DNA of 51,398 nt from Anaerolineales bacterium (GTDB lineage: Bacteria > Chloroflexota > Anaerolineae > Anaerolineales > Villigracilaceae). Each line of letters begins with the position of its first letter. The first letter of the stretch is position 1. A program made the position numbers and the translations under genes. Positions 1-51,398 of the stretch are shown here, piece after piece. The DNA lies in contig JAHDWC010000002.1 of assembly GCA_023382575.1 (NCBI GenBank), positions 1 to 51,398 on the forward strand, in the 5' to 3' direction. The notes beneath the pieces were generated by a model. It worked only from the letters and a program-made list of their open reading frames with translations, ran no database searches and was not told where the DNA came from.

Positions 1-794
1 GCGCGTTCTTTTTTGATGGCGGCATCGTCTTTGTTCTCATTGCGTATCTGATTGGCAAATCCATTTTAGGGTTAGGGCTTTTCACCCTCGCGCAAATACA
101 ACTCCGCGAAAAACTCGGCAGCGGATGGTGGCGCACGCCCTTCTCAAAACTTACGGCACGCAGAGAAATTTTCCGTTTTGCATTCAGCTCCAATATCAGC
201 GCGACCATCATCAAACTTTTCCGCGAGAGCGAACTCATCTGGGTCGGTTTCTTCCTCGATACCACTGCTGTCGGGTATTATCGCGTGGCGTATACCATTA
301 CACACTTCCTTGCCATCCCCGCCGACCCGCTCATCGCCACGACCTTTCCTGAAATCAATAAACTTGCGGTTGAAAAAGCCTGGGGCAGGCTCAAGAGTTT
401 TCTCAAAAAGATCACGGCGTTCTCATTTGCCTATAACATCGCCATTGGCGCGGGTTTGATTTTATTCGGTCATTGGGTCATTCGCATCTATTCCGGCGAA
501 GAATATCTCAATGCCTATCCTGCCCTCGTTGCGCTGACCATCGGCTTGGTCTTCAACTACATCCTCTTTTGGAATCGTCCGCTCTTGCTCGCGCTCGGCT
601 TGCCGGAGTTCCCCGTCTATGTCACGCTGGCGGCGGGCATCATCAAACTCGCGCTCTCGTTTTGGCTCGTGCCTCTCTATGGCGTGGCGGCGGCGGGCGG
701 CTTGCTTTCGTTCTATTACATCGCATCCGTTGGCTTGATGGTCTTGCGCGGATTACAGAAAATTAAACAAAATGAAAATAGCGCTCATCACTAA
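1..794 (+). CDS. Polysaccharide flippase (Wzx/MATE-like), C-terminal part
   Basis: The 5' end is cut off by the window; the frame is open from base 3 to the TAA at 792-794 (about 263 residues). The protein is rich in hydrophobic segments with short charged loops, and the part from the motif ESELIWVGFFL onward (after about residue 70) resembles the C-terminal half of MOP/PST-type polysaccharide exporters. Such proteins flip undecaprenyl-linked oligosaccharides across the cytoplasmic membrane. The next glycosyltransferase starts inside its last codons (23-base overlap), so the two are probably co-translated. An internal ATG at 285 is not the start, because coding sequence continues upstream. 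The family call is good; the exact substrate is unknown. Confidence 0.8.
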   Translation, partial: AFFFDGGIVFVLIAYLIGKSILGLGLFTLAQIQLREKLGSGWWRTPFSKLTARREIFRFAFSSNISATIIKLFRESELIWVGFFLDTTAVGYYRVAYTITHFLAIPADPLIATTFPEINKLAVEKAWGRLKSFLKKITAFSFAYNIAIGAGLILFGHWVIRIYSGEEYLNAYPALVALTIGLVFNYILFWNRPLLLALGLPEFPVYVTLAAGIIKLALSFWLVPLYGVAAAGGLLSFYYIASVGLMVLRGLQKIKQNENSAHH

Positions 795-1938
795 CTCCCG
801 CATTCCTTCACTTACTGCAAACTCAATTCAAGCGATGAAAGTCGCTCAAGCTTTGATTCAATTGGGACATGATATCAAGATGTTCGCCCCCAAAGAAACG
901 GATGCCGTGAATCACGAATCACTCCTCACGCATTACGGATTACGCCTCGCTCCAGAACTTGACCTGCTCCCATCCATCAAGCGGCTCAAACGCCTCGACT
1001 ATATCGTCCATGCCCAGCGGGCTGCGAAAAAGTTTGGGGCAGACTTGATCTACACCTGGCTGCCCCAGTCTGCGGCGCTGGGCGCGTGGATGGGTTACCC
1101 CGTTGTGCTCGAAATGCATGCCGATAATTCTGGCAAGCTCGGCGTGTGGTGGATGAGACAGTTCTGGAAACAGAACACGCCCAAGGTGATGACGGTCACA
1201 ACGTCAACGTTGAGAAAGGCTTTGGAGCGCTCGACCAAATTCCAGTTCCCGAATGAAGCGTTGCTGCTCGCGCCGAACAGCGTCGAGTTGGAAAAGTATG
1301 CGGGGTTGCCAAGTCCTACCGAGGCGCGTCGTCAATTAAATTTGAAAGAAGGGCTGACGGTTGGCTTCACGGGTCACATTTACCCGGGGCGCGGCGCGGA
1401 TCTTTTATTTGAACTCGCGCGGCAAGTGCCGAATGTCAATTTTTTGTGGGTGGGTGGTACGCCGGAGTTGGTGGATTTTTGGAAAAATAAATTAAACGAA
1501 GTGAAGATGACCAATGTGACGATGACCGGCTTCGTGAAGCATGAGTTGATTCCGCTCTATCAGGCGGCGGCGGATGTGCTGTTGATGCCGTACTCGCGTT
1601 CGATTGAGGCTTCGAGTGGGCAGGACATTGCCGAGGTGATCAACCCAATGAAAATGTTCGAGTACATGGCGGCGGGGCGCGGAATCGTTTCGGCAGATTT
1701 GCCTTCGATTCGGGAGGTGTTGAATGAGGGTAATGCGGTGTTGGTGGAACCGGTGGAAGATGGGAATAGGGAATGGGGAATAGGAAGTTGGAAAGCGGCG
1801 ATTGAGTCGTTGCTTGCGGATGAACCGCGCCGGTTGGCGTTGGGTGCGCAAGCTCGCTTAGATGTAGAGCAGTTGACGTGGGTGAAGCGCGAAGAGCGTG
1901 TGATGGGGACGATAAAAAATATCTTACTTAAATTCTAA
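772..1938 (+). CDS. Glycosyltransferase family 4
   Basis: A 388-residue GT-B enzyme, expected to be cytoplasmic or membrane-peripheral and to transfer a sugar from a nucleotide donor to a lipid-linked glycan. The N-terminus is the usual beta strand MKIALITNSR. The C-terminal domain has GFTGHIYPGRG (about 200-210), the PNV..LWVGG strand, and the donor-binding stretch EVINPMKMFEYMAAG (about 285-299) with the conserved acidic residue. The ATG lies inside the preceding flippase gene with no SD, suggesting translational coupling. Near the C-terminus, GNREWGIGSW is encoded by a 7-base tandem repeat and looks like an insertion in an otherwise normal loop. The last 15 bases overlap the convergent lipoprotein gene. 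Sugar specificity cannot be read. Confidence 0.88.
   Translation: MKIALITNSRIPSLTANSIQAMKVAQALIQLGHDIKMFAPKETDAVNHESLLTHYGLRLAPELDLLPSIKRLKRLDYIVHAQRAAKKFGADLIYTWLPQSAALGAWMGYPVVLEMHADNSGKLGVWWMRQFWKQNTPKVMTVTTSTLRKALERSTKFQFPNEALLLAPNSVELEKYAGLPSPTEARRQLNLKEGLTVGFTGHIYPGRGADLLFELARQVPNVNFLWVGGTPELVDFWKNKLNEVKMTNVTMTGFVKHELIPLYQAAADVLLMPYSRSIEASSGQDIAEVINPMKMFEYMAAGRGIVSADLPSIREVLNEGNAVLVEPVEDGNREWGIGSWKAAIESLLADEPRRLALGAQARLDVEQLTWVKREERVMGTIKNILLKF
1762..1782 (+). repeat. Three tandem copies of heptamer GGGAATR inside a GT4 gene
   Basis: The bases read gggaata, gggaatg, gggaata. The array is 21 bases, so it keeps the reading frame and adds seven residues to a surface loop near the C-terminus of the glycosyltransferase. 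Heptameric short tandem repeats of this style are known from cyanobacterial genomes; whether this genome carries more copies cannot be seen here. Confidence 0.7.
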
Positions 1939-3453
1939 TAACACAGAATACCAAGCGTTGTCGCGTTTTCCAAAAAAACTTATAGATTCTTTTCCTACGT
2001 ATGGATTATTAGCTGCAAACCCACAGCACATTCCACGTGCAACATCTTGATATGGCAAAGAAAAAAAGACTCCTCCGTAAGATAATCCGATTCTGGAGCC
2101 CTTACGGAAAAAATAAGTTGGTTTATCTCGTACCAATCCCCATTCAAAGACCTCTTCAAAGCCGAATTTTTCATTAAGAAATTTTCCATCTTGGACGAGA
2201 AAGTCTCCTGCTTCTAAAACCCAATGATTGTTCCAAGATGTAAACTTATCCATATATAGCTTTGAAGTGAAAAATGTCTCAAACGAAAAAACAACTTCAC
2301 TATTAGTCTTCTTTATTTCTATCAGAGAGTCTTGATTTACCTTCGCCCATAACAATTCATCGTTGTATAAAATAGGAGGAAAGTTAGGTTCCATGGAACC
2401 GTGTTGCCATGAATAAATGCTATCGTTTTGAATTAAAAAGCTGTCAAAACTAGATGTACCTGCAATATCAACAGTAAAAGCATTAATTTGTCCCGATGCG
2501 GTTGAAAATGTGTAGACTTTAGAAACCCGCATCACTCTATCGAACAAGAGGCGATTATCCCGATATAGTCGAGGTATATCTCCATCTTGAAAACTCCCTC
2601 TAATTTCATACCCCAAATCAGCAATGGAAAGTTCTTTACTTGGAATAGTTTCGTCGGGAGAAAACGTTTTCTCAATTCGGAAGCCTTGAGGTATCACAAC
2701 TTGAGTGGGATCAGTACCCGCAGGAAGAGCCTTTTCAGTAAATGAAATATTTGATGGGAGTGGAGGCAAATTACCCCAAAAAATTATATTTTCCATCCTC
2801 TCTGAAAATAAGCCAGGGTCGAATTTGTTGAAATTGATTTCTTGTGTCCATGTAAAATTCCATACACCAGACCCTTTGGTTCTTATGTAAAAAAAACGAT
2901 GGTCAGGATCTGCTTGCGGGTTTTCAATTATGTAATATTTAGAAAGTAATAAACCACCATCTTTAGTTTCTACTGAACATTTGAAAATGCCATCGGGTAC
3001 CCAGTTTATGCTACTTTTTTGGGGTTCTAGTTTGACATTTGCCAGCCAAACGCATACTGTTATGTTGCGTGATACATACCCCATCTCTGGAAAATAACCT
3101 GTTTCAATCGAACCCTCTCGCCCGTAAAAGAAATTTGGTTGATCTGGAATTGATACCCAGTCTTTTGGAAAATAAATCATATACCAGCCTGCCGGGTCGA
3201 CATAAACCTGCTGGTCAGGTTTGGGTGGAGTAATTTCAAATGCCCCTGGAGTTCCAGGAATCGCAGTTAATATTTCCAATGTTGACGTAGGGATAGTTGA
3301 TGTTTGCGCTGCCTGTGTCCTGGCAGAGGCGGTTTGAACAAACGCAAAGGCGGTTTCCATTATTGCCGTTTGCTGTGTTTCTGGCTTACCAACACATGCA
3401 GCTATGACCATTGTCAATAAGATAAAAGCTAATAATTTTAGATTTATTTTCAA
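1924..3453 (-). CDS. Secreted lipoprotein of unknown function
   Basis: A 509-residue protein with a lipoprotein signal peptide (MKINLKLLAFILLTMVIAAC; lipid-attachment Cys20). A Thr/Pro/Ala-rich linker (about 25-75) follows, then a mainly beta, aromatic-rich ectodomain with no motif I recognise. The start is TTG at 3453, supported by AGGA about five bases upstream. The many short strands with W, Y and F could be a beta-propeller or beta-sandwich, but this is a guess. It should be anchored on the outer face of the membrane. It faces the GT4 gene tail to tail and overlaps it by 15 bases, so it is a separate transcription unit. No function is assigned. Confidence 0.75.
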   Translation of the reverse strand: MKINLKLLAFILLTMVIAACVGKPETQQTAIMETAFAFVQTASARTQAAQTSTIPTSTLEILTAIPGTPGAFEITPPKPDQQVYVDPAGWYMIYFPKDWVSIPDQPNFFYGREGSIETGYFPEMGYVSRNITVCVWLANVKLEPQKSSINWVPDGIFKCSVETKDGGLLLSKYYIIENPQADPDHRFFYIRTKGSGVWNFTWTQEINFNKFDPGLFSERMENIIFWGNLPPLPSNISFTEKALPAGTDPTQVVIPQGFRIEKTFSPDETIPSKELSIADLGYEIRGSFQDGDIPRLYRDNRLLFDRVMRVSKVYTFSTASGQINAFTVDIAGTSSFDSFLIQNDSIYSWQHGSMEPNFPPILYNDELLWAKVNQDSLIEIKKTNSEVVFSFETFFTSKLYMDKFTSWNNHWVLEAGDFLVQDGKFLNEKFGFEEVFEWGLVRDKPTYFFRKGSRIGLSYGGVFFSLPYQDVARGMCCGFAANNPYVGKESISFFGKRDNAWYSVLLEFK

Positions 3454-3565
3454 ATTATCCTGCCTTTTGAGTTGCTCAGAATCTTAACAACTCATTTCCT
3501 GCCCTCAGTTCAATAATTTTACTCTGTTTTTATCTATTCAGCAGGTTTGTAATCGTACATAAAAC

Positions 3566-3961
3566 TTATTCCCTTGTCACCGCCGTCAGATTCATTGTGA
3601 GCAGCACGCCGGGTTTGGGGAGTTCGCGCACACCGATAACCGTCCGCGCGGGGCGATGGTCTCCCATTTTGCTGATGTAGGCGCGGTTCATTTCGTCAAA
3701 GTCGCTCATGTTTTGTAGAAAGATGTTGATGTGAACGACATGCTGTAGATCAGAATTCACCGACTCCAGCATCACCTTGAACGAGTCAAGGATTTGTGCA
3801 GTCTGTGAAAAGACATCATCACCGGCAAGTTGACCGGTGGCAGGGTTCACGCCTGCTGTCCCGCCGATGGTGATGAAGGTGCCAATCTTGGCGATATGGT
3901 TGTACGGTCCGATGGGTGTCGGGGTGTTGGGGGGTGTGGATGTTTCAACAATGGGTGTCAT
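3566..3961 (-). CDS. RidA (YjgF/YER057c/UK114) family protein
   Basis: A 131-residue small trimer-forming protein. The family hallmark is near the C-terminus: PARTVIGVRELP with Arg106, the residue that holds the carboxylate of imine/enamine substrates in RidA. The glutamate that follows in true RidA deaminases (the E-I-E stretch) is replaced by LLTMNL. It may therefore belong to another Rid subfamily with a different reaction. The N-terminal tail is unusually Thr/Pro-rich. It lies 9 bases downstream of the alpha/beta hydrolase with a good SD (AGGAG, about five bases before ATG), so both are probably one operon. Confidence 0.85.
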   Translation of the reverse strand: MTPIVETSTPPNTPTPIGPYNHIAKIGTFITIGGTAGVNPATGQLAGDDVFSQTAQILDSFKVMLESVNSDLQHVVHINIFLQNMSDFDEMNRAYISKMGDHRPARTVIGVRELPKPGVLLTMNLTAVTRE

Positions 3962-3970
3962 TTTCTTCTC

Positions 3971-4840
3971 CTAATGTGAGATCAATGTTTCCAAAATTTC
4001 GTGCGACCTTGTCCACAAGAGCGAGCCGCCTTCATCGTCCAAAATGTGGAGCGACGCTTGCGGCAGGCGGATTGCGAGGGTAACGCCAAAGTCTGGAGAG
4101 TGGACAGGGCTTGTGTCGAGGCGCCCATACCAAAGGTCCAGAGGGAGGCGCAGGGTTTCCACGTCAAAACCCCAATCGGTCAGCGCGAGGATCAAGTCGC
4201 GGGCGTAGCCTTTGGTTCCTTGTGAAAATCCATCTTCGAGCGCGCGGCGATAGGCGGCGTTGAAGGCAGGGCTTTCATAGATTTCACGGTCGCGTTCGCC
4301 GTTCATGCCCATCACCATATCCCACAGTTGTTCAAGGGTAAATGTTTTTGCAACATGACGTTCAAACCCATCTGCATCTTGCTCGATGACGTTGAGCATT
4401 TGTTGCACATCGGGGATGAGCAACGGACGCATCGAACTGTGATAAAGCTGGTCCTGTCCAGAAACGATTGCTACGCTGGAAGCTAATCTGCGTGCTGCAA
4501 GTGCCAACGCGAACGGTGTTCCCTGCGAGAAGCCAACTACATGGGCAGAATCGGCGTGGATGAATTTCAATATCTTTTCAACATCATCAGCCCATGAACT
4601 CAATGATTTGTTTGGGTGATGCGTGGAGCATCCCAAGCCGGGGCGGTCGATGGCTAAAAGACGTAACCCAAGCTTTGGCAGAACATCAAATCCAAAACCA
4701 AGGTAACCACTCATGGCAGCACCGGTGCAAAACAAGACTGGGATGCCATTGACGGGTCCCCATTCACGCCAGCCAAGGGTGCGTCCGTCTTTGAGTTTTA
4801 TGGCTAATTGTCTTTCGGGGGGTGTGATCGAGATTTGCAT
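3971..4840 (-). CDS. Alpha/beta hydrolase
   Basis: A 289-residue cytoplasmic alpha/beta-hydrolase-fold protein. The nucleophile elbow is GFSQGT (Ser105), preceded by the strand-4 motif AIDRPGLGCS (about 64-72). A candidate acid is Asp242 in YGRLDTSPVHSP. At the usual catalytic histidine site (expected in a pattern like ..GH....) the sequence is DDEGGSLLW (269-276), with Gly instead of His; His280 in TRSHEI is four residues past the LLW. Activity is therefore uncertain from sequence alone. Substrate unknown. It is the first gene of a probable two-gene operon with the RidA-like protein. No strong SD precedes the ATG. Confidence 0.85.
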   Translation of the reverse strand: MQISITPPERQLAIKLKDGRTLGWREWGPVNGIPVLFCTGAAMSGYLGFGFDVLPKLGLRLLAIDRPGLGCSTHHPNKSLSSWADDVEKILKFIHADSAHVVGFSQGTPFALALAARRLASSVAIVSGQDQLYHSSMRPLLIPDVQQMLNVIEQDADGFERHVAKTFTLEQLWDMVMGMNGERDREIYESPAFNAAYRRALEDGFSQGTKGYARDLILALTDWGFDVETLRLPLDLWYGRLDTSPVHSPDFGVTLAIRLPQASLHILDDEGGSLLWTRSHEILETLISH

Positions 4841-4931
4841 ACCAATAAATAAACCTTTTCCTAAAAAATACCTTTTTCTATTCGATAAACAAGCAGGCGG
4901 GCGGTTTCAAAGAGATTCATTTTTTCCTTTA

Positions 4932-5432
4932 TCAAGATGTTTGATTTTTGCGCCATAATTCCGCCAGCGCAAAAACCGCCTCGCCAGCGGATCGGTCAAA
5001 ACCCTGTGACTTGACCAACAAATCCCGATGATTTTCCTGCAACCACTTAAAGACTGGCCCGGCTTTTTCCATGACGCGTTTCCGTTCTTCGTCGCTGGGA
5101 GCAAAAATATCGAATTTCTTGATGCGTTCCCCTTCGAATGTAAATTCAGCACTGCCAGTCGCGCCGCCATCGCCAATGGCGCGGCTCAATTCATGCTGAC
5201 TCCAAAACGCACAGCGGACGACATTCCCCTCCACCTGCGGGTTGGGAAACTTCACAAAGGTCTGCGAAGCGAGATCATATTCATGCGCGGCGCGGATCGC
5301 ATCCGTCCCTGCAAAAACAGTGCTCACCAAAACAATCGAGCCATCTTCGGTAAACATGGCTGTGCAACCATCCACATCATGCCGGTTGCTGGCTTCTTCA
5401 TAGTCTTTTAGTAAACGAATATAGTCTGTCAT
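4932..5432 (-). CDS. SnoaL/NTF2-like domain protein
   Basis: A 166-residue protein of the cone-shaped NTF2-like fold. Typical features are an N-terminal helix (YEEASNRHDVDGCTAMF), then TEDGSIVL, and the strand pattern VEGNVVRCAFWSQHEL. The frame stays open upstream to 5528, but the ATG at 5432 is chosen because AAGGAGAGAGAG lies directly before it and the protein then begins as family members do. Members can be small-molecule isomerases, hydrolases or binding proteins; the substrate cannot be inferred. A C-terminal extension of about 60 residues is predicted to be helical. It is transcribed divergently from the membrane-anchored protein at 5553. Confidence 0.75.
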   Translation of the reverse strand: MTDYIRLLKDYEEASNRHDVDGCTAMFTEDGSIVLVSTVFAGTDAIRAAHEYDLASQTFVKFPNPQVEGNVVRCAFWSQHELSRAIGDGGATGSAEFTFEGERIKKFDIFAPSDEERKRVMEKAGPVFKWLQENHRDLLVKSQGFDRSAGEAVFALAELWRKNQTS

Positions 5433-5514
5433 CTCTCTCTCCTTGAATTGGCTGTTTGAAGTTTGCAAAAATAGCACAACCAACCCAGCCTGACCACATA
5501 CCTGGGAATGGTTC

Positions 5515-5528
5515 TTGTTATAGAACAA
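5515..5528. repeat. Short inverted repeat in a divergent intergenic region
   Basis: The arms TTGTT and AACAA are separated by ATAG, between the SnoaL-like gene (minus) and the membrane-anchored protein (plus). This spacing fits a small operator, but the arms are only five bases, so chance is possible. Confidence 0.25.
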
Positions 5529-5552
5529 TCTCGCCTGTTTTGCGATGGTAGA

Positions 5553-6161
5553 ATGGTCACGATGATTGGAAAGCTCTTTTCAAATCCTAAATGGATGGCA
5601 TTGGGCGCGCTGGGAATCATTCTGATCGCCTTGCTTGGTTGGACAGGATGGCGCATCCTATCGCTTCGCACTGACCCGCAGCCGACTCCTCGCCCCGTTG
5701 TTTTTACCTACTGTGGAGCAGACCTCGAAGAAATATGTGTCTTATCCTTTGGACGCGATGGTAATGGAGACACGGTCATTAATTTGTTTGTGCCCGAAAA
5801 AGAATTCCCGGCATTTTATTTGAAAGTCATCCGACTCAATGGAGAGAGTCTCTTCGAGTGTCATGTGAATGATGCGCTTCCCGAAAGCGTGTATTGCATT
5901 GGAGATGCAGTCAACCTGGAGGAACGTCTCGAAATCAGTGTCATCTCCGAAGAAGGGGATACCTTGCTTGCGACGGGGCGGTTTACCGTCACGGGGATTC
6001 TGATCGCCTCGGCCTCCGCGTTAGATCAGCCATCAACGGTTAGCACCTCCACGCCCAAACCACGCACCACTCCCACCAAAACTGGTACTCCTGCCTCCAA
6101 AACACCTGATCCTGAAACCACGCTCACACCGAGTTATCCCAACTATCCCAGTTACCCGTAA
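5553..6161 (+). CDS. Membrane-anchored extracytoplasmic protein, Pro/Thr-rich tail
   Basis: About 202 residues from ATG 5553 (ATG 5562 is equally possible; neither has a clear SD). A single transmembrane segment (WMALGALGIILIALLGWTGW) near the N-terminus is followed by an ectodomain with four cysteines, which could form disulfides outside the cell. The C-terminal 45 residues are rich in Thr, Pro and Ser and end in two SYP/NYP-type repeats, a low-complexity wall-spanning linker common in Chloroflexota surface proteins. Its TAA overlaps the ATG of the next gene (TAATG), so the two are coupled and may work together. No known domain was recognised. Confidence 0.65.
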   Translation: MVTMIGKLFSNPKWMALGALGIILIALLGWTGWRILSLRTDPQPTPRPVVFTYCGADLEEICVLSFGRDGNGDTVINLFVPEKEFPAFYLKVIRLNGESLFECHVNDALPESVYCIGDAVNLEERLEISVISEEGDTLLATGRFTVTGILIASASALDQPSTVSTSTPKPRTTPTKTGTPASKTPDPETTLTPSYPNYPSYP

Positions 6162-7930
6162 TGGACGCGAATATATTGTTGGATGGCTTGCATGCCATCG
6201 TTGACCATGCCTGGACATTGACTTGTATCTTGCTGCTTCTCATATGGGGATACATCATCATCCGCGGCATGCTCTCAAAAATTCTTACTGGTCTTACAGA
6301 GGCTGAGTATTTTTCACTATCCACGGTCGGATGGATTCTACCGGTCAGTGTGTGGACGGTTTTTCTATTCCTTGGCTCTGCCTTGTTTGGCGAACTGGCC
6401 GGGAAAATAATAGCAGTCGGGCTTCTTCTGCTGGCGTTGATCCTTGTCCCGAAAAGGATAGGACAATTTTCTCTTCCGATCACTACGCTGATTCTCTTTT
6501 TTGTCATTTCGCTGATTCTACGATTTGCTTTTTTGCAAAAGGCGATCTTTCCATCGTATTTTGACTCAGCCGAGCACTATCGCCTCATCAGAGAGATTTC
6601 AGAAAATATATCAATTCCAACGGGTGCATCAGGCTCGTATTATCATGTTGGCTACCATGTCATCACCTCTGCGCTGGTGAATCCGTTTCAATTGAATATC
6701 ATCGAAGTCATGCTTGCCTTCGGGCAGGTCCTGCTTGCTGTTCTTCCGCTCTCTTTGTTTTTCATCCTCAAACGTGAAACAGACTCAAACGCAGCCGGGC
6801 TTTTGACTGTTTTGCTGGCTGGGTTTGGCTGGCATATGCCTGCGCATCTGCTGAACTGGGGCAAGTATCCCGCACTCTTGAGTCTGGTCTCCATCCATTT
6901 TGTCATCATCCTTGCTTCCATCCTCTGGCGAAGTGGACAGTTTCAAACGCAGAAGCCCCGGCTTTATCTTTTACTTGGTTTTGGGTTTCTCGTCTCTGCC
7001 TTAATTCATACACGCTCGCTGATTTTCTTTGTCATCTTGTTTGTAGCTTTTATGCTATCCAGTAAAAGCGAGCAGTTGTCGACTCAGTTTCGATCTATTA
7101 TTTTCGGATTGTTTCTCGGCATCATTGTCATCGAAATTATTGTGCTTCGGCAAAACTCTGTCTTCAACCCTTTGCTGGAAGGTTATGCCAAAACCGACCT
7201 TTGGATGTTAGCGCTTGCTCTTCCCCTCTCTTTCTTCGCGATACATTTTCACACCCGCCAAACACTCTCTCTGCTTTTGGCAATCATCCTTTTACTACTT
7301 GCATTATTTGTCCCATTGACGCTTCCCGGCTACGGAACGCAAACCCTTTTGGACCGTCCATACATTCAAATGGTGATGTATCTTCCGCTTTCCATCTTGG
7401 GCGGACTGGGACTCTCCGGCTTGACTCAATGGAGTAAACGCCTCTTTCTTAACTCAAGCTTGCCCGCCAGGCTGATAGCTTTGATTCCCTTTGTGTTGGT
7501 GATCTTGAATGCCGGGCTTCAGCGTGAATTTTATCCATCAGATTGCTGTCAATTGGTTACGCACGATGACTTGGCTGCCATCACATGGTTGGACGAGACT
7601 CTCTCTCCCAAAGCAAAAATTCTAATTGCCTCCACCAGCTTATACGTCACAGCATTTGAAGCGCCCGAAACTCGCGCCGGTGCAGATGGCGGAGTCTGGA
7701 TCACGCCGCTTATTTCCCGTCCAACCATTCCAGCTTGGCAGGGATTAAGTTTTGACCAACTTGATAGTCATGTTCAACTTTGCGATCAACCCGTGGACTA
7801 TGTCTACGTTGGTGGAATGCCACAAAGTTTCGATGCGGACTCCCTGGATGCTGCACCGAATTGGTATCAGCCTGTGTTTTCTCTGCCTTTGGCGAAGATC
7901 TATCGGGTGGTTGGATGCGAGACACCATAG
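6161..7930 (+). CDS. Polytopic membrane protein, putative GT-C glycosyltransferase
   Basis: 589 residues with about 12-13 transmembrane helices and a soluble C-terminal part (about 470-589). After the fourth helix comes YFDSAEHYRL (133-142), an acidic motif at the place where GT-C enzymes (ArnT/PMT-like) carry their catalytic Asp/Glu in the first extracytoplasmic loop. Another loop begins SGSYYHVGYHV. GT-C proteins transfer sugars from polyprenyl-phosphate donors on the outer face of the membrane; the gene neighbourhood supplies a DPM1-like synthase (12431) that could make such donors. Overlaps the upstream stop by one base. The exact family is not certain. Confidence 0.65.
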   Translation: MDANILLDGLHAIVDHAWTLTCILLLLIWGYIIIRGMLSKILTGLTEAEYFSLSTVGWILPVSVWTVFLFLGSALFGELAGKIIAVGLLLLALILVPKRIGQFSLPITTLILFFVISLILRFAFLQKAIFPSYFDSAEHYRLIREISENISIPTGASGSYYHVGYHVITSALVNPFQLNIIEVMLAFGQVLLAVLPLSLFFILKRETDSNAAGLLTVLLAGFGWHMPAHLLNWGKYPALLSLVSIHFVIILASILWRSGQFQTQKPRLYLLLGFGFLVSALIHTRSLIFFVILFVAFMLSSKSEQLSTQFRSIIFGLFLGIIVIEIIVLRQNSVFNPLLEGYAKTDLWMLALALPLSFFAIHFHTRQTLSLLLAIILLLLALFVPLTLPGYGTQTLLDRPYIQMVMYLPLSILGGLGLSGLTQWSKRLFLNSSLPARLIALIPFVLVILNAGLQREFYPSDCCQLVTHDDLAAITWLDETLSPKAKILIASTSLYVTAFEAPETRAGADGGVWITPLISRPTIPAWQGLSFDQLDSHVQLCDQPVDYVYVGGMPQSFDADSLDAAPNWYQPVFSLPLAKIYRVVGCETP

Positions 7931-7957
7931 TTCTGATTTCATGGTAAAAGTGGGGCT

Positions 7958-9520
7958 ATGAAATACATCGGTCAACGCGATTTTTATTGGGGTATTCCCA
8001 TTTCTCTTATCGTTGGGGGGCTCCTTTCTTCGGTGCAATCCGGGAATTGGTTCATCGGTTGGGCGGGCTTTTCTTTTCTTTTGTTGCTTTCGATTCTGAT
8101 TTTGGTCATGTCCACTCGTTGGGCGGGCGGCGGGCGAATGTTGACGTGGATGGTGGCGTTGGCGTTTGTTCTGCGTTTTGCTGGCGGTATCACGACATAT
8201 TTTCTGCTGCCAGTGTTAGGTTACGACGACATTGATGACCAATCTGGGTTCGTTTACACCGATGCGCGTCGCCGCGATGAGCAGGCGTGGACCTTGGCGG
8301 AATCCGACCGCCCGATTCTGGATGCCTTCAATGAAAAATTTGCCTACGACCAATATGGCGGTTTGCTGGCGTTCAGTGCGTTGATCTATCGTTATTTCTC
8401 GCCCGATGCACATCGGGCTTTGTTGCTTGTCCTGCTTTCGGGTTTGATGGGCGCGTTGGGCGTTCCTTTCTTATGGAAAGCGGTCAACTTGTTATGGGGA
8501 GAAAAAGGCGCCAACGCTTCTGGCTGGATCTTCGCTTTGTTCCCTGAGAGTTTGTTGCTGGGTGGGTCGGCCATGCGCGAGCCATATTTGCTGGTTTGCA
8601 GTACCTTCACCTTTTGGGGTTTCGTCTCTTGGCATGAACGGCAGGAAAAACGGTCTCTGATTTGGGTGGCGCTTGGTGTTCTTGGAATGCTGCTTGCCTC
8701 GCCGGCAATCGCATTGGTGACATTAGTCATTTTGGCGGGCTGGCTATATTTCATCCGCGAACGCAGCCGCATCTCCTGGTGGATGGTGGCGGGGGCTGTG
8801 CTTGTTTTTATTGCCGGGTTGTTCATCCTATCCTCTGCGTTGGATCGACAGGGAAATTTGGGTGGTGGTTCTCCGCTGGCTGTGGTAGCGCGCTTTGTTC
8901 GTATTTCGATGCGATGGAATGCTTATCAGATCGAGGAAGATTCAGGATGGGTACAAAAGCTATTCGAAGATATGCCTGATTGGATGCACTTACCGTTCGT
9001 GATGATCTATGGCGTGCTTCAACCTGTTCTGCCGGCGATTCTCGTCGCGCCGACTACGGTGATCTGGAAGGTGATTGGGATTCTACGTTCGGTGGGTTGG
9101 TACACCTTGTTGCCAGCATTGATCCTCTCGTTTGGTGTGGCGTCCGCTTCTGGTCAGGAAGTGAAGCGGAAACTGCTCTTATGGTTGAGTCTGGTTGTGT
9201 GGGGCTGGGTCCTCTTTACAGCGCTGCGCGCTGGCGGCGATCAATGGGATAATCCGCGGTATCGGACGATTTTGTTTATGTGGCAGGCGATTCTGGCCGG
9301 ACAAGTTTGGGTCTGGTGGCGTGAGACGAGGAACGCTTGGGTTTGGCGAGTCCTTCTTATGGAGGTCATTTTTGTGGGGATGTTCGGTCAGTGGTATTTG
9401 AATCGTTACCTTCAGATCGGGGTGCAGATTGCTTTCCCGCACATGGTGGCGATCATCCTTGGGTCGTGGGTTGTGATCCTTGCCTACGGTTTTTGGCGTG
9501 ACCGGGTGAGTCGTACCTGA
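7958..9520 (+). CDS. Polytopic membrane protein, putative GT-C or polymerase-like
   Basis: 520 residues, about 12 predicted transmembrane helices. A hydrophilic, acidic and Arg-rich loop (about 88-125; GYDDIDDQSGF, then TDARRRDEQAW) follows the third or fourth helix, the place of the catalytic loop in GT-C glycosyltransferases. A later conserved-looking loop is GGSAMREPYLL. The ATG at 7958 has a short-spaced GGGG before it. It follows the previous membrane protein by 27 bases in the same direction. It could alternatively be a Wzy-like polymerase. Function is inferred only from topology and neighbours. Confidence 0.55.
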   Translation: MKYIGQRDFYWGIPISLIVGGLLSSVQSGNWFIGWAGFSFLLLLSILILVMSTRWAGGGRMLTWMVALAFVLRFAGGITTYFLLPVLGYDDIDDQSGFVYTDARRRDEQAWTLAESDRPILDAFNEKFAYDQYGGLLAFSALIYRYFSPDAHRALLLVLLSGLMGALGVPFLWKAVNLLWGEKGANASGWIFALFPESLLLGGSAMREPYLLVCSTFTFWGFVSWHERQEKRSLIWVALGVLGMLLASPAIALVTLVILAGWLYFIRERSRISWWMVAGAVLVFIAGLFILSSALDRQGNLGGGSPLAVVARFVRISMRWNAYQIEEDSGWVQKLFEDMPDWMHLPFVMIYGVLQPVLPAILVAPTTVIWKVIGILRSVGWYTLLPALILSFGVASASGQEVKRKLLLWLSLVVWGWVLFTALRAGGDQWDNPRYRTILFMWQAILAGQVWVWWRETRNAWVWRVLLMEVIFVGMFGQWYLNRYLQIGVQIAFPHMVAIILGSWVVILAYGFWRDRVSRT

Positions 9521-9527
9521 CATAGTG

Positions 9528-9533
9528 TATAAT
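9528..9533 (+). promoter_or_regulatory. Candidate -10 box for gmd
   Basis: TATAAT preceded by TG lies 33 bases before the gmd start codon. No good -35 box is seen at the right distance. The same TGTATAAT octamer occurs before the Tyr-rich secreted protein at 19358, which raises confidence in both. Confidence 0.5.
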
Positions 9534-9547
9534 TCAGCGGCTGAATT
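9531..9547. promoter_or_regulatory. Palindrome over the gmd promoter, operator candidate
   Basis: AATTCAG and CTGAATT form perfect 7-base arms around CGG. The palindrome overlaps the end of the TATAAT box and the expected transcription start, the classical place for a repressor site. The binding protein is unknown. Confidence 0.4.
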
Positions 9548-9551
9548 TTGA

Positions 9552-10529
<978 letters not shown>

Positions 10530-10536
10530 CAGATCA

Positions 10537-10574
10537 AGAGATAGCCAAGTCATTGGCTATCTCTCCTCTTTCTT
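10537..10574 (+). terminator. Perfect 12-bp hairpin with pyrimidine tail after gmd
   Basis: Arms at 10537-10548 (AGAGATAGCCAA) and 10553-10564 pair perfectly around a GTCA loop, followed by CCTCTTTCTT. It can act as an intrinsic terminator, though the tail is not pure T. The next start codon follows immediately at 10575, so it could also control expression of that gene. Confidence 0.65.
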
Positions 10575-12434
10575 ATGACGAAATTCAGGTTTTGGAAAAA
10601 TATCGAATTGCCTTCATGGCTGCCGTTTGTTTTGGCAGGGTTGGGGGCGATTCTCTATTTAATTCAAGCGGTTATATACGCCCATACATCCGTCAGCGGA
10701 CTGGATGAGGGTTCGTATCTTATCAAAGGGATGTTTTACCTGAATGGCGTTTATGAGCCGTTCGAGCCGTATGGTCCGCTGACGAATAAAGCCCCCTTTG
10801 CATTTATCATCCCTGGCATTGCAGAATATCTTTTCGGCGCGGGGTTGCGCACGGGACGATATTTCTCCATCTTCCTCGGTTTGCTGACCATGTTGGGGAC
10901 ATGGATCACTGCCCGACGTTGGGCCGGGAATTGGCTGGCGGCGTTAACGGTTTGGGTATTTGCGCTCAGCCCGATGATCATCAAACTGCATGCGCGCGCC
11001 GTCTCGGAAGTCATCATCGCCAGCATGTTGGCGTGGATTTGTGTACTCGTTGTCGGGGAGAAGCGCCCACTTTGGCAGATCGTTCTCGGGTCTGTATTGG
11101 CGGCGGTGGCGGTCTTCACCCGTCAAAACATGGTTCCCATCCTGCCATTTTTGGTTTTGTATGTTTTTTGGCAGCACGGCAAGCGCGCGGGCATCTGGGC
11201 GTTTGCGGCGGGCTCACTCGCTTTGCTTGTGTTCCACATTTATTATTGGCCGCGTGTGATGACGATTTGGGCGCCCTGGCTGCCCGAATCCCTCACCCCA
11301 TTTTTGGATACCTTTCGCATCCCGACCGATTCGGTGCCGATCTGGGACCCAAACATTGATTTCTGGAATCGGCTCAACGCTTTCTTTCAAGGGATTCGAT
11401 ATCACTTCATCCCGTTGCTCGGAAGCGTGTTTGGGTTGATCCTTCTCCCGCCTCGCGCGGGCTGGAAGTCTGCACCTGCCATGCGGGCGGCTGCCTTCCT
11501 TGCTGTGAGTTATTTTGTGCTCGTGCTCATGCACGGTTGGGCGTCGCTGGCGAGTCAGTACGAAAGTTATTCCTGCGTTTTTTGTTTTTCCAACTATCTT
11601 GGCTTTTTCGACCCGTTGGGGATTCTCTTTTTCGTCATCGTATTTGCATATGCGTGGAATCAAAATCCCAGCCGTGCCATGCAGGTGCTGATAGTTTTCC
11701 TCGTGGTCGTCATGTCAACTGGGATCGGGTATTCACTCTTTGAGCGCGTCGGCAATGGATTGTTGAATCTGCCCATCGTGCCGCGCCTCCGTTCCAGCGG
11801 ATTGGGCTTCATCGCCCTCGTCGATGCGTTGACCCAGGGGTTTGGTATGTCTCTGGTGTGGGTCAAGCGTTGGGTGAGTTCGACGCTGGGGTTCATCCTT
11901 GGGGCGGGCGTTTTGTTTGCTGTTTTCCTCGTCTGGAAGCGCGAAAAGAAAACGAACTTCACGTTGACCCTTGTCAACTCATTTCTCGTTGTTGGCTTTG
12001 TCCTCTCGCCAGTTTTGCATCTCGGTGAAAGCAGCCGCGATTGTGAGACGGATATTATCCGCGACCATGAGGATCTAGGTGCCTATCTCGCCTCGATCAT
12101 CCCGCCCGATAGTCTGGTATATTGGGACGGCGGAAATGCGTTCACGCCCATGATCTATGTGCCGCAGGCGCGTATCTTCCCGCCGCAGATCAATAATGGG
12201 TATACTTTTCACGTTGGCGGTGACCCGGACGTGCTGTACTATTCCAGTCACTGGAACGGCGAACTGGATCAACGTTGGCGCAGTGAAGCGGATATTTTCA
12301 TCATCGAAGCCAAGCGCTACGCCGATTGGATGGATTTTCTCACTCCGCAGGAATTTCAGGAAGTTGCCAGACCAAACACATCGCCCTCCTGTAATGAAGG
12401 CGCAGAATTAAGGATATTTCAACGTTTGCCATGA
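10575..12434 (+). CDS. GT-C / family 39-like membrane glycosyltransferase
   Basis: 619 residues with about 12 transmembrane helices. Directly after the first helix is SVSGLDEGSYLIKG (39-52), with the Asp-Glu pair at 44-45 that matches the catalytic acidic motif of ArnT/PMT-type GT-C enzymes, and the following loop YEPYGPLTNKAPF is typical of family 39. A soluble C-terminal part (about 480-619) is extracytoplasmic. Expected reaction: sugar transfer from a polyprenyl phosphate onto a lipid or protein outside the membrane. No SD is present; the ATG abuts the hairpin. It overlaps the GT2 gene by four bases (ATGA), and that GT2 could supply its donor. Confidence 0.75.
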   Translation: MTKFRFWKNIELPSWLPFVLAGLGAILYLIQAVIYAHTSVSGLDEGSYLIKGMFYLNGVYEPFEPYGPLTNKAPFAFIIPGIAEYLFGAGLRTGRYFSIFLGLLTMLGTWITARRWAGNWLAALTVWVFALSPMIIKLHARAVSEVIIASMLAWICVLVVGEKRPLWQIVLGSVLAAVAVFTRQNMVPILPFLVLYVFWQHGKRAGIWAFAAGSLALLVFHIYYWPRVMTIWAPWLPESLTPFLDTFRIPTDSVPIWDPNIDFWNRLNAFFQGIRYHFIPLLGSVFGLILLPPRAGWKSAPAMRAAAFLAVSYFVLVLMHGWASLASQYESYSCVFCFSNYLGFFDPLGILFFVIVFAYAWNQNPSRAMQVLIVFLVVVMSTGIGYSLFERVGNGLLNLPIVPRLRSSGLGFIALVDALTQGFGMSLVWVKRWVSSTLGFILGAGVLFAVFLVWKREKKTNFTLTLVNSFLVVGFVLSPVLHLGESSRDCETDIIRDHEDLGAYLASIIPPDSLVYWDGGNAFTPMIYVPQARIFPPQINNGYTFHVGGDPDVLYYSSHWNGELDQRWRSEADIFIIEAKRYADWMDFLTPQEFQEVARPNTSPSCNEGAELRIFQRLP

Positions 12435-13387
12435 ACCTCTCTCTTGTCATCCCTGTTTTCAATGAACAGGATAATCTTCCGCTTCTGTTTGAAGCTTTGT
12501 ATCCGACCATGAACTCCCTCGGCAAAACCTGGGAGGCTATCTTCGTGGATGATGGCAGCCGCGACAACAGCCTGTCCATCCTCAAGGAATATGCCGAAAA
12601 AGATCCCGAACATGTGCGTGTGGTCTCCTTCCGCCGCAACTTCGGTCAGACGGCCGCCATTGCCGCCGGGTTGGATTATTCCGAAGGCGAAATCATCATC
12701 CTGCTCGATGCGGATATGCAGAACGACCCGGAAGATATTCCCATGCTGCTCGCCAAACTGGACGAAGGCTACGACCTTGTCAGCGGTTGGCGCAAGAATC
12801 GCAAGGACGATGCCCTCACGCGCAATTTCCCGTCTATGCTGGCGAACAAACTGATCTCATGGGTGACAGGTGTGGAACTTCACGATTATGGTTGCACGCT
12901 TAAAGCCTATCGCCGTCCCGTGCTTGAAGGCTTCCGCCTGTATGGCGAGATGCATCGCTTTATTCCCGTTTTCGCCAATTCAGTCGGCGCGCGCATCACG
13001 GAAGTCGTTGTCAACCACCACCCCCGCCGCTTTGGTAAGACCAAGTATGGGCTGGAGCGAACCGCGAAGGTCATTCTTGATCTTTTTACGGTCAAGTTTC
13101 TCGTCAGCTATTCATCTAAACCTATTTATCTCTTCGGCGGCGCTGGCGGCTTGTTGATGATTATCAGCGCCATCATTATGGGATACCTTTTCTTCCGCCG
13201 CATTTTCTTGCTCATTGGCGTGACTGGCTCGCCTCTTTTCCAGACGAGTGTGATGTTCTTCATCCTTGGCTTTCAGTCCATGCTGATGGGTTTGATCGCA
13301 GAACTGCTTGTGCGTACTTATCACGAGTCGCAACGCAAACCCACGTACACCGTCCGCACCAAGATCAACCTGGATGAGAATGACTAA
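12431..13387 (+). CDS. GT2, DPM1/GtrB-like polyprenyl-phosphate glycosyltransferase
   Basis: 318 residues. The N-terminal GT-A domain begins LSLVIPVFNEQDNLP, has IFVDDGSRDNS (about 37-47) and the metal-binding LLDADMQNDPED (about 93-104). Two transmembrane helices follow at about 232-255 and 268-295, the layout of GtrB and ArnC. Such enzymes load a sugar from a nucleotide donor onto undecaprenyl or dolichyl phosphate at the cytoplasmic face. Start and stop overlap (ATGA) with the upstream GT-C gene, and the downstream UPF0104 protein overlaps its end. This is a sensible synthase-flippase-transferase set. Confidence 0.88.
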   Translation: MNLSLVIPVFNEQDNLPLLFEALYPTMNSLGKTWEAIFVDDGSRDNSLSILKEYAEKDPEHVRVVSFRRNFGQTAAIAAGLDYSEGEIIILLDADMQNDPEDIPMLLAKLDEGYDLVSGWRKNRKDDALTRNFPSMLANKLISWVTGVELHDYGCTLKAYRRPVLEGFRLYGEMHRFIPVFANSVGARITEVVVNHHPRRFGKTKYGLERTAKVILDLFTVKFLVSYSSKPIYLFGGAGGLLMIISAIIMGYLFFRRIFLLIGVTGSPLFQTSVMFFILGFQSMLMGLIAELLVRTYHESQRKPTYTVRTKINLDEND

Positions 13388-14282
13388 GTGGTTGCGTGAA
13401 AACCGCCAGACGGTCATCCGCGGGCTGGGCAGCCTTCTGGCGTTGGTCCTTCTTCTTGTTTTAGTCCGTGAAGAAGGCGATGGGGAACTCTTCTCTGCGC
13501 TGCGGCGTGTTTCTATTTGGTATTTTCTGGCAGCCATTGCCGCCTTGCTGATATCACGTCTGTTCGCAGTGGCGCGCTGGCATATCTTGCTCAGGTCTGC
13601 AGGCGTGGACGTTTCTTTTTTACGCTCGGCTATGCTGACGTTTACGGGGAATTTCTCTTCCAATTTTTTACCGACCACCATCGGCGGGGATGTGGCGCGG
13701 CTGGCAGGCGCGATGCAACTGGGCTATGACCGTGCCATCTGTCTCGCTTCCCTCGTCGCCGACCGGTTGATTGGGATGGCAGGGATGGCATTGGCACTCC
13801 CTTTGGGCTTGATCCCCGCCTTTGCTTTGGAAGATGGCGCTTCGCAAGCCATTGCAGTTTCCGCGCTCTTCCAAAAAGGCATGGACTTTGCCAGGCGTAC
13901 TTTTGAATCCCTTTCCATTTGGTTGAAAAAACCGCTGACGTTGGCAGGTTCGCTGCTGTTTACTTTGGGGAATCAGGCCTTTATTTACCTCGCTATTTAT
14001 CTTTTGTTGCAAGGCATCGACCATCACGTCCCATATTGGCTGGTGGCAGGCATGTACACGCTGACATACTTTGTCACGCTCATCCCCATTTCCATCAACG
14101 GTTTGGGCGTGCAGGAACTTTCGATGGCGTTTCTGCTCGTTCAACTTGGCGGGTTGACCTCCTCTGAGAGTGCCACCATCGCCCTGTTGACGCGGGTTTT
14201 ATTTATCCTTGCCAGTTTGCCGGGCGCGTTTTTCCTGCCGTCCATTTTGGCGGCGATGAATGAGAAAAAGTCAGTTGAGTAA
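13380..14282 (+). CDS. UPF0104 / LPG-synthase-TM family flippase-like protein
   Basis: About 300 residues with seven or eight transmembrane helices. Recognised by ISRLFAVARWHILLR, the loop GNFSSNFLPTTIGGDVARL (conserved in the family), ASLVADRLIGM and the late motif LIPISINGLGVQE. Members include YbhN-type proteins and the membrane part of MprF, which flips lysyl-phosphatidylglycerol; here movement of polyprenyl-phosphate sugars is plausible. The start ATG 13380 overlaps the GT2 stop region (ATG 13374 is an alternative), with GGATGAG just before it. It sits between the GT2 and a fourth large membrane protein. Confidence 0.85.
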   Translation: MTKWLRENRQTVIRGLGSLLALVLLLVLVREEGDGELFSALRRVSIWYFLAAIAALLISRLFAVARWHILLRSAGVDVSFLRSAMLTFTGNFSSNFLPTTIGGDVARLAGAMQLGYDRAICLASLVADRLIGMAGMALALPLGLIPAFALEDGASQAIAVSALFQKGMDFARRTFESLSIWLKKPLTLAGSLLFTLGNQAFIYLAIYLLLQGIDHHVPYWLVAGMYTLTYFVTLIPISINGLGVQELSMAFLLVQLGGLTSSESATIALLTRVLFILASLPGAFFLPSILAAMNEKKSVE

Positions 14283-14289
14283 TTAATTC

Positions 14290-16266
14290 ATGGAAACGAT
14301 TTCCACGAAAAAATTTTTGCAGGTTTGGCTGTGGGTGTTGGTCATCGTCAGTCTGCTCGCGATTCTCCAGACGTTTCAACGCACAACAGAGTTGGAGATC
14401 GCACTTCTCCGCTCCAAGTGGATTGGCTTGGTGGGCGTCTTTGCTTTGTCTGCCGCGTTTGCTGCGTGGCTTTCTTTTTCGTCACTGTTAAATCGCATCG
14501 CGGATTGGCCGGATAAACTTGCAACTCAATCACTGAATCCATTTCGCATCACAATTTACGTCTCGCTCATTCTCTTCGGCTTTCTTTCCGTTTGGTTCAC
14601 CCGACTTTATATTTTGGGAAGCACATTGCCACAAGTCATGCCGATCTTTTGGGTGTTCCTCTGGGCGAGCTTCGCGCAGACGCTTGGTTTGAAAGCGCTA
14701 CGAAGACTTGATTGGCATGTCGCCTTTGCTTTCGTTTTATTGGCGCAAGGGTTTATCTATCAAACTTACGGGATTTTTGCGATCACATCTGCAAATCCCT
14801 TCTCGATGGGCTATTCCGAAGCAGGGCGTCATTACTACGCTTCGATGTTTTTTGCAGAAAAACTATATGGGATGGAACTCCCGCTTCCATTCCTCCACCC
14901 GTCGCGGTATCTGCTTCTCTCGGTCCCTTTCCTCGCTGACGGTTTGCCGCTCTGGATCCATCGTTTTTGGCAGGCATTTTTATGGTTCGGGCTGACATTA
15001 GGCGCATCACTTAGCCTTGCCCGTTTCTCACGCACTCGCGGGTGGACTTTTATCCTTTTTGCTGTGTGGGCTTTCCTGTTTTTCTTTCAGGGTGCGGTGT
15101 ACTATCACCTGCATGTGATGGTGATCTTGATACTGGCGGGTGTGTCCATAAAAAATCCGCGACGCTCGCTGGTCTTCATCCTCCTCGCTTCGATTTGGGC
15201 AGGGATTAGCCGCGTGAACTGGTTTCCTGTCCCGTCAATGCTGGCGATTGCGATTTACATTCTCGAAACGCCGGTCAATGACCGAGGCTGGAAATATTGG
15301 CTCACTCCCATCATTTGGGGCGCGAGCGGACTTGTCGCTGCGCTCGTTTCTCAGTTTGTGTACATTCAAATTTCCGGCAATGCAGACGTGAGTGCCTTCG
15401 GTTCCAGTTTCACGTCGGACTTGATCTGGAGTCGTTTGCTTACGAATGAAAAGTTACCAATGGGAATCTTGCCGGGGATTTTGCTTGTGTCTGCGCCGCT
15501 GTTTGTGGCGTTGTATCAAATGCTGCGCGGAAAGACGTCAGCTCTTCATCCCTTGCGTTGGCTGGTGTTGATTGCTATGCTTGTTGTGTTGTTCATCGGC
15601 GGAGCCATCGTCAGCACGAAGATTGGCGGCGGTGGTGACTTGCACAACATGGACGCGTATCTGGTGATGCTATCTGTGTTGGCTGTGGCTTTCTGGTCAG
15701 GACGAGTCTCGGCGGAGTCTGCGGCGTCCCCGAAGGGGGAGGCGAAGCCGATGTGGGGGGAAGTCGGCTGGAGTGTGGTGGCGGCTGGTTTATTGATTCC
15801 GCTTGGGTTTGCGATTCGGCACATCGGCTTCTATCCGTCGTTTGATAAATCTATCGCAGAAAAAGATATTCAACTTTTGCAAGAGACGCTTGAGAATGGC
15901 GGCGAGATTTTATTCATCACAGAACGTCAACTTATCACGTTTGATGTCATCGATGGCATCGAGCTTGTGCCGGAATATGAGCAAAGTGAATTGATGGAGA
16001 TGGCGATGTCGCGCAATCGCCCGTATCTTGAAACATTTTATGAAGATTTGCGTTTGCGTCGTTTTGTGTTGATCGTTGCTGAAGATCAAAAATTTACGCA
16101 GCAGAAAGAAGGCGCGTTCGTGGAAGAAAATGTGGCGTGGGTCCGTTATGTGGGCGCGCCGTTGTTGTGCAATTACAAACCTGTCGTAACGTTGACCTCG
16201 AATAATATTCAGGTATTCGAGCCGCGTCCCAGACAGGTCGAATGCAAAGATCCCTTCACAGACTAA
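14290..16266 (+). CDS. Large polytopic membrane protein, putative GT-C
   Basis: 658 residues, about 12-13 transmembrane helices up to about residue 520, then a soluble extracytoplasmic C-terminal domain (about 520-658). A hydrophilic loop with GYSEAGRHYYASMFF (about 175-190), then FLHPSRYLLLS, is placed like the catalytic loop of GT-C enzymes, but the acidic pair is less clear than in its neighbour at 10575. Between the last helices, SAESAASPKGEAKPMW is encoded by a GC-rich palindromic stretch that looks like a small inserted element. No SD is seen before ATG 14290. No function beyond the fold-level guess. Confidence 0.6.
   Translation: METISTKKFLQVWLWVLVIVSLLAILQTFQRTTELEIALLRSKWIGLVGVFALSAAFAAWLSFSSLLNRIADWPDKLATQSLNPFRITIYVSLILFGFLSVWFTRLYILGSTLPQVMPIFWVFLWASFAQTLGLKALRRLDWHVAFAFVLLAQGFIYQTYGIFAITSANPFSMGYSEAGRHYYASMFFAEKLYGMELPLPFLHPSRYLLLSVPFLADGLPLWIHRFWQAFLWFGLTLGASLSLARFSRTRGWTFILFAVWAFLFFFQGAVYYHLHVMVILILAGVSIKNPRRSLVFILLASIWAGISRVNWFPVPSMLAIAIYILETPVNDRGWKYWLTPIIWGASGLVAALVSQFVYIQISGNADVSAFGSSFTSDLIWSRLLTNEKLPMGILPGILLVSAPLFVALYQMLRGKTSALHPLRWLVLIAMLVVLFIGGAIVSTKIGGGGDLHNMDAYLVMLSVLAVAFWSGRVSAESAASPKGEAKPMWGEVGWSVVAAGLLIPLGFAIRHIGFYPSFDKSIAEKDIQLLQETLENGGEILFITERQLITFDVIDGIELVPEYEQSELMEMAMSRNRPYLETFYEDLRLRRFVLIVAEDQKFTQQKEGAFVEENVAWVRYVGAPLLCNYKPVVTLTSNNIQVFEPRPRQVECKDPFTD
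15727..15740. repeat. Small GC-rich inverted repeat inside the 14290 gene
   Basis: TCCCC and GGGGA form a hairpin within a GC-rich segment (about 15,705-15,765) that is in frame and encodes a charged loop between two transmembrane helices. This is the style of a palindromic mini-element that inserted without breaking the gene. Confidence 0.4.
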
Positions 16267-16267
16267 T

Positions 16268-17395
16268 ATGCGTATCCTCACGCTCATTCATGAATTTCCG
16301 CCCATCGGTGGTGGCGGTGGCAGAGCCGCGTATGACATCTGCTGTGAACTCGCAGCACGTGGGCATGATGTGACCGTGCTGACTGCACACATGGACGGTT
16401 TGCCGCTCGATGAAAAGCAGGATGGATTTCGGCTCGTGCGGATTCCATCGAAGAGAACGGAAGCGTTCACTGCCAGTTTTGAGACGATGCTTTCTTTCGA
16501 TCTCGCCGGACTGTGGGCTGGTCTGGCGCTTATTCGGCGTTTTCGCCCCGACATTATTCATACCCACTTCGCAGTGCCAGCGGGTGCGCTTGCGTATGCC
16601 TTGTCTCTGCTAACGGGCATACCGTACATTTTGACAGCTCATCTCGGTGATGTGCCGGGCGGCGTACCCGAAAAGACAGCGCGTTGGTTTCGATGGCTAA
16701 AGCCATTTACCAAGCCGATTTGGAAACGCGCCAAGCAAGTAGTGGCGGTCAGTGAGTTTACGCGTCAACTTGCACTGGCGCATTACCCCGTGGATATTCG
16801 AGTCATCCCCAATGGCGCAGACTTCACGCATTTGGTCACTGAAAGAATTGAAGTAAATAGAATTCCACGCATCGTCTTTGCGGGACGTTTTGTCTCACAG
16901 AAGAATCCGTTGGCGATTGTGCGAGTCTTATCCGCGCTCAACGATTTGGATTGGACTTGTTCCATGCTGGGAGATGGACCCATGTTTGAAGAGGTGAAGG
17001 CGGAGATCGAAAAACTGGGTATGTCTGAACGCTTCCACTTGACGGGTTGGGTCACGCCGGCGGATGTGTTGAAAGAATTTTCCCAAAGCGATATTTTGTT
17101 CATGCCTTCGTTGTCCGAGGGATTGCCCGTCGTCGGGGTGGATGCGTTGGTGAAGGGACTTGCGATTGTTGCCAGCAATATTGGTGGCTTTCTCGATTTG
17201 GTAGAGCCTGAAGAAAACGGCTACCTGATCGAGATCCAGGATGAAGCGGGGTTTTCATCCGCCTTGCGGGATTTGCTTTCAAATCGCGAGCGCCTTGCCC
17301 AATTCCGCTGTGCGAGTTTGGAGAAGGCGAAGAATTTCGATATTGAGAAGATCACCGACCAATATGAAGAGATCATGCAGGCTGCCTTGAAATAA
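16268..17395 (+). CDS. Glycosyltransferase family 4
   Basis: 375 residues, GT-B fold. The N-terminus HEFPPIGGGGGRAAYDI (9-25) is the glycine-rich loop of GT4 acceptor/donor binding. Further motifs are PDIIHTHFAVPAG, VIPNGADF, IVFAGRFVSQKNPLAI (about 199-214) and the donor-binding SLSEGLPVVGVDALVKG with its conserved Glu. It probably adds a hexose to a lipid-linked intermediate at the cytoplasmic face. Only one base separates it from the upstream gene, and it has no clear SD. It ends the left plus-strand operon; the convergent lipoprotein gene ends 29 bases away and no clear terminator was seen. Confidence 0.9.
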   Translation: MRILTLIHEFPPIGGGGGRAAYDICCELAARGHDVTVLTAHMDGLPLDEKQDGFRLVRIPSKRTEAFTASFETMLSFDLAGLWAGLALIRRFRPDIIHTHFAVPAGALAYALSLLTGIPYILTAHLGDVPGGVPEKTARWFRWLKPFTKPIWKRAKQVVAVSEFTRQLALAHYPVDIRVIPNGADFTHLVTERIEVNRIPRIVFAGRFVSQKNPLAIVRVLSALNDLDWTCSMLGDGPMFEEVKAEIEKLGMSERFHLTGWVTPADVLKEFSQSDILFMPSLSEGLPVVGVDALVKGLAIVASNIGGFLDLVEPEENGYLIEIQDEAGFSSALRDLLSNRERLAQFRCASLEKAKNFDIEKITDQYEEIMQAALK

Positions 17396-17424
17396 GAAAT
17401 TTCAGTTGGGGGTATTGGATCATT

Positions 17425-19269
17425 TTATTCACATACAATATCACCAGCCATATTGGGTCTGGAGTCCGTTACCGAAAGAATGACACGTGACGTGATCACG
17501 ATGCGCGAATCGGATGTGATCCCTGGTACGATGCCGGAGAGAGTCAGCGTGTTGTTGGTGGCATCGAGTGACATGGTCAACTCGCCTGCGGGGATATAGG
17601 ATGAGGTCGGTTCGGAGAATTGCAGAATACCGCCGCCGAGGCGGGCCCGATTCCCGCCTGCTTCTGGCAGGATGCTTGTGACCAGCCGATATTCGATGCC
17701 GGCTTGATCGCCTGTGAGAATGTTATTGTCGATGTCGACCAGCACATCCCAGCCATTCGTGAAATTATCGATTCCCGGAGTTAGATAATTCTTTAGGTCC
17801 GCGCTGGAAGCTGCCAGTTTTATGGCAGCGTTCAAATTTTCTCCTTCAAGAGATGTGGAAACTTCCAGAATATTGTAGTAAGGAATCGTGATGCTGACCT
17901 CCTCGATGTCCTGGATTGTTTCGCCGGGTCGGCATACATTGGCAACTTGCGCCTCTTCTGGGAGGTTGAGAGTTAATTGATCCACCCATGCAATGGGACA
18001 TCCCCGGAGCGAATTCTGCAAGTTGTCTGGCAGGTCAAGCGTAGTCGCTGTGGCGGGATCGAATAGCTCGATGATTGTAGCCTTGGTTTGTGGGTCGTTT
18101 CTCGTGTAGATCAATTTACTGTCAGGCGTCCATCCACACATGGTTGCGGATTCGGGGAGATTCAGCAAGGTCCCGGTCATCTCGACATCATATACGAAGT
18201 CGCGAGGTGGAAGGGGGGTCCGCTGGAGTTCGAGGTCAAAGGAATCTTCCCAAGCGGGACGGTAATGTACATGCAGAAACTTTTGGTTTGGCGACCATGA
18301 GATCTCGCAATGATAGCGGGCATCTATTTCCATCTCGAATACCATCGCAGGGAATTCAAAATCGGAACGAGAGATATAGGCCCAATCGCGATCTGCATTC
18401 CCGGCGCGGCGAGTGACAAATGCGGTTTGTTGATAATCCGGTGAAAAAGCGAGGCATTCCATTTTGTCGCTGCGGTTGAGCTCTTCAATGGAAATTCTGC
18501 TTGCTCCCGATCCATCTGTCAGAACGGTGTCGAATCTTGTTTGAACGGTCATCGGCAGAATGGCTTGCCCGCCCGGATGCCAGACAGTCCGCCAATCATT
18601 GGTATGGAGAGTGCTTAGTTGCCTTAAGTCGGTTCCATCACTGTTGATGACAAAATAACTGGGCGTGGTAAAAGTTTTATCCACATAGGTCCAGCCTGCC
18701 CCGGCAAGTTTGGAACCATCTGGCGACCATTGCCAGTCCACGCCATACATGGCGGAAGGCATCCGCAATTCAATGAGCGATTTGCTTGCAACGTCGTACA
18801 CAAATTCTCGGAATCCGCAGCGGAAGTCTTCATCGAGGTTGGCGCAGATGGCGATGCGAGCTTTCGTAAAATCGGGAGACAAAAAGACACGCAGCGGGAC
18901 TCGTGCCTCAACTGTACTCGAATCTATGGAGCGATCTTCTGGTAGTTGGCTTCCCAACTCCTGCCGTGAGAGGAGAATCTTCTTTTGTCCTGTTTGCAGG
19001 TCGAAGACGAGAATGTTGCGCGTGTCATCGTAAATGACAAAGCCATCTTCCCCTATAAGGTTAGGCTCACTCATAGGAGCAGTATCCGCTGTGGCAGTTG
19101 GTGGAGGCGGCAGAGTGGGGGGAAAGCTCGGGGTTGGCTGATCCGTTATCGTGGCGGTTGGAGGCGGGAGGGTCTGTGTCGCTGGGATGGTTGGCTGAGC
19201 CATGCATCCTAAAATCATCCAATGCAGGCTGAGCACTGACAGAATTTTCTTCCATGGGACGTGTATCAT
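17425..19269 (-). CDS. Lipoprotein with TolB/WD40-like beta-propeller repeats
   Basis: About 614 residues from ATG 19269 (a TTG at 19278 is possible; neither has an SD). The signal peptide ends in MILGC, a slightly unusual lipobox with Leu at -2; Cys22 is the likely lipid site. A Pro/Thr-rich linker (about 25-65) follows. The ectodomain holds repeats of the PD40 type: FLSPDFTKARIAI, WQWSPDGSKLAGA, FSPDYQQTAFVTR, ISWSPNQKFLHVH and GWTPDSKLIYTR. The last 150 residues look like a separate beta domain. Probably surface-exposed and involved in binding; partner unknown. Confidence 0.75.
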   Translation of the reverse strand: MIHVPWKKILSVLSLHWMILGCMAQPTIPATQTLPPPTATITDQPTPSFPPTLPPPPTATADTAPMSEPNLIGEDGFVIYDDTRNILVFDLQTGQKKILLSRQELGSQLPEDRSIDSSTVEARVPLRVFLSPDFTKARIAICANLDEDFRCGFREFVYDVASKSLIELRMPSAMYGVDWQWSPDGSKLAGAGWTYVDKTFTTPSYFVINSDGTDLRQLSTLHTNDWRTVWHPGGQAILPMTVQTRFDTVLTDGSGASRISIEELNRSDKMECLAFSPDYQQTAFVTRRAGNADRDWAYISRSDFEFPAMVFEMEIDARYHCEISWSPNQKFLHVHYRPAWEDSFDLELQRTPLPPRDFVYDVEMTGTLLNLPESATMCGWTPDSKLIYTRNDPQTKATIIELFDPATATTLDLPDNLQNSLRGCPIAWVDQLTLNLPEEAQVANVCRPGETIQDIEEVSITIPYYNILEVSTSLEGENLNAAIKLAASSADLKNYLTPGIDNFTNGWDVLVDIDNNILTGDQAGIEYRLVTSILPEAGGNRARLGGGILQFSEPTSSYIPAGELTMSLDATNNTLTLSGIVPGITSDSRIVITSRVILSVTDSRPNMAGDIVCE

Positions 19270-19357
19270 GCCGCACAAGGATAGCAGGAATGGACTTGCT
19301 TTTCAAGGAGGGTAAATTTTGCGATTTTTGCCGCAGGAGCGAATTTTGATTTTATTG

Positions 19358-19363
19358 TATAAT
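19358..19363 (+). promoter_or_regulatory. Candidate -10 box for the Tyr-rich secreted protein
   Basis: TATAAT preceded by TG, 19 bases before the GTG start codon, with no clear -35 box. It shares the octamer TGTATAAT with the gmd upstream region. Confidence 0.5.
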
Positions 19364-19382
19364 CCTTTGCAAGGAGAACATC

Positions 19383-19922
19383 GTGAAAAAATTACTGATC
19401 GCAAGTTTTCTATTGATCTCCCTTCTGGCTTCAACAACAGGTGTCGCTTCTGCCGGGTCTGCGTTGGAGTTGATCGAGGTGATGAATCACGGCGGCGGCC
19501 CGACCTTTATTTTTCGGGTGGTGGGTGAATTCTCCCGCAGTGAGTTGGATGCCGGTTTTGTGTCGGTGAACAACGGAGATGATTATCCGCTGTATTGTGC
19601 GCAGGTCGGGGCTGATATGGTCGTATGCCATACCAGCAAGAAAGTGGGCGGGCAGGATATGGTTGTCGGTTTTGGCGGCGCCCGCTTCTGGGTCAGCGTG
19701 CCAGAGCAGGTGATCTGTTCTCCAGTGTATGATTACAGCTACCCAGATGCCGACTCATGGCAACTTCAAGGAAACTATTGCACGGCTGATGTGGAAGAAG
19801 ATTCTCAGGTAATATCCTATTACAGCCCATATTGGGGCAGTTACTATAACTACTATTACTATCCTAGCGGCGTCGAAAATGGCGGCTGGGAGAATCCTGG
19901 CTCAGGTTATTACTATCAGTAA
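19383..19922 (+). CDS. Small secreted protein with Tyr/Gly-rich C-terminus
   Basis: 179 residues, GTG start at 19383 with a strong SD (AAGGAG). A Sec signal peptide (KKLLIASFLLISLLAS..) ends at about ASA (residues 22-24). The mature part starts with a beta-rich domain (about 25-105, GPTFIFRVVGEF) containing three cysteines (72, 82 and 112, by count) and a fourth at about 133. The last 40 residues are dominated by Tyr, Gly, Ser, Asn and Pro (for example YYSPYWGSYYNYYYYPSG), a composition seen in adhesive or self-assembling surface proteins. Flanked by its own promoter and a strong terminator, so probably monocistronic. No known family recognised. Confidence 0.75.
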   Translation: MKKLLIASFLLISLLASTTGVASAGSALELIEVMNHGGGPTFIFRVVGEFSRSELDAGFVSVNNGDDYPLYCAQVGADMVVCHTSKKVGGQDMVVGFGGARFWVSVPEQVICSPVYDYSYPDADSWQLQGNYCTADVEEDSQVISYYSPYWGSYYNYYYYPSGVENGGWENPGSGYYYQ

Positions 19923-19941
19923 GATACTCAAAAAAGCAAAA

Positions 19942-19970
19942 GGACAGCCGTCAACGGCTGTTCTTTTTTT
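19942..19970 (+). terminator. Rho-independent terminator
   Basis: A 9-bp stem (GGACAGCCG with CGGCTGTTC, one G-U pair) around a TCAA loop, followed by seven T. It ends the transcript of the Tyr-rich secreted protein and isolates it from the regulator and the long operon downstream. Confidence 0.9.
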
Positions 19971-20026
19971 GTTGACTGTTGGGCGCATCATAGGGAAATC
20001 GTAGGGATTCTCACATCTGACTTGGC

Positions 20027-20055
20027 TTGACTCTCTGGGGGATTTGTGTCAGAAT
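20027..20055 (+). promoter_or_regulatory. Candidate promoter of the winged-helix regulator
   Basis: TTGACT (5 of 6 matches to the -35 consensus), a 17-base spacer, then CAGAAT (4 of 6 matches to -10). The expected start, near 20062, leaves a leader of about 15 bases without an SD. Confidence 0.4.
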
Positions 20056-20066
20056 TCAAAATCTGA
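20049..20066. promoter_or_regulatory. Inverted repeat over the -10 region, operator candidate
   Basis: TCAGA and TCTGA arms, eight bases apart, cover the -10 box and the predicted start of the regulator gene. This could be an autoregulatory site. The short arms make this weak. Confidence 0.3.
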
Positions 20067-20076
20067 ACGCTCGATT

Positions 20077-20544
20077 ATGACTACCAAAATCAAACCGCAC
20101 GAATACGCCCTGCTCGACGAAATCGCGCAGGATTCTCTTGTGACGCAGGCAAATCTCTCGAAGCGCCTCGGGATCGCCGTCGGGAGCGTCAACTGGTATA
20201 TCAAACGCCTCATCACTCGTGGTTGGGTCAAGGTCTCACACCTCGACCGCACCCGTCTGCAATATGACCTCACCCCCGAAGGCATGAAGGTTTTTACCCA
20301 ACGAGCCATGTCCTATGCACGCGATTCGCTCAAGGTCTATGGCGATTTGCGGGATAAAGCAAAATTTCTTGCTACTGAACTTAAACAAAAAGGTATCAAA
20401 AGCGTGTACATCAACGGCGACGACCAAATCACAGACATCCTTCGGCTGACCTGCATCGAAGCTGGTTTGACCATCAGCGATTTACCCGAAGGCTGCGTGC
20501 TGGAAGCCGATGGGCGCGGGTATCGTGTGCGGATGAAACAGTGA
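20077..20544 (+). CDS. Winged-helix transcriptional regulator of the glycan locus
   Basis: 155 residues. The N-terminal MarR/Lrp-like winged helix (about 8-75) has the helix-turn-helix QANLSKRLGIAVGSVNWYIK, a wing around HLDRTRLQYDLTPEG, then a helix. The C-terminal part (about 100-155; KGIKSVYINGDDQITDIL) resembles a small Rossmann-like nucleotide-binding unit with a degenerate glycine motif. Proteins of this layout often head exopolysaccharide clusters. The ATG at 20077 is preferred over an in-frame TTG at 20044, which would place the start inside the promoter. The next gene starts two bases after its stop, so it is probably co-transcribed with the sugar genes it controls. Confidence 0.8.
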   Translation: MTTKIKPHEYALLDEIAQDSLVTQANLSKRLGIAVGSVNWYIKRLITRGWVKVSHLDRTRLQYDLTPEGMKVFTQRAMSYARDSLKVYGDLRDKAKFLATELKQKGIKSVYINGDDQITDILRLTCIEAGLTISDLPEGCVLEADGRGYRVRMKQ

Positions 20545-20545
20545 A

Positions 20546-21496
20546 ATGAATCATATGACAAAGAACTTTGCTGTAATCGGGGCGGGCGGGTATATTGCAC
20601 CCCGTCACTTACGTGCCATTCGGGATACAGGTAACCGTCTCATCGCTGCTGTTGACCCAAAAGATTCAGTCGGCGTGCTCGACCAGTACTCCTATGACGT
20701 GAAATTTTTTACCGAAATCGAGCGTTTTGATCGTCATCTTGAAAAACTGCGTCGTGGCACGGAAGAGGAACGCGTCCATATTGTTACGGTTTGCTCTCCA
20801 AATTACTTGCATGATTCACATTGCCGCCTTGCTTTGCGCGTAGGGGCTGATGTGATTTGCGAAAAACCGCTGGTTATCAACCCTTGGAATTTGGATGCTC
20901 TTGAAGAGATTGAGGCAGAGACGAAACACCGCGTCCATACGGTCTTACAGTTACGCGTCCACCCAAGCCTGATCCAACTTCGCGAGTCTTTGCAATCTTC
21001 AAAAGAGATACAGGATGTTGAATTAACCTACATCACCAGTCGTGGACCATGGTACCAAGTTTCATGGAAGGGAAACTACGAAAAGTCGGGTGGCGTAGCG
21101 ACGAACATTGGCATTCATTTTTTTGATTTGTTAATGTGGCTCTTTGGTTCTGTCGGTGGCATCAAGGTCTATCATGCGGATAATGAACGCATGTCAGGTT
21201 TCATTGAATTAGAACGTGCGCGCGTGCGTTGGTTCCTTTCGGTAGACCGAAACGATTTGCCAGAACAGGCAAAGATAAATAACAAAACCACCTATCGTTC
21301 CATCACTGTGGACGGCAGAGAGATCGAATTTTCAGAAGGTTTTACCGATCTGCATACGAAGGTCTATGAAGAGACGCTTGCCGGACGTGGGTTTGGCATC
21401 CTGGATGCCCGTCCATCGGTGCAGTTGACATACAATATTCGTACAGCTCCTATTTCCCCGTTGGATACGTTGGCACATCCGTTATTGAAGAAGTAA
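20546..21496 (+). CDS. wlbA: Gfo/Idh/MocA oxidoreductase, WlbA/WbpB type
   Basis: 316 residues. The Rossmann motif is [13 protein letters not shown] (10-22), the family signature CEKPLV sits at 105-110, and the substrate-site stretch [15 protein letters not shown] carries the conserved His. WlbA oxidises the 3-OH of UDP-N-acetylglucosaminuronate to a 3-keto sugar. This call is supported by order: a WlbB-type acetyltransferase and a WlbC-type aminotransferase follow directly, the same three steps that make UDP-2,3-diacetamido-2,3-dideoxyglucuronate in Bordetella and Pseudomonas. The UDP-GlcNAc 6-dehydrogenase needed before it is not in the window. An ATG at 20555 is an alternative start. Confidence 0.85.
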
Positions 21497-21498
21497 AT

Positions 21499-22080
21499 AT
21501 GGCAGATTATTTTGTGCATGAATCCAGTTATGTCGATGCAGGTGCAGAGATCGGTATGGGGACGAAGATATGGCACTTTTGTCATGTCATGCCACGTGCC
21601 AAGATCGGTGAACGCTGCAATATTGGTCAAAATGTTCTGGTGTCATCCGATGTGACTATTGGGACAAATGTGAAGATCCAGAATAATGTCTCGCTTTATA
21701 CCGGCGTGATAGTTGAGGATGATGTCTTTCTGGGTCCTTCGATGGTGTTTACGAACGTCATCAACCCGCGCAGTCATGTCAGCCGCAAGGAAGAGTACAA
21801 GACCACACTAGTCAAGAAGGGTGCATCTATTGGCGCAAATGCAACTATTGTATGTGGTACGACTCTTGGGCAATATTGCTTTATTGGTGCAGGAGCAGTC
21901 GTGACAAAAGATGTCCCTGATTATGCATTGGCATATGGGAATCCGGCTCGTGTTTGCGGGTGGGTTTGTCAGTGTGGCGAGCAGTTGGATTTTGAGAACG
22001 ACCATGCTATCTGCTCGCGATGTGGTAGTGCTTACAGGAAACGCGATTCAGTTGTCAGTTTGGAGAGAGGCGAAGAATGA
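21499..22080 (+). CDS. wlbB: UDP-sugar 3-N-acetyltransferase, WlbB/WbpD type
   Basis: 193 residues of left-handed beta-helix fold: hexapeptide repeats from about residue 10 ([16 protein letters not shown]) to about 145. The stretch INPRSHVSR, then [17 protein letters not shown], is characteristic of WlbB, with a candidate catalytic His. It ends with VYGNP-like [15 protein letters not shown]-terminal zinc-ribbon-like tail (C-x-C-G ... C-x2-C-G, about 156-175) is also typical of this group. It transfers acetyl from acetyl-CoA to the 3-amino group made by the aminotransferase next door. Two bases separate it from wlbA; it overlaps the aminotransferase by four. Confidence 0.88.
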
Positions 22081-23174
22081 TTTCGTTGGTAGATTTGACG
22101 GCGCAGTATCATTCCATCAAGATGGAAATTGATGCAGCGGTTTTATCCACGTTAGAGTCTGGTCATTTTATTCTTGGTCCACAGGTGGCGAAGTTCGAAG
22201 AAAGTGTTGCATCATATCTGGGGGTTGGTCATGCAATTGGGTTAGCTTCTGGGACGGATGCACTGGTAATTGCGTTACGGGCGTTGAATATCGGCGCTGA
22301 TGATGAAGTCATTATTCCGGCGTATACCTTCTTTGCAACAGCGGGTACTGTGATATCGGTTGGGGCGAAACCAGTTATGGTGGATATTGATCCGCAAACA
22401 TATCAGATTGATGTGAACTATATCGAGTCTGCGATTTCATCGAAGACGAAGGCGATCATCCCGGTGCATTTGTACGGGCATCCGGCAGAGATGAAGCCAA
22501 TTTTGGAGATTGCTCGTAAACATGGAGTGAAGGTCATTGAGGATAACGCACAGGGGTATGGGGCGGAATATTTTGGGAAGAAAACTGGTTCCTTGGGGGA
22601 TATTGGTTGCTTGAGTTTCTTCCCAACCAAGAATCTTGGCGCTTATGGCGATGGTGGCATGGTAGTGACCTCCGATGCAGCACTTGCTGAACGTATGCGT
22701 ATGTTGCGTACTCATGGTTGGAAGAAGAAATATTATTCGGAAGAAGTTGGCTATAACAGCCGACTCGATGCGCTGCAAGCCGCTATTTTGCAAGCTAAAC
22801 TTCCATATTTGGATTTATGGAATAAGAAGCGTCGTGACCTTGCCAACCGCTATAACGAACATTTCGTGCCACTTGGTATCGTCACTCCAATAAAGCGCGA
22901 ATGGGCAAAGCATGTGTATCATCTATATATCATTCGTGTTGAAAAGCGCGATGCCTTGCAAGCTTTCTTGAAAGAGAGAGGGATTGCCTCTGAAGTGTAT
23001 TATCCGCTGCCGCCGCATCTTTCCATTCCTTGTCGTCAGTTTGGTTATAAGGAAGGCGACTTTCCGCATGCGGAGAAGGCAGCGAAGGAAACCCTTGCGC
23101 TTCCACTTTATCCGGAGTTAACCATCGAACAGCAGGATGAAGTCATTGCGGCTGTGAAGGAATTTGTGAGTTGA
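22077..23174 (+). CDS. wlbC: DegT/DnrJ/EryC1/StrS aminotransferase, WlbC/WbpE type
   Basis: 365 residues, PLP-dependent sugar aminotransferase. The PLP lysine is Lys185 in [14 protein letters not shown], with [11 protein letters not shown] (57-67) holding the phosphate and [11 protein letters not shown] (153-163) carrying the Asp that pairs with the PLP nitrogen. It would put the 3-amino group on the keto-uronate made by WlbA, using glutamate. SD AGAGG precedes ATG 22077, which overlaps the stop of wlbB (ATGA). The length and lysine position match WbpE. Substrate is inferred mainly from the wlbA-wlbB context. Confidence 0.88.
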
Positions 23175-23179
23175 GAAAA

Positions 23180-24049
23180 ATGTCTGCTGAATCTGAAGCT
23201 ACACCTAAACAAGAAAACTGGTCTTTGATTATCCGCCCACAACGTGCATGGTGGGATCTGCGTTTGGGCGATTTATGGCGATACCGCGATTTGGTAGTGC
23301 TATTTGTTTGGCGAGATTTTGTCTCCACTTATAAGCAAACTATTTTAGGTCCATTATGGCATATGGTGCAGCCGATCGCCACTACATTGGTGTTTACGGT
23401 TATTTTTGGAAATATTGCCCAACTTTCAACAGATGGGCTTCCTCCTTTTCTGTTTTACATGTCTGGTAATACTGTGTGGTCGTACTTTTCAGCGTGTCTA
23501 ACCAGCACTTCTGATACATTTAGAGCAAATGCGGGCATTTTTGGAAAAGTTTATTTTCCTCGTCTGATTACCCCTGTTTCCATTGTAATTTCCAACCTTA
23601 TTTCATTCGGTATACAGTTTCTGATATTTTTGGGGTTTATGATTTATTTTAAGATGTCGGGTTCAGAGGTATATCCCAACTTTTGGGTATTGTTATTGCC
23701 AATTTTGCTGATGATTATGGCTGGTATGGGGTTGGGACTGGGAATCATCATATCGTCTCTTACAACCAAATATAGAGATCTGCAAAAATTGGTTGGATTT
23801 GGTGTCCAATTATTTATGTATGGCACCCCGGTAATATATCCACTGTCATCAGTTGATGTGGAGTGGCGGTGGCTGATTCTTGCGAATCCAATGACTCCTA
23901 TTGTTGAATTTTTCCGTATGGCTTTTTTGGGGACGAGTTCATTATCTCCAATCTATCTTTTGTACAGTTTTGGAGTTGTAGTCATTATAGTTTTAGCTGG
24001 AGTTCTTGTTTTTAATCGCGTGGAAGCTACGTTTATGGATACGGTGTAA
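23180..24049 (+). CDS. wzm: ABC-2 polysaccharide exporter permease (Wzm)
   Basis: 289 residues with a cytoplasmic N-terminal amphipathic stretch and six transmembrane helices. Family motifs: WRDFVSTYKQTILGPLWHMV (about 48-67) and YRDLQKLVGFGVQLFMY in the second half. Together with the ATPase it moves a finished undecaprenyl-linked glycan across the membrane. The ATG at 23180 is chosen; the in-frame TTG at 23171 overlaps the previous stop. Wzt starts three bases after its stop. Confidence 0.92.
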   Translation: MSAESEATPKQENWSLIIRPQRAWWDLRLGDLWRYRDLVVLFVWRDFVSTYKQTILGPLWHMVQPIATTLVFTVIFGNIAQLSTDGLPPFLFYMSGNTVWSYFSACLTSTSDTFRANAGIFGKVYFPRLITPVSIVISNLISFGIQFLIFLGFMIYFKMSGSEVYPNFWVLLLPILLMIMAGMGLGLGIIISSLTTKYRDLQKLVGFGVQLFMYGTPVIYPLSSVDVEWRWLILANPMTPIVEFFRMAFLGTSSLSPIYLLYSFGVVVIIVLAGVLVFNRVEATFMDTV

Positions 24050-24052
24050 CAT

Positions 24053-25348
24053 ATGTCAACTACGGTTATTTCGGTCGAGGACATTTCAAAGAGCTATCGT
24101 TTGGGTGTGATTGGAACAGGTACTTTTTTTGGAGATCTCAATCGCTGGTGGGCGAGAAGGCTGGGTAGACCAGACCCATATGCGAAGATTGGTGAAGCAG
24201 ATCACGGAAATCGTTATGGTGAGACAATCTTGGCACTTAATAAAGTTAGCTTTCAGGTCAAGCAAGGTGAGGCGCTTGGCATTATTGGACGAAATGGTGC
24301 GGGGAAGAGCACTTTGTTAAAGATTCTATCTCAAGTTACCGCACCAACGTCTGGGGCCGTAAAGGTTAAGGGACGAATTGCAAGCCTGCTTGAAGTTGGA
24401 ACCGGGTTTCATCCCGAGTTGACAGGACGTGAAAATACATATTTGAATGGCGCCATCCTTGGCATGAGCCGCGCAGAAGTGAATCGTAAATTCGACGAGA
24501 TCGTAGGTTTTTCAGGTGTTGAAAAATTTATTGATACTCCAGTTAAGCGCTATTCAAGCGGGATGTATGTGCGCCTTGCTTTTGCGGTGGCAGCACACCT
24601 CGAACCTGATATTCTGGTGGTGGACGAAGTGCTGGCTGTGGGGGACGCAGAGTTCCAGAAAAAGTGTTTGGGCAAGATGGGCGACGTTGCAAACGAAGGG
24701 CGTACTGTATTATTTGTCAGTCATAATATGTCGGCGATCAATAGACTGTGTTCCCGTGCCTTGCTGATGGATGGTGGTTTGCTGGTTGAGGATGGAACTG
24801 CCTCGGAGGTTACCGGCAGATATTTACAGGGGTCAGATGCCATGGACCAGGGACGCAAATGGTCTCTCGAAAATGCTCCCGGTACGGAAGAGTTAAAGCT
24901 CCTCTCAGTAAAATTGATTCGTAATGATGATGCATTCGCCTCTTCGGTGATTGAAGTCAAGGATTCGCTGGCGTTGGAGATCGAATATCTGGTCAACAAG
25001 CCAGGCCTCCGATTCCGTTGTGCCGCTTTATTCTATAGTCAGGGTGTTTGTGCTTTTGCTTCCATTGAACCAAAGGAAGTGAAACGCGAGGTTGTTGGTC
25101 GTTATGTCTCCAGAGTGTTTATACCCCCGCATTTGCTTGGAGAGAACGAATACACGGTTGGAGTTTCGATTTTTACCTCTATTGGGGTCAAACAACATTT
25201 TGTCAGGGTGCAGGATATCTTAAGCTTTCAGGTTTTTGACTCGATGACGGCTCCCTCGGCAAGAGGTGATTATGCTGAGAATATGGTCAGTGCATTGCGT
25301 CCTATGTTGAATTGGGATTTAACGTTCAAGGATGCCGCTGGTAATTAA
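24053..25348 (+). CDS. wzt: ABC exporter ATPase with carbohydrate-binding C-domain (Wzt)
   Basis: 431 residues. The nucleotide-binding domain spans about 1-250: Walker A GRNGAGKST (79-87), signature YSSGM (167-171), Walker B ILVVDEVLAVGD (187-198) and switch His in VSHNM. An insert of about 40 residues between strand 1 and Walker A is typical of Wzt. The C-terminal domain (about 265-420; VKDSLALEIEYLV, then CAFASIEPKE) has the beta-sandwich pattern of Wzt-C, which in O8/O9a-type systems recognises the modified non-reducing end of the chain. This implies an export-coupled cap; the methyltransferase, acyltransferase and ulosonate genes nearby are candidates for making it. Confidence 0.92.
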   Translation: MSTTVISVEDISKSYRLGVIGTGTFFGDLNRWWARRLGRPDPYAKIGEADHGNRYGETILALNKVSFQVKQGEALGIIGRNGAGKSTLLKILSQVTAPTSGAVKVKGRIASLLEVGTGFHPELTGRENTYLNGAILGMSRAEVNRKFDEIVGFSGVEKFIDTPVKRYSSGMYVRLAFAVAAHLEPDILVVDEVLAVGDAEFQKKCLGKMGDVANEGRTVLFVSHNMSAINRLCSRALLMDGGLLVEDGTASEVTGRYLQGSDAMDQGRKWSLENAPGTEELKLLSVKLIRNDDAFASSVIEVKDSLALEIEYLVNKPGLRFRCAALFYSQGVCAFASIEPKEVKREVVGRYVSRVFIPPHLLGENEYTVGVSIFTSIGVKQHFVRVQDILSFQVFDSMTAPSARGDYAENMVSALRPMLNWDLTFKDAAGN

Positions 25349-25364
25349 CCGGACTTGATGTTAT

Positions 25365-26405
25365 ATGCCTGTTTCTTTGAATTTTTCCATGAAAATGACG
25401 AGGTTTCTTCTCGTATTAATGGACTTATATAATATAACCATTGGCAGGTTTAGGAAGAGTGGGAAAACCCAGCCTCCATACCCTGAATTGGTGGGATTGC
25501 TTGAAGGCTTTAACAACACTGTTCCCGCCCCAGATATCCTGTTCTTTGGTGACTCGGTTTTGTTGCGTGTTTCCCGTGACGATACGGATACGGATACACT
25601 TGATCAAATGCTTTCTAAAAAACTGGGAGGCAAGCTTAAGCTTTTAAGCATTGCCCATACGGCTTATCATATGCAGATTTATAAGAGTCTAATTAGGGTA
25701 CTTGATGTAACTAAAAGGAAACCGAGGGTTGTGATTCTGCCAATCAACTTGCGGAGTTTTTCGCCGCAATGGGATTTTTATCCCGCATGGCAATTTCATG
25801 ATGAGATTCAGGCTGTTGAAAACTATTTATCAAATCCATCGCTTGAAATTGCAGGCGTCAATGAAGTTTCCGCAACCTCGAATCTTCTCCGGCTCTTTGA
25901 TGCTATTCCAGTCAAATATCCATTGACAGAATTAAACCGTATTGGGCAGTTTCGAAGCATGATTGCTTCAAAATCAAAAAATGAAGATCAGAAAAACTCT
26001 CGTCTTCGCCAAATATTTATTTATCATTATATGCACCCGCTTTCTGAAGATCATCCGAAAATTAAAGCATTGGAAGAGTGTGTACGTATGCTTTCAGTTC
26101 TGAAAATTCCCCTCGTTCTTTATGTTACACCGATTAACTGGGAGGCTGGCAGGAAATACGTGGGATGGGAATTCATAGAGGCAGTTAAGTCAAATGTTAA
26201 TACGATTTCGAATAGACTATCTCCTCATCAAATGGATAACAAGGTCAACTTTGCAGACCTTAGTATCCTTCTTGAGGCAGGCTGTTTTTTTAGTGATGAT
26301 AATGCTACTGAACATCTTAACCAGCAAGGACGCAGGTTGCTGGCAGACGAAATAATGAAGATGATTCTTGAATTAAACCTAGATCACAATACAGAGGTAA
26401 TATGA
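25365..26405 (+). CDS. SGNH/GDSL-like hydrolase or acyltransferase
   Basis: 346 residues. Block I is ILFFGDSVLLRV (about 46-57) with the nucleophile in GDS; LPINLRSF (about 126-133) could be the Asn block; the C-terminal block is ATEHLNQQGRRLLADE (about 320-335), where His is followed by LNxxG as usual. The Asp normally three residues before His is absent (Ala instead), with acidic residues only nearby, so catalysis may differ. No transmembrane helix or clear signal peptide, so probably cytoplasmic. It may add or remove acyl groups on the glycan. No SD is seen at ATG 25365. Overlaps the methyltransferase by four bases. Confidence 0.6.
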   Translation: MPVSLNFSMKMTRFLLVLMDLYNITIGRFRKSGKTQPPYPELVGLLEGFNNTVPAPDILFFGDSVLLRVSRDDTDTDTLDQMLSKKLGGKLKLLSIAHTAYHMQIYKSLIRVLDVTKRKPRVVILPINLRSFSPQWDFYPAWQFHDEIQAVENYLSNPSLEIAGVNEVSATSNLLRLFDAIPVKYPLTELNRIGQFRSMIASKSKNEDQKNSRLRQIFIYHYMHPLSEDHPKIKALEECVRMLSVLKIPLVLYVTPINWEAGRKYVGWEFIEAVKSNVNTISNRLSPHQMDNKVNFADLSILLEAGCFFSDDNATEHLNQQGRRLLADEIMKMILELNLDHNTEVI

Positions 26406-27187
26406 AAGTTGGTTCTCAAAAACGCAAATGGAAGATAGTTCGGGAAGTGGCCCAAAAGATAGGCTGGGATGTGTTTCCCTATCGACCTAATTATCATTAT
26501 GTGCCAGATTACTATGGAAAAGCTGCTGCCAAAGGGATTAATATTCTTGACAATTCTGGATTCAAATCGTTGGCAGATGTTCCGATCCGTGATGGAAGAA
26601 CTTTACTGTACTACGATCGATTATATGTTATATACCAGGCTTTGATGCAGGTAAAACGGCTAGGCAGCTCAGATATAGAAATGGAAGCCGCCGAAGTTGG
26701 CACATACCGTGGCGGGACGACTTACTTTATTGCTTCAGTACATAAAGCTTTGGGATTGCCTCTGAAAATGATCCATTGCTTCGATACTTTCGAAGGGCAT
26801 TCAGGAAAAGATATTAATGAAAAATCTGATTCGTATCAACACAAATCAGGAATGTTTAATGATGTGAGTTTTTCAGATGTTAGAGAATATCTGAGTGCGT
26901 TTGATCGAGTCAGTGCCCATCAAGGTAGATTTCAGGATACATGCCATGAAATTCAAGACCGAAAATTTGGTTTTGTTCACCTTGATGTGGATCTATATGA
27001 GCCCATCTATTTCGGGCTGAATTTCTTTGATAAGCATCTGGTGCGTGGCGGTGTAATAGTAGTAGATGATTATGGCACACGTTCCTGCCCCGGTGTTATT
27101 AAGGCTGTGGAAGAATTCATGCAGGGACGCCAGGATTATTTCCTTCTTCATCCCTTTACCGAGCAATGTGTTTTGGTCAAGCTTTAA
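26402..27187 (+). CDS. TylF/MycF-family O-methyltransferase
   Basis: 261 residues, SAM- and metal-dependent. Motif I is AEVGTYRGGTTYFIA (about 98-112); MIHCFDTFEGHSG is the loop after strand 2; HLDVDLYEPIYFGL and GGVIVVDDYG carry the metal-binding Asp residues typical of macrocin O-methyltransferases. It probably methylates a sugar hydroxyl in the glycan. Its place directly after wzt suggests a role in chain modification or capping. SD AGAGG precedes the ATG, which overlaps the previous stop (ATGA). Confidence 0.88.
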   Translation: MKVGSQKRKWKIVREVAQKIGWDVFPYRPNYHYVPDYYGKAAAKGINILDNSGFKSLADVPIRDGRTLLYYDRLYVIYQALMQVKRLGSSDIEMEAAEVGTYRGGTTYFIASVHKALGLPLKMIHCFDTFEGHSGKDINEKSDSYQHKSGMFNDVSFSDVREYLSAFDRVSAHQGRFQDTCHEIQDRKFGFVHLDVDLYEPIYFGLNFFDKHLVRGGVIVVDDYGTRSCPGVIKAVEEFMQGRQDYFLLHPFTEQCVLVKL

Positions 27188-27200
27188 CGGTGGTGATTTC

Positions 27201-28877
27201 ATGGTAAAAAACTCAACTCCAAATGAGTTCACTAGAATTGTTGCATTGGTAAAAAAGTGGTTTCGAAATACGCCTAAAAACAATGCATCTTTATGGGATT
27301 CAGTGATCAGGGAAAAAACAGCAAGTTGGAGTGCTTCTGCAGATTCCAGAGACCTGGCACCTCGTGTTCTCATCGCTACTAGTATGGGCGGATACCAGCA
27401 GGGCGCCCTGCTCGAAAGTGTTTTGGCAGTGGCGCTTACTCTGCGCGGTGCGAAAGTGGAAATTTTGCTTTGTGATGAATTTTTGCCTGCCTGTCAACTT
27501 ACGAAGATCGGTGGAAACCCGGTAGAGCAGTTCCTGAATTCTCCGAAGCAAGCCCGCTGTGGAAAGTGTTTCGCGTACGGGAAGGAACTGTTTTCTCCAC
27601 TTGGGTTGCCTGTTCATCGTTTTTCAAGCTTCGTGACCTATGAGCAATCACTGGAAGTTAAGAAGATCGCAGCGGAAATTTCTATTGATGATATCGATAA
27701 TTATCAATGGAATGGACTTGCCATTGGGGAGCATGCCAAGGCAGGCGCCTTGCGCTACTATGCCAGCGGGAATCTTTCCAGTGAGCCGCATGCCGGACCG
27801 GTTCTAAGGCGGTATCTTGAGTCTGCTCTTTTGACTGCCATGGTTACTTCCAACCTTTTGGAGAAGAAAACATACGATGTAGTATGTTTTAATCACGGAA
27901 TTTACGTTCCACAAGGGATCATTGGGGAGGTTTGCAGACAAAAAAATGTAGCTGTGGTGAATTGGAATCCTTCATATCGAAAGTCTACCTTTATTTTTAG
28001 CCATGGCGACTCCTATCATCATACGATGATTACGGAACCAGTGGAGGTATGGGAAAACATTAATCTGACTGAATCCGTAGAAAAGAAGACCATGGATTAC
28101 CTAAAGAGTCGCTGGCATGGTACTGAAGATTGGATTTGGTTTCATGAAAGGCCGGAGAGCAGTTTGAATAAAATTGCTTCTGAAATTGGTGTGGATTTCT
28201 CTCGTCCGGTTATTGGTTTATTAACTAATGTGATGTGGGATGCCCAACTTCATTATCGCTCTAATGCTTTCAAGGATATGTTGGATTGGGTTGTTCAGAC
28301 TATTAATTATTTTGCGGACCGCCCTGATTTGCAACTTTTAATCCGAGTTCACCCAGCAGAGATTCGTGGGGTAGTCCCATCACGCCAGCCAATTGTTAGA
28401 GAAATTCAAAAGTTGTTCCCGCAACTCCCATCCAATATCTTTGTGATACCTCCCGAAAGTCAGGTTAGTACTTACGCTGCTATGCAGGAATGTGACTCGG
28501 TTTTGATTTATAACACTAAGACTGGTATAGAAATTTCCAGCTTGGGGATTCCGGTTATTGTTGCCGGGGAAGCGTGGATTCGGAATAAGGGGTTTTCGCT
28601 AGATGCAACATCACCAGCAGAATATTTTCAAATTTTGGATCGACTTCCCCTTAAAAAGCGAATGGATGAGGTGGCGCTGGAGCGTGCTCGCAAATATGCT
28701 TATCATTTTTTCTTTCGCCGTATGATTCAACTGTCTTTCTTTGAGGAACAACTGAAGGTTTCCATTCAAAGTATGGAAGAACTATTGCCAGGGCGCTCAA
28801 AGGGATTGGATATTATTTGTGAAGGTATTTTGAATGGCGCCCCTTTTATTTACCCTGATGAACTGGATGTTCAATAA
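27201..28877 (+). CDS. Capsule-type GT-B protein with four-cysteine motif
   Basis: 558 residues from ATG 27201 (GGTGGTGA upstream; longer in-frame starts would lie within the methyltransferase). The C-terminal half has LLIRVHPAEIRG, then a PPESQVSTYAAM stretch and VLIYNTKTGIEISSLG, the pattern of capsule polysaccharide/Kdo-type glycosyltransferases. The N-terminal half has Cys91, Cys98, Cys120 and Cys123 (C-x6-C-x21-C-x2-C), a possible metal or Fe-S site rare in glycosyltransferases. The stop overlaps the next start by one base. Sugar donor unknown; a ulosonate is possible. Confidence 0.7.
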   Translation: MVKNSTPNEFTRIVALVKKWFRNTPKNNASLWDSVIREKTASWSASADSRDLAPRVLIATSMGGYQQGALLESVLAVALTLRGAKVEILLCDEFLPACQLTKIGGNPVEQFLNSPKQARCGKCFAYGKELFSPLGLPVHRFSSFVTYEQSLEVKKIAAEISIDDIDNYQWNGLAIGEHAKAGALRYYASGNLSSEPHAGPVLRRYLESALLTAMVTSNLLEKKTYDVVCFNHGIYVPQGIIGEVCRQKNVAVVNWNPSYRKSTFIFSHGDSYHHTMITEPVEVWENINLTESVEKKTMDYLKSRWHGTEDWIWFHERPESSLNKIASEIGVDFSRPVIGLLTNVMWDAQLHYRSNAFKDMLDWVVQTINYFADRPDLQLLIRVHPAEIRGVVPSRQPIVREIQKLFPQLPSNIFVIPPESQVSTYAAMQECDSVLIYNTKTGIEISSLGIPVIVAGEAWIRNKGFSLDATSPAEYFQILDRLPLKKRMDEVALERARKYAYHFFFRRMIQLSFFEEQLKVSIQSMEELLPGRSKGLDIICEGILNGAPFIYPDELDVQ

Positions 28878-29419
28878 TGAAGTTAAGCAGAAAACATATT
28901 TTTTCCTACATCACAAACCATATAATTTCAGGCATTGTTTTTAGCCAGGTGCGTTTATTTTGGTATCGTAAGGTGATGAAATTTTTAATTGGTAAAGGTT
29001 CTTCTATCTTAACTGATTTCAAAATAGCAACTACTTCAAACCTAATTGTTGGCGAGCATACAGTAGTGAATAATAACTGTCGGTTTGATAATCGCTTTCC
29101 AATCACAATTGGAAACAATGTGTCAATTACATACGGCACTACCATATTTACTAAGGGACATGATATTGACGATCCCTATTTCCGTACCAAAGGTGCGCCT
29201 GTCGTGATTGATGACTATGTCTGGATATGTGCCAATGCGATCATATTACCTGGGGTTCATATTGGTAAAGGCGCTGTAGTCCTTACAGGTAGTGTGGTTA
29301 CGCAGGATGTAGAACCATATCAGGTCGTGGGTGGGAATCCCGCAAAGTTTATTCGGATGCGTTCGACTGATCTAAAATATGAGTTGAACTGGGATCCTTG
29401 GTTCTCCTTTTTTGGATGA
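28877..29419 (+). CDS. Hexapeptide-repeat acyltransferase
   Basis: 180 residues, left-handed beta-helix family (WcaF/Maa-like O-acetyltransferases). Repeats run from about residue 55 to 150. His95 in FTKGHDIDDPYF is the expected catalytic base, and the C-terminal VVGGNPAKFIR is the usual end of the coenzyme-A site. The N-terminal 40 residues are hydrophobic and basic and could associate with the membrane. It probably O-acetylates the glycan. The gene is visibly AT-rich compared with genes at 9-16 kb or 38-42 kb. It overlaps the upstream gene by one base (TAATGA). Confidence 0.85.
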   Translation: MKLSRKHIFSYITNHIISGIVFSQVRLFWYRKVMKFLIGKGSSILTDFKIATTSNLIVGEHTVVNNNCRFDNRFPITIGNNVSITYGTTIFTKGHDIDDPYFRTKGAPVVIDDYVWICANAIILPGVHIGKGAVVLTGSVVTQDVEPYQVVGGNPAKFIRMRSTDLKYELNWDPWFSFFG

Positions 29420-29431
29420 GAAAATAGTCTG

Positions 29432-30499
29432 ATGAGAATATTGCATGTTGTCCCTGAAAGCGCTGTCATGCCACGCTTTCTTTATTCAGGAAGTACTAAG
29501 GATATTTTGGGTAGAGTGGAGTACTTCAAATCCCGTTCGTTGGATTTTGAACAGCTAGTTGTTAAGCGTTCTGATGAGTCGCTTCTTGAAAGCCTGAAAT
29601 CTATGACACTTTCAGATTATTCGATAGCGGTTATTGAATTTCCTATTTACCCAAAATCCATGGAGTATATAAGAAGAAAAGCTCCGCAATTAAAGCTTTA
29701 TTGTCGTTCTATTAATGCTGAACTTTATCATAAAATTCATCTATACCTTTCTTATGTCAGTAGTCAGAGAAGAGATGGAACAGGTATTTTGAAATCACTT
29801 TTTATGCATTTACCCGTCCTTCAAAAAACCCACCTTAAATTTAAACAAGATTATCGATGCGGCAATCTCTCTGACGTACTTCTGTCTATTACGGATTGGG
29901 AGACAAAAAATTATTGGCGTTACCTTGTTGGAAAAAAGGCTGAAACACTTCCATACTATTTACCTAAACAGTTTGAAGATGAACTGCTTATCTGCCGAGA
30001 AAAGAAGGAAAATATCTGTATTTCTTTTATGGGGGTAAAAGTCAAGAAAGGTTCCTTCCTCGCTGACTCATTGGATAATTTTTCAAATCTCGTTCGCTTA
30101 ATGAAAGATGATTTTAAAGATTGGTCTTTCAAGGTAACGGGGGAGTTACCTGTTGATTTTGAAAAACTTCCAGCGCGCATAGAACCGACAGGTTTCGTTG
30201 AAACACCATACCCACTATTAGCACGTTCTAGAGCCGTTGCCATCCTATCCCCCTATGGAATGGGGTTTAAGACAAAAATTTTAGAATCCATACTCGCTGG
30301 TTGTTATATCCTCCTTCCTGTTCAGCTCAAGATGCGTCTTCCAAATGTTATCCACCCATTCTGTATTGAGGTAAATTCAAACTCTGTCGACTCTTTCAAA
30401 CAGGCATTGTTACGTTGTCTTGAGCCATTCCCGTCTTACAATCTCAATGCAGTATTAAGGGAAGAAGCTTTTCGTGTGTTGGATGGTTTATTTCAGTAA
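29432..30499 (+). CDS. Glycosyltransferase, GT-B fold
   Basis: 355 residues. The start MRILHVVPESAVMPRF and the C-terminal part fit a degenerate GT4: IEPTGFVETPYPLLARSR (about 251-268), AILSPYGMGFKTKILESIL (about 271-289), the latter matching the donor-binding E-x7-E region in part. The central region is Lys-rich and diverged. Likely cytoplasmic. Low GC content, like its upstream neighbour. The gap to the next gene (27 bases) is AT-rich. Assignment to a glycosyltransferase is fairly safe; family and sugar are not. Confidence 0.65.
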   Translation: MRILHVVPESAVMPRFLYSGSTKDILGRVEYFKSRSLDFEQLVVKRSDESLLESLKSMTLSDYSIAVIEFPIYPKSMEYIRRKAPQLKLYCRSINAELYHKIHLYLSYVSSQRRDGTGILKSLFMHLPVLQKTHLKFKQDYRCGNLSDVLLSITDWETKNYWRYLVGKKAETLPYYLPKQFEDELLICREKKENICISFMGVKVKKGSFLADSLDNFSNLVRLMKDDFKDWSFKVTGELPVDFEKLPARIEPTGFVETPYPLLARSRAVAILSPYGMGFKTKILESILAGCYILLPVQLKMRLPNVIHPFCIEVNSNSVDSFKQALLRCLEPFPSYNLNAVLREEAFRVLDGLFQ

Positions 30500-30526
30500 T
30501 ACAAATAGGTTCAAATAAACAATTAT

Positions 30527-31909
30527 ATGAAGATCGCATTTGTGCTCTCGCAGGGCAAACACTATTTTTATTACGACCGCGTCGTACGTACTCTTCACGC
30601 TCGGGGACATGTGGTGCGGGTTATTTGCCCTGCCAATTTTTCAGAGGATGGTAACAAGTCTGGCCGAGCTTTGATCAATCTTCTCAAGGATGAATCTGGT
30701 GTTGTGTTGGATGATGCCATCCAGACTCGTCATCAGAACCCATATTGGGTTGGTTTGATCCGTAACCTGCGCGACTATGCCATCTTTGTTCGTCCTGAGC
30801 ATCCCACTCCTCATCTTGCTCCGATCTGGATCGGCAAGGAACTATCAGCAAAGATGCTGCGACGGCTGGAGCTCCCCGTATTGCGCTCTTTCATCCGCTC
30901 GAAGATTGCCCGGTCTTTGCTTGAATTTCTAGAGTCGCGCATTCAGCCGGATGTTGAGATAGTAAAGTGGCTCAAAAATTTTCAGCCGCAGGTTATTTTT
31001 GCCTCACCCTATGTTTTCAGAGAAGATTTTGAAGTCGAGTACACCAAAGCGGCACAATCATTACAAATTCCTGTGATCGCTTCTCTCTTAAGTTGGGATA
31101 ACCTAACCAGCAAGGGAACCTATCATACGATTCCAGATTGGCTCTTCGTGTGGAATCAAAGCCTGGTCGCAGAAGCAGCCCAAATCCACGATATCGAGCC
31201 GAACAGGATTTTCGTCACAGGTGCGCCAGTGTATGACCCCTGGTTCGACTTATCCCCATCCACAAACCGCGCCTCCTTCTGCGCTCATGCCGGGCTCGAC
31301 CCTTCGAAGCCCTACGTGCTCTATCTTTGTTCTTCCAAATCGATCTCAGACCGTGAACTCGACCTGATCAAAATGCTCATCGCCCACCTCCAACAGGTGG
31401 ATGAGGCGCAGCGTCCGGCGCTGCTGGTGCGCCCGCATCCGTTCAAAGACATGGATGCGGACGAAATCGAAAATGACTGGGTGCGCATCTTCCCCAAAGG
31501 GGGACAACGCCCTGATACTGATGAGACGCGTTCAACGTATTATGACTCGTTGTATCACAGCGCCGCAGTGATAGGTGTGAATACCACTGGGTTTTTAGAG
31601 TCTGCGATTTTAGATAAACCCTGTCTGACTATCATGAATTCGTTGACCAATCACGGACAGGAGATGCGAGCGCATTTCAAGCATCTTATGGATGCTGAAT
31701 ACATTGAAGTGGCGAAGGATTTTCATGAGTTGATGGAGAGGACGATGTGCGTAATCTCCGGAACGGATGATCGTCGCGAAAATCGCAGGAAGTTTGTGCG
31801 TGATTTCATCCGCCCACATGGTCTGGATATACCCGCTTCGGAGGTGATGGCTGGTGCGATTCTTGCCGTTGCCAATGGACGTGAACCTTCTGATTGGATG
31901 AAAGGTTAG
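30527..31909 (+). CDS. GT-B protein, candidate ulosonate transferase (paralogue 1)
   Basis: 460 residues. N-terminal MKIAFVLSQGKHYFYYDRVV; mid-protein LLSWDNLTSKGTYHTIPD and FVTGAPVYDPW; C-terminal LVRPHPFKD, then VIGVNTTGFLESAILDKPC. These motifs recur in order in the proteins at 34796 and 42654, so the three are one family. The fold resembles capsule and CDP-glycerol-type GT-B enzymes. Because each copy adjoins a CMP-sugar synthetase module, I infer that the family uses CMP-activated ulosonic acids. The 3' half of the gene is more GC-rich than the 5' half. One base separates it from neuB. Confidence 0.65.
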   Translation: MKIAFVLSQGKHYFYYDRVVRTLHARGHVVRVICPANFSEDGNKSGRALINLLKDESGVVLDDAIQTRHQNPYWVGLIRNLRDYAIFVRPEHPTPHLAPIWIGKELSAKMLRRLELPVLRSFIRSKIARSLLEFLESRIQPDVEIVKWLKNFQPQVIFASPYVFREDFEVEYTKAAQSLQIPVIASLLSWDNLTSKGTYHTIPDWLFVWNQSLVAEAAQIHDIEPNRIFVTGAPVYDPWFDLSPSTNRASFCAHAGLDPSKPYVLYLCSSKSISDRELDLIKMLIAHLQQVDEAQRPALLVRPHPFKDMDADEIENDWVRIFPKGGQRPDTDETRSTYYDSLYHSAAVIGVNTTGFLESAILDKPCLTIMNSLTNHGQEMRAHFKHLMDAEYIEVAKDFHELMERTMCVISGTDDRRENRRKFVRDFIRPHGLDIPASEVMAGAILAVANGREPSDWMKG

Positions 31910-31910
31910 C

Positions 31911-32945
31911 ATGACGACATTTATTGATCCTCAGCGTTGTATGGTTATTGGCGAAGTTGCCCAATCGCATGATGGCAGTCTCGGTATGGCGCATGCTTTT
32001 ATAGATGCCATCGCCAATGCAGGTGCAGATGCGGTGAAATTCCAAACCCACATTGCAGCAGCGGAGAGCACTCCACGAGAACCGTGGCGCGTAAAGTTTA
32101 GCAGGCAGGATACCTCCCGCTACGAATATTGGAAACGCATGGAGTTCACCAAAGAACAATGGCATGGTCTGGCTGACCATGCCATTGAACGCGGTTTATT
32201 TTTTCTCAGTTCACCCTTCTCCCCTGAAGCAGTCAGTTTGTTGACAGAGATTGGGGTCCCTGCTTGGAAGATCGCTTCTGGCGAAGTGAATAACCGTCAA
32301 TTGTTTGACCAGATATTGGAAACGAAATTACCGGTTCTATTATCCACCGGTATGAGCACCATCCAAGAAATCGACACGACTGCCAGACAAGTGATGGATG
32401 CTGGTGTGGAATTGATGGTGATGCAATGCACCACTGCCTATCCATGCCCACCGGAGAGGATCGGTTTGAATATGATCCCCTTCTTTCGTGAGCGATATGG
32501 CTGTGCGGTCGGACTTTCCGATCATTCTGGCACAATCTATGCTGGGTTGGCTGCTGCTACAGTAGGGATAGAAGCACTGGAAGTTCATGTCGCTTTTAGT
32601 CGCGAAATGTTTGGCCCTGATATCCCCGCCTCGGTAACAACGGGTGAGTTGAAACAACTAGTTGAGGGGATCCGTTTTATCGAGCGGATGCGTTCAAATC
32701 CTGTGGATAAAGATGCGTTTGCTGGTGAGGCACTCCCATTGCGTCAGCTATTCACTAAAAGTATTGTCGCTTCAATGGATTTGTCAGAGGGCATTATTCT
32801 TAAAGAAGTACATTTGGCACTAAAAAAACCCGGAACGGGGTTGCCCGCAGAAAAGATTTCTGCCTTAATTGGTAAGCAGCTTGTGCGGGCAATCCGCGCG
32901 GATGAGCAAATATTAGAGAGCGATGTCCAGCCCTCCAAGGAGTGA
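31911..32945 (+). CDS. neuB: Nonulosonic acid synthase (NeuB/LegI type)
   Basis: 344 residues. The NeuB TIM barrel covers about 1-270: GEVAQSHDGSLGMAHAFI (13-30), GADAVKFQTH, WKIASGEVNN, VLLSTGMST and MQCTTAYPCPP. A C-terminal SAF/antifreeze-like domain (about 285-344) ends the protein, the usual full-length layout. It condenses phosphoenolpyruvate with an N-acetylated hexosamine to a nine-carbon ulosonic acid. The epimerase/hydrolase and CMP-synthetase follow immediately. LegB at 50116 makes a legionaminate-type substrate more likely than plain ManNAc, but both are open. Confidence 0.9.
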   Translation: MTTFIDPQRCMVIGEVAQSHDGSLGMAHAFIDAIANAGADAVKFQTHIAAAESTPREPWRVKFSRQDTSRYEYWKRMEFTKEQWHGLADHAIERGLFFLSSPFSPEAVSLLTEIGVPAWKIASGEVNNRQLFDQILETKLPVLLSTGMSTIQEIDTTARQVMDAGVELMVMQCTTAYPCPPERIGLNMIPFFRERYGCAVGLSDHSGTIYAGLAAATVGIEALEVHVAFSREMFGPDIPASVTTGELKQLVEGIRFIERMRSNPVDKDAFAGEALPLRQLFTKSIVASMDLSEGIILKEVHLALKKPGTGLPAEKISALIGKQLVRAIRADEQILESDVQPSKE

Positions 32946-32949
32946 AGCA

Positions 32950-34104
32950 TTGAGAAGAAAAATTTGCGTTGTGGTAACTGCAAGACCAAGTTATAGCCGT
33001 ATTCGAACGGTGCTGCAAGCGATTAAATCTGATCCTCAACTCGAACTGCAGTTGGTGGCAGCAGCTTCTTCGTTACTAGATCGATATGGCAATGCAATTA
33101 GATATATGGAACAGGATGGATTTGAGATCGCCAGCAAAGTATATATGGTCGTGGAGGGAGAGAATCTGGCGACCATGGCGAAGACAACCGGCTTGGGTCT
33201 ATTGGAGCTTGCTACAGCCTTTGATAACCTCAAGCCAGATGTAGTTGTGACTATTGCTGATCGATACGAGACCATTGCTACAGCTATTGCTGCTTCGTAT
33301 ATGAACATTCCATTGGCGCATGTACAAGGCGGCGAGATTACCGGTACTATTGATGAGAAGGTACGTCATGCCGTCACCAAATTGGCGGACATCCATTTGG
33401 TGTCTACTCAAAAGGCGGCAGAGAACGTGATCCGTATGGGAGAAGACCCCACCTCGGTTTTTGTCACGGGGTGTCCGTCCATCGATATTGCTGCATCTGT
33501 ATTGGAAGCGCCTGCAGTTGATTTTGATCCATTTGCCAAATATAAAGGCGTTGGTGATGTATTCGACTTGAAGAACGATTATCTGGTTGTTATGCAACAC
33601 CCTGTCACAACTGAACATGAGAGAGCCCGTGCACAGATAATGGAAACATTATATGCCGTCCATGATATTGGACTTCCCACATTTTGGTTTTGGCCCAATG
33701 TGGATGCTGGTTCGGATGGAACATCACGAGGAATACGTCAGTTTCGCGAATTGGAACGCCCAACCAATATTCACTTTTTCAAGAATATGGAGCCGGAGGA
33801 TTTCCTTCGATTGGTATATAACAGCCGCTGTTTGGTAGGAAATTCAAGCGTTGGGATTCGAGAGGCTTCCTTCTTGGGTATCCCCACTGTCAACATTGGG
33901 ACGCGTGAGGCGGGGAGGGAAAGAGGGCAGAATGTGTTGGATGTGGATTATGACAAGGAACAAATAAAGTCGGCCATTCAAAGGCAGTTATTAAATGGAC
34001 GATATATCTCAAATACACTTTATGGGAATGGCGGTGCAGGACGTAGGATTGCAGAGATCCTCAGAGATGTATCGCTTAAATTCGAAAAAAGACTGACGTA
34101 TTGA
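32950..34104 (+). CDS. neuC: Hydrolysing UDP-GlcNAc 2-epimerase (NeuC/LegG type)
   Basis: About 384 residues. Starts as RRKICVVVTARPSYSRI; family motifs are HVQGGEITGTIDEKVRHA, VTGCPSIDIA, and GNSSVGIREASFLGIP near the C-terminus. It releases the 2-epimerised free sugar and UDP, feeding NeuB. I choose TTG 32950, because AAGGAG at 32937-32942 is seven bases before it and the N-terminus then matches the family. The ATG at 32923 would overlap neuB and add nine residues. It could also act on a 2,4-diacetamido sugar (LegG). Confidence 0.88.
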   Translation: MRRKICVVVTARPSYSRIRTVLQAIKSDPQLELQLVAAASSLLDRYGNAIRYMEQDGFEIASKVYMVVEGENLATMAKTTGLGLLELATAFDNLKPDVVVTIADRYETIATAIAASYMNIPLAHVQGGEITGTIDEKVRHAVTKLADIHLVSTQKAAENVIRMGEDPTSVFVTGCPSIDIAASVLEAPAVDFDPFAKYKGVGDVFDLKNDYLVVMQHPVTTEHERARAQIMETLYAVHDIGLPTFWFWPNVDAGSDGTSRGIRQFRELERPTNIHFFKNMEPEDFLRLVYNSRCLVGNSSVGIREASFLGIPTVNIGTREAGRERGQNVLDVDYDKEQIKSAIQRQLLNGRYISNTLYGNGGAGRRIAEILRDVSLKFEKRLTY

Positions 34105-34106
34105 TA

Positions 34107-34799
34107 ATGAGTAAGATTTTAGGTATCATTCCGGCTCGCGGCGGCTCGAAAGGGATTCCCGGCAAGAATATCCGCTTGCTTAATGGAAAACCTCTTATTT
34201 ACTATACAGTGGAGGCAGCGCGTGCTTCTGAATTAATAGACCAGCTTATTCTGACTACCGACTCGCCAGAGATTGCGGAGATAGGGAAAAGCCTAGGGGT
34301 TGATGTTCCCTTCTTACGTCCACCCGAGTTGGCGCAAGATGATACACCCATGTTACCTGTTCTGGAACATGCAATCCAGCATGTGGAATCTGGTGGCTGG
34401 CAGCCTGAAATTATTGTACTTCTTCAACCGACAGCTCCTTTACGTCGGGGAGAGCATATTCGTTTAGCAGTCAATATGCTAATGGAATCAAAATGCGACT
34501 CAGTTGTTAGCGTGGTCGAAGTACCACGTCATTATGTTCCAGACTTTGTGTTAAAGATCGAAGAAGGCAAACTAAAACCGTTCTTGGATGCCCCACTCGC
34601 AACACGCAGACAGGATGCCCGCCCTGCCTTTTCAAGAGATGGAACGATCTATGTGTTTTGGCGCGATATGTTCTTTGAAAAACATACCATCTATGGCGAT
34701 GATTGCCGCCCCATTCTGATCCCAGATCACGAGTCATGTAATCTGGATACGATGATGGACTGGCAAGAAGCAGAGAGAATGCTTCAAGAGAGAAAATGA
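34107..34799 (+). CDS. neuA: CMP-nonulosonate cytidylyltransferase (NeuA/LegF type)
   Basis: 230 residues. Signature IPARGGSKGIPGKNIRLL (8-25) is the CTP-binding loop; LQPTAPLRRGEHI and the Asp near FSRDGTIYVFW are conserved. It activates the NeuB product as a CMP sugar. ATG 34107 is preferred to the TTG at 34101, which overlaps the neuC stop. The 3' end overlaps the next GT gene by four bases, tying the CMP sugar to that transferase. Confidence 0.92.
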   Translation: MSKILGIIPARGGSKGIPGKNIRLLNGKPLIYYTVEAARASELIDQLILTTDSPEIAEIGKSLGVDVPFLRPPELAQDDTPMLPVLEHAIQHVESGGWQPEIIVLLQPTAPLRRGEHIRLAVNMLMESKCDSVVSVVEVPRHYVPDFVLKIEEGKLKPFLDAPLATRRQDARPAFSRDGTIYVFWRDMFFEKHTIYGDDCRPILIPDHESCNLDTMMDWQEAERMLQERK

Positions 34800-36184
34800 A
34801 AGTCCTATTTGTTTCTAGTAGTTATAGTAATTTTTATGCAATTGATGATATCGTCCGTCGTCTCTGTCAGCGCGGGCACGATGTGAGTTTAATCCTTGGA
34901 ATGGAGGAAAAAGAGACGATTTCAGATGATGCTCTTCGGCATATCCAGCGTGATATTCCCGGGTTGATTGTCGAACCGTTGAGAACGCGTAAGTTTTTTT
35001 GGAAGTTAGCGCGGCTTCTTCGTGAGATATTGAATTATGCCCATGTTCTGAATAATGAGGAGATGCGCAAGTGGGATGTAGCCAAATGGTTTCGGTTCTT
35101 CCCACCGTTTTTGTGGAAAATTGTGTCCACCCCAACAGGTAGAAAATTATTAAAGAAACCGCAGGTGCAAAAATTTCTTCGTTCCCTTGAACAAAAAATC
35201 CCTGTAGATGGTGCGATCCGGAAACATATCCAAAAACATGTGCCAGATATCATGGTTGTAATGCCATTGATCAACCCAGCCTCCAAGGAAACCGAATATC
35301 TCAAGGCGGCTAAATCGCTGCATATTCCTGTCTTGTATTCGATGGTTAGTTGGGATAATATCTCCTCCAAAGGCACTTTTCACGGTAGACCGGATTACAA
35401 TGTAGTCTGGAATGAATCTCTTGCATCTGAACTTTCCAACATGCATGGTATCCCCCGTGAACATATCTATATTACTGGCGCCCCACGCTTTGACCATTTA
35501 CTGGATCGCTCTGATGAACTGCTATTGCCGCGTGCTGAATTTCTCCAGATGGCTGGGATGGATGACAAAGAGGAATATATTCTTTACGTTGGATCAACCT
35601 TTCTTGTCACCAATGACCACAAAAAGAATGCCGATGAATCTGTCCTGATTAAAGAAATTGCAAATGCTCTTGCAAAAGATCCCCGTACAAAAGATGTGAA
35701 TTTAGTTCTTCGTCCGCATCCCACCAATTCCACCTTTCTTGAAAAAATCCGCGCCGAGGCAAGGACTAACATTATCGTGTTCCCACGCAATGGTGAAATC
35801 CCTGATACCGAGGAAAAACGAAGTCGTTTTCATAATTCGATTTTCCACAGTGTTGCAGTTGTGGGTGTAAATACCACAGCATTCCTTGAGGCGTCCGCAC
35901 TTGATAAACCTTGTATTACTATTCAAACCCAAACCTCGGTTGAGACTCAATTATTGCTTCACTTTCACCACCTTGCCGATGCGGGATTTTTGGAAACTGC
36001 TCATAGCGCAAATGAACTCATTGATGTAGTCAGTGGACTCCAATCTGGAGTGGATGCGCGTCGTGAACAACGTCGTGCATTTGTAAGAAATTTTCTGCGT
36101 CCCAAAGACAAGCCTGCTGTGGAAGCTTATGTCGAATTGTTAGAAGAGTTGGGTACGCATTCAACGGATGGAAAGCGAAGATGA
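34796..36184 (+). CDS. GT-B protein, candidate ulosonate transferase (paralogue 2)
   Basis: 462 residues, co-linear with the protein at 30527: MKVLFVSSSYSNFYAIDDIV, SMVSWDNISSKGTFHGRPD, YITGAPRFDHLL, LVLRPHPTNS and VVGVNTTAFLEASALDKPC. The region of about 60-150 (KFFWKLARLLREI) is basic and may touch the membrane. A duplication that now flanks neuBCA is the simplest explanation. It overlaps neuA and the following GT2 (ATGA) by four bases each. I infer a CMP-ulosonate donor from this coupling; the family itself does not prove it. Confidence 0.65.
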   Translation: MKVLFVSSSYSNFYAIDDIVRRLCQRGHDVSLILGMEEKETISDDALRHIQRDIPGLIVEPLRTRKFFWKLARLLREILNYAHVLNNEEMRKWDVAKWFRFFPPFLWKIVSTPTGRKLLKKPQVQKFLRSLEQKIPVDGAIRKHIQKHVPDIMVVMPLINPASKETEYLKAAKSLHIPVLYSMVSWDNISSKGTFHGRPDYNVVWNESLASELSNMHGIPREHIYITGAPRFDHLLDRSDELLLPRAEFLQMAGMDDKEEYILYVGSTFLVTNDHKKNADESVLIKEIANALAKDPRTKDVNLVLRPHPTNSTFLEKIRAEARTNIIVFPRNGEIPDTEEKRSRFHNSIFHSVAVVGVNTTAFLEASALDKPCITIQTQTSVETQLLLHFHHLADAGFLETAHSANELIDVVSGLQSGVDARREQRRAFVRNFLRPKDKPAVEAYVELLEELGTHSTDGKRR

Positions 36185-37236
36185 CGGATTCTTTGACCAT
36201 ATGTACAGTCTCTTATCGCTCCGCGTCATTGCTAGATTTGAACCTTGCTCTGACCAGAGAGTTGAATTCTGCTGCTAATTTTCGCTGGCTTATAGTGGAT
36301 AATAACAATGATTTTCAAAAAGGAAACCCTTTTGATGATCAGAAGGTTCAAGTCATCAAAGGTGACCCTTGTATTAATCAAGGCCCATTAAAGGGGAGTT
36401 ATCACCATGCTCAGGCGCTTAACAAGGCTTTAGACCTAGTCACTACACGTTACCTGTTGGTACTAGACCCGGATTTCTTTATCTTCCAAAGGGATTGGGT
36501 CAATAAGGTGCTGGCGCGTATGTCTGAAAACCGCCTGAGTTTTTGGGGTGCACCCTATTATCCCAATCTGACTTGGAAACGGCGTTACTTTCCTACTGTC
36601 TCCTGTATGCTTATTGACTTGGAAAGGATTAATCGGGAAGAGTTGGATTTTTCTCCCGAACTGGATGAACTCCAATTTTTGAAGGCAGCTCCTATTTTGA
36701 GTTTGTTGGGCATCATCATGGGTATAATTCCCCATCAGGTTAAGCATGTAGCTCGTCCCATCCTTATCGATATAGCTATATCCATGTTGAGAAGCCGTTG
36801 GGTCGCAGCACCTTTGTCTGCCCTATTCCCAAAAAGGTTTTATACAGATACGAATACATCTCGCGATACAGGGTTTAAGATTCAGAACTCATTCGGTAAA
36901 GATCGAACATATCAGATTGAAATGATTGTGCCTGCTCATATCAATGATCTCTTTACCAAAAAATCCTCCTTTTTGATGAATATATTCGCTTGGATGTATT
37001 TATTGTTAGTGCCGGAAAACCTTTCCATTTATCCCAAACGGCGCGATTATTCCACCCCAATGCACTTCAAAGACGTTGGATTATTCGACGTGCGAGGTCA
37101 GTTTGGTTGGGAGGAGTATTTTTGGGAGGGACAGCCGTTTGCCATGCACATTAAGGGCGGCACACGTAAATTTGAAGATGTTGGGTATGATCCTCTTAGA
37201 GATATCTTGTATCAATTAGCTGGAGTATTTATGTAG
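36181..37236 (+). CDS. Glycosyltransferase family 2-like
   Basis: 351 residues. GT-A start SLTICTVSYRSASLLDLNL; LIVDNNNDFQ is strand 2; SYHHAQALNKALDL and the metal-binding LVLDPDFF (about 95-102) with an Asp-x-Asp motif. The rest is long and diverged, with a hydrophobic stretch at about 170-190 and a possible acceptor region after about 210. It transfers a sugar at the cytoplasmic face. Ends the first ulosonate operon; about 90 AT-rich bases separate it from the second module. Confidence 0.75.
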   Translation: MTDSLTICTVSYRSASLLDLNLALTRELNSAANFRWLIVDNNNDFQKGNPFDDQKVQVIKGDPCINQGPLKGSYHHAQALNKALDLVTTRYLLVLDPDFFIFQRDWVNKVLARMSENRLSFWGAPYYPNLTWKRRYFPTVSCMLIDLERINREELDFSPELDELQFLKAAPILSLLGIIMGIIPHQVKHVARPILIDIAISMLRSRWVAAPLSALFPKRFYTDTNTSRDTGFKIQNSFGKDRTYQIEMIVPAHINDLFTKKSSFLMNIFAWMYLLLVPENLSIYPKRRDYSTPMHFKDVGLFDVRGQFGWEEYFWEGQPFAMHIKGGTRKFEDVGYDPLRDILYQLAGVFM

Positions 37237-37326
37237 TTATGCTGTAGAAGGTATTTCTGGTATTGAGACGATTATGATAGATCAACTTTCATTCACAGTA
37301 ATTTTGAAAATATAAAAGGACAAACC

Positions 37327-38373
37327 ATGAGAAAACTGATAATAAATGATTTTACAATTTCCGATGATAGTGACTGCTTTGTTATCGCGGAAATTGGCAA
37401 CAACCATCAAGGCGACCTGCAAAAAGCATTGGAAATGTTCAAAGCTGCGAAAGAATGTGGCGTGGATGCGGTCAAATTGCAAAAGCGCGATAACAAATCC
37501 CTGCTGACAAAGGCAGCGTACGACAAACCGTATGATAACGAAAATAGCTTCGGCGCAACCTATGGTGAACATCGTGAGGCATTGGAGTTCGGAAAAAAAG
37601 AATACGTTGAACTGAAAAAATATGCAGACGAAATTGGTCTGACCATGTTTGCTACGGCTTTCGACATGAACAGTGCGGACTTTCTAGCCGAGCTTGATAT
37701 GCCGCTTTACAAGATCGCTTCGGGTGATCTCAAGAACACTCCGTTGCTAAAGCATGTTGCCAAGATCGGCAAGCCAATGATTATCAGCACCGGCGGCGGG
37801 ACGATGGAAGATGTTCAGCGTGCCTATGATGCGATCATGCCGATCAACAAGCAACTGGCGATTCTGCAATGCACCGCCTCCTACCCCGCTGAACCGCAGG
37901 ACTTGAATCTGCGCGTTATCACCACGTACCGTGAGAAGTTTCCTGATGTTGTGATCGGCTTGTCTGACCATGAGAATGGCATTGCCATGGCGTTGGCAGC
38001 CTATGTGCTTGGCTCGCGCATGGTGGAGCAGCACTTCACGCTCAACCATACCTGGAAGGGAACCGACCATGCCTTCTCGCTTGAGCCGATCGGGATGCGT
38101 AAACTTGTCCGCGATTTGCGTCGTGTGAAAGTGGCAATGGGTGATGGTGAGAAACGCATCTATCCAAGCGAAGTTAATCCCATTACAAAGATGGGTAAGA
38201 AACTTGTCGCGGCACGTAACCTCAAAGCAGGTCAGGTTTTGACCCGTGAAGATATCGCCATCAAATCACCCAGCGACGGCATCCCGCCGTATGAGTTTGA
38301 CAATGTTATAGGCAAGACCCTCACCAAGGACTTGCTTGAAGATGAAAATTTTGCATTCGAGAATTTGAAGTAA
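37327..38373 (+). CDS. Second NeuB-family synthase with SAF domain
   Basis: 348 residues: VIAEIGNNHQGDLQKALEMF (19-38), GVDAVKLQKRDN, LYKIASGDLKN, MIISTGGGTMED, LQCTASYPAEP, and a C-terminal SAF domain (about 285-340). It differs clearly from the NeuB at 31911 (LQKRDN in place of FQTH; GGG at the STG site), so it probably takes another aldose. It has no NeuC partner; instead an aldehyde dehydrogenase, a CMP-synthetase and a transketolase follow. The 90-base AT-rich leader may hold a promoter, and AAGGA lies before ATG 37327. The product could be an unusual ulosonic acid. Confidence 0.88.
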   Translation: MRKLIINDFTISDDSDCFVIAEIGNNHQGDLQKALEMFKAAKECGVDAVKLQKRDNKSLLTKAAYDKPYDNENSFGATYGEHREALEFGKKEYVELKKYADEIGLTMFATAFDMNSADFLAELDMPLYKIASGDLKNTPLLKHVAKIGKPMIISTGGGTMEDVQRAYDAIMPINKQLAILQCTASYPAEPQDLNLRVITTYREKFPDVVIGLSDHENGIAMALAAYVLGSRMVEQHFTLNHTWKGTDHAFSLEPIGMRKLVRDLRRVKVAMGDGEKRIYPSEVNPITKMGKKLVAARNLKAGQVLTREDIAIKSPSDGIPPYEFDNVIGKTLTKDLLEDENFAFENLK

Positions 38374-38380
38374 TAAGTAC

Positions 38381-38398
38381 CGCAAAATTTATTTTGCG
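38381..38398. repeat. Intercistronic inverted repeat
   Basis: CGCAAAAT and ATTTTGCG form 8-base arms around TT, between the second synthase and the aldehyde dehydrogenase. It may be an mRNA-stabilising hairpin or an operator; no T-run follows, so it is not a terminator. Confidence 0.45.
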
Positions 38399-38412
38399 CG
38401 AAAAAGGTATAC

Positions 38413-39873
38413 ATGCTCCCCAACCAAATCCCCAATTGGATCGGAACCAACGAACATCCTACTCAAACCAATGAGTGGTTCGAGAAACTCAATCCCGCGA
38501 ACGGACAAGTCCTCTTCAAAGTGGCGCGTTCGCGGCAAGCTGATATTCAGCAAGCCGTTGAACTGGCGAAGAATGCCCAGCCTGCTTGGGCGGATACGCC
38601 TGCTGTTCAGCGCGGCATGATCCTGCACAAAATCGTAGTGGGGATGCAAAACCGCCAAGATGAGATTGCTGCCATTGTCGCCGCCGAAACTGGAAAATCC
38701 ATGAAAGAGGCGTTGGGCGAAACGGGCGGAGCGATCCAATGCGGATTGTTCTACGCCAGCGAAGGTCAGCGCTTGTATGGTCGCACCACCACAAGCGGAA
38801 CAGCGAATAAATATGCGATGACGATTCGTCAGCCCATCGGCGTGGCGGGACTCATCATCGCCGCGAATACGCCGATCGCGAATGTGGCGTGGAAGGTTTT
38901 CCCCGCACTCGTTTGTGGCAATGCCGCTATTTTGAAAGCTGCCGAAGATACGCCTGCCACGGCGTGGGTCTTTGGACAAATTGCAAAGGAAGCGGGTTTG
39001 CCCGATGGCGTGTTGAGCATCATGCAGGGATTTGGCGAAGAGGCGGGCGCGCCGTTGGTTGCGCACAATGATGTGGGCGTGATCAGTTTCACTGGCTCAA
39101 CCGAGGTGGGACGCATCATCAACCGCACCGCAGGGGAACGCTTCGCGCGCATCTCTTTGGAACTGGGCGGGAAGAATCCGCTGGTGGTGTGTGATGACGC
39201 CGATCTTGAGAATGCTGCCAAGTGGGTTCTGCTCTCAGCCTTTAGCAATGCAGGACAGCGCTGCGCTTCAACCAGCCGCATTATCATTTTTGAATCGGTG
39301 TATGAAAAGTTCCGTGACATGCTCGTGGAGAAAACGAAGAAGTTGAAAGTCGGCATTACTGATGATTGTGACTTTGGCGCGGTCATCAATGAGGGACAGT
39401 TGCTTAACATGGTGGATGCCGTGCAAAAGGCAGAGCAGAGTGGCGCGACCATCCTTTGCGGCGGCGAGCGTATGACCGATGCCGAACATAAAGACGGCTA
39501 CTACATGGCGCCGACTCTCATTGAGAATGTTGATCCGCATGATGAAATTTCGGAATGTGAGTTGTTTGGACCGGTAGCTTTGTTGTTCAAAGTGAAAGAT
39601 TTTGAACACGCGCTCCAAATGGCGAATGATACGCCCTATGGTCTGACCGCCAGTATTCATACAAAAAGTATTCACCGTGCCACTCGTTTTTATGACAAGG
39701 TTCAAACAGGCGTGGCAGTCGTCAACGCTGGCACGCACGGCTCCGAGCCGCACATGCCATTTGGTGGGCGCAAACTTTCTGGCAATGGTTCACGTGAACC
39801 GGGCACCGAAGCGCTCAACATTTATTCTGAGCTGAAAGACGTGTATATCAACATCGACCCGACGCAGGTATGA
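38413..39873 (+). CDS. NAD(P)-dependent aldehyde dehydrogenase
   Basis: 486 residues, standard ALDH length. Catalytic Cys284 in NAGQRCAS and Glu250 in LELGGKNP are present; the cofactor region has FTGSTEVGR (226-234). The usual PWNFP segment reads IIAANTPIANVAWK (148-161), a variant that still holds the Asn. It oxidises an aldehyde to an acid in the cytoplasm. Its tight place between a NeuB-type synthase and a CMP-synthetase (four-base overlap with the latter) suggests it acts on a sugar intermediate. ALDH is not part of the known sialic, legionaminic or pseudaminic routes. Confidence 0.9.
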   Translation: MLPNQIPNWIGTNEHPTQTNEWFEKLNPANGQVLFKVARSRQADIQQAVELAKNAQPAWADTPAVQRGMILHKIVVGMQNRQDEIAAIVAAETGKSMKEALGETGGAIQCGLFYASEGQRLYGRTTTSGTANKYAMTIRQPIGVAGLIIAANTPIANVAWKVFPALVCGNAAILKAAEDTPATAWVFGQIAKEAGLPDGVLSIMQGFGEEAGAPLVAHNDVGVISFTGSTEVGRIINRTAGERFARISLELGGKNPLVVCDDADLENAAKWVLLSAFSNAGQRCASTSRIIIFESVYEKFRDMLVEKTKKLKVGITDDCDFGAVINEGQLLNMVDAVQKAEQSGATILCGGERMTDAEHKDGYYMAPTLIENVDPHDEISECELFGPVALLFKVKDFEHALQMANDTPYGLTASIHTKSIHRATRFYDKVQTGVAVVNAGTHGSEPHMPFGGRKLSGNGSREPGTEALNIYSELKDVYINIDPTQV

Positions 39874-40619
39874 GCAAAGAAAATCCTTCCATCATCGCTT
39901 TGATCCCTGCGCGTGCCGGTTCGAAACGCGTGCAGGGAAAGAATATCCGCCCGTTGGCGGGGCATCCGCTGATCGCGTATACGATCTGTTCTGCAAAACA
40001 GAGCGGGATTTTTGCGGATATTCTGGTCTCGACTGACTCGGAAGAGTATGCTGAAATTGCGCGGCAATACGGCGCGGAGGTTCCCTTCTTGCGCCCGGCT
40101 GAAATTGCGGGCGACCTCGCGCTCGACATCGAATGGCTGGACTTTACGCTGCACAAATTGAAAGAGATGGGACGCGAGTACGATTGCTTTAGCATTCTTC
40201 GCCCTACCAGTCCCTTTCGTTTGCCGAGCACCATTCAACGGGCATGGAGTGCGTTCAAAGCCGAGGAAGGCGTAGACTCGCTCCGCGCGGTGGAGAAGGT
40301 CAAGGATCATCCCGGCAAGATGTGGGTGATTCGCGGCAAGCGCATGATGCCTTTGCTCCCATTTGGACCAAAGGAACAGCCCTGGCACAGCACGCCCTAT
40401 CAAGGCTTGCCTGAAGTCTATTCACAGAATGCCAGCCTTGAAATCGCCTGGTCACGAGTGGTTTTCAATGGACGGACCATCGCGGGCGAAGTGGTTATGC
40501 CGTTTGTTTCAGAAGGTTTTGAAGGCTTTGATGTGAATCACCCCTATGATTGGGATTTGGCGGAACGTCTCGTTGCAAGTGGAGAAGTGCAACTGCCGAA
40601 AGTAGAAAAAATTTCTTAG
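39870..40619 (+). CDS. Second CMP-ulosonate cytidylyltransferase (NeuA-like)
   Basis: 249 residues. IPARAGSKRVQGKNIRPLAG (12-31) is the CTP-binding signature; LVSTDSEEYAEIA and ILRPTSPFRLPSTI follow as in NeuA. It is clearly different from the copy at 34107. It should activate the acid made by the second synthase. The ATG overlaps the aldehyde dehydrogenase stop (ATGA). C-terminal FDVNHPYDWDLAERL is typical of the family. The 54 bases after it contain only the SD of the transketolase. Confidence 0.9.
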   Translation: MSKENPSIIALIPARAGSKRVQGKNIRPLAGHPLIAYTICSAKQSGIFADILVSTDSEEYAEIARQYGAEVPFLRPAEIAGDLALDIEWLDFTLHKLKEMGREYDCFSILRPTSPFRLPSTIQRAWSAFKAEEGVDSLRAVEKVKDHPGKMWVIRGKRMMPLLPFGPKEQPWHSTPYQGLPEVYSQNASLEIAWSRVVFNGRTIAGEVVMPFVSEGFEGFDVNHPYDWDLAERLVASGEVQLPKVEKIS

Positions 40620-40673
40620 AGAAGAATCAGGTGCGAGCGCGGGGTGAGGCGCAGCGTCTATAAAGAGGAAAAC

Positions 40674-42650
40674 ATGGTTGAACTTAAATTAATCCCCGTG
40701 GAAGAATTCAAGCGCGTGCGAAATTCATCCGCCGACAAATACAAGAAACTTCAGATCATCGCGGACATGTGCCGCGCCAACACGCTCACCGAAGTGAAGC
40801 GCGCCGGGTCGGGGCATCTCGGCTCGAGCTTCAGCGCGATGGATATTGTAGTGTGGATGTATTACGAAGAGATGAACACCATCAAGGTCGGCTTCGACAG
40901 CCCTGACCGCGATATTTATTTTTCGTCGAAGGGACATGATGTGCCGGGGTTGTATGCCGTGCTGCATTCGCTTGGCGAAATTCCTGATGCCATGCTTATG
41001 TCGTTGCGTCGCCTCAATGGATTGAACGGTCATCCTGATATCGGCAATCGCGGCATGGAAGCCAACTCGGGTTCGCTCGGCATGGGCATCTCGAAGGGGC
41101 GCGGCATGGCGTGGGCGAAGAAGTACAACAACAACGGCGGGCATGTGTTCGTGATGACCGGCGATGGTGAATTGCAGGAAGGTCAGAACTACGAAGCCTT
41201 GCATGTCACTGCGCATCACAAGGTTGATAACCTCACCGTTATTGTTGACGATAACAAGGTGCAATCTGATAAGCCTGTTGCCGAGATCATCGACCTGCGT
41301 AACCTTGTCGAAAAATTTACTGCCTTTGGCTGGCATGTCATTCGCATTGATGGGCATGATTTCCGCTCCATTGAAAATGCCATTGCCGAAGCCAAGCAGG
41401 TCAAAGGCAAACCGCAGATCATCATCGCCGATACCATCAAAGGTCGCGGTATTTCCTTTATGGAGCATCCCGCCGCGCTTGAAATTGGAAAAGGACTCTA
41501 TCCCTGGCATTCGGGCGCGCCGGATGATGCAGCCTTCGAGGCAGGTTACTCTGAACTGATTCAACGCATCAATGCGGACCTCAAAGCTGTGTCGCTCGAC
41601 CCGTTGCATTTGACTCCCGTTGAGCCGGAAGCCAAAGCCGCGAGTCCGTCCATGTTGGAAGGGGAACCTCTCAGCCAGGCGGCATTGGATCGCCTGGCTG
41701 TGAAGCCGACCGATGAATTCGTCTCACGCGCCTATGGTCAAGCCTTGGTTGAACTTGCCGCCACACGTAAGGACATTGTCGTTCTCGACGCGGATCTCTC
41801 CTCTGATTGCAAAGTCCGCGACTTTGAATACACGTATCCTGACCGCTTCATAGAAAACGGCATTGCCGAACAGGATATGGTCTCGATGGCAGCGGGTCTT
41901 GCCCGTCAGGGACTTCTGCCAGTCGTCAACTCCTTCGCTAGTTTCCTCGCCTCTCGCGCCAATGAGCAGATTTACAATGCCGCGGGCGAAAGGTCCAAGA
42001 TCATTTATGCGCTGCATTATGCAGGGCTTATTCCCGCCGGGCCGGGTAAATCTCACCAGTCCCTGCGCGATATTTCGCTCTTCTCCGCGCTGCCGAATTG
42101 CACCATCCTGCAACCATGTAGCGCTGAAGAGACGCGCATGGCAATGGATTACGCTGTAAACAAGGCTGAAGATGTGATTGCCTTGCGCCTTATCATTGGT
42201 CCAAGTCCGCGCCGGATTACGCTCCCGGCTGGGTATGAGTTTAAGCCTGGGGTGGGCTGTCAACTCACGGCGGGGAAGGATGCGGTCATGTTCGCGTATG
42301 GACCAGTCATGCTGCACGAAGCGCTCCTCGCCAGTGAACTCCTCGCCGAGCGCGGATTCGGCTTGAGCATCATCAATATGCCTTGGCTCAACCGTGTGGA
42401 TGTGAAATGGCTGACCGAAGCCCTCAAGCCGTATTCCACCATCTTCATGCTCGAAGATCATCACCCCGCTGGTGGCTTGATGGATAACATTCTGACTGCC
42501 TGTTCGGAACATGGTTTGTTGAATGGCAAACAGATGATCAAGTTCGCTGTTGAAGGCTATCCCGCCTGCGGTACGCCGCAGCAGGCGCTAGCATTCCATG
42601 AGTTGGATGGTTTGTCTTTGTCAAAGCGTGTGATGAAGTATTGCGGTTAA
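40674..42650 (+). CDS. Full-length transketolase in a sugar-nucleotide module
   Basis: 658 residues; all three transketolase domains are fused. Thiamine-diphosphate site: SGHLGSSFSAMD (46-57, His48), GHPDIGN, then MTGDGELQEGQN (161-172) through DDNKVQ with the metal-binding Asp/Asn. The pyrimidine domain has FIENGIAEQDMVSMAAGLA with the catalytic Glu, and SHQSLRDISLFSAL; a C-terminal domain follows. ATG 40674 is chosen for its SD AGAGGA. It moves a two-carbon ketol unit between sugars. Position between CMP-synthetase and glycosyltransferase argues for a dedicated role, such as making the aldose for the second synthase, rather than housekeeping pentose metabolism. Confidence 0.9.
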   Translation: MVELKLIPVEEFKRVRNSSADKYKKLQIIADMCRANTLTEVKRAGSGHLGSSFSAMDIVVWMYYEEMNTIKVGFDSPDRDIYFSSKGHDVPGLYAVLHSLGEIPDAMLMSLRRLNGLNGHPDIGNRGMEANSGSLGMGISKGRGMAWAKKYNNNGGHVFVMTGDGELQEGQNYEALHVTAHHKVDNLTVIVDDNKVQSDKPVAEIIDLRNLVEKFTAFGWHVIRIDGHDFRSIENAIAEAKQVKGKPQIIIADTIKGRGISFMEHPAALEIGKGLYPWHSGAPDDAAFEAGYSELIQRINADLKAVSLDPLHLTPVEPEAKAASPSMLEGEPLSQAALDRLAVKPTDEFVSRAYGQALVELAATRKDIVVLDADLSSDCKVRDFEYTYPDRFIENGIAEQDMVSMAAGLARQGLLPVVNSFASFLASRANEQIYNAAGERSKIIYALHYAGLIPAGPGKSHQSLRDISLFSALPNCTILQPCSAEETRMAMDYAVNKAEDVIALRLIIGPSPRRITLPAGYEFKPGVGCQLTAGKDAVMFAYGPVMLHEALLASELLAERGFGLSIINMPWLNRVDVKWLTEALKPYSTIFMLEDHHPAGGLMDNILTACSEHGLLNGKQMIKFAVEGYPACGTPQQALAFHELDGLSLSKRVMKYCG

Positions 42651-42653
42651 TGA

Positions 42654-44063
42654 ATGTCTGAAATAAAAATTGCAATTCCCCTACACGGCAAGATGGCGGC
42701 GCGCGCCTTTCATCAACCATATTTTCGCCAACGACTGACAGAAGGTGGCTTCAAACCACTGTATTTTCTCAGTCCTACATATTTTCGCACATTTGATTTT
42801 GATCCGGAACAGTATTTTGAATTGCAAGTCGAACAATATGATGAGCAATATCAAAAACATTTTTTGCTGCAGCAACTACGGATGCTTCGACGTTTTGTGG
42901 TGGTGACGGATACCACTGACTTGCGGTTTCGTGAGATGATTGAAACTAAGTTATACGATGCCACCCTGCTTGGAATGGCGACACAAATGACTTATGTAAC
43001 TGCTGTTCGTCATATTCCTGGAATTGGGGAATGGTTAGCCTGGCTGGAAAGAAGATTTTTCGCCACCCATGCCCATGATAAGGATTTCCAAGAACAAGGC
43101 GTGCAGTGCGTATTAACTCCCGGTATGGGGAATTTCAATTTTTGGAATGAAGGAAACTTTACTCTTGAGGCTCAAAGAATGCGCATTCCAGTCTTTGCTG
43201 CCATTACAAATTACGACAATGTCGTCAATATGGGGTATCGTGGATTTACTCCCAATTGTCTTGGCGTGTGGAGCAAACAAATGGCGGATGAAGTGATTAA
43301 ATTGCATCGATATCCGTCAAATAAAATTGAGGTTATTGGTGCTGTCCAGTATGATCGCTTTATGCGGCCTTTGCTGCTCAGCCGTGAAGAATTTTTAAAG
43401 TCCATACATCTTGACCCTGCTAAGAAGACCATTTTTTTTGCGGGCGGTGTTAATATAAACCATTATTTTGAGATATATCGTTCGTTTGTTGAAAGAAAGG
43501 GTCGCCTATTGAATGGAAATTATAATTTTGTGGTTCGTCCACAACCTCATGCAAAATTAATAGACAGCCCTGGTTGGCGAATCATAGAGAAGTTATTCAC
43601 ACAGGCAGGGATATATGTTTCCAATCCTGGATCAATAGATGCAAGTGGAGATCGTGGGAATGAACTTCGCCTTGACCTTGGATTGACGAATGAGCAGGAT
43701 GAATTAAATTATCTTTTACGATATAGTGACGTTTTGATTAATAATTTCTCCACCATGGGTTTGGAAGCCGCCATTTGCGATCTCCCCACTATTTATGTTG
43801 GTTACGATGCATATACTTTTGGCGTGCGATTTGGCGTGACAACTCGTTTTCAACAACGTATGACGCATAATCGTCGTCCATTGCGCCTGCGAGCCTCAAA
43901 GGTGGCGACGAGTGAAGAGGAATTGTGGTTACATATTGAACAATATTTATCTGACAGAACTATTGATCGCGAGGCCAGGCAGGAATATGCAATTTCAGAA
44001 TGTGGCGAGTTGGATGGAAATGCTGCTGATAGATTGATGCAAATGATAAAAACACGTGTGTAA
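42654..44063 (+). CDS. GT-B protein, candidate ulosonate transferase (member 3)
   Basis: 469 residues. Shares the motif order of the proteins at 30527 and 34796, but diverged: AAITNYDNVVNMGYRGFTP, VIGAVQYDRFM, VVRPQPHAK, and INNFSTMGLEAAICDLPT. N-terminus IKIAIPLHGKMAARAF. It starts three bases after the transketolase stop, the third case of this family next to a CMP-sugar module. Likely cytoplasmic, peripheral. The DNA is AT-richer than the transketolase gene before it. Donor inferred from context only. Confidence 0.65.
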   Translation: MSEIKIAIPLHGKMAARAFHQPYFRQRLTEGGFKPLYFLSPTYFRTFDFDPEQYFELQVEQYDEQYQKHFLLQQLRMLRRFVVVTDTTDLRFREMIETKLYDATLLGMATQMTYVTAVRHIPGIGEWLAWLERRFFATHAHDKDFQEQGVQCVLTPGMGNFNFWNEGNFTLEAQRMRIPVFAAITNYDNVVNMGYRGFTPNCLGVWSKQMADEVIKLHRYPSNKIEVIGAVQYDRFMRPLLLSREEFLKSIHLDPAKKTIFFAGGVNINHYFEIYRSFVERKGRLLNGNYNFVVRPQPHAKLIDSPGWRIIEKLFTQAGIYVSNPGSIDASGDRGNELRLDLGLTNEQDELNYLLRYSDVLINNFSTMGLEAAICDLPTIYVGYDAYTFGVRFGVTTRFQQRMTHNRRPLRLRASKVATSEEELWLHIEQYLSDRTIDREARQEYAISECGELDGNAADRLMQMIKTRV

Positions 44064-44105
44064 GTTTATGGAAGAAATCCGTATTGTGAGATAAGAGGAG
44101 TTCAA

Positions 44106-44879
44106 ATGAACGATTTAAAGGAATTATTTGAAAAAGGAAGATGGTATCACTGTTTCCGACATGATGAGCTTATATCAAACGGAACATATGATGTTGCTAA
44201 CTATATAGGTCACTACAAGTTTGATAAGGATTACAGTGGAAAAACAGTGTTAGATGTAGGCTGTTCGGATGGATATTTCTCGATTTGGATGAAAGAGCAT
44301 GGCGCTGACCGTGTCTTGGGTGTTGACTCGAATAAGTATGATGGCTCTCTTGCTTTCGTTCCAGCTATTGCATTTCAAAAGAATCATCAAGAGAAATACG
44401 CCCAATATGCCGATGACTATATTGCATTCCGTTCGATATATGACAAGTATGGACTAAATAACTCGAATAAATTACTCCTTATGAACAAAGTGATGGGGTT
44501 GAATGTTGAATTTAGTCAAGGGACGATTTACGATTTATCTCCATTTGGGCAATTTGACTTGGTGATGTGTAATGACTTGCTTGAACATTTGCGAGATCCC
44601 ATTACTGCTATCGAGCAGCTTTATCTGGCGACTAAGGAAAAATGTATCATCACAGTTTCTTCGGCGTTAAGAACCAAATGGTTTGACCGTAAGAGGCCGA
44701 TTGCTCTATATCAGGGACATATCTCAGGCGGTTCTTTTTTTAGCCTTTCTGAAGAGGCAGTAAAAGCAATGTGTGTTTCTGCAGGCTTTAAGAAGACTGA
44801 AGTTGTAAGTCGTTTCGAAATGCTGAATAGAAGGTACAAAACCCCTAATGACCATTTTGTTCTACATGCTTATAAGTGA
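44106..44879 (+). CDS. SAM-dependent methyltransferase
   Basis: 257 residues, class I Rossmann methyltransferase. Motif I is TVLDVGCSDGYFSIWM (47-62), followed by the acidic VLGVDSN; motif IV-like FDLVMCNDLLEHLRDP. The N-terminus WYHCF resembles the CmoB/DUF1698 group, but an SSALRTKWFDRKR segment differs. Probably methylates a sugar of the glycan. Strong SD (AGAGGAG, five bases before ATG). About 87 AT-rich bases follow before the next gene. Confidence 0.82.
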   Translation: MNDLKELFEKGRWYHCFRHDELISNGTYDVANYIGHYKFDKDYSGKTVLDVGCSDGYFSIWMKEHGADRVLGVDSNKYDGSLAFVPAIAFQKNHQEKYAQYADDYIAFRSIYDKYGLNNSNKLLLMNKVMGLNVEFSQGTIYDLSPFGQFDLVMCNDLLEHLRDPITAIEQLYLATKEKCIITVSSALRTKWFDRKRPIALYQGHISGGSFFSLSEEAVKAMCVSAGFKKTEVVSRFEMLNRRYKTPNDHFVLHAYK

Positions 44880-44966
44880 TTTTAAGAATCTTTCATAATA
44901 TTAATTATTTGGTGAAAAGGAATATCTGAGTAGGTAGGTTCAACCGAATAAAGTTATTGAGTTGAA

Positions 44967-45944
44967 ATGAAAATTGGAATTAAAGATACCGTTTCTAATC
45001 TCTTTGCAGTGATTGCAGGGAAATTTATGTTTGCAGATCTATCCATCTTCCATGAATTTGAACCACCTCCAAATGGTGGGGCACATCAATTCCTGCACGC
45101 GTTTTGGAAGGAAGCAACAGCACGTGGTTTAAGAGTCGAAAACAATACTATCTCGCATGCCACACGCGCATGTCTCCTAAACTCGTTCAATTTTAAGGAA
45201 AGACGGCTCTTGCAGTTAATGCGGAATTCGGTATTATACGTTCATCGCGTAGACGGTCCAGTTGATGTATATCGCGGTCGGAATGATGGTGTGGATAGAG
45301 GTATTTTTGCAGTTAACAAAAAGATTGCTGATAAAACAATCTTTCAATCGCACTACAGTTTGGAAAAGCATCTTGAGCTTGGCATGGAATTTAAGAATCC
45401 AGTCGTCATTATGAATGCGGCAGATCCAGAGATTTTTCGGTCTCAAGGCAGGATGGCATTCTCACGAGAACGCAAAACGCGACTGGTTGCTGCAAGTTGG
45501 TCGGACAATATCAATAAGGGCGCAATGATTTATAAATGGATGGATGAACATTTAGATTGGGATCGTTTTGAAATGGTATTTGTCGGTCGTAGCCCAATTG
45601 TTTTCAATAATATCAGTATGATACCTGCAGTTGATTCTTTCCATATGGCGGATTTATTCCGTCATCATGATGTGTATATCACAGCTAGTAAGAATGATCC
45701 CTGTTCCAACTCATTAATTGAGGCACTAACTTGTGGGCTCCCCGCAGTTTATCTTCAGAGTGGTGGTCACCCTGAAATTGTACAACGCGCCGGGTTGGGG
45801 TTTGAGGTTGCAGAACAAATCCCTGAGGTGCTGGATAAAGTTATTGATTCGTATGAAGTGTTCCAATCTTTAATCTCCATCCCTTCCATTGAAGAAGTGA
45901 GTCAAAAATATTTGGAAGTTTTGGAATTAACAAGGATTTCTTAA
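44967..45944 (+). CDS. Glycosyltransferase family 4 (short)
   Basis: 325 residues. GT-B features: FEPPPNGGAHQFLHAFW (about 28-44) is the acceptor-side glycine loop, RLVAASWSDNINKG starts the C-terminal domain, and ASKNDPCSNSLIEALTCGLP (about 239-258) is the donor site with the conserved Glu. The N-terminal domain is short and contains YVHRVDGPVDVYRGR. Cytoplasmic, peripheral. Gaps of about 87 bases before and 115 after, both AT-rich, could hold promoters, but no clear box was found. Confidence 0.82.
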   Translation: MKIGIKDTVSNLFAVIAGKFMFADLSIFHEFEPPPNGGAHQFLHAFWKEATARGLRVENNTISHATRACLLNSFNFKERRLLQLMRNSVLYVHRVDGPVDVYRGRNDGVDRGIFAVNKKIADKTIFQSHYSLEKHLELGMEFKNPVVIMNAADPEIFRSQGRMAFSRERKTRLVAASWSDNINKGAMIYKWMDEHLDWDRFEMVFVGRSPIVFNNISMIPAVDSFHMADLFRHHDVYITASKNDPCSNSLIEALTCGLPAVYLQSGGHPEIVQRAGLGFEVAEQIPEVLDKVIDSYEVFQSLISIPSIEEVSQKYLEVLELTRIS

Positions 45945-46059
45945 GATTGCACATAAAGTTAGGGGCAGGATTGTCTGGATGAAAGTGTAGTCCTCTTAAG
46001 CACTATATCCCTAAAGGATTTTTTTGACCAAACACTCTGTCAAATTAAATGGAGAATAC

Positions 46060-47154
46060 ATGAAATCTTTTACAAAAAATATTATGCGTTCAGCCTTGCA
46101 GCTTGCTTCCATGAATTGGAAGGCATATTCACACTTGATCTTATATGCTGATAATGCTGGATGGGTGTTGGATTGGGAAAGGCAGGAAATGCTTAAACTG
46201 TGTAATGGGCTTAATATCCCAGTTGTTAAGCCGATTTGGAAATATGCGGCCACACCTCAATCAGTTTTTTTCTTTGATCAGTTTTTTTTACAGAATGATG
46301 ATTGGCTAGAATTACTTCCCAATCGTATTGGATTTGCATATTTTCATGGGATTCCCCATACCGGGTTTGAGATGTTTGATCACATTTACCAGCAGCTAGA
46401 GAAATATCATACTGATATTTCACGGATACAGGTAACTCATAGTGAAATGAGAAATTTGATATTGAGTACAGGAATTGATCCCCAAAAAGTGTTTCAAATC
46501 CCCATTGGGATCAATTTGGGTTTCTTTCCCTTTCGCGCACAAGAAATGAAACAAAAAGCCCGCCAGGAATTTGGGATTCCTCAGTCTGCATTTGTCATCG
46601 GTTCAATTCAAAAAGATGGTATAGGATGGGGGGATGGTATGGAGCCTAAATTGGAAAAAGGTCCTGATATTTTAGTTGCAACTGCAAGCAAATTAAAAAA
46701 AGACATTCCTGAATTATTAGTTTTGCTTGTCGGTCCTGCGAGAGGATATGTAAAAGCCGGACTAGAGCAGGCAGGGGTTCGTTACATCCATATTCCTCAA
46801 CAGCCTTATCCTCAGATTGGGAAAATTTTTTCTGCACTTGATATGTATCTGATCTCCTCGCGACAAGAAGGAGGACCCAAAGCGGTCCTCGAGTCGATGG
46901 CATCTGGTATTCCATTAGTCACGACACGAGTTGGGCATGCCATGGATATCGTTATCAATGGACAAAATGGCTGGATAACTGATGTAGGTGATGTAGAGGC
47001 GCTGACAGCACATTCCCTTGAAATTTACAACGCCAGTTCTTCAGACATTCAGCCAATTTTGGAAAATGCACGAAAGGTTGCGGAGGAGAATAGCTATGAG
47101 AAACAGACTTCTTTATGGGCTGATTTTATGAAAGGGTTTGTTGACACAGATTAA
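46060..47154 (+). CDS. Glycosyltransferase family 4
   Basis: 364 residues from ATG 46060, supported by GGAG five bases upstream; an in-frame TTG at 46024 is less likely. Motifs: FAYFHGIPHTG, VTHSEMRNLI, QIPIGINLGFF (nucleotide-facing), then ISSRQEGGPKAVLESMASGI (about 266-285) with the E-x7-E site and NGQNGWITDVGD. The N-terminal domain seems reduced. It transfers a hexose at the cytoplasmic face. The following GT gene starts nine bases after its stop. Confidence 0.88.
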   Translation: MKSFTKNIMRSALQLASMNWKAYSHLILYADNAGWVLDWERQEMLKLCNGLNIPVVKPIWKYAATPQSVFFFDQFFLQNDDWLELLPNRIGFAYFHGIPHTGFEMFDHIYQQLEKYHTDISRIQVTHSEMRNLILSTGIDPQKVFQIPIGINLGFFPFRAQEMKQKARQEFGIPQSAFVIGSIQKDGIGWGDGMEPKLEKGPDILVATASKLKKDIPELLVLLVGPARGYVKAGLEQAGVRYIHIPQQPYPQIGKIFSALDMYLISSRQEGGPKAVLESMASGIPLVTTRVGHAMDIVINGQNGWITDVGDVEALTAHSLEIYNASSSDIQPILENARKVAEENSYEKQTSLWADFMKGFVDTD

Positions 47155-47163
47155 GTGTTAAAT

Positions 47164-48312
47164 ATGCGAGTTGTCCCCAGATATCTCAAACAAATTTTTC
47201 CTAGATTCTTTCGGGCTGTTTTTACTTTGCGAGATTGGGTACTAACGCTTCCGATTCGTTTGAAACTTTCCTCACTGCAAAGATCAGATGTTGGACTGTC
47301 TGTTTCTTATCTCAGCCCACATTTTCCCGAACCGCCGGTTCAGCGCAGCGAATTTGCTCATGGCGGTGCGGTCAAGTTGACCTATCTTGCCGAAAATTTT
47401 CCGCATCAATTTCCCTCCGCAAATTTAATTTATGCCGTAAGCAGTGTTGCTCACCCATTACAGACAGAGATTCTTCAAACTGCCAAACGTAAGGGATTGA
47501 AGATTGTTGTCAACCAGAATGGCGTTGCCTTTCCTGCATGGGATGGAGCTAATTATGAAAACTCGAATCTTTCTCTTAAGAATCTAATCAGCTTTGCAGA
47601 TTTCATCATCTACCAAAGCCAATTTTGCAAAGAAAGTGCGGAGCGATACATCTCCCCGCCGGATGTGCCCAGTGAAATCATCTACAATCCAGTGGACACC
47701 CGCCTCTTTTCACCCGACGCCTTTTTTGCAAAACCTGAAACTTTGACCTTGCTTTTGGGCGGCAACCAATACGAAAAGTATCGCCTCGAACTGGCATTGC
47801 AAACGCTCAAAGCTCTTCATCGTGATGTGCCGAATGCAAAGTTGATCGTCACGGGAAATCTGTGGCTTCCGCGTGATGAAGCCGCAGCATGGACGAAGCA
47901 AGCCCTGCATGACATGAACCTGACCGACCACGTCACCTTCACGGGAACCTACGCCCAAACCGATGCGCCTAAGCTGTATTCCCAGGCTCATCTTTTGCTG
48001 CACACGAAATATGCTGATCCATCCCCAGGTTTGGTGTTGGAGGCAATGGCATTAGGGATGCCCGTCGTTCATCTAGATAATGGCGGTGTGCCTGAGTTGG
48101 TTGGCGATGCGGGGATTGGCGTTTATGTGGAACATGATTGGAACAAGATCAACCTGCCAAACCCACAAGTAATGGCGGATGCGGTGATGCAGGTCCATGC
48201 TCGCCGCGAGGAGTTTTCGCAAAGAGCACGCCAACGAGCAGTGGATTTGTTCTCGTTGGAAAAGTTCATAGCAAGGCATAAAGAAATTTTCGAGAAAGTT
48301 TTGAACTCCTGA
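47164..48312 (+). CDS. Glycosyltransferase family 4
   Basis: 382 residues from ATG 47164 (a GTG at 47155 would abut the previous stop). Motifs: HGGAVKLTYLAENFPH, VVNQNGVAFPAWDG, IIYNPVDTRLFSP, LIVTGNLWLP and the donor site DPSPGLVLEAMALGMPVVH (about 279-297). It transfers a sugar from a nucleotide donor. GC content rises through the gene. Overlaps the next GT2 gene by one base. Confidence 0.88.
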   Translation: MRVVPRYLKQIFPRFFRAVFTLRDWVLTLPIRLKLSSLQRSDVGLSVSYLSPHFPEPPVQRSEFAHGGAVKLTYLAENFPHQFPSANLIYAVSSVAHPLQTEILQTAKRKGLKIVVNQNGVAFPAWDGANYENSNLSLKNLISFADFIIYQSQFCKESAERYISPPDVPSEIIYNPVDTRLFSPDAFFAKPETLTLLLGGNQYEKYRLELALQTLKALHRDVPNAKLIVTGNLWLPRDEAAAWTKQALHDMNLTDHVTFTGTYAQTDAPKLYSQAHLLLHTKYADPSPGLVLEAMALGMPVVHLDNGGVPELVGDAGIGVYVEHDWNKINLPNPQVMADAVMQVHARREEFSQRARQRAVDLFSLEKFIARHKEIFEKVLNS

Positions 48313-49202
48313 TGAAAATCTCCGTCATCATCTGCACTCGCAATCGCTTCGACGATTTCACGAAGACCCTGTCTTCCCTCATCGCGCAAACCCGCCTGCC
48401 CGATGAGTTGATCGTTGTCGATTCGTCGGATGGGAAAAAACTGGAAGGTTATCTTGGCTCGGTTGATCTGCCGTTTCCCGTGCGCTATTTTTACACCCAG
48501 CCCGGCTTAACCTTACAACGCAATCATGGCATCCGCGAGTGTGAGAATGACCTCATCTTTTTCTTTGACGACGACGTGAATTTAGACAGAAACTATCTTG
48601 CCGAAGTAAAAAAAGTTTTTTTAAACGATACAAATCATAAGATTGGCGCAGTTGGTGGAAAAATCGTAAACACCCCGCCGCAAACATTGCGATTAAAATT
48701 TGAAATTGCCATCTTCAGCTTTATTCGTGCTTTATTTGGCATTGTAGGAACCCGCAATGGAAAATTCTATCCTTCCGGTATGCCATCACATCCGCACAGA
48801 AGCCAACCGAGTGGATTCATCGAATGTCTTTCTGGTTGCTGTATGGCATTTCGACGTGAAGTGTTTGAGAAAGCCAAATTTGATGAGTCCCTTGCTCATT
48901 ATGGACTGATGGAAGATGTGGATATCTCCAGGCAGACTCTTGATGCAGGCTATAAAATCTATTATCAAACCTCTGCGACCCTTATCCACAACGAAAGCCC
49001 AATGAACCGCCTTAAAGTGCAGCAGTGGGCAGAGATGAGTGTGGTCAATTATGATTATCTCTTCCGCAAGAGTTGGGCGCGTGATACATGGCGTTGGCTG
49101 TTTTATTATTGGGCATTGATCGGTCTATTCGTTGCGAATTTTCATAGCCTGAAAGGCTTGAATGGTACATTCAACGGTGTGAAGAAAGTATTTTCAAAAT
49201 GA
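48312..49202 (+). CDS. Glycosyltransferase family 2
   Basis: 296 residues. GT-A domain: ISVIICTRNRFDDFTKTL (2-19), LIVVDSSDGK, LQRNHGIRECENDLIFFF, the metal-binding DDDVN (about 77-81) and the catalytic-type acidic GLMEDVDISRQ (about 197-207). A hydrophobic stretch at about 265-283 (LFYYWALIGLFVANFH) may anchor it in the membrane. Likely rhamnosyl- or hexosyltransferase; not resolved. Overlaps the reductase gene by four bases. Confidence 0.88.
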   Translation: MKISVIICTRNRFDDFTKTLSSLIAQTRLPDELIVVDSSDGKKLEGYLGSVDLPFPVRYFYTQPGLTLQRNHGIRECENDLIFFFDDDVNLDRNYLAEVKKVFLNDTNHKIGAVGGKIVNTPPQTLRLKFEIAIFSFIRALFGIVGTRNGKFYPSGMPSHPHRSQPSGFIECLSGCCMAFRREVFEKAKFDESLAHYGLMEDVDISRQTLDAGYKIYYQTSATLIHNESPMNRLKVQQWAEMSVVNYDYLFRKSWARDTWRWLFYYWALIGLFVANFHSLKGLNGTFNGVKKVFSK

Positions 49203-50119
49203 AATGCGCACTGGTCACTGGCATTTCTGGGTTTGTTGGCAAACACCTTCGCGATGAACTCGTCCGCGAGGGCTGGGATGTTTATGGATTCGACATCCGC
49301 CCGGCGGGAGAGAATGTCTTCGTGGGTGATTTGTCTGACCGCGCGGCTCTGACTCGTGCTGTGGCGGATTGCCAACCTGATGCTGTGTTTCACCTTGCGG
49401 GCATTATCAAATCAACAGACCCGCAAGCCTATTACACCTCCAATTTATTTGGGGCATTAAGTCTTCTCGATGCAGTCTTACAAATGGAGAAGCGACCCAA
49501 GGTGGTGCTGGCAAGTTCGAGCGCGGTCTATGGACTGACCAAGAGTGCGCGACCGATCACAGAGCGTTCAACTCTGCGTCCGGTGACGGAGTACGCCGTT
49601 AGCAAGGTGGCGCAGGAGATGGCGGCTCTGCGGTATCATTACGCGTTCGGGTTGGATGTGGTCATTGTGCGGATGTTCAACTTGTTGGGACCTGGTCAAT
49701 CGCCGGATTTGGCATGTTCAGCGTTTGCGCGTCAGATCGCGTTGGCAGAGATTTCGGGACAAACTGAAATTATCACCGGCAACCTCGATGCCAAGCGTGA
49801 CTTTGTGGATGTTCGTGATGCAGCGCGTGCCTTTGCACTTCTCGCAGAAAAAGGCGAAGCCGGGCAGACCTATAATGTTTGTTCAGGAAACGCGGTCGCG
49901 ATTCAGGAATGTTTGAGTGAGATGATGCTCAGGTCGAAGAAGCAATTATCGGCTAGGGTTGATCCGGCGCGAGTTCAAAAGAATGATGTGCCTGTGCAGG
50001 TTGGCAGTTTCCAGAAGTTGCACAAGGCTGCGGGTTGGAATCCGCGCATTCCTCTAAATGAATCTTTAGTAGACTTGCTCAACGATTGGCGTGAGCGGGT
50101 CAAAGTGGAGTTGAAATGA
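49199..50119 (+). CDS. rmd: SDR, GDP-4-keto-6-deoxymannose reductase-like
   Basis: 306 residues. NAD(P) motif TGISGFVGKHL (7-17), catalytic Tyr132/Lys136 in EYAVSK with SSS at 106-108. The stretch MFNLLGPGQSPD and ITGNLDAKRDFVDVRDAARA closely follows the Rmd pattern, which makes GDP-D-rhamnose from the Gmd product. Gmd is 40 kb upstream in this window. Other 4-keto reductases or epimerases remain possible. Its stop overlaps the LegB-like gene (ATGA). Confidence 0.75.
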   Translation: MKCALVTGISGFVGKHLRDELVREGWDVYGFDIRPAGENVFVGDLSDRAALTRAVADCQPDAVFHLAGIIKSTDPQAYYTSNLFGALSLLDAVLQMEKRPKVVLASSSAVYGLTKSARPITERSTLRPVTEYAVSKVAQEMAALRYHYAFGLDVVIVRMFNLLGPGQSPDLACSAFARQIALAEISGQTEIITGNLDAKRDFVDVRDAARAFALLAEKGEAGQTYNVCSGNAVAIQECLSEMMLRSKKQLSARVDPARVQKNDVPVQVGSFQKLHKAAGWNPRIPLNESLVDLLNDWRERVKVELK

Positions 50120-51105
50120 ATTGGAACGGTAAAAAAGTTTTGGTCACCGGTGCAGGCGGATTTATCGCCAGCCATTTGGTGGGACATCTTGTGCGTGAAG
50201 GTGCTCAGGTGCGCGGATTTGTGCGTTATAACTCGCGCAATGACCTCGGCATGTTGAAGTGGCTCGCGCCTGAAATTCTTTCACAAGTGGAGATCATGCA
50301 AGGCGACCTGCGCGATAACGAAGCGGTGCGCAATGCTGTGCGCGGCGCGGATACGGTCTTTCATCTCGGCGCGTTGATCGCGATTCCGTATTCATATGTG
50401 AATCCGCGTGAGGTGATCGATGTTAATATTATGGGTACGCTCAATGTGTTGATGGCGGCGCGTGACTTTGGAACGCGGCGTGTGGTGCATACATCGACGA
50501 GTGAAGTGTATGGCACGGCGCAGTATGTGCCGATCGATGAGAAGCATCCGTTGCAGGGACAGTCGCCCTACTCTGCTAGCAAGATCGGCGCGGACCGCAT
50601 TGCTGAAAGTTTTTATCGTTCGTTTGAAACGCCGGTGGTCACGTTGCGTCCGTTCAACACGTTTGGTCCGGGTCAGTCGATGCGTGCTGTCATCCCGACC
50701 ATCATCGTGCAGGCACTCACTCGCGATGAAGTTAAACTCGGTAGTCTTGAGCCTTCGCGCGATTTTACTTTTGCAAAAGATACCGCCAACGGTTTTGTGA
50801 AAGTCGCCGAAGCCGAAGGTGTGCTTGGCGAAGAGATCAACCTCGGTAACGACAATACCATTCGCATTGGCGACCTTGCTGAAAAGATTTTCAAACTCAT
50901 TGGCAAGACTCCAAAAATTGTGGCTGACCCGCAGCGTGTGCGACCTGGTAAAAGTGAGGTGATGAAGTTGTGGGCTTCGAACGAAAAAGCCAAAAATCTC
51001 ATTGGATGGGAACCCCGCATCTCTCTGGATGAAGGCTTGAAACTCACCATCGAGTGGATCTCCGCTCACATCGACCTCTACCGACCCGACCAATACACGG
51101 TGTAA
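50116..51105 (+). CDS. legB: NAD-dependent 4,6-dehydratase, LegB type
   Basis: 329 residues, extended SDR. VTGAGGFIASHLVGHLV (10-26) and GFVRYNSRND match LegB; the dehydratase triad is TSTSEVYG (Ser129, Glu130) with Tyr152 and Lys156 in YSASK; LRPFNTFGPGQSMRAVIPT follows. LegB removes water from a nucleotide-activated GlcNAc to give a 4-keto-6-deoxy sugar, the first step to legionaminic acid. The aminotransferase and acetyltransferase (LegC, LegH) are not in the window and may lie to the right. It fits with neuB/C/A at 32-35 kb. Confidence 0.85.
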   Translation: MNWNGKKVLVTGAGGFIASHLVGHLVREGAQVRGFVRYNSRNDLGMLKWLAPEILSQVEIMQGDLRDNEAVRNAVRGADTVFHLGALIAIPYSYVNPREVIDVNIMGTLNVLMAARDFGTRRVVHTSTSEVYGTAQYVPIDEKHPLQGQSPYSASKIGADRIAESFYRSFETPVVTLRPFNTFGPGQSMRAVIPTIIVQALTRDEVKLGSLEPSRDFTFAKDTANGFVKVAEAEGVLGEEINLGNDNTIRIGDLAEKIFKLIGKTPKIVADPQRVRPGKSEVMKLWASNEKAKNLIGWEPRISLDEGLKLTIEWISAHIDLYRPDQYTV

Positions 51106-51106
51106 C

Positions 51107-51398
51107 ATGCGCGCAGTTATCCTTGCTGGCGGCAAAGGCACACGCCTTGCCCCATACACCACCGTCCTTCCAAAGCCACTCATGCCCATTGGTGAGATGC
51201 CGATTCTTGAGATCGTGATTCGTCAGTTGCAAAAAAAAGGTTTTGACGATATCACGCTTGCAACCGGCTATCTCGCTGAATTACTTATGGCATACTGCGG
51301 CGATGGAAGCAAATTCAACACGAAGATTGATTACTCCCGTGAAGAACAACCCCTCGGCACTGCGGGACCGATTGCTCTTGTCCCGAATTTGACCGATA
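51107..51398 (+). CDS. Sugar nucleotidyltransferase, N-terminal part
   Basis: Open from ATG 51107 to the window end (at least 97 residues; 3' end cut off). MRAVILAGGKGTRLAPYT is the nucleotide-binding loop, and VLPKPLMPIGEMPILEI the metal/sugar-phosphate strand, of NTP-transferases. It starts one base after the LegB stop. Next to LegB, a PtmE-like GlcN-1-P guanylyltransferase is plausible, but a mannose-1-P guanylyltransferase is equally compatible with the visible part. Confidence 0.85.
   Translation, partial: MRAVILAGGKGTRLAPYTTVLPKPLMPIGEMPILEIVIRQLQKKGFDDITLATGYLAELLMAYCGDGSKFNTKIDYSREEQPLGTAGPIALVPNLTD

Follow-up and report, generated by a model that had tools for sequence, protein, structure and literature searches.

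Why should a gene block for a nonulosonic acid carry a transketolase? The question is raised by four neighbouring genes in a 51,398-nucleotide stretch of Anaerolineales DNA (contig JAHDWC010000002.1), here called the window. Among the sugars on the surfaces of bacteria and archaea, nonulosonic acids are key ones, and the routes to them start, to our knowledge, from amino sugars or mannose phosphate and proceed without a transketolase (TK). If six conserved enzymes include a TK family of their own, nonulosonic acid synthesis would gain a new carbon-editing step; new acidic and amino sugars would be expected in phyla that are poorly known, and TK genes that annotation would assign to the pentose-phosphate pathway would be explained.

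The block runs in the order synthase, aldehyde dehydrogenase (ALDH), CMP-synthetase, and TK, all on the plus strand (Table 1). The ALDH and CMP-synthetase genes share 4 bases and the remaining intergenic gaps are short, an arrangement that the original prediction had described correctly. The enzymes that it named are likewise borne out. The first gene product is a NeuB family ulosonate synthase, matching the Pfam domains NeuB (5.5e-80, 268.7 bits) and SAF (5.8e-10, 40 bits), both above cut-off. ALDH (Aldedh, 2.6e-153) has Cys284 and Glu250 exactly as predicted, and the CMP-synthetase (CTP_transf_3, 2.7e-21) contains the CTP-binding signature PARAGSKRVQGKNI. The best NCBIfam matches of the scanned proteins all fall below curated cut-offs, including that of ALDH to alpha-ketoglutaric semialdehyde dehydrogenase. 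Among the four genes, Pfam revealed neither a NeuC-type UDP-sugar 2-epimerase nor amino-sugar enzymes. Downstream, the putative glycosyltransferase matches BFO_1060 at 57.5 bits (cut-off 200); its homologues come after TK at other loci, and it probably uses the CMP-sugar.

Table 1. Genes of the four-gene block and the gene that follows it (window coordinates).
Feature	Position	Strand	Basis
NeuB-type ulosonate synthase with SAF domain	37327..38373	+	Pfam, residue alignment
Aldehyde dehydrogenase (ALDH)	38413..39873	+	Pfam, Cys284 and Glu250
CMP-ulosonate synthetase, CTP_transf_3, PseF-like below cut-off	39870..40619	+	Pfam, NCBIfam
Specialised transketolase (TK), signature D[AGS]DLxxDC and PAGPGxSHQ	40644..42650	+	Pfam, alignment, tree
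Probable GT-B glycosyltransferase using CMP-sugar	42654..44063	+	predicted from a distant match to the BFO_1060 domain family

At the position of Arg314 in meningococcal NeuB, a residue that we take to contact the N-acyl group, the window NeuB has serine. Its relatives in ALDH-type blocks have Ser, Thr, or Cys there, and three other NeuBs in the compared set have Arg or Lys. With 318 bits for NeuB_NnaB (cut-off 400) and 248 for PseI (cut-off 340), the window NeuB stays below the cut-off of both families; the score is weak evidence by itself since the window's ordinary NeuB2 is also below cut-off.

The TK has Transketolase_N, pyr, and C domains, the predicted thiamine site (GDG...N), and the catalytic His and Glu of a transketolase, and its best NCBIfam match is to a transketolase equivalog (414 bits, cut-off 488), followed by a secondary dxs match of 182 bits. 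Its start is uncertain: ATG 40674 is possible instead of GTG 40644, and the alignments of two more distant relatives begin near the ATG; a 97% identical copy retains the upstream residues too. A grouping with the housekeeping copy, which the original prediction had named as a test, was not found. A canonical TK lies on another contig of the same genome and shares 35% identity with the window TK over the N half, and the two types separate in a tree (the archaeal TK L148 counts as a signature TK, not a canonical one; L134, a duplicate of the canonical TK of the window genome, was removed). The idea of a housekeeping duplicate was therefore rejected. Relatives on plasmids (one record, 42% identity, E at most 1e-80) and in a phage collection (eight records, 32–44% identity, E at most 1e-40) were uninformative.

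In an alignment of 84 specialised TK sequences (L009 and L010 as duplicates and six partial sequences included), the equivalents of human His37, His77, His110, His258, and Glu366 are retained wherever the position is present; split TKs, which are encoded in many genomes in place of the full-length form, additionally lack the His37 equivalent. Human Arg318, Ser345, His416, Asp424, and Arg474 are presumably the phosphate and hydroxyl ligands. Of this classical set, the Ser345 position is Asp in 84/84 sequences, Arg318 is Arg in 0/84, and Asp424 and His416 are replaced by Pro and by Tyr or Phe, respectively, in 83/83, with the alignment of Arg474 uncertain. Residues with which human TK binds sugar phosphates have been lost from the family, and this loss gives no account of what accepts the two-carbon unit.

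How far the four genes belong together was assessed in 80 loci, the best of 291 TK relatives found among 84,980 species, each represented by a single genome, with TK present in all 80 by design. NeuB, ALDH, and CMP-synthetase stand beside TK in 30 of them, so the set does occur elsewhere, as the original prediction had proposed to check. Thirteen of the 30 have NeuB, HAD, SDR, ALDH, and CMP-synthetase (HAD and SDR are introduced below), five are identical without a detected HAD, and 12 are of the window type (NeuB, ALDH, and CMP-synthetase), which recurs in related Anaerolineales. With one TK clade, made up of Ignavibacteria and relatives, set aside, 63 of the 80 loci remain, and in 42 of them the available sequence reaches at least 5 kb upstream of TK; NeuB, SDR, ALDH, or CMP-synthetase is found in 41 of these 42, and NeuB in 38. 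Gene order is conserved across phyla, and the arrangement is not due to chance. NeuB, ALDH, CMP-synthetase, and TK also co-vary: their pairwise distances are correlated (r between 0.72 and 0.90, reached in 0/2000 permutations) over 29 loci, about 10 of them close relatives and with shared descent uncorrected. Omitted were L009 and L010, which come from the genomes of L018 and L023, L021 with its broken frames, and the fragment L086. The conservation of the set in other genomes upholds the prediction of a distinct ulosonic acid pathway.

Two methanogens and members of other bacterial phyla complete the block with a KdsC-like phosphatase of the HAD type and a short-chain dehydrogenase (SDR) resembling gluconate 5-dehydrogenase; HAD was detected in 13 of the 30 NeuB–ALDH–CMP-synthetase blocks. 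Compact blocks include one of six proteins in Methylomirabilis (L083) and one of five in Delta proteobacterium NaphS2 (L030). The best SDR matches include gluconate 5-dehydrogenase and KduD, and HAD matches KdsC and Kdn-9-phosphatase. Described relatives of both act on sugar acids and ulosonate phosphates, and SDRs of the gluconate 5-dehydrogenase/KduD type oxidise secondary alcohols. In a 296-genome sample, a full-length TK was found in nine genomes, the N half of a split TK in 34, and a close SDR in 46; exactly one TK form is present in 43 of the 46 close-SDR genomes, neither in the other three, and either in 0 of the 250 others, where ‘close’ means at least 51% identity (46 of 57 genomes, the remainder at 46% or less; a cut set after the results were seen) and the counts and their Fisher and hypergeometric tests ignore shared descent. 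Full and split TK occupy the same slot of the block.

Both partners were missed by the original prediction, and in the window genome they lie outside the four-gene locus. Neither SDR nor HAD is present in the DNA around the window block or around the 12 window-type blocks (one truncated). The window genome has them only at another locus, where HAD is fused to a CMP-synthetase. An SDR of another type occurs in 12/12 window-type genomes tested; since it is also common in the order regardless of TK (133/201 genomes, with or without TK), it shows availability only. The second-locus SDR was rejected as linkage evidence on the same count, being present also in same-genus genomes that lack TK.

Some other loci have, instead of ALDH, a class III aminotransferase (L062, for example) or a tartronate-semialdehyde-reductase-like protein (L044, for example). 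All three match aldehyde-handling families, and thus a TK that makes an aldehyde after NeuB has acted fits better than one acting before it. Two loci (L034 and L036) carry NeuB–HAD–SDR–CMP-synthetase–TK and no local ALDH; an overlooked ALDH was rejected, as the gene between CMP-synthetase and TK reads unlike one. An ALDH substitute in L205 and L216 was likewise rejected, the L205 sequence reading as endonuclease- or phosphatase-like rather than as an aldehyde enzyme. The CMP-synthetase is more distant, and located after TK, in 6 of the 18 SDR-containing ALDH blocks.

That a TK-dependent ulosonate pathway exists we regard as highly probable, given the gene set, its linkage, the genome-wide co-occurrence, and the TK residue changes. 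Its substrate, order, and product can be proposed. The whole explanation, a dedicated pathway to a CMP-activated modified ulosonic acid of the surface glycan, is put at roughly 0.48, and an order in which two carbons are removed falls slightly short of that. The pathway is proposed to start from sugar phosphates of central metabolism rather than from nucleotide sugars. NeuB would condense PEP with an aldose phosphate that has no N-acetyl group (of the Man-6-P type) to a Kdn-like ulosonate, and the KdsC-like phosphatase would take off the terminal phosphate. SDR would then oxidise the penultimate secondary alcohol, C8 of the Kdn-like acid, thereby turning the far end into a hydroxymethyl ketone. 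From this the specialised TK would cut a ketol unit made of the two end carbons, so that C7 becomes an aldehyde, which ALDH would oxidise to a 3-deoxy-hept-2-ulosaric acid, and CMP-synthetase would activate the shortened ulosaric acid. Sister lineages would instead aminate the aldehyde with the class III aminotransferase or reduce it with the tartronate-semialdehyde-reductase-like protein. For the window genome this requires SDR and phosphatase to be supplied by a different locus, unless its substrate is another one. More generally—and a shade more tentatively than the order of steps—a modular chain-shortening route may be envisaged in many bacterial phyla and methanogens: TK excises a two-carbon ketol unit from the full-length product, the aldehyde is oxidised, aminated, or reduced by lineage to give dicarboxylic, amino, or short ulosonates, and the two TK forms replace each other.

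The original prediction had TK act before the synthase, building an unusual aldose (phosphate) to which NeuB adds PEP, with ALDH oxidising the far end before CMP activation. The linkage of TK to NeuB and CMP-synthetase agrees with this; moreover, the specialised TK is the only Transketolase_N protein found in two methanogen genomes—both MAGs that may be incomplete—and could there be the only source of TK products. However, the phosphate-binding residues are lost, a second Transketolase_N protein in 16 of the 18 genomes searched should put ordinary TK products at hand there, TK co-occurs with an SDR and a phosphatase whose described relatives handle sugar acids and ulosonate phosphates, and the SDR and the swapping of ALDH for other aldehyde-handling enzymes are left unexplained. 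An aldose-building TK is therefore less favoured and seems unlikely; the oxidation to an acid group by ALDH before CMP activation remains plausible. Loss of the phosphate ligands also disfavours a TK that solely supplies E4P or pentoses, an idea drawn from the two methanogens. Nor are the lone TKs of Ignavibacteria housekeeping enzymes: of ten genomes with a lone TK, seven have canonical TKs plus an SpsF–aminotransferase–SDR–HAD–NeuB block elsewhere.

The same genes would equally suit an extension of the chain, whereby SDR makes a terminal or ring carbonyl and TK, which accepts aldehydes, adds a two-carbon ketol unit to give a longer or branched ulosonic acid; since the partners ALDH, aminotransferase, and reductase suggest that TK yields an aldehyde rather than a hydroxy ketone, this is improbable. 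Marginally less credit is due to an SDR that makes the terminal aldehyde directly, so that the product would be a ulosaric acid of full length or, as in Kdo8N, a sugar aminated at its end: HAD, SDR, ALDH, and aminotransferase all fit, yet the named SDR relatives oxidise secondary alcohols, and the tight association of TK with SDR and the shared slot of its two forms sit poorly with an indirect role for TK. An acyl transfer as in DXS, with pyruvate or another keto acid as donor, is very unlikely. The AlphaFold monomer of TK gives a better global superposition with DXS (TM 0.74) than with human TK (0.45), and there is the secondary dxs match, but human TK is the best structure match by E-value, TK models are preferred by sequence, and the better superposition may be an artefact of the monomer model. 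Least probable of all is that an ordinary sialic acid, legionaminic acid, or Kdn is made and the neighbouring genes are unrelated to it: NeuB and CMP-synthetase are of generic kinds and an ordinary NeuB–NeuC–CMP set (31911–34799, NeuC over cut-off) lies 2.5 kb upstream, but conserved order, co-variation, and co-occurrence speak against it. This ordinary set could in principle share enzymes with the four-gene block.

Among known systems, the Kdn/Kdn-9-phosphate route uses the same types of synthase, phosphatase, and CMP-synthetase and, like the block, has no nucleotide-sugar precursor enzymes; it needs, as far as we know, no SDR, ALDH, or TK. The legionaminic, pseudaminic, and sialic acid pathways share the NeuB family synthase and CMP-synthetase, whereas the block lacks NeuC-type epimerase, dehydratase, and acetyltransferase, its NeuB lacks the Arg314 equivalent, and TK, ALDH, and SDR are added. 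In Kdo8N synthesis (KdnB/KdnA), the ulosonate end is oxidised and then aminated, resembling the aminotransferase variant; the enzyme families differ and we know of no TK among them. No paper joining a transketolase to a nonulosonate gene set was among the matches listed, a weak result given that only open-licence papers were covered; PMC12342839, PMC6388019, and PMC7439481 have, in the parts retrieved, no bearing on TK. Two SDRs, AciE and EpaB, are involved when nonulosonic acids are epimerised at C8, and they are, like the block SDR, of the adh_short_C2 type; C8 chemistry is shared by proposal, and the retrieved text describes epimerisation with no TK or ALDH (PMC12053666). For tartrate, an engineered TK converts 5-ketogluconate to tartaric semialdehyde (PMC12016104). 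That route is engineered or proposed and, unlike the present set, has no ulosonate and no conserved gene block; the sequence of 5-keto acid, TK cleavage, aldehyde, and aldehyde dehydrogenase is the one proposed here (PMC12016104).

Comparative sequence evidence gives good support to a putative transketolase (TK)-dependent ulosonate pathway, conserved and apparently new to annotation. The placement and domains of the four open reading frames (ORFs) are as the original prediction had described them, as judged by an ORF check and a domain search, and its Cys284 and Glu250 of the aldehyde dehydrogenase (ALDH) and TK thiamine motif are all present in the sequences. The window is a surface-polysaccharide locus, with numerous glycosyltransferases as well as an ABC transporter pair close to the four-gene block. 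Within it, an ordinary nonulosonate set includes a NeuC scoring 387 bits (curated cut-off 236); thus, two ulosonate pathways adjoin here. Another gene group, at 20546-25348, suggests that an amino-sugar acid is made and that a polysaccharide leaves the cell by an ABC transporter.

Coordinates of loci, and best described relatives of the partner enzymes, all of which fall below curated cut-offs
Feature	Location	Coordinates	Content or best described relatives
Ordinary nonulosonate set	Window	31911-34799	NeuB, NeuC (hydrolysing 2-epimerase), CMP-synthetase
Possible amino-sugar acid group	Window	20546-25348	Gfo/Idh oxidoreductase, hexapeptide acyltransferase, DegT aminotransferase, then ABC transporter pair
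Candidate partner genes	L108, contig C7 of the same genome	7270-10467	SDR, CMP-synthetase fused to KdsC-like phosphatase, NeuB without SAF part
Split TK	L206	9826-11588	
Gene beside NeuB	L204	10579-11379	Sterol desaturase/fatty acid hydroxylase-like
HAD			KdsC, Kdn-9-phosphatase
SDR			Gluconate 5-dehydrogenase and KduD among best matches
ALDH			Alpha-ketoglutaric semialdehyde dehydrogenase
Aminotransferase			Glutamate-1-semialdehyde aminomutase
Reductase			Tartronate semialdehyde reductase

The genome encodes a canonical TK separate from that of the block, and at least two Transketolase_N proteins were found in 16 of 18 genomes searched; in the methanogen genomes of loci L069 and L089 (Methanoregulaceae, Methanospirillaceae), the block TK is the only one found. 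In a tree of block-type, split and canonical (not human-type) TKs, 79 block-type TKs form a single clade (support 0.75), set apart from 13 canonical and 11 split TKs. The phosphate and hydroxyl ligands of human TK map onto the window TK as Arg318 to Ser361, Ser345 to Asp388, His416 to Tyr459, and Asp424 to Pro467, while Arg474 aligns to a glycine in an uncertain stretch. Of 84 sequences compared (including two duplicates and six partial ones), all 84 have Asp at position 388 and none has Arg at 361; the 83 that cover position 467 all have Pro there, and every sequence spanning the catalytic His and Glu retains them. The AlphaFold model (mean pLDDT 86.9, pTM 0.87) matches human TK best by E-value yet superposes globally better on DXS, making the predicted domain arrangement tentative.

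The TK alignment was scanned against one genome per species (84,980 species), and partner genes were assigned by profile searches at the best 80 of 291 relatives. Among these 80 loci, NeuB, a KdsC-like phosphatase (HAD), a gluconate-5-dehydrogenase-like SDR, ALDH, and CMP-synthetase accompany TK at 13, the same set without a detected HAD at five, and the window type, lacking SDR and HAD, at 12. Eight loci show a variant in which an aminotransferase accompanies SDR and NeuB (HAD in six), and two show a tartronate-semialdehyde-reductase-like variant; other subsets make up 14, seven being ALDH and CMP-synthetase only and many lying at contig ends. The nearest TK relatives among the best 80 bear the names Anaerolineales, Anaerolineae, Chloroflexi, and Candidatus Villigracilaceae, which makes an Anaerolineales bacterium (Chloroflexota) the probable host of the window. 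Two loci (L034 and L036) carry NeuB, HAD, SDR, CMP-synthetase, and TK but no local ALDH. By record titles, the 18 ALDH blocks with an SDR come from, among others, Deltaproteobacteria, Desulfarculus, Methylomirabilis, Gemmatimonadaceae, Planctomycetota, Scalindua, Pedosphaera, Bdellovibrionaceae, Muiribacterium, Actinomycetota, Chloroflexi, and two methanogen families; six of these blocks carry a more distant CMP-synthetase 3′ of TK, and at L069 the NeuB-to-ALDH genes lie on the opposite strand. Gene distances co-vary inside 29 blocks, by a statistic that ignores shared descent. With its three NeuB genes and two SDRs, a 21-kb deltaproteobacterial stretch (L027) may contain three adjacent ulosonate sets.

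TK stands alone at the remaining 26 of the 80 loci, 17 of which form one clade (Ignavibacteria and relatives); among the other nine, upstream sequence is shorter than 0.7 kb in seven. Nine of ten lone-TK genomes contain a NeuB relative (E at most 1e-20), which in seven of the ten lies in an SpsF-aminotransferase-SDR-HAD-NeuB block. The strongest evidence for a TK step in the pathway is the co-occurrence of TK and SDR within a sample of 296 genomes from the phylum of one lone-TK genome. Full TK occurs in nine (E at most 1e-100), the N half of a split TK in 34 (E at most 1e-60), and SDR in 57 (E at most 1e-45), with an identity of at least 51% in 46 of the latter. Exactly one TK form is present in 43 of these 46 genomes and neither in three, with either form in 0/250 others, a tally that ignores phylogeny and uses an identity cut chosen after the results were seen. 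Among 40 loci read from the 57 SDR genomes, the split pair lies between SpsF and the aminotransferase in 11, with only the C half seen in one more; in Bacteroidales, full TK occupies this slot. N halves at L206 and ten similar loci show GGCFIG or similar in place of the SGH motif, so all 11 lack the first active-site histidine. The versions with a class III aminotransferase or a split TK extend the finding far beyond the original prediction's coordinates. The gene listed for L204, its type assigned by reading of the sequence, has counterparts beside NeuB at 20 other loci (21/40).

At window-type loci, HAD and SDR are missing from the block. Contig C7 of the same genome carries both, the HAD as a fusion, with a short NeuB; since this SDR type is common across the order (133/201 genomes), its use in trans with the window block, like that of the HAD, is only possible. 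Another genome of the order (G017) has NeuB and the start of HAD at the end of contig C26 and SDR-to-TK on contig C126, the six-gene order thus being inferred across the break.

Gluconate 5-dehydrogenase and KduD oxidise secondary alcohols of sugar acids. The relatives of ALDH, aminotransferase, and reductase all handle aldehydes, and the preceding step should therefore yield one; TK would supply it by cutting the two terminal carbons off a penultimate-keto ulosonate. This carbon removal is the mechanism we favour, as an unproven proposal. By Fischer-projection reasoning, an 8-keto Kdn-type acid would offer the D-threo arrangement required of TK donors. The Ser at the meningococcal Arg314 position in the window NeuB, together with the short NeuBs of other variants, in which no residues align to the SAF part, suggests a NeuB substrate without an N-acetyl group. 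Two papers provide precedents, one implicating SDRs in C8 chemistry of nonulosonic acids (PMC12053666) and the other obtaining tartaric semialdehyde with an engineered TK that acts on 5-ketogluconate (PMC12016104), whereas the TK proposed here would act on a ulosonate.
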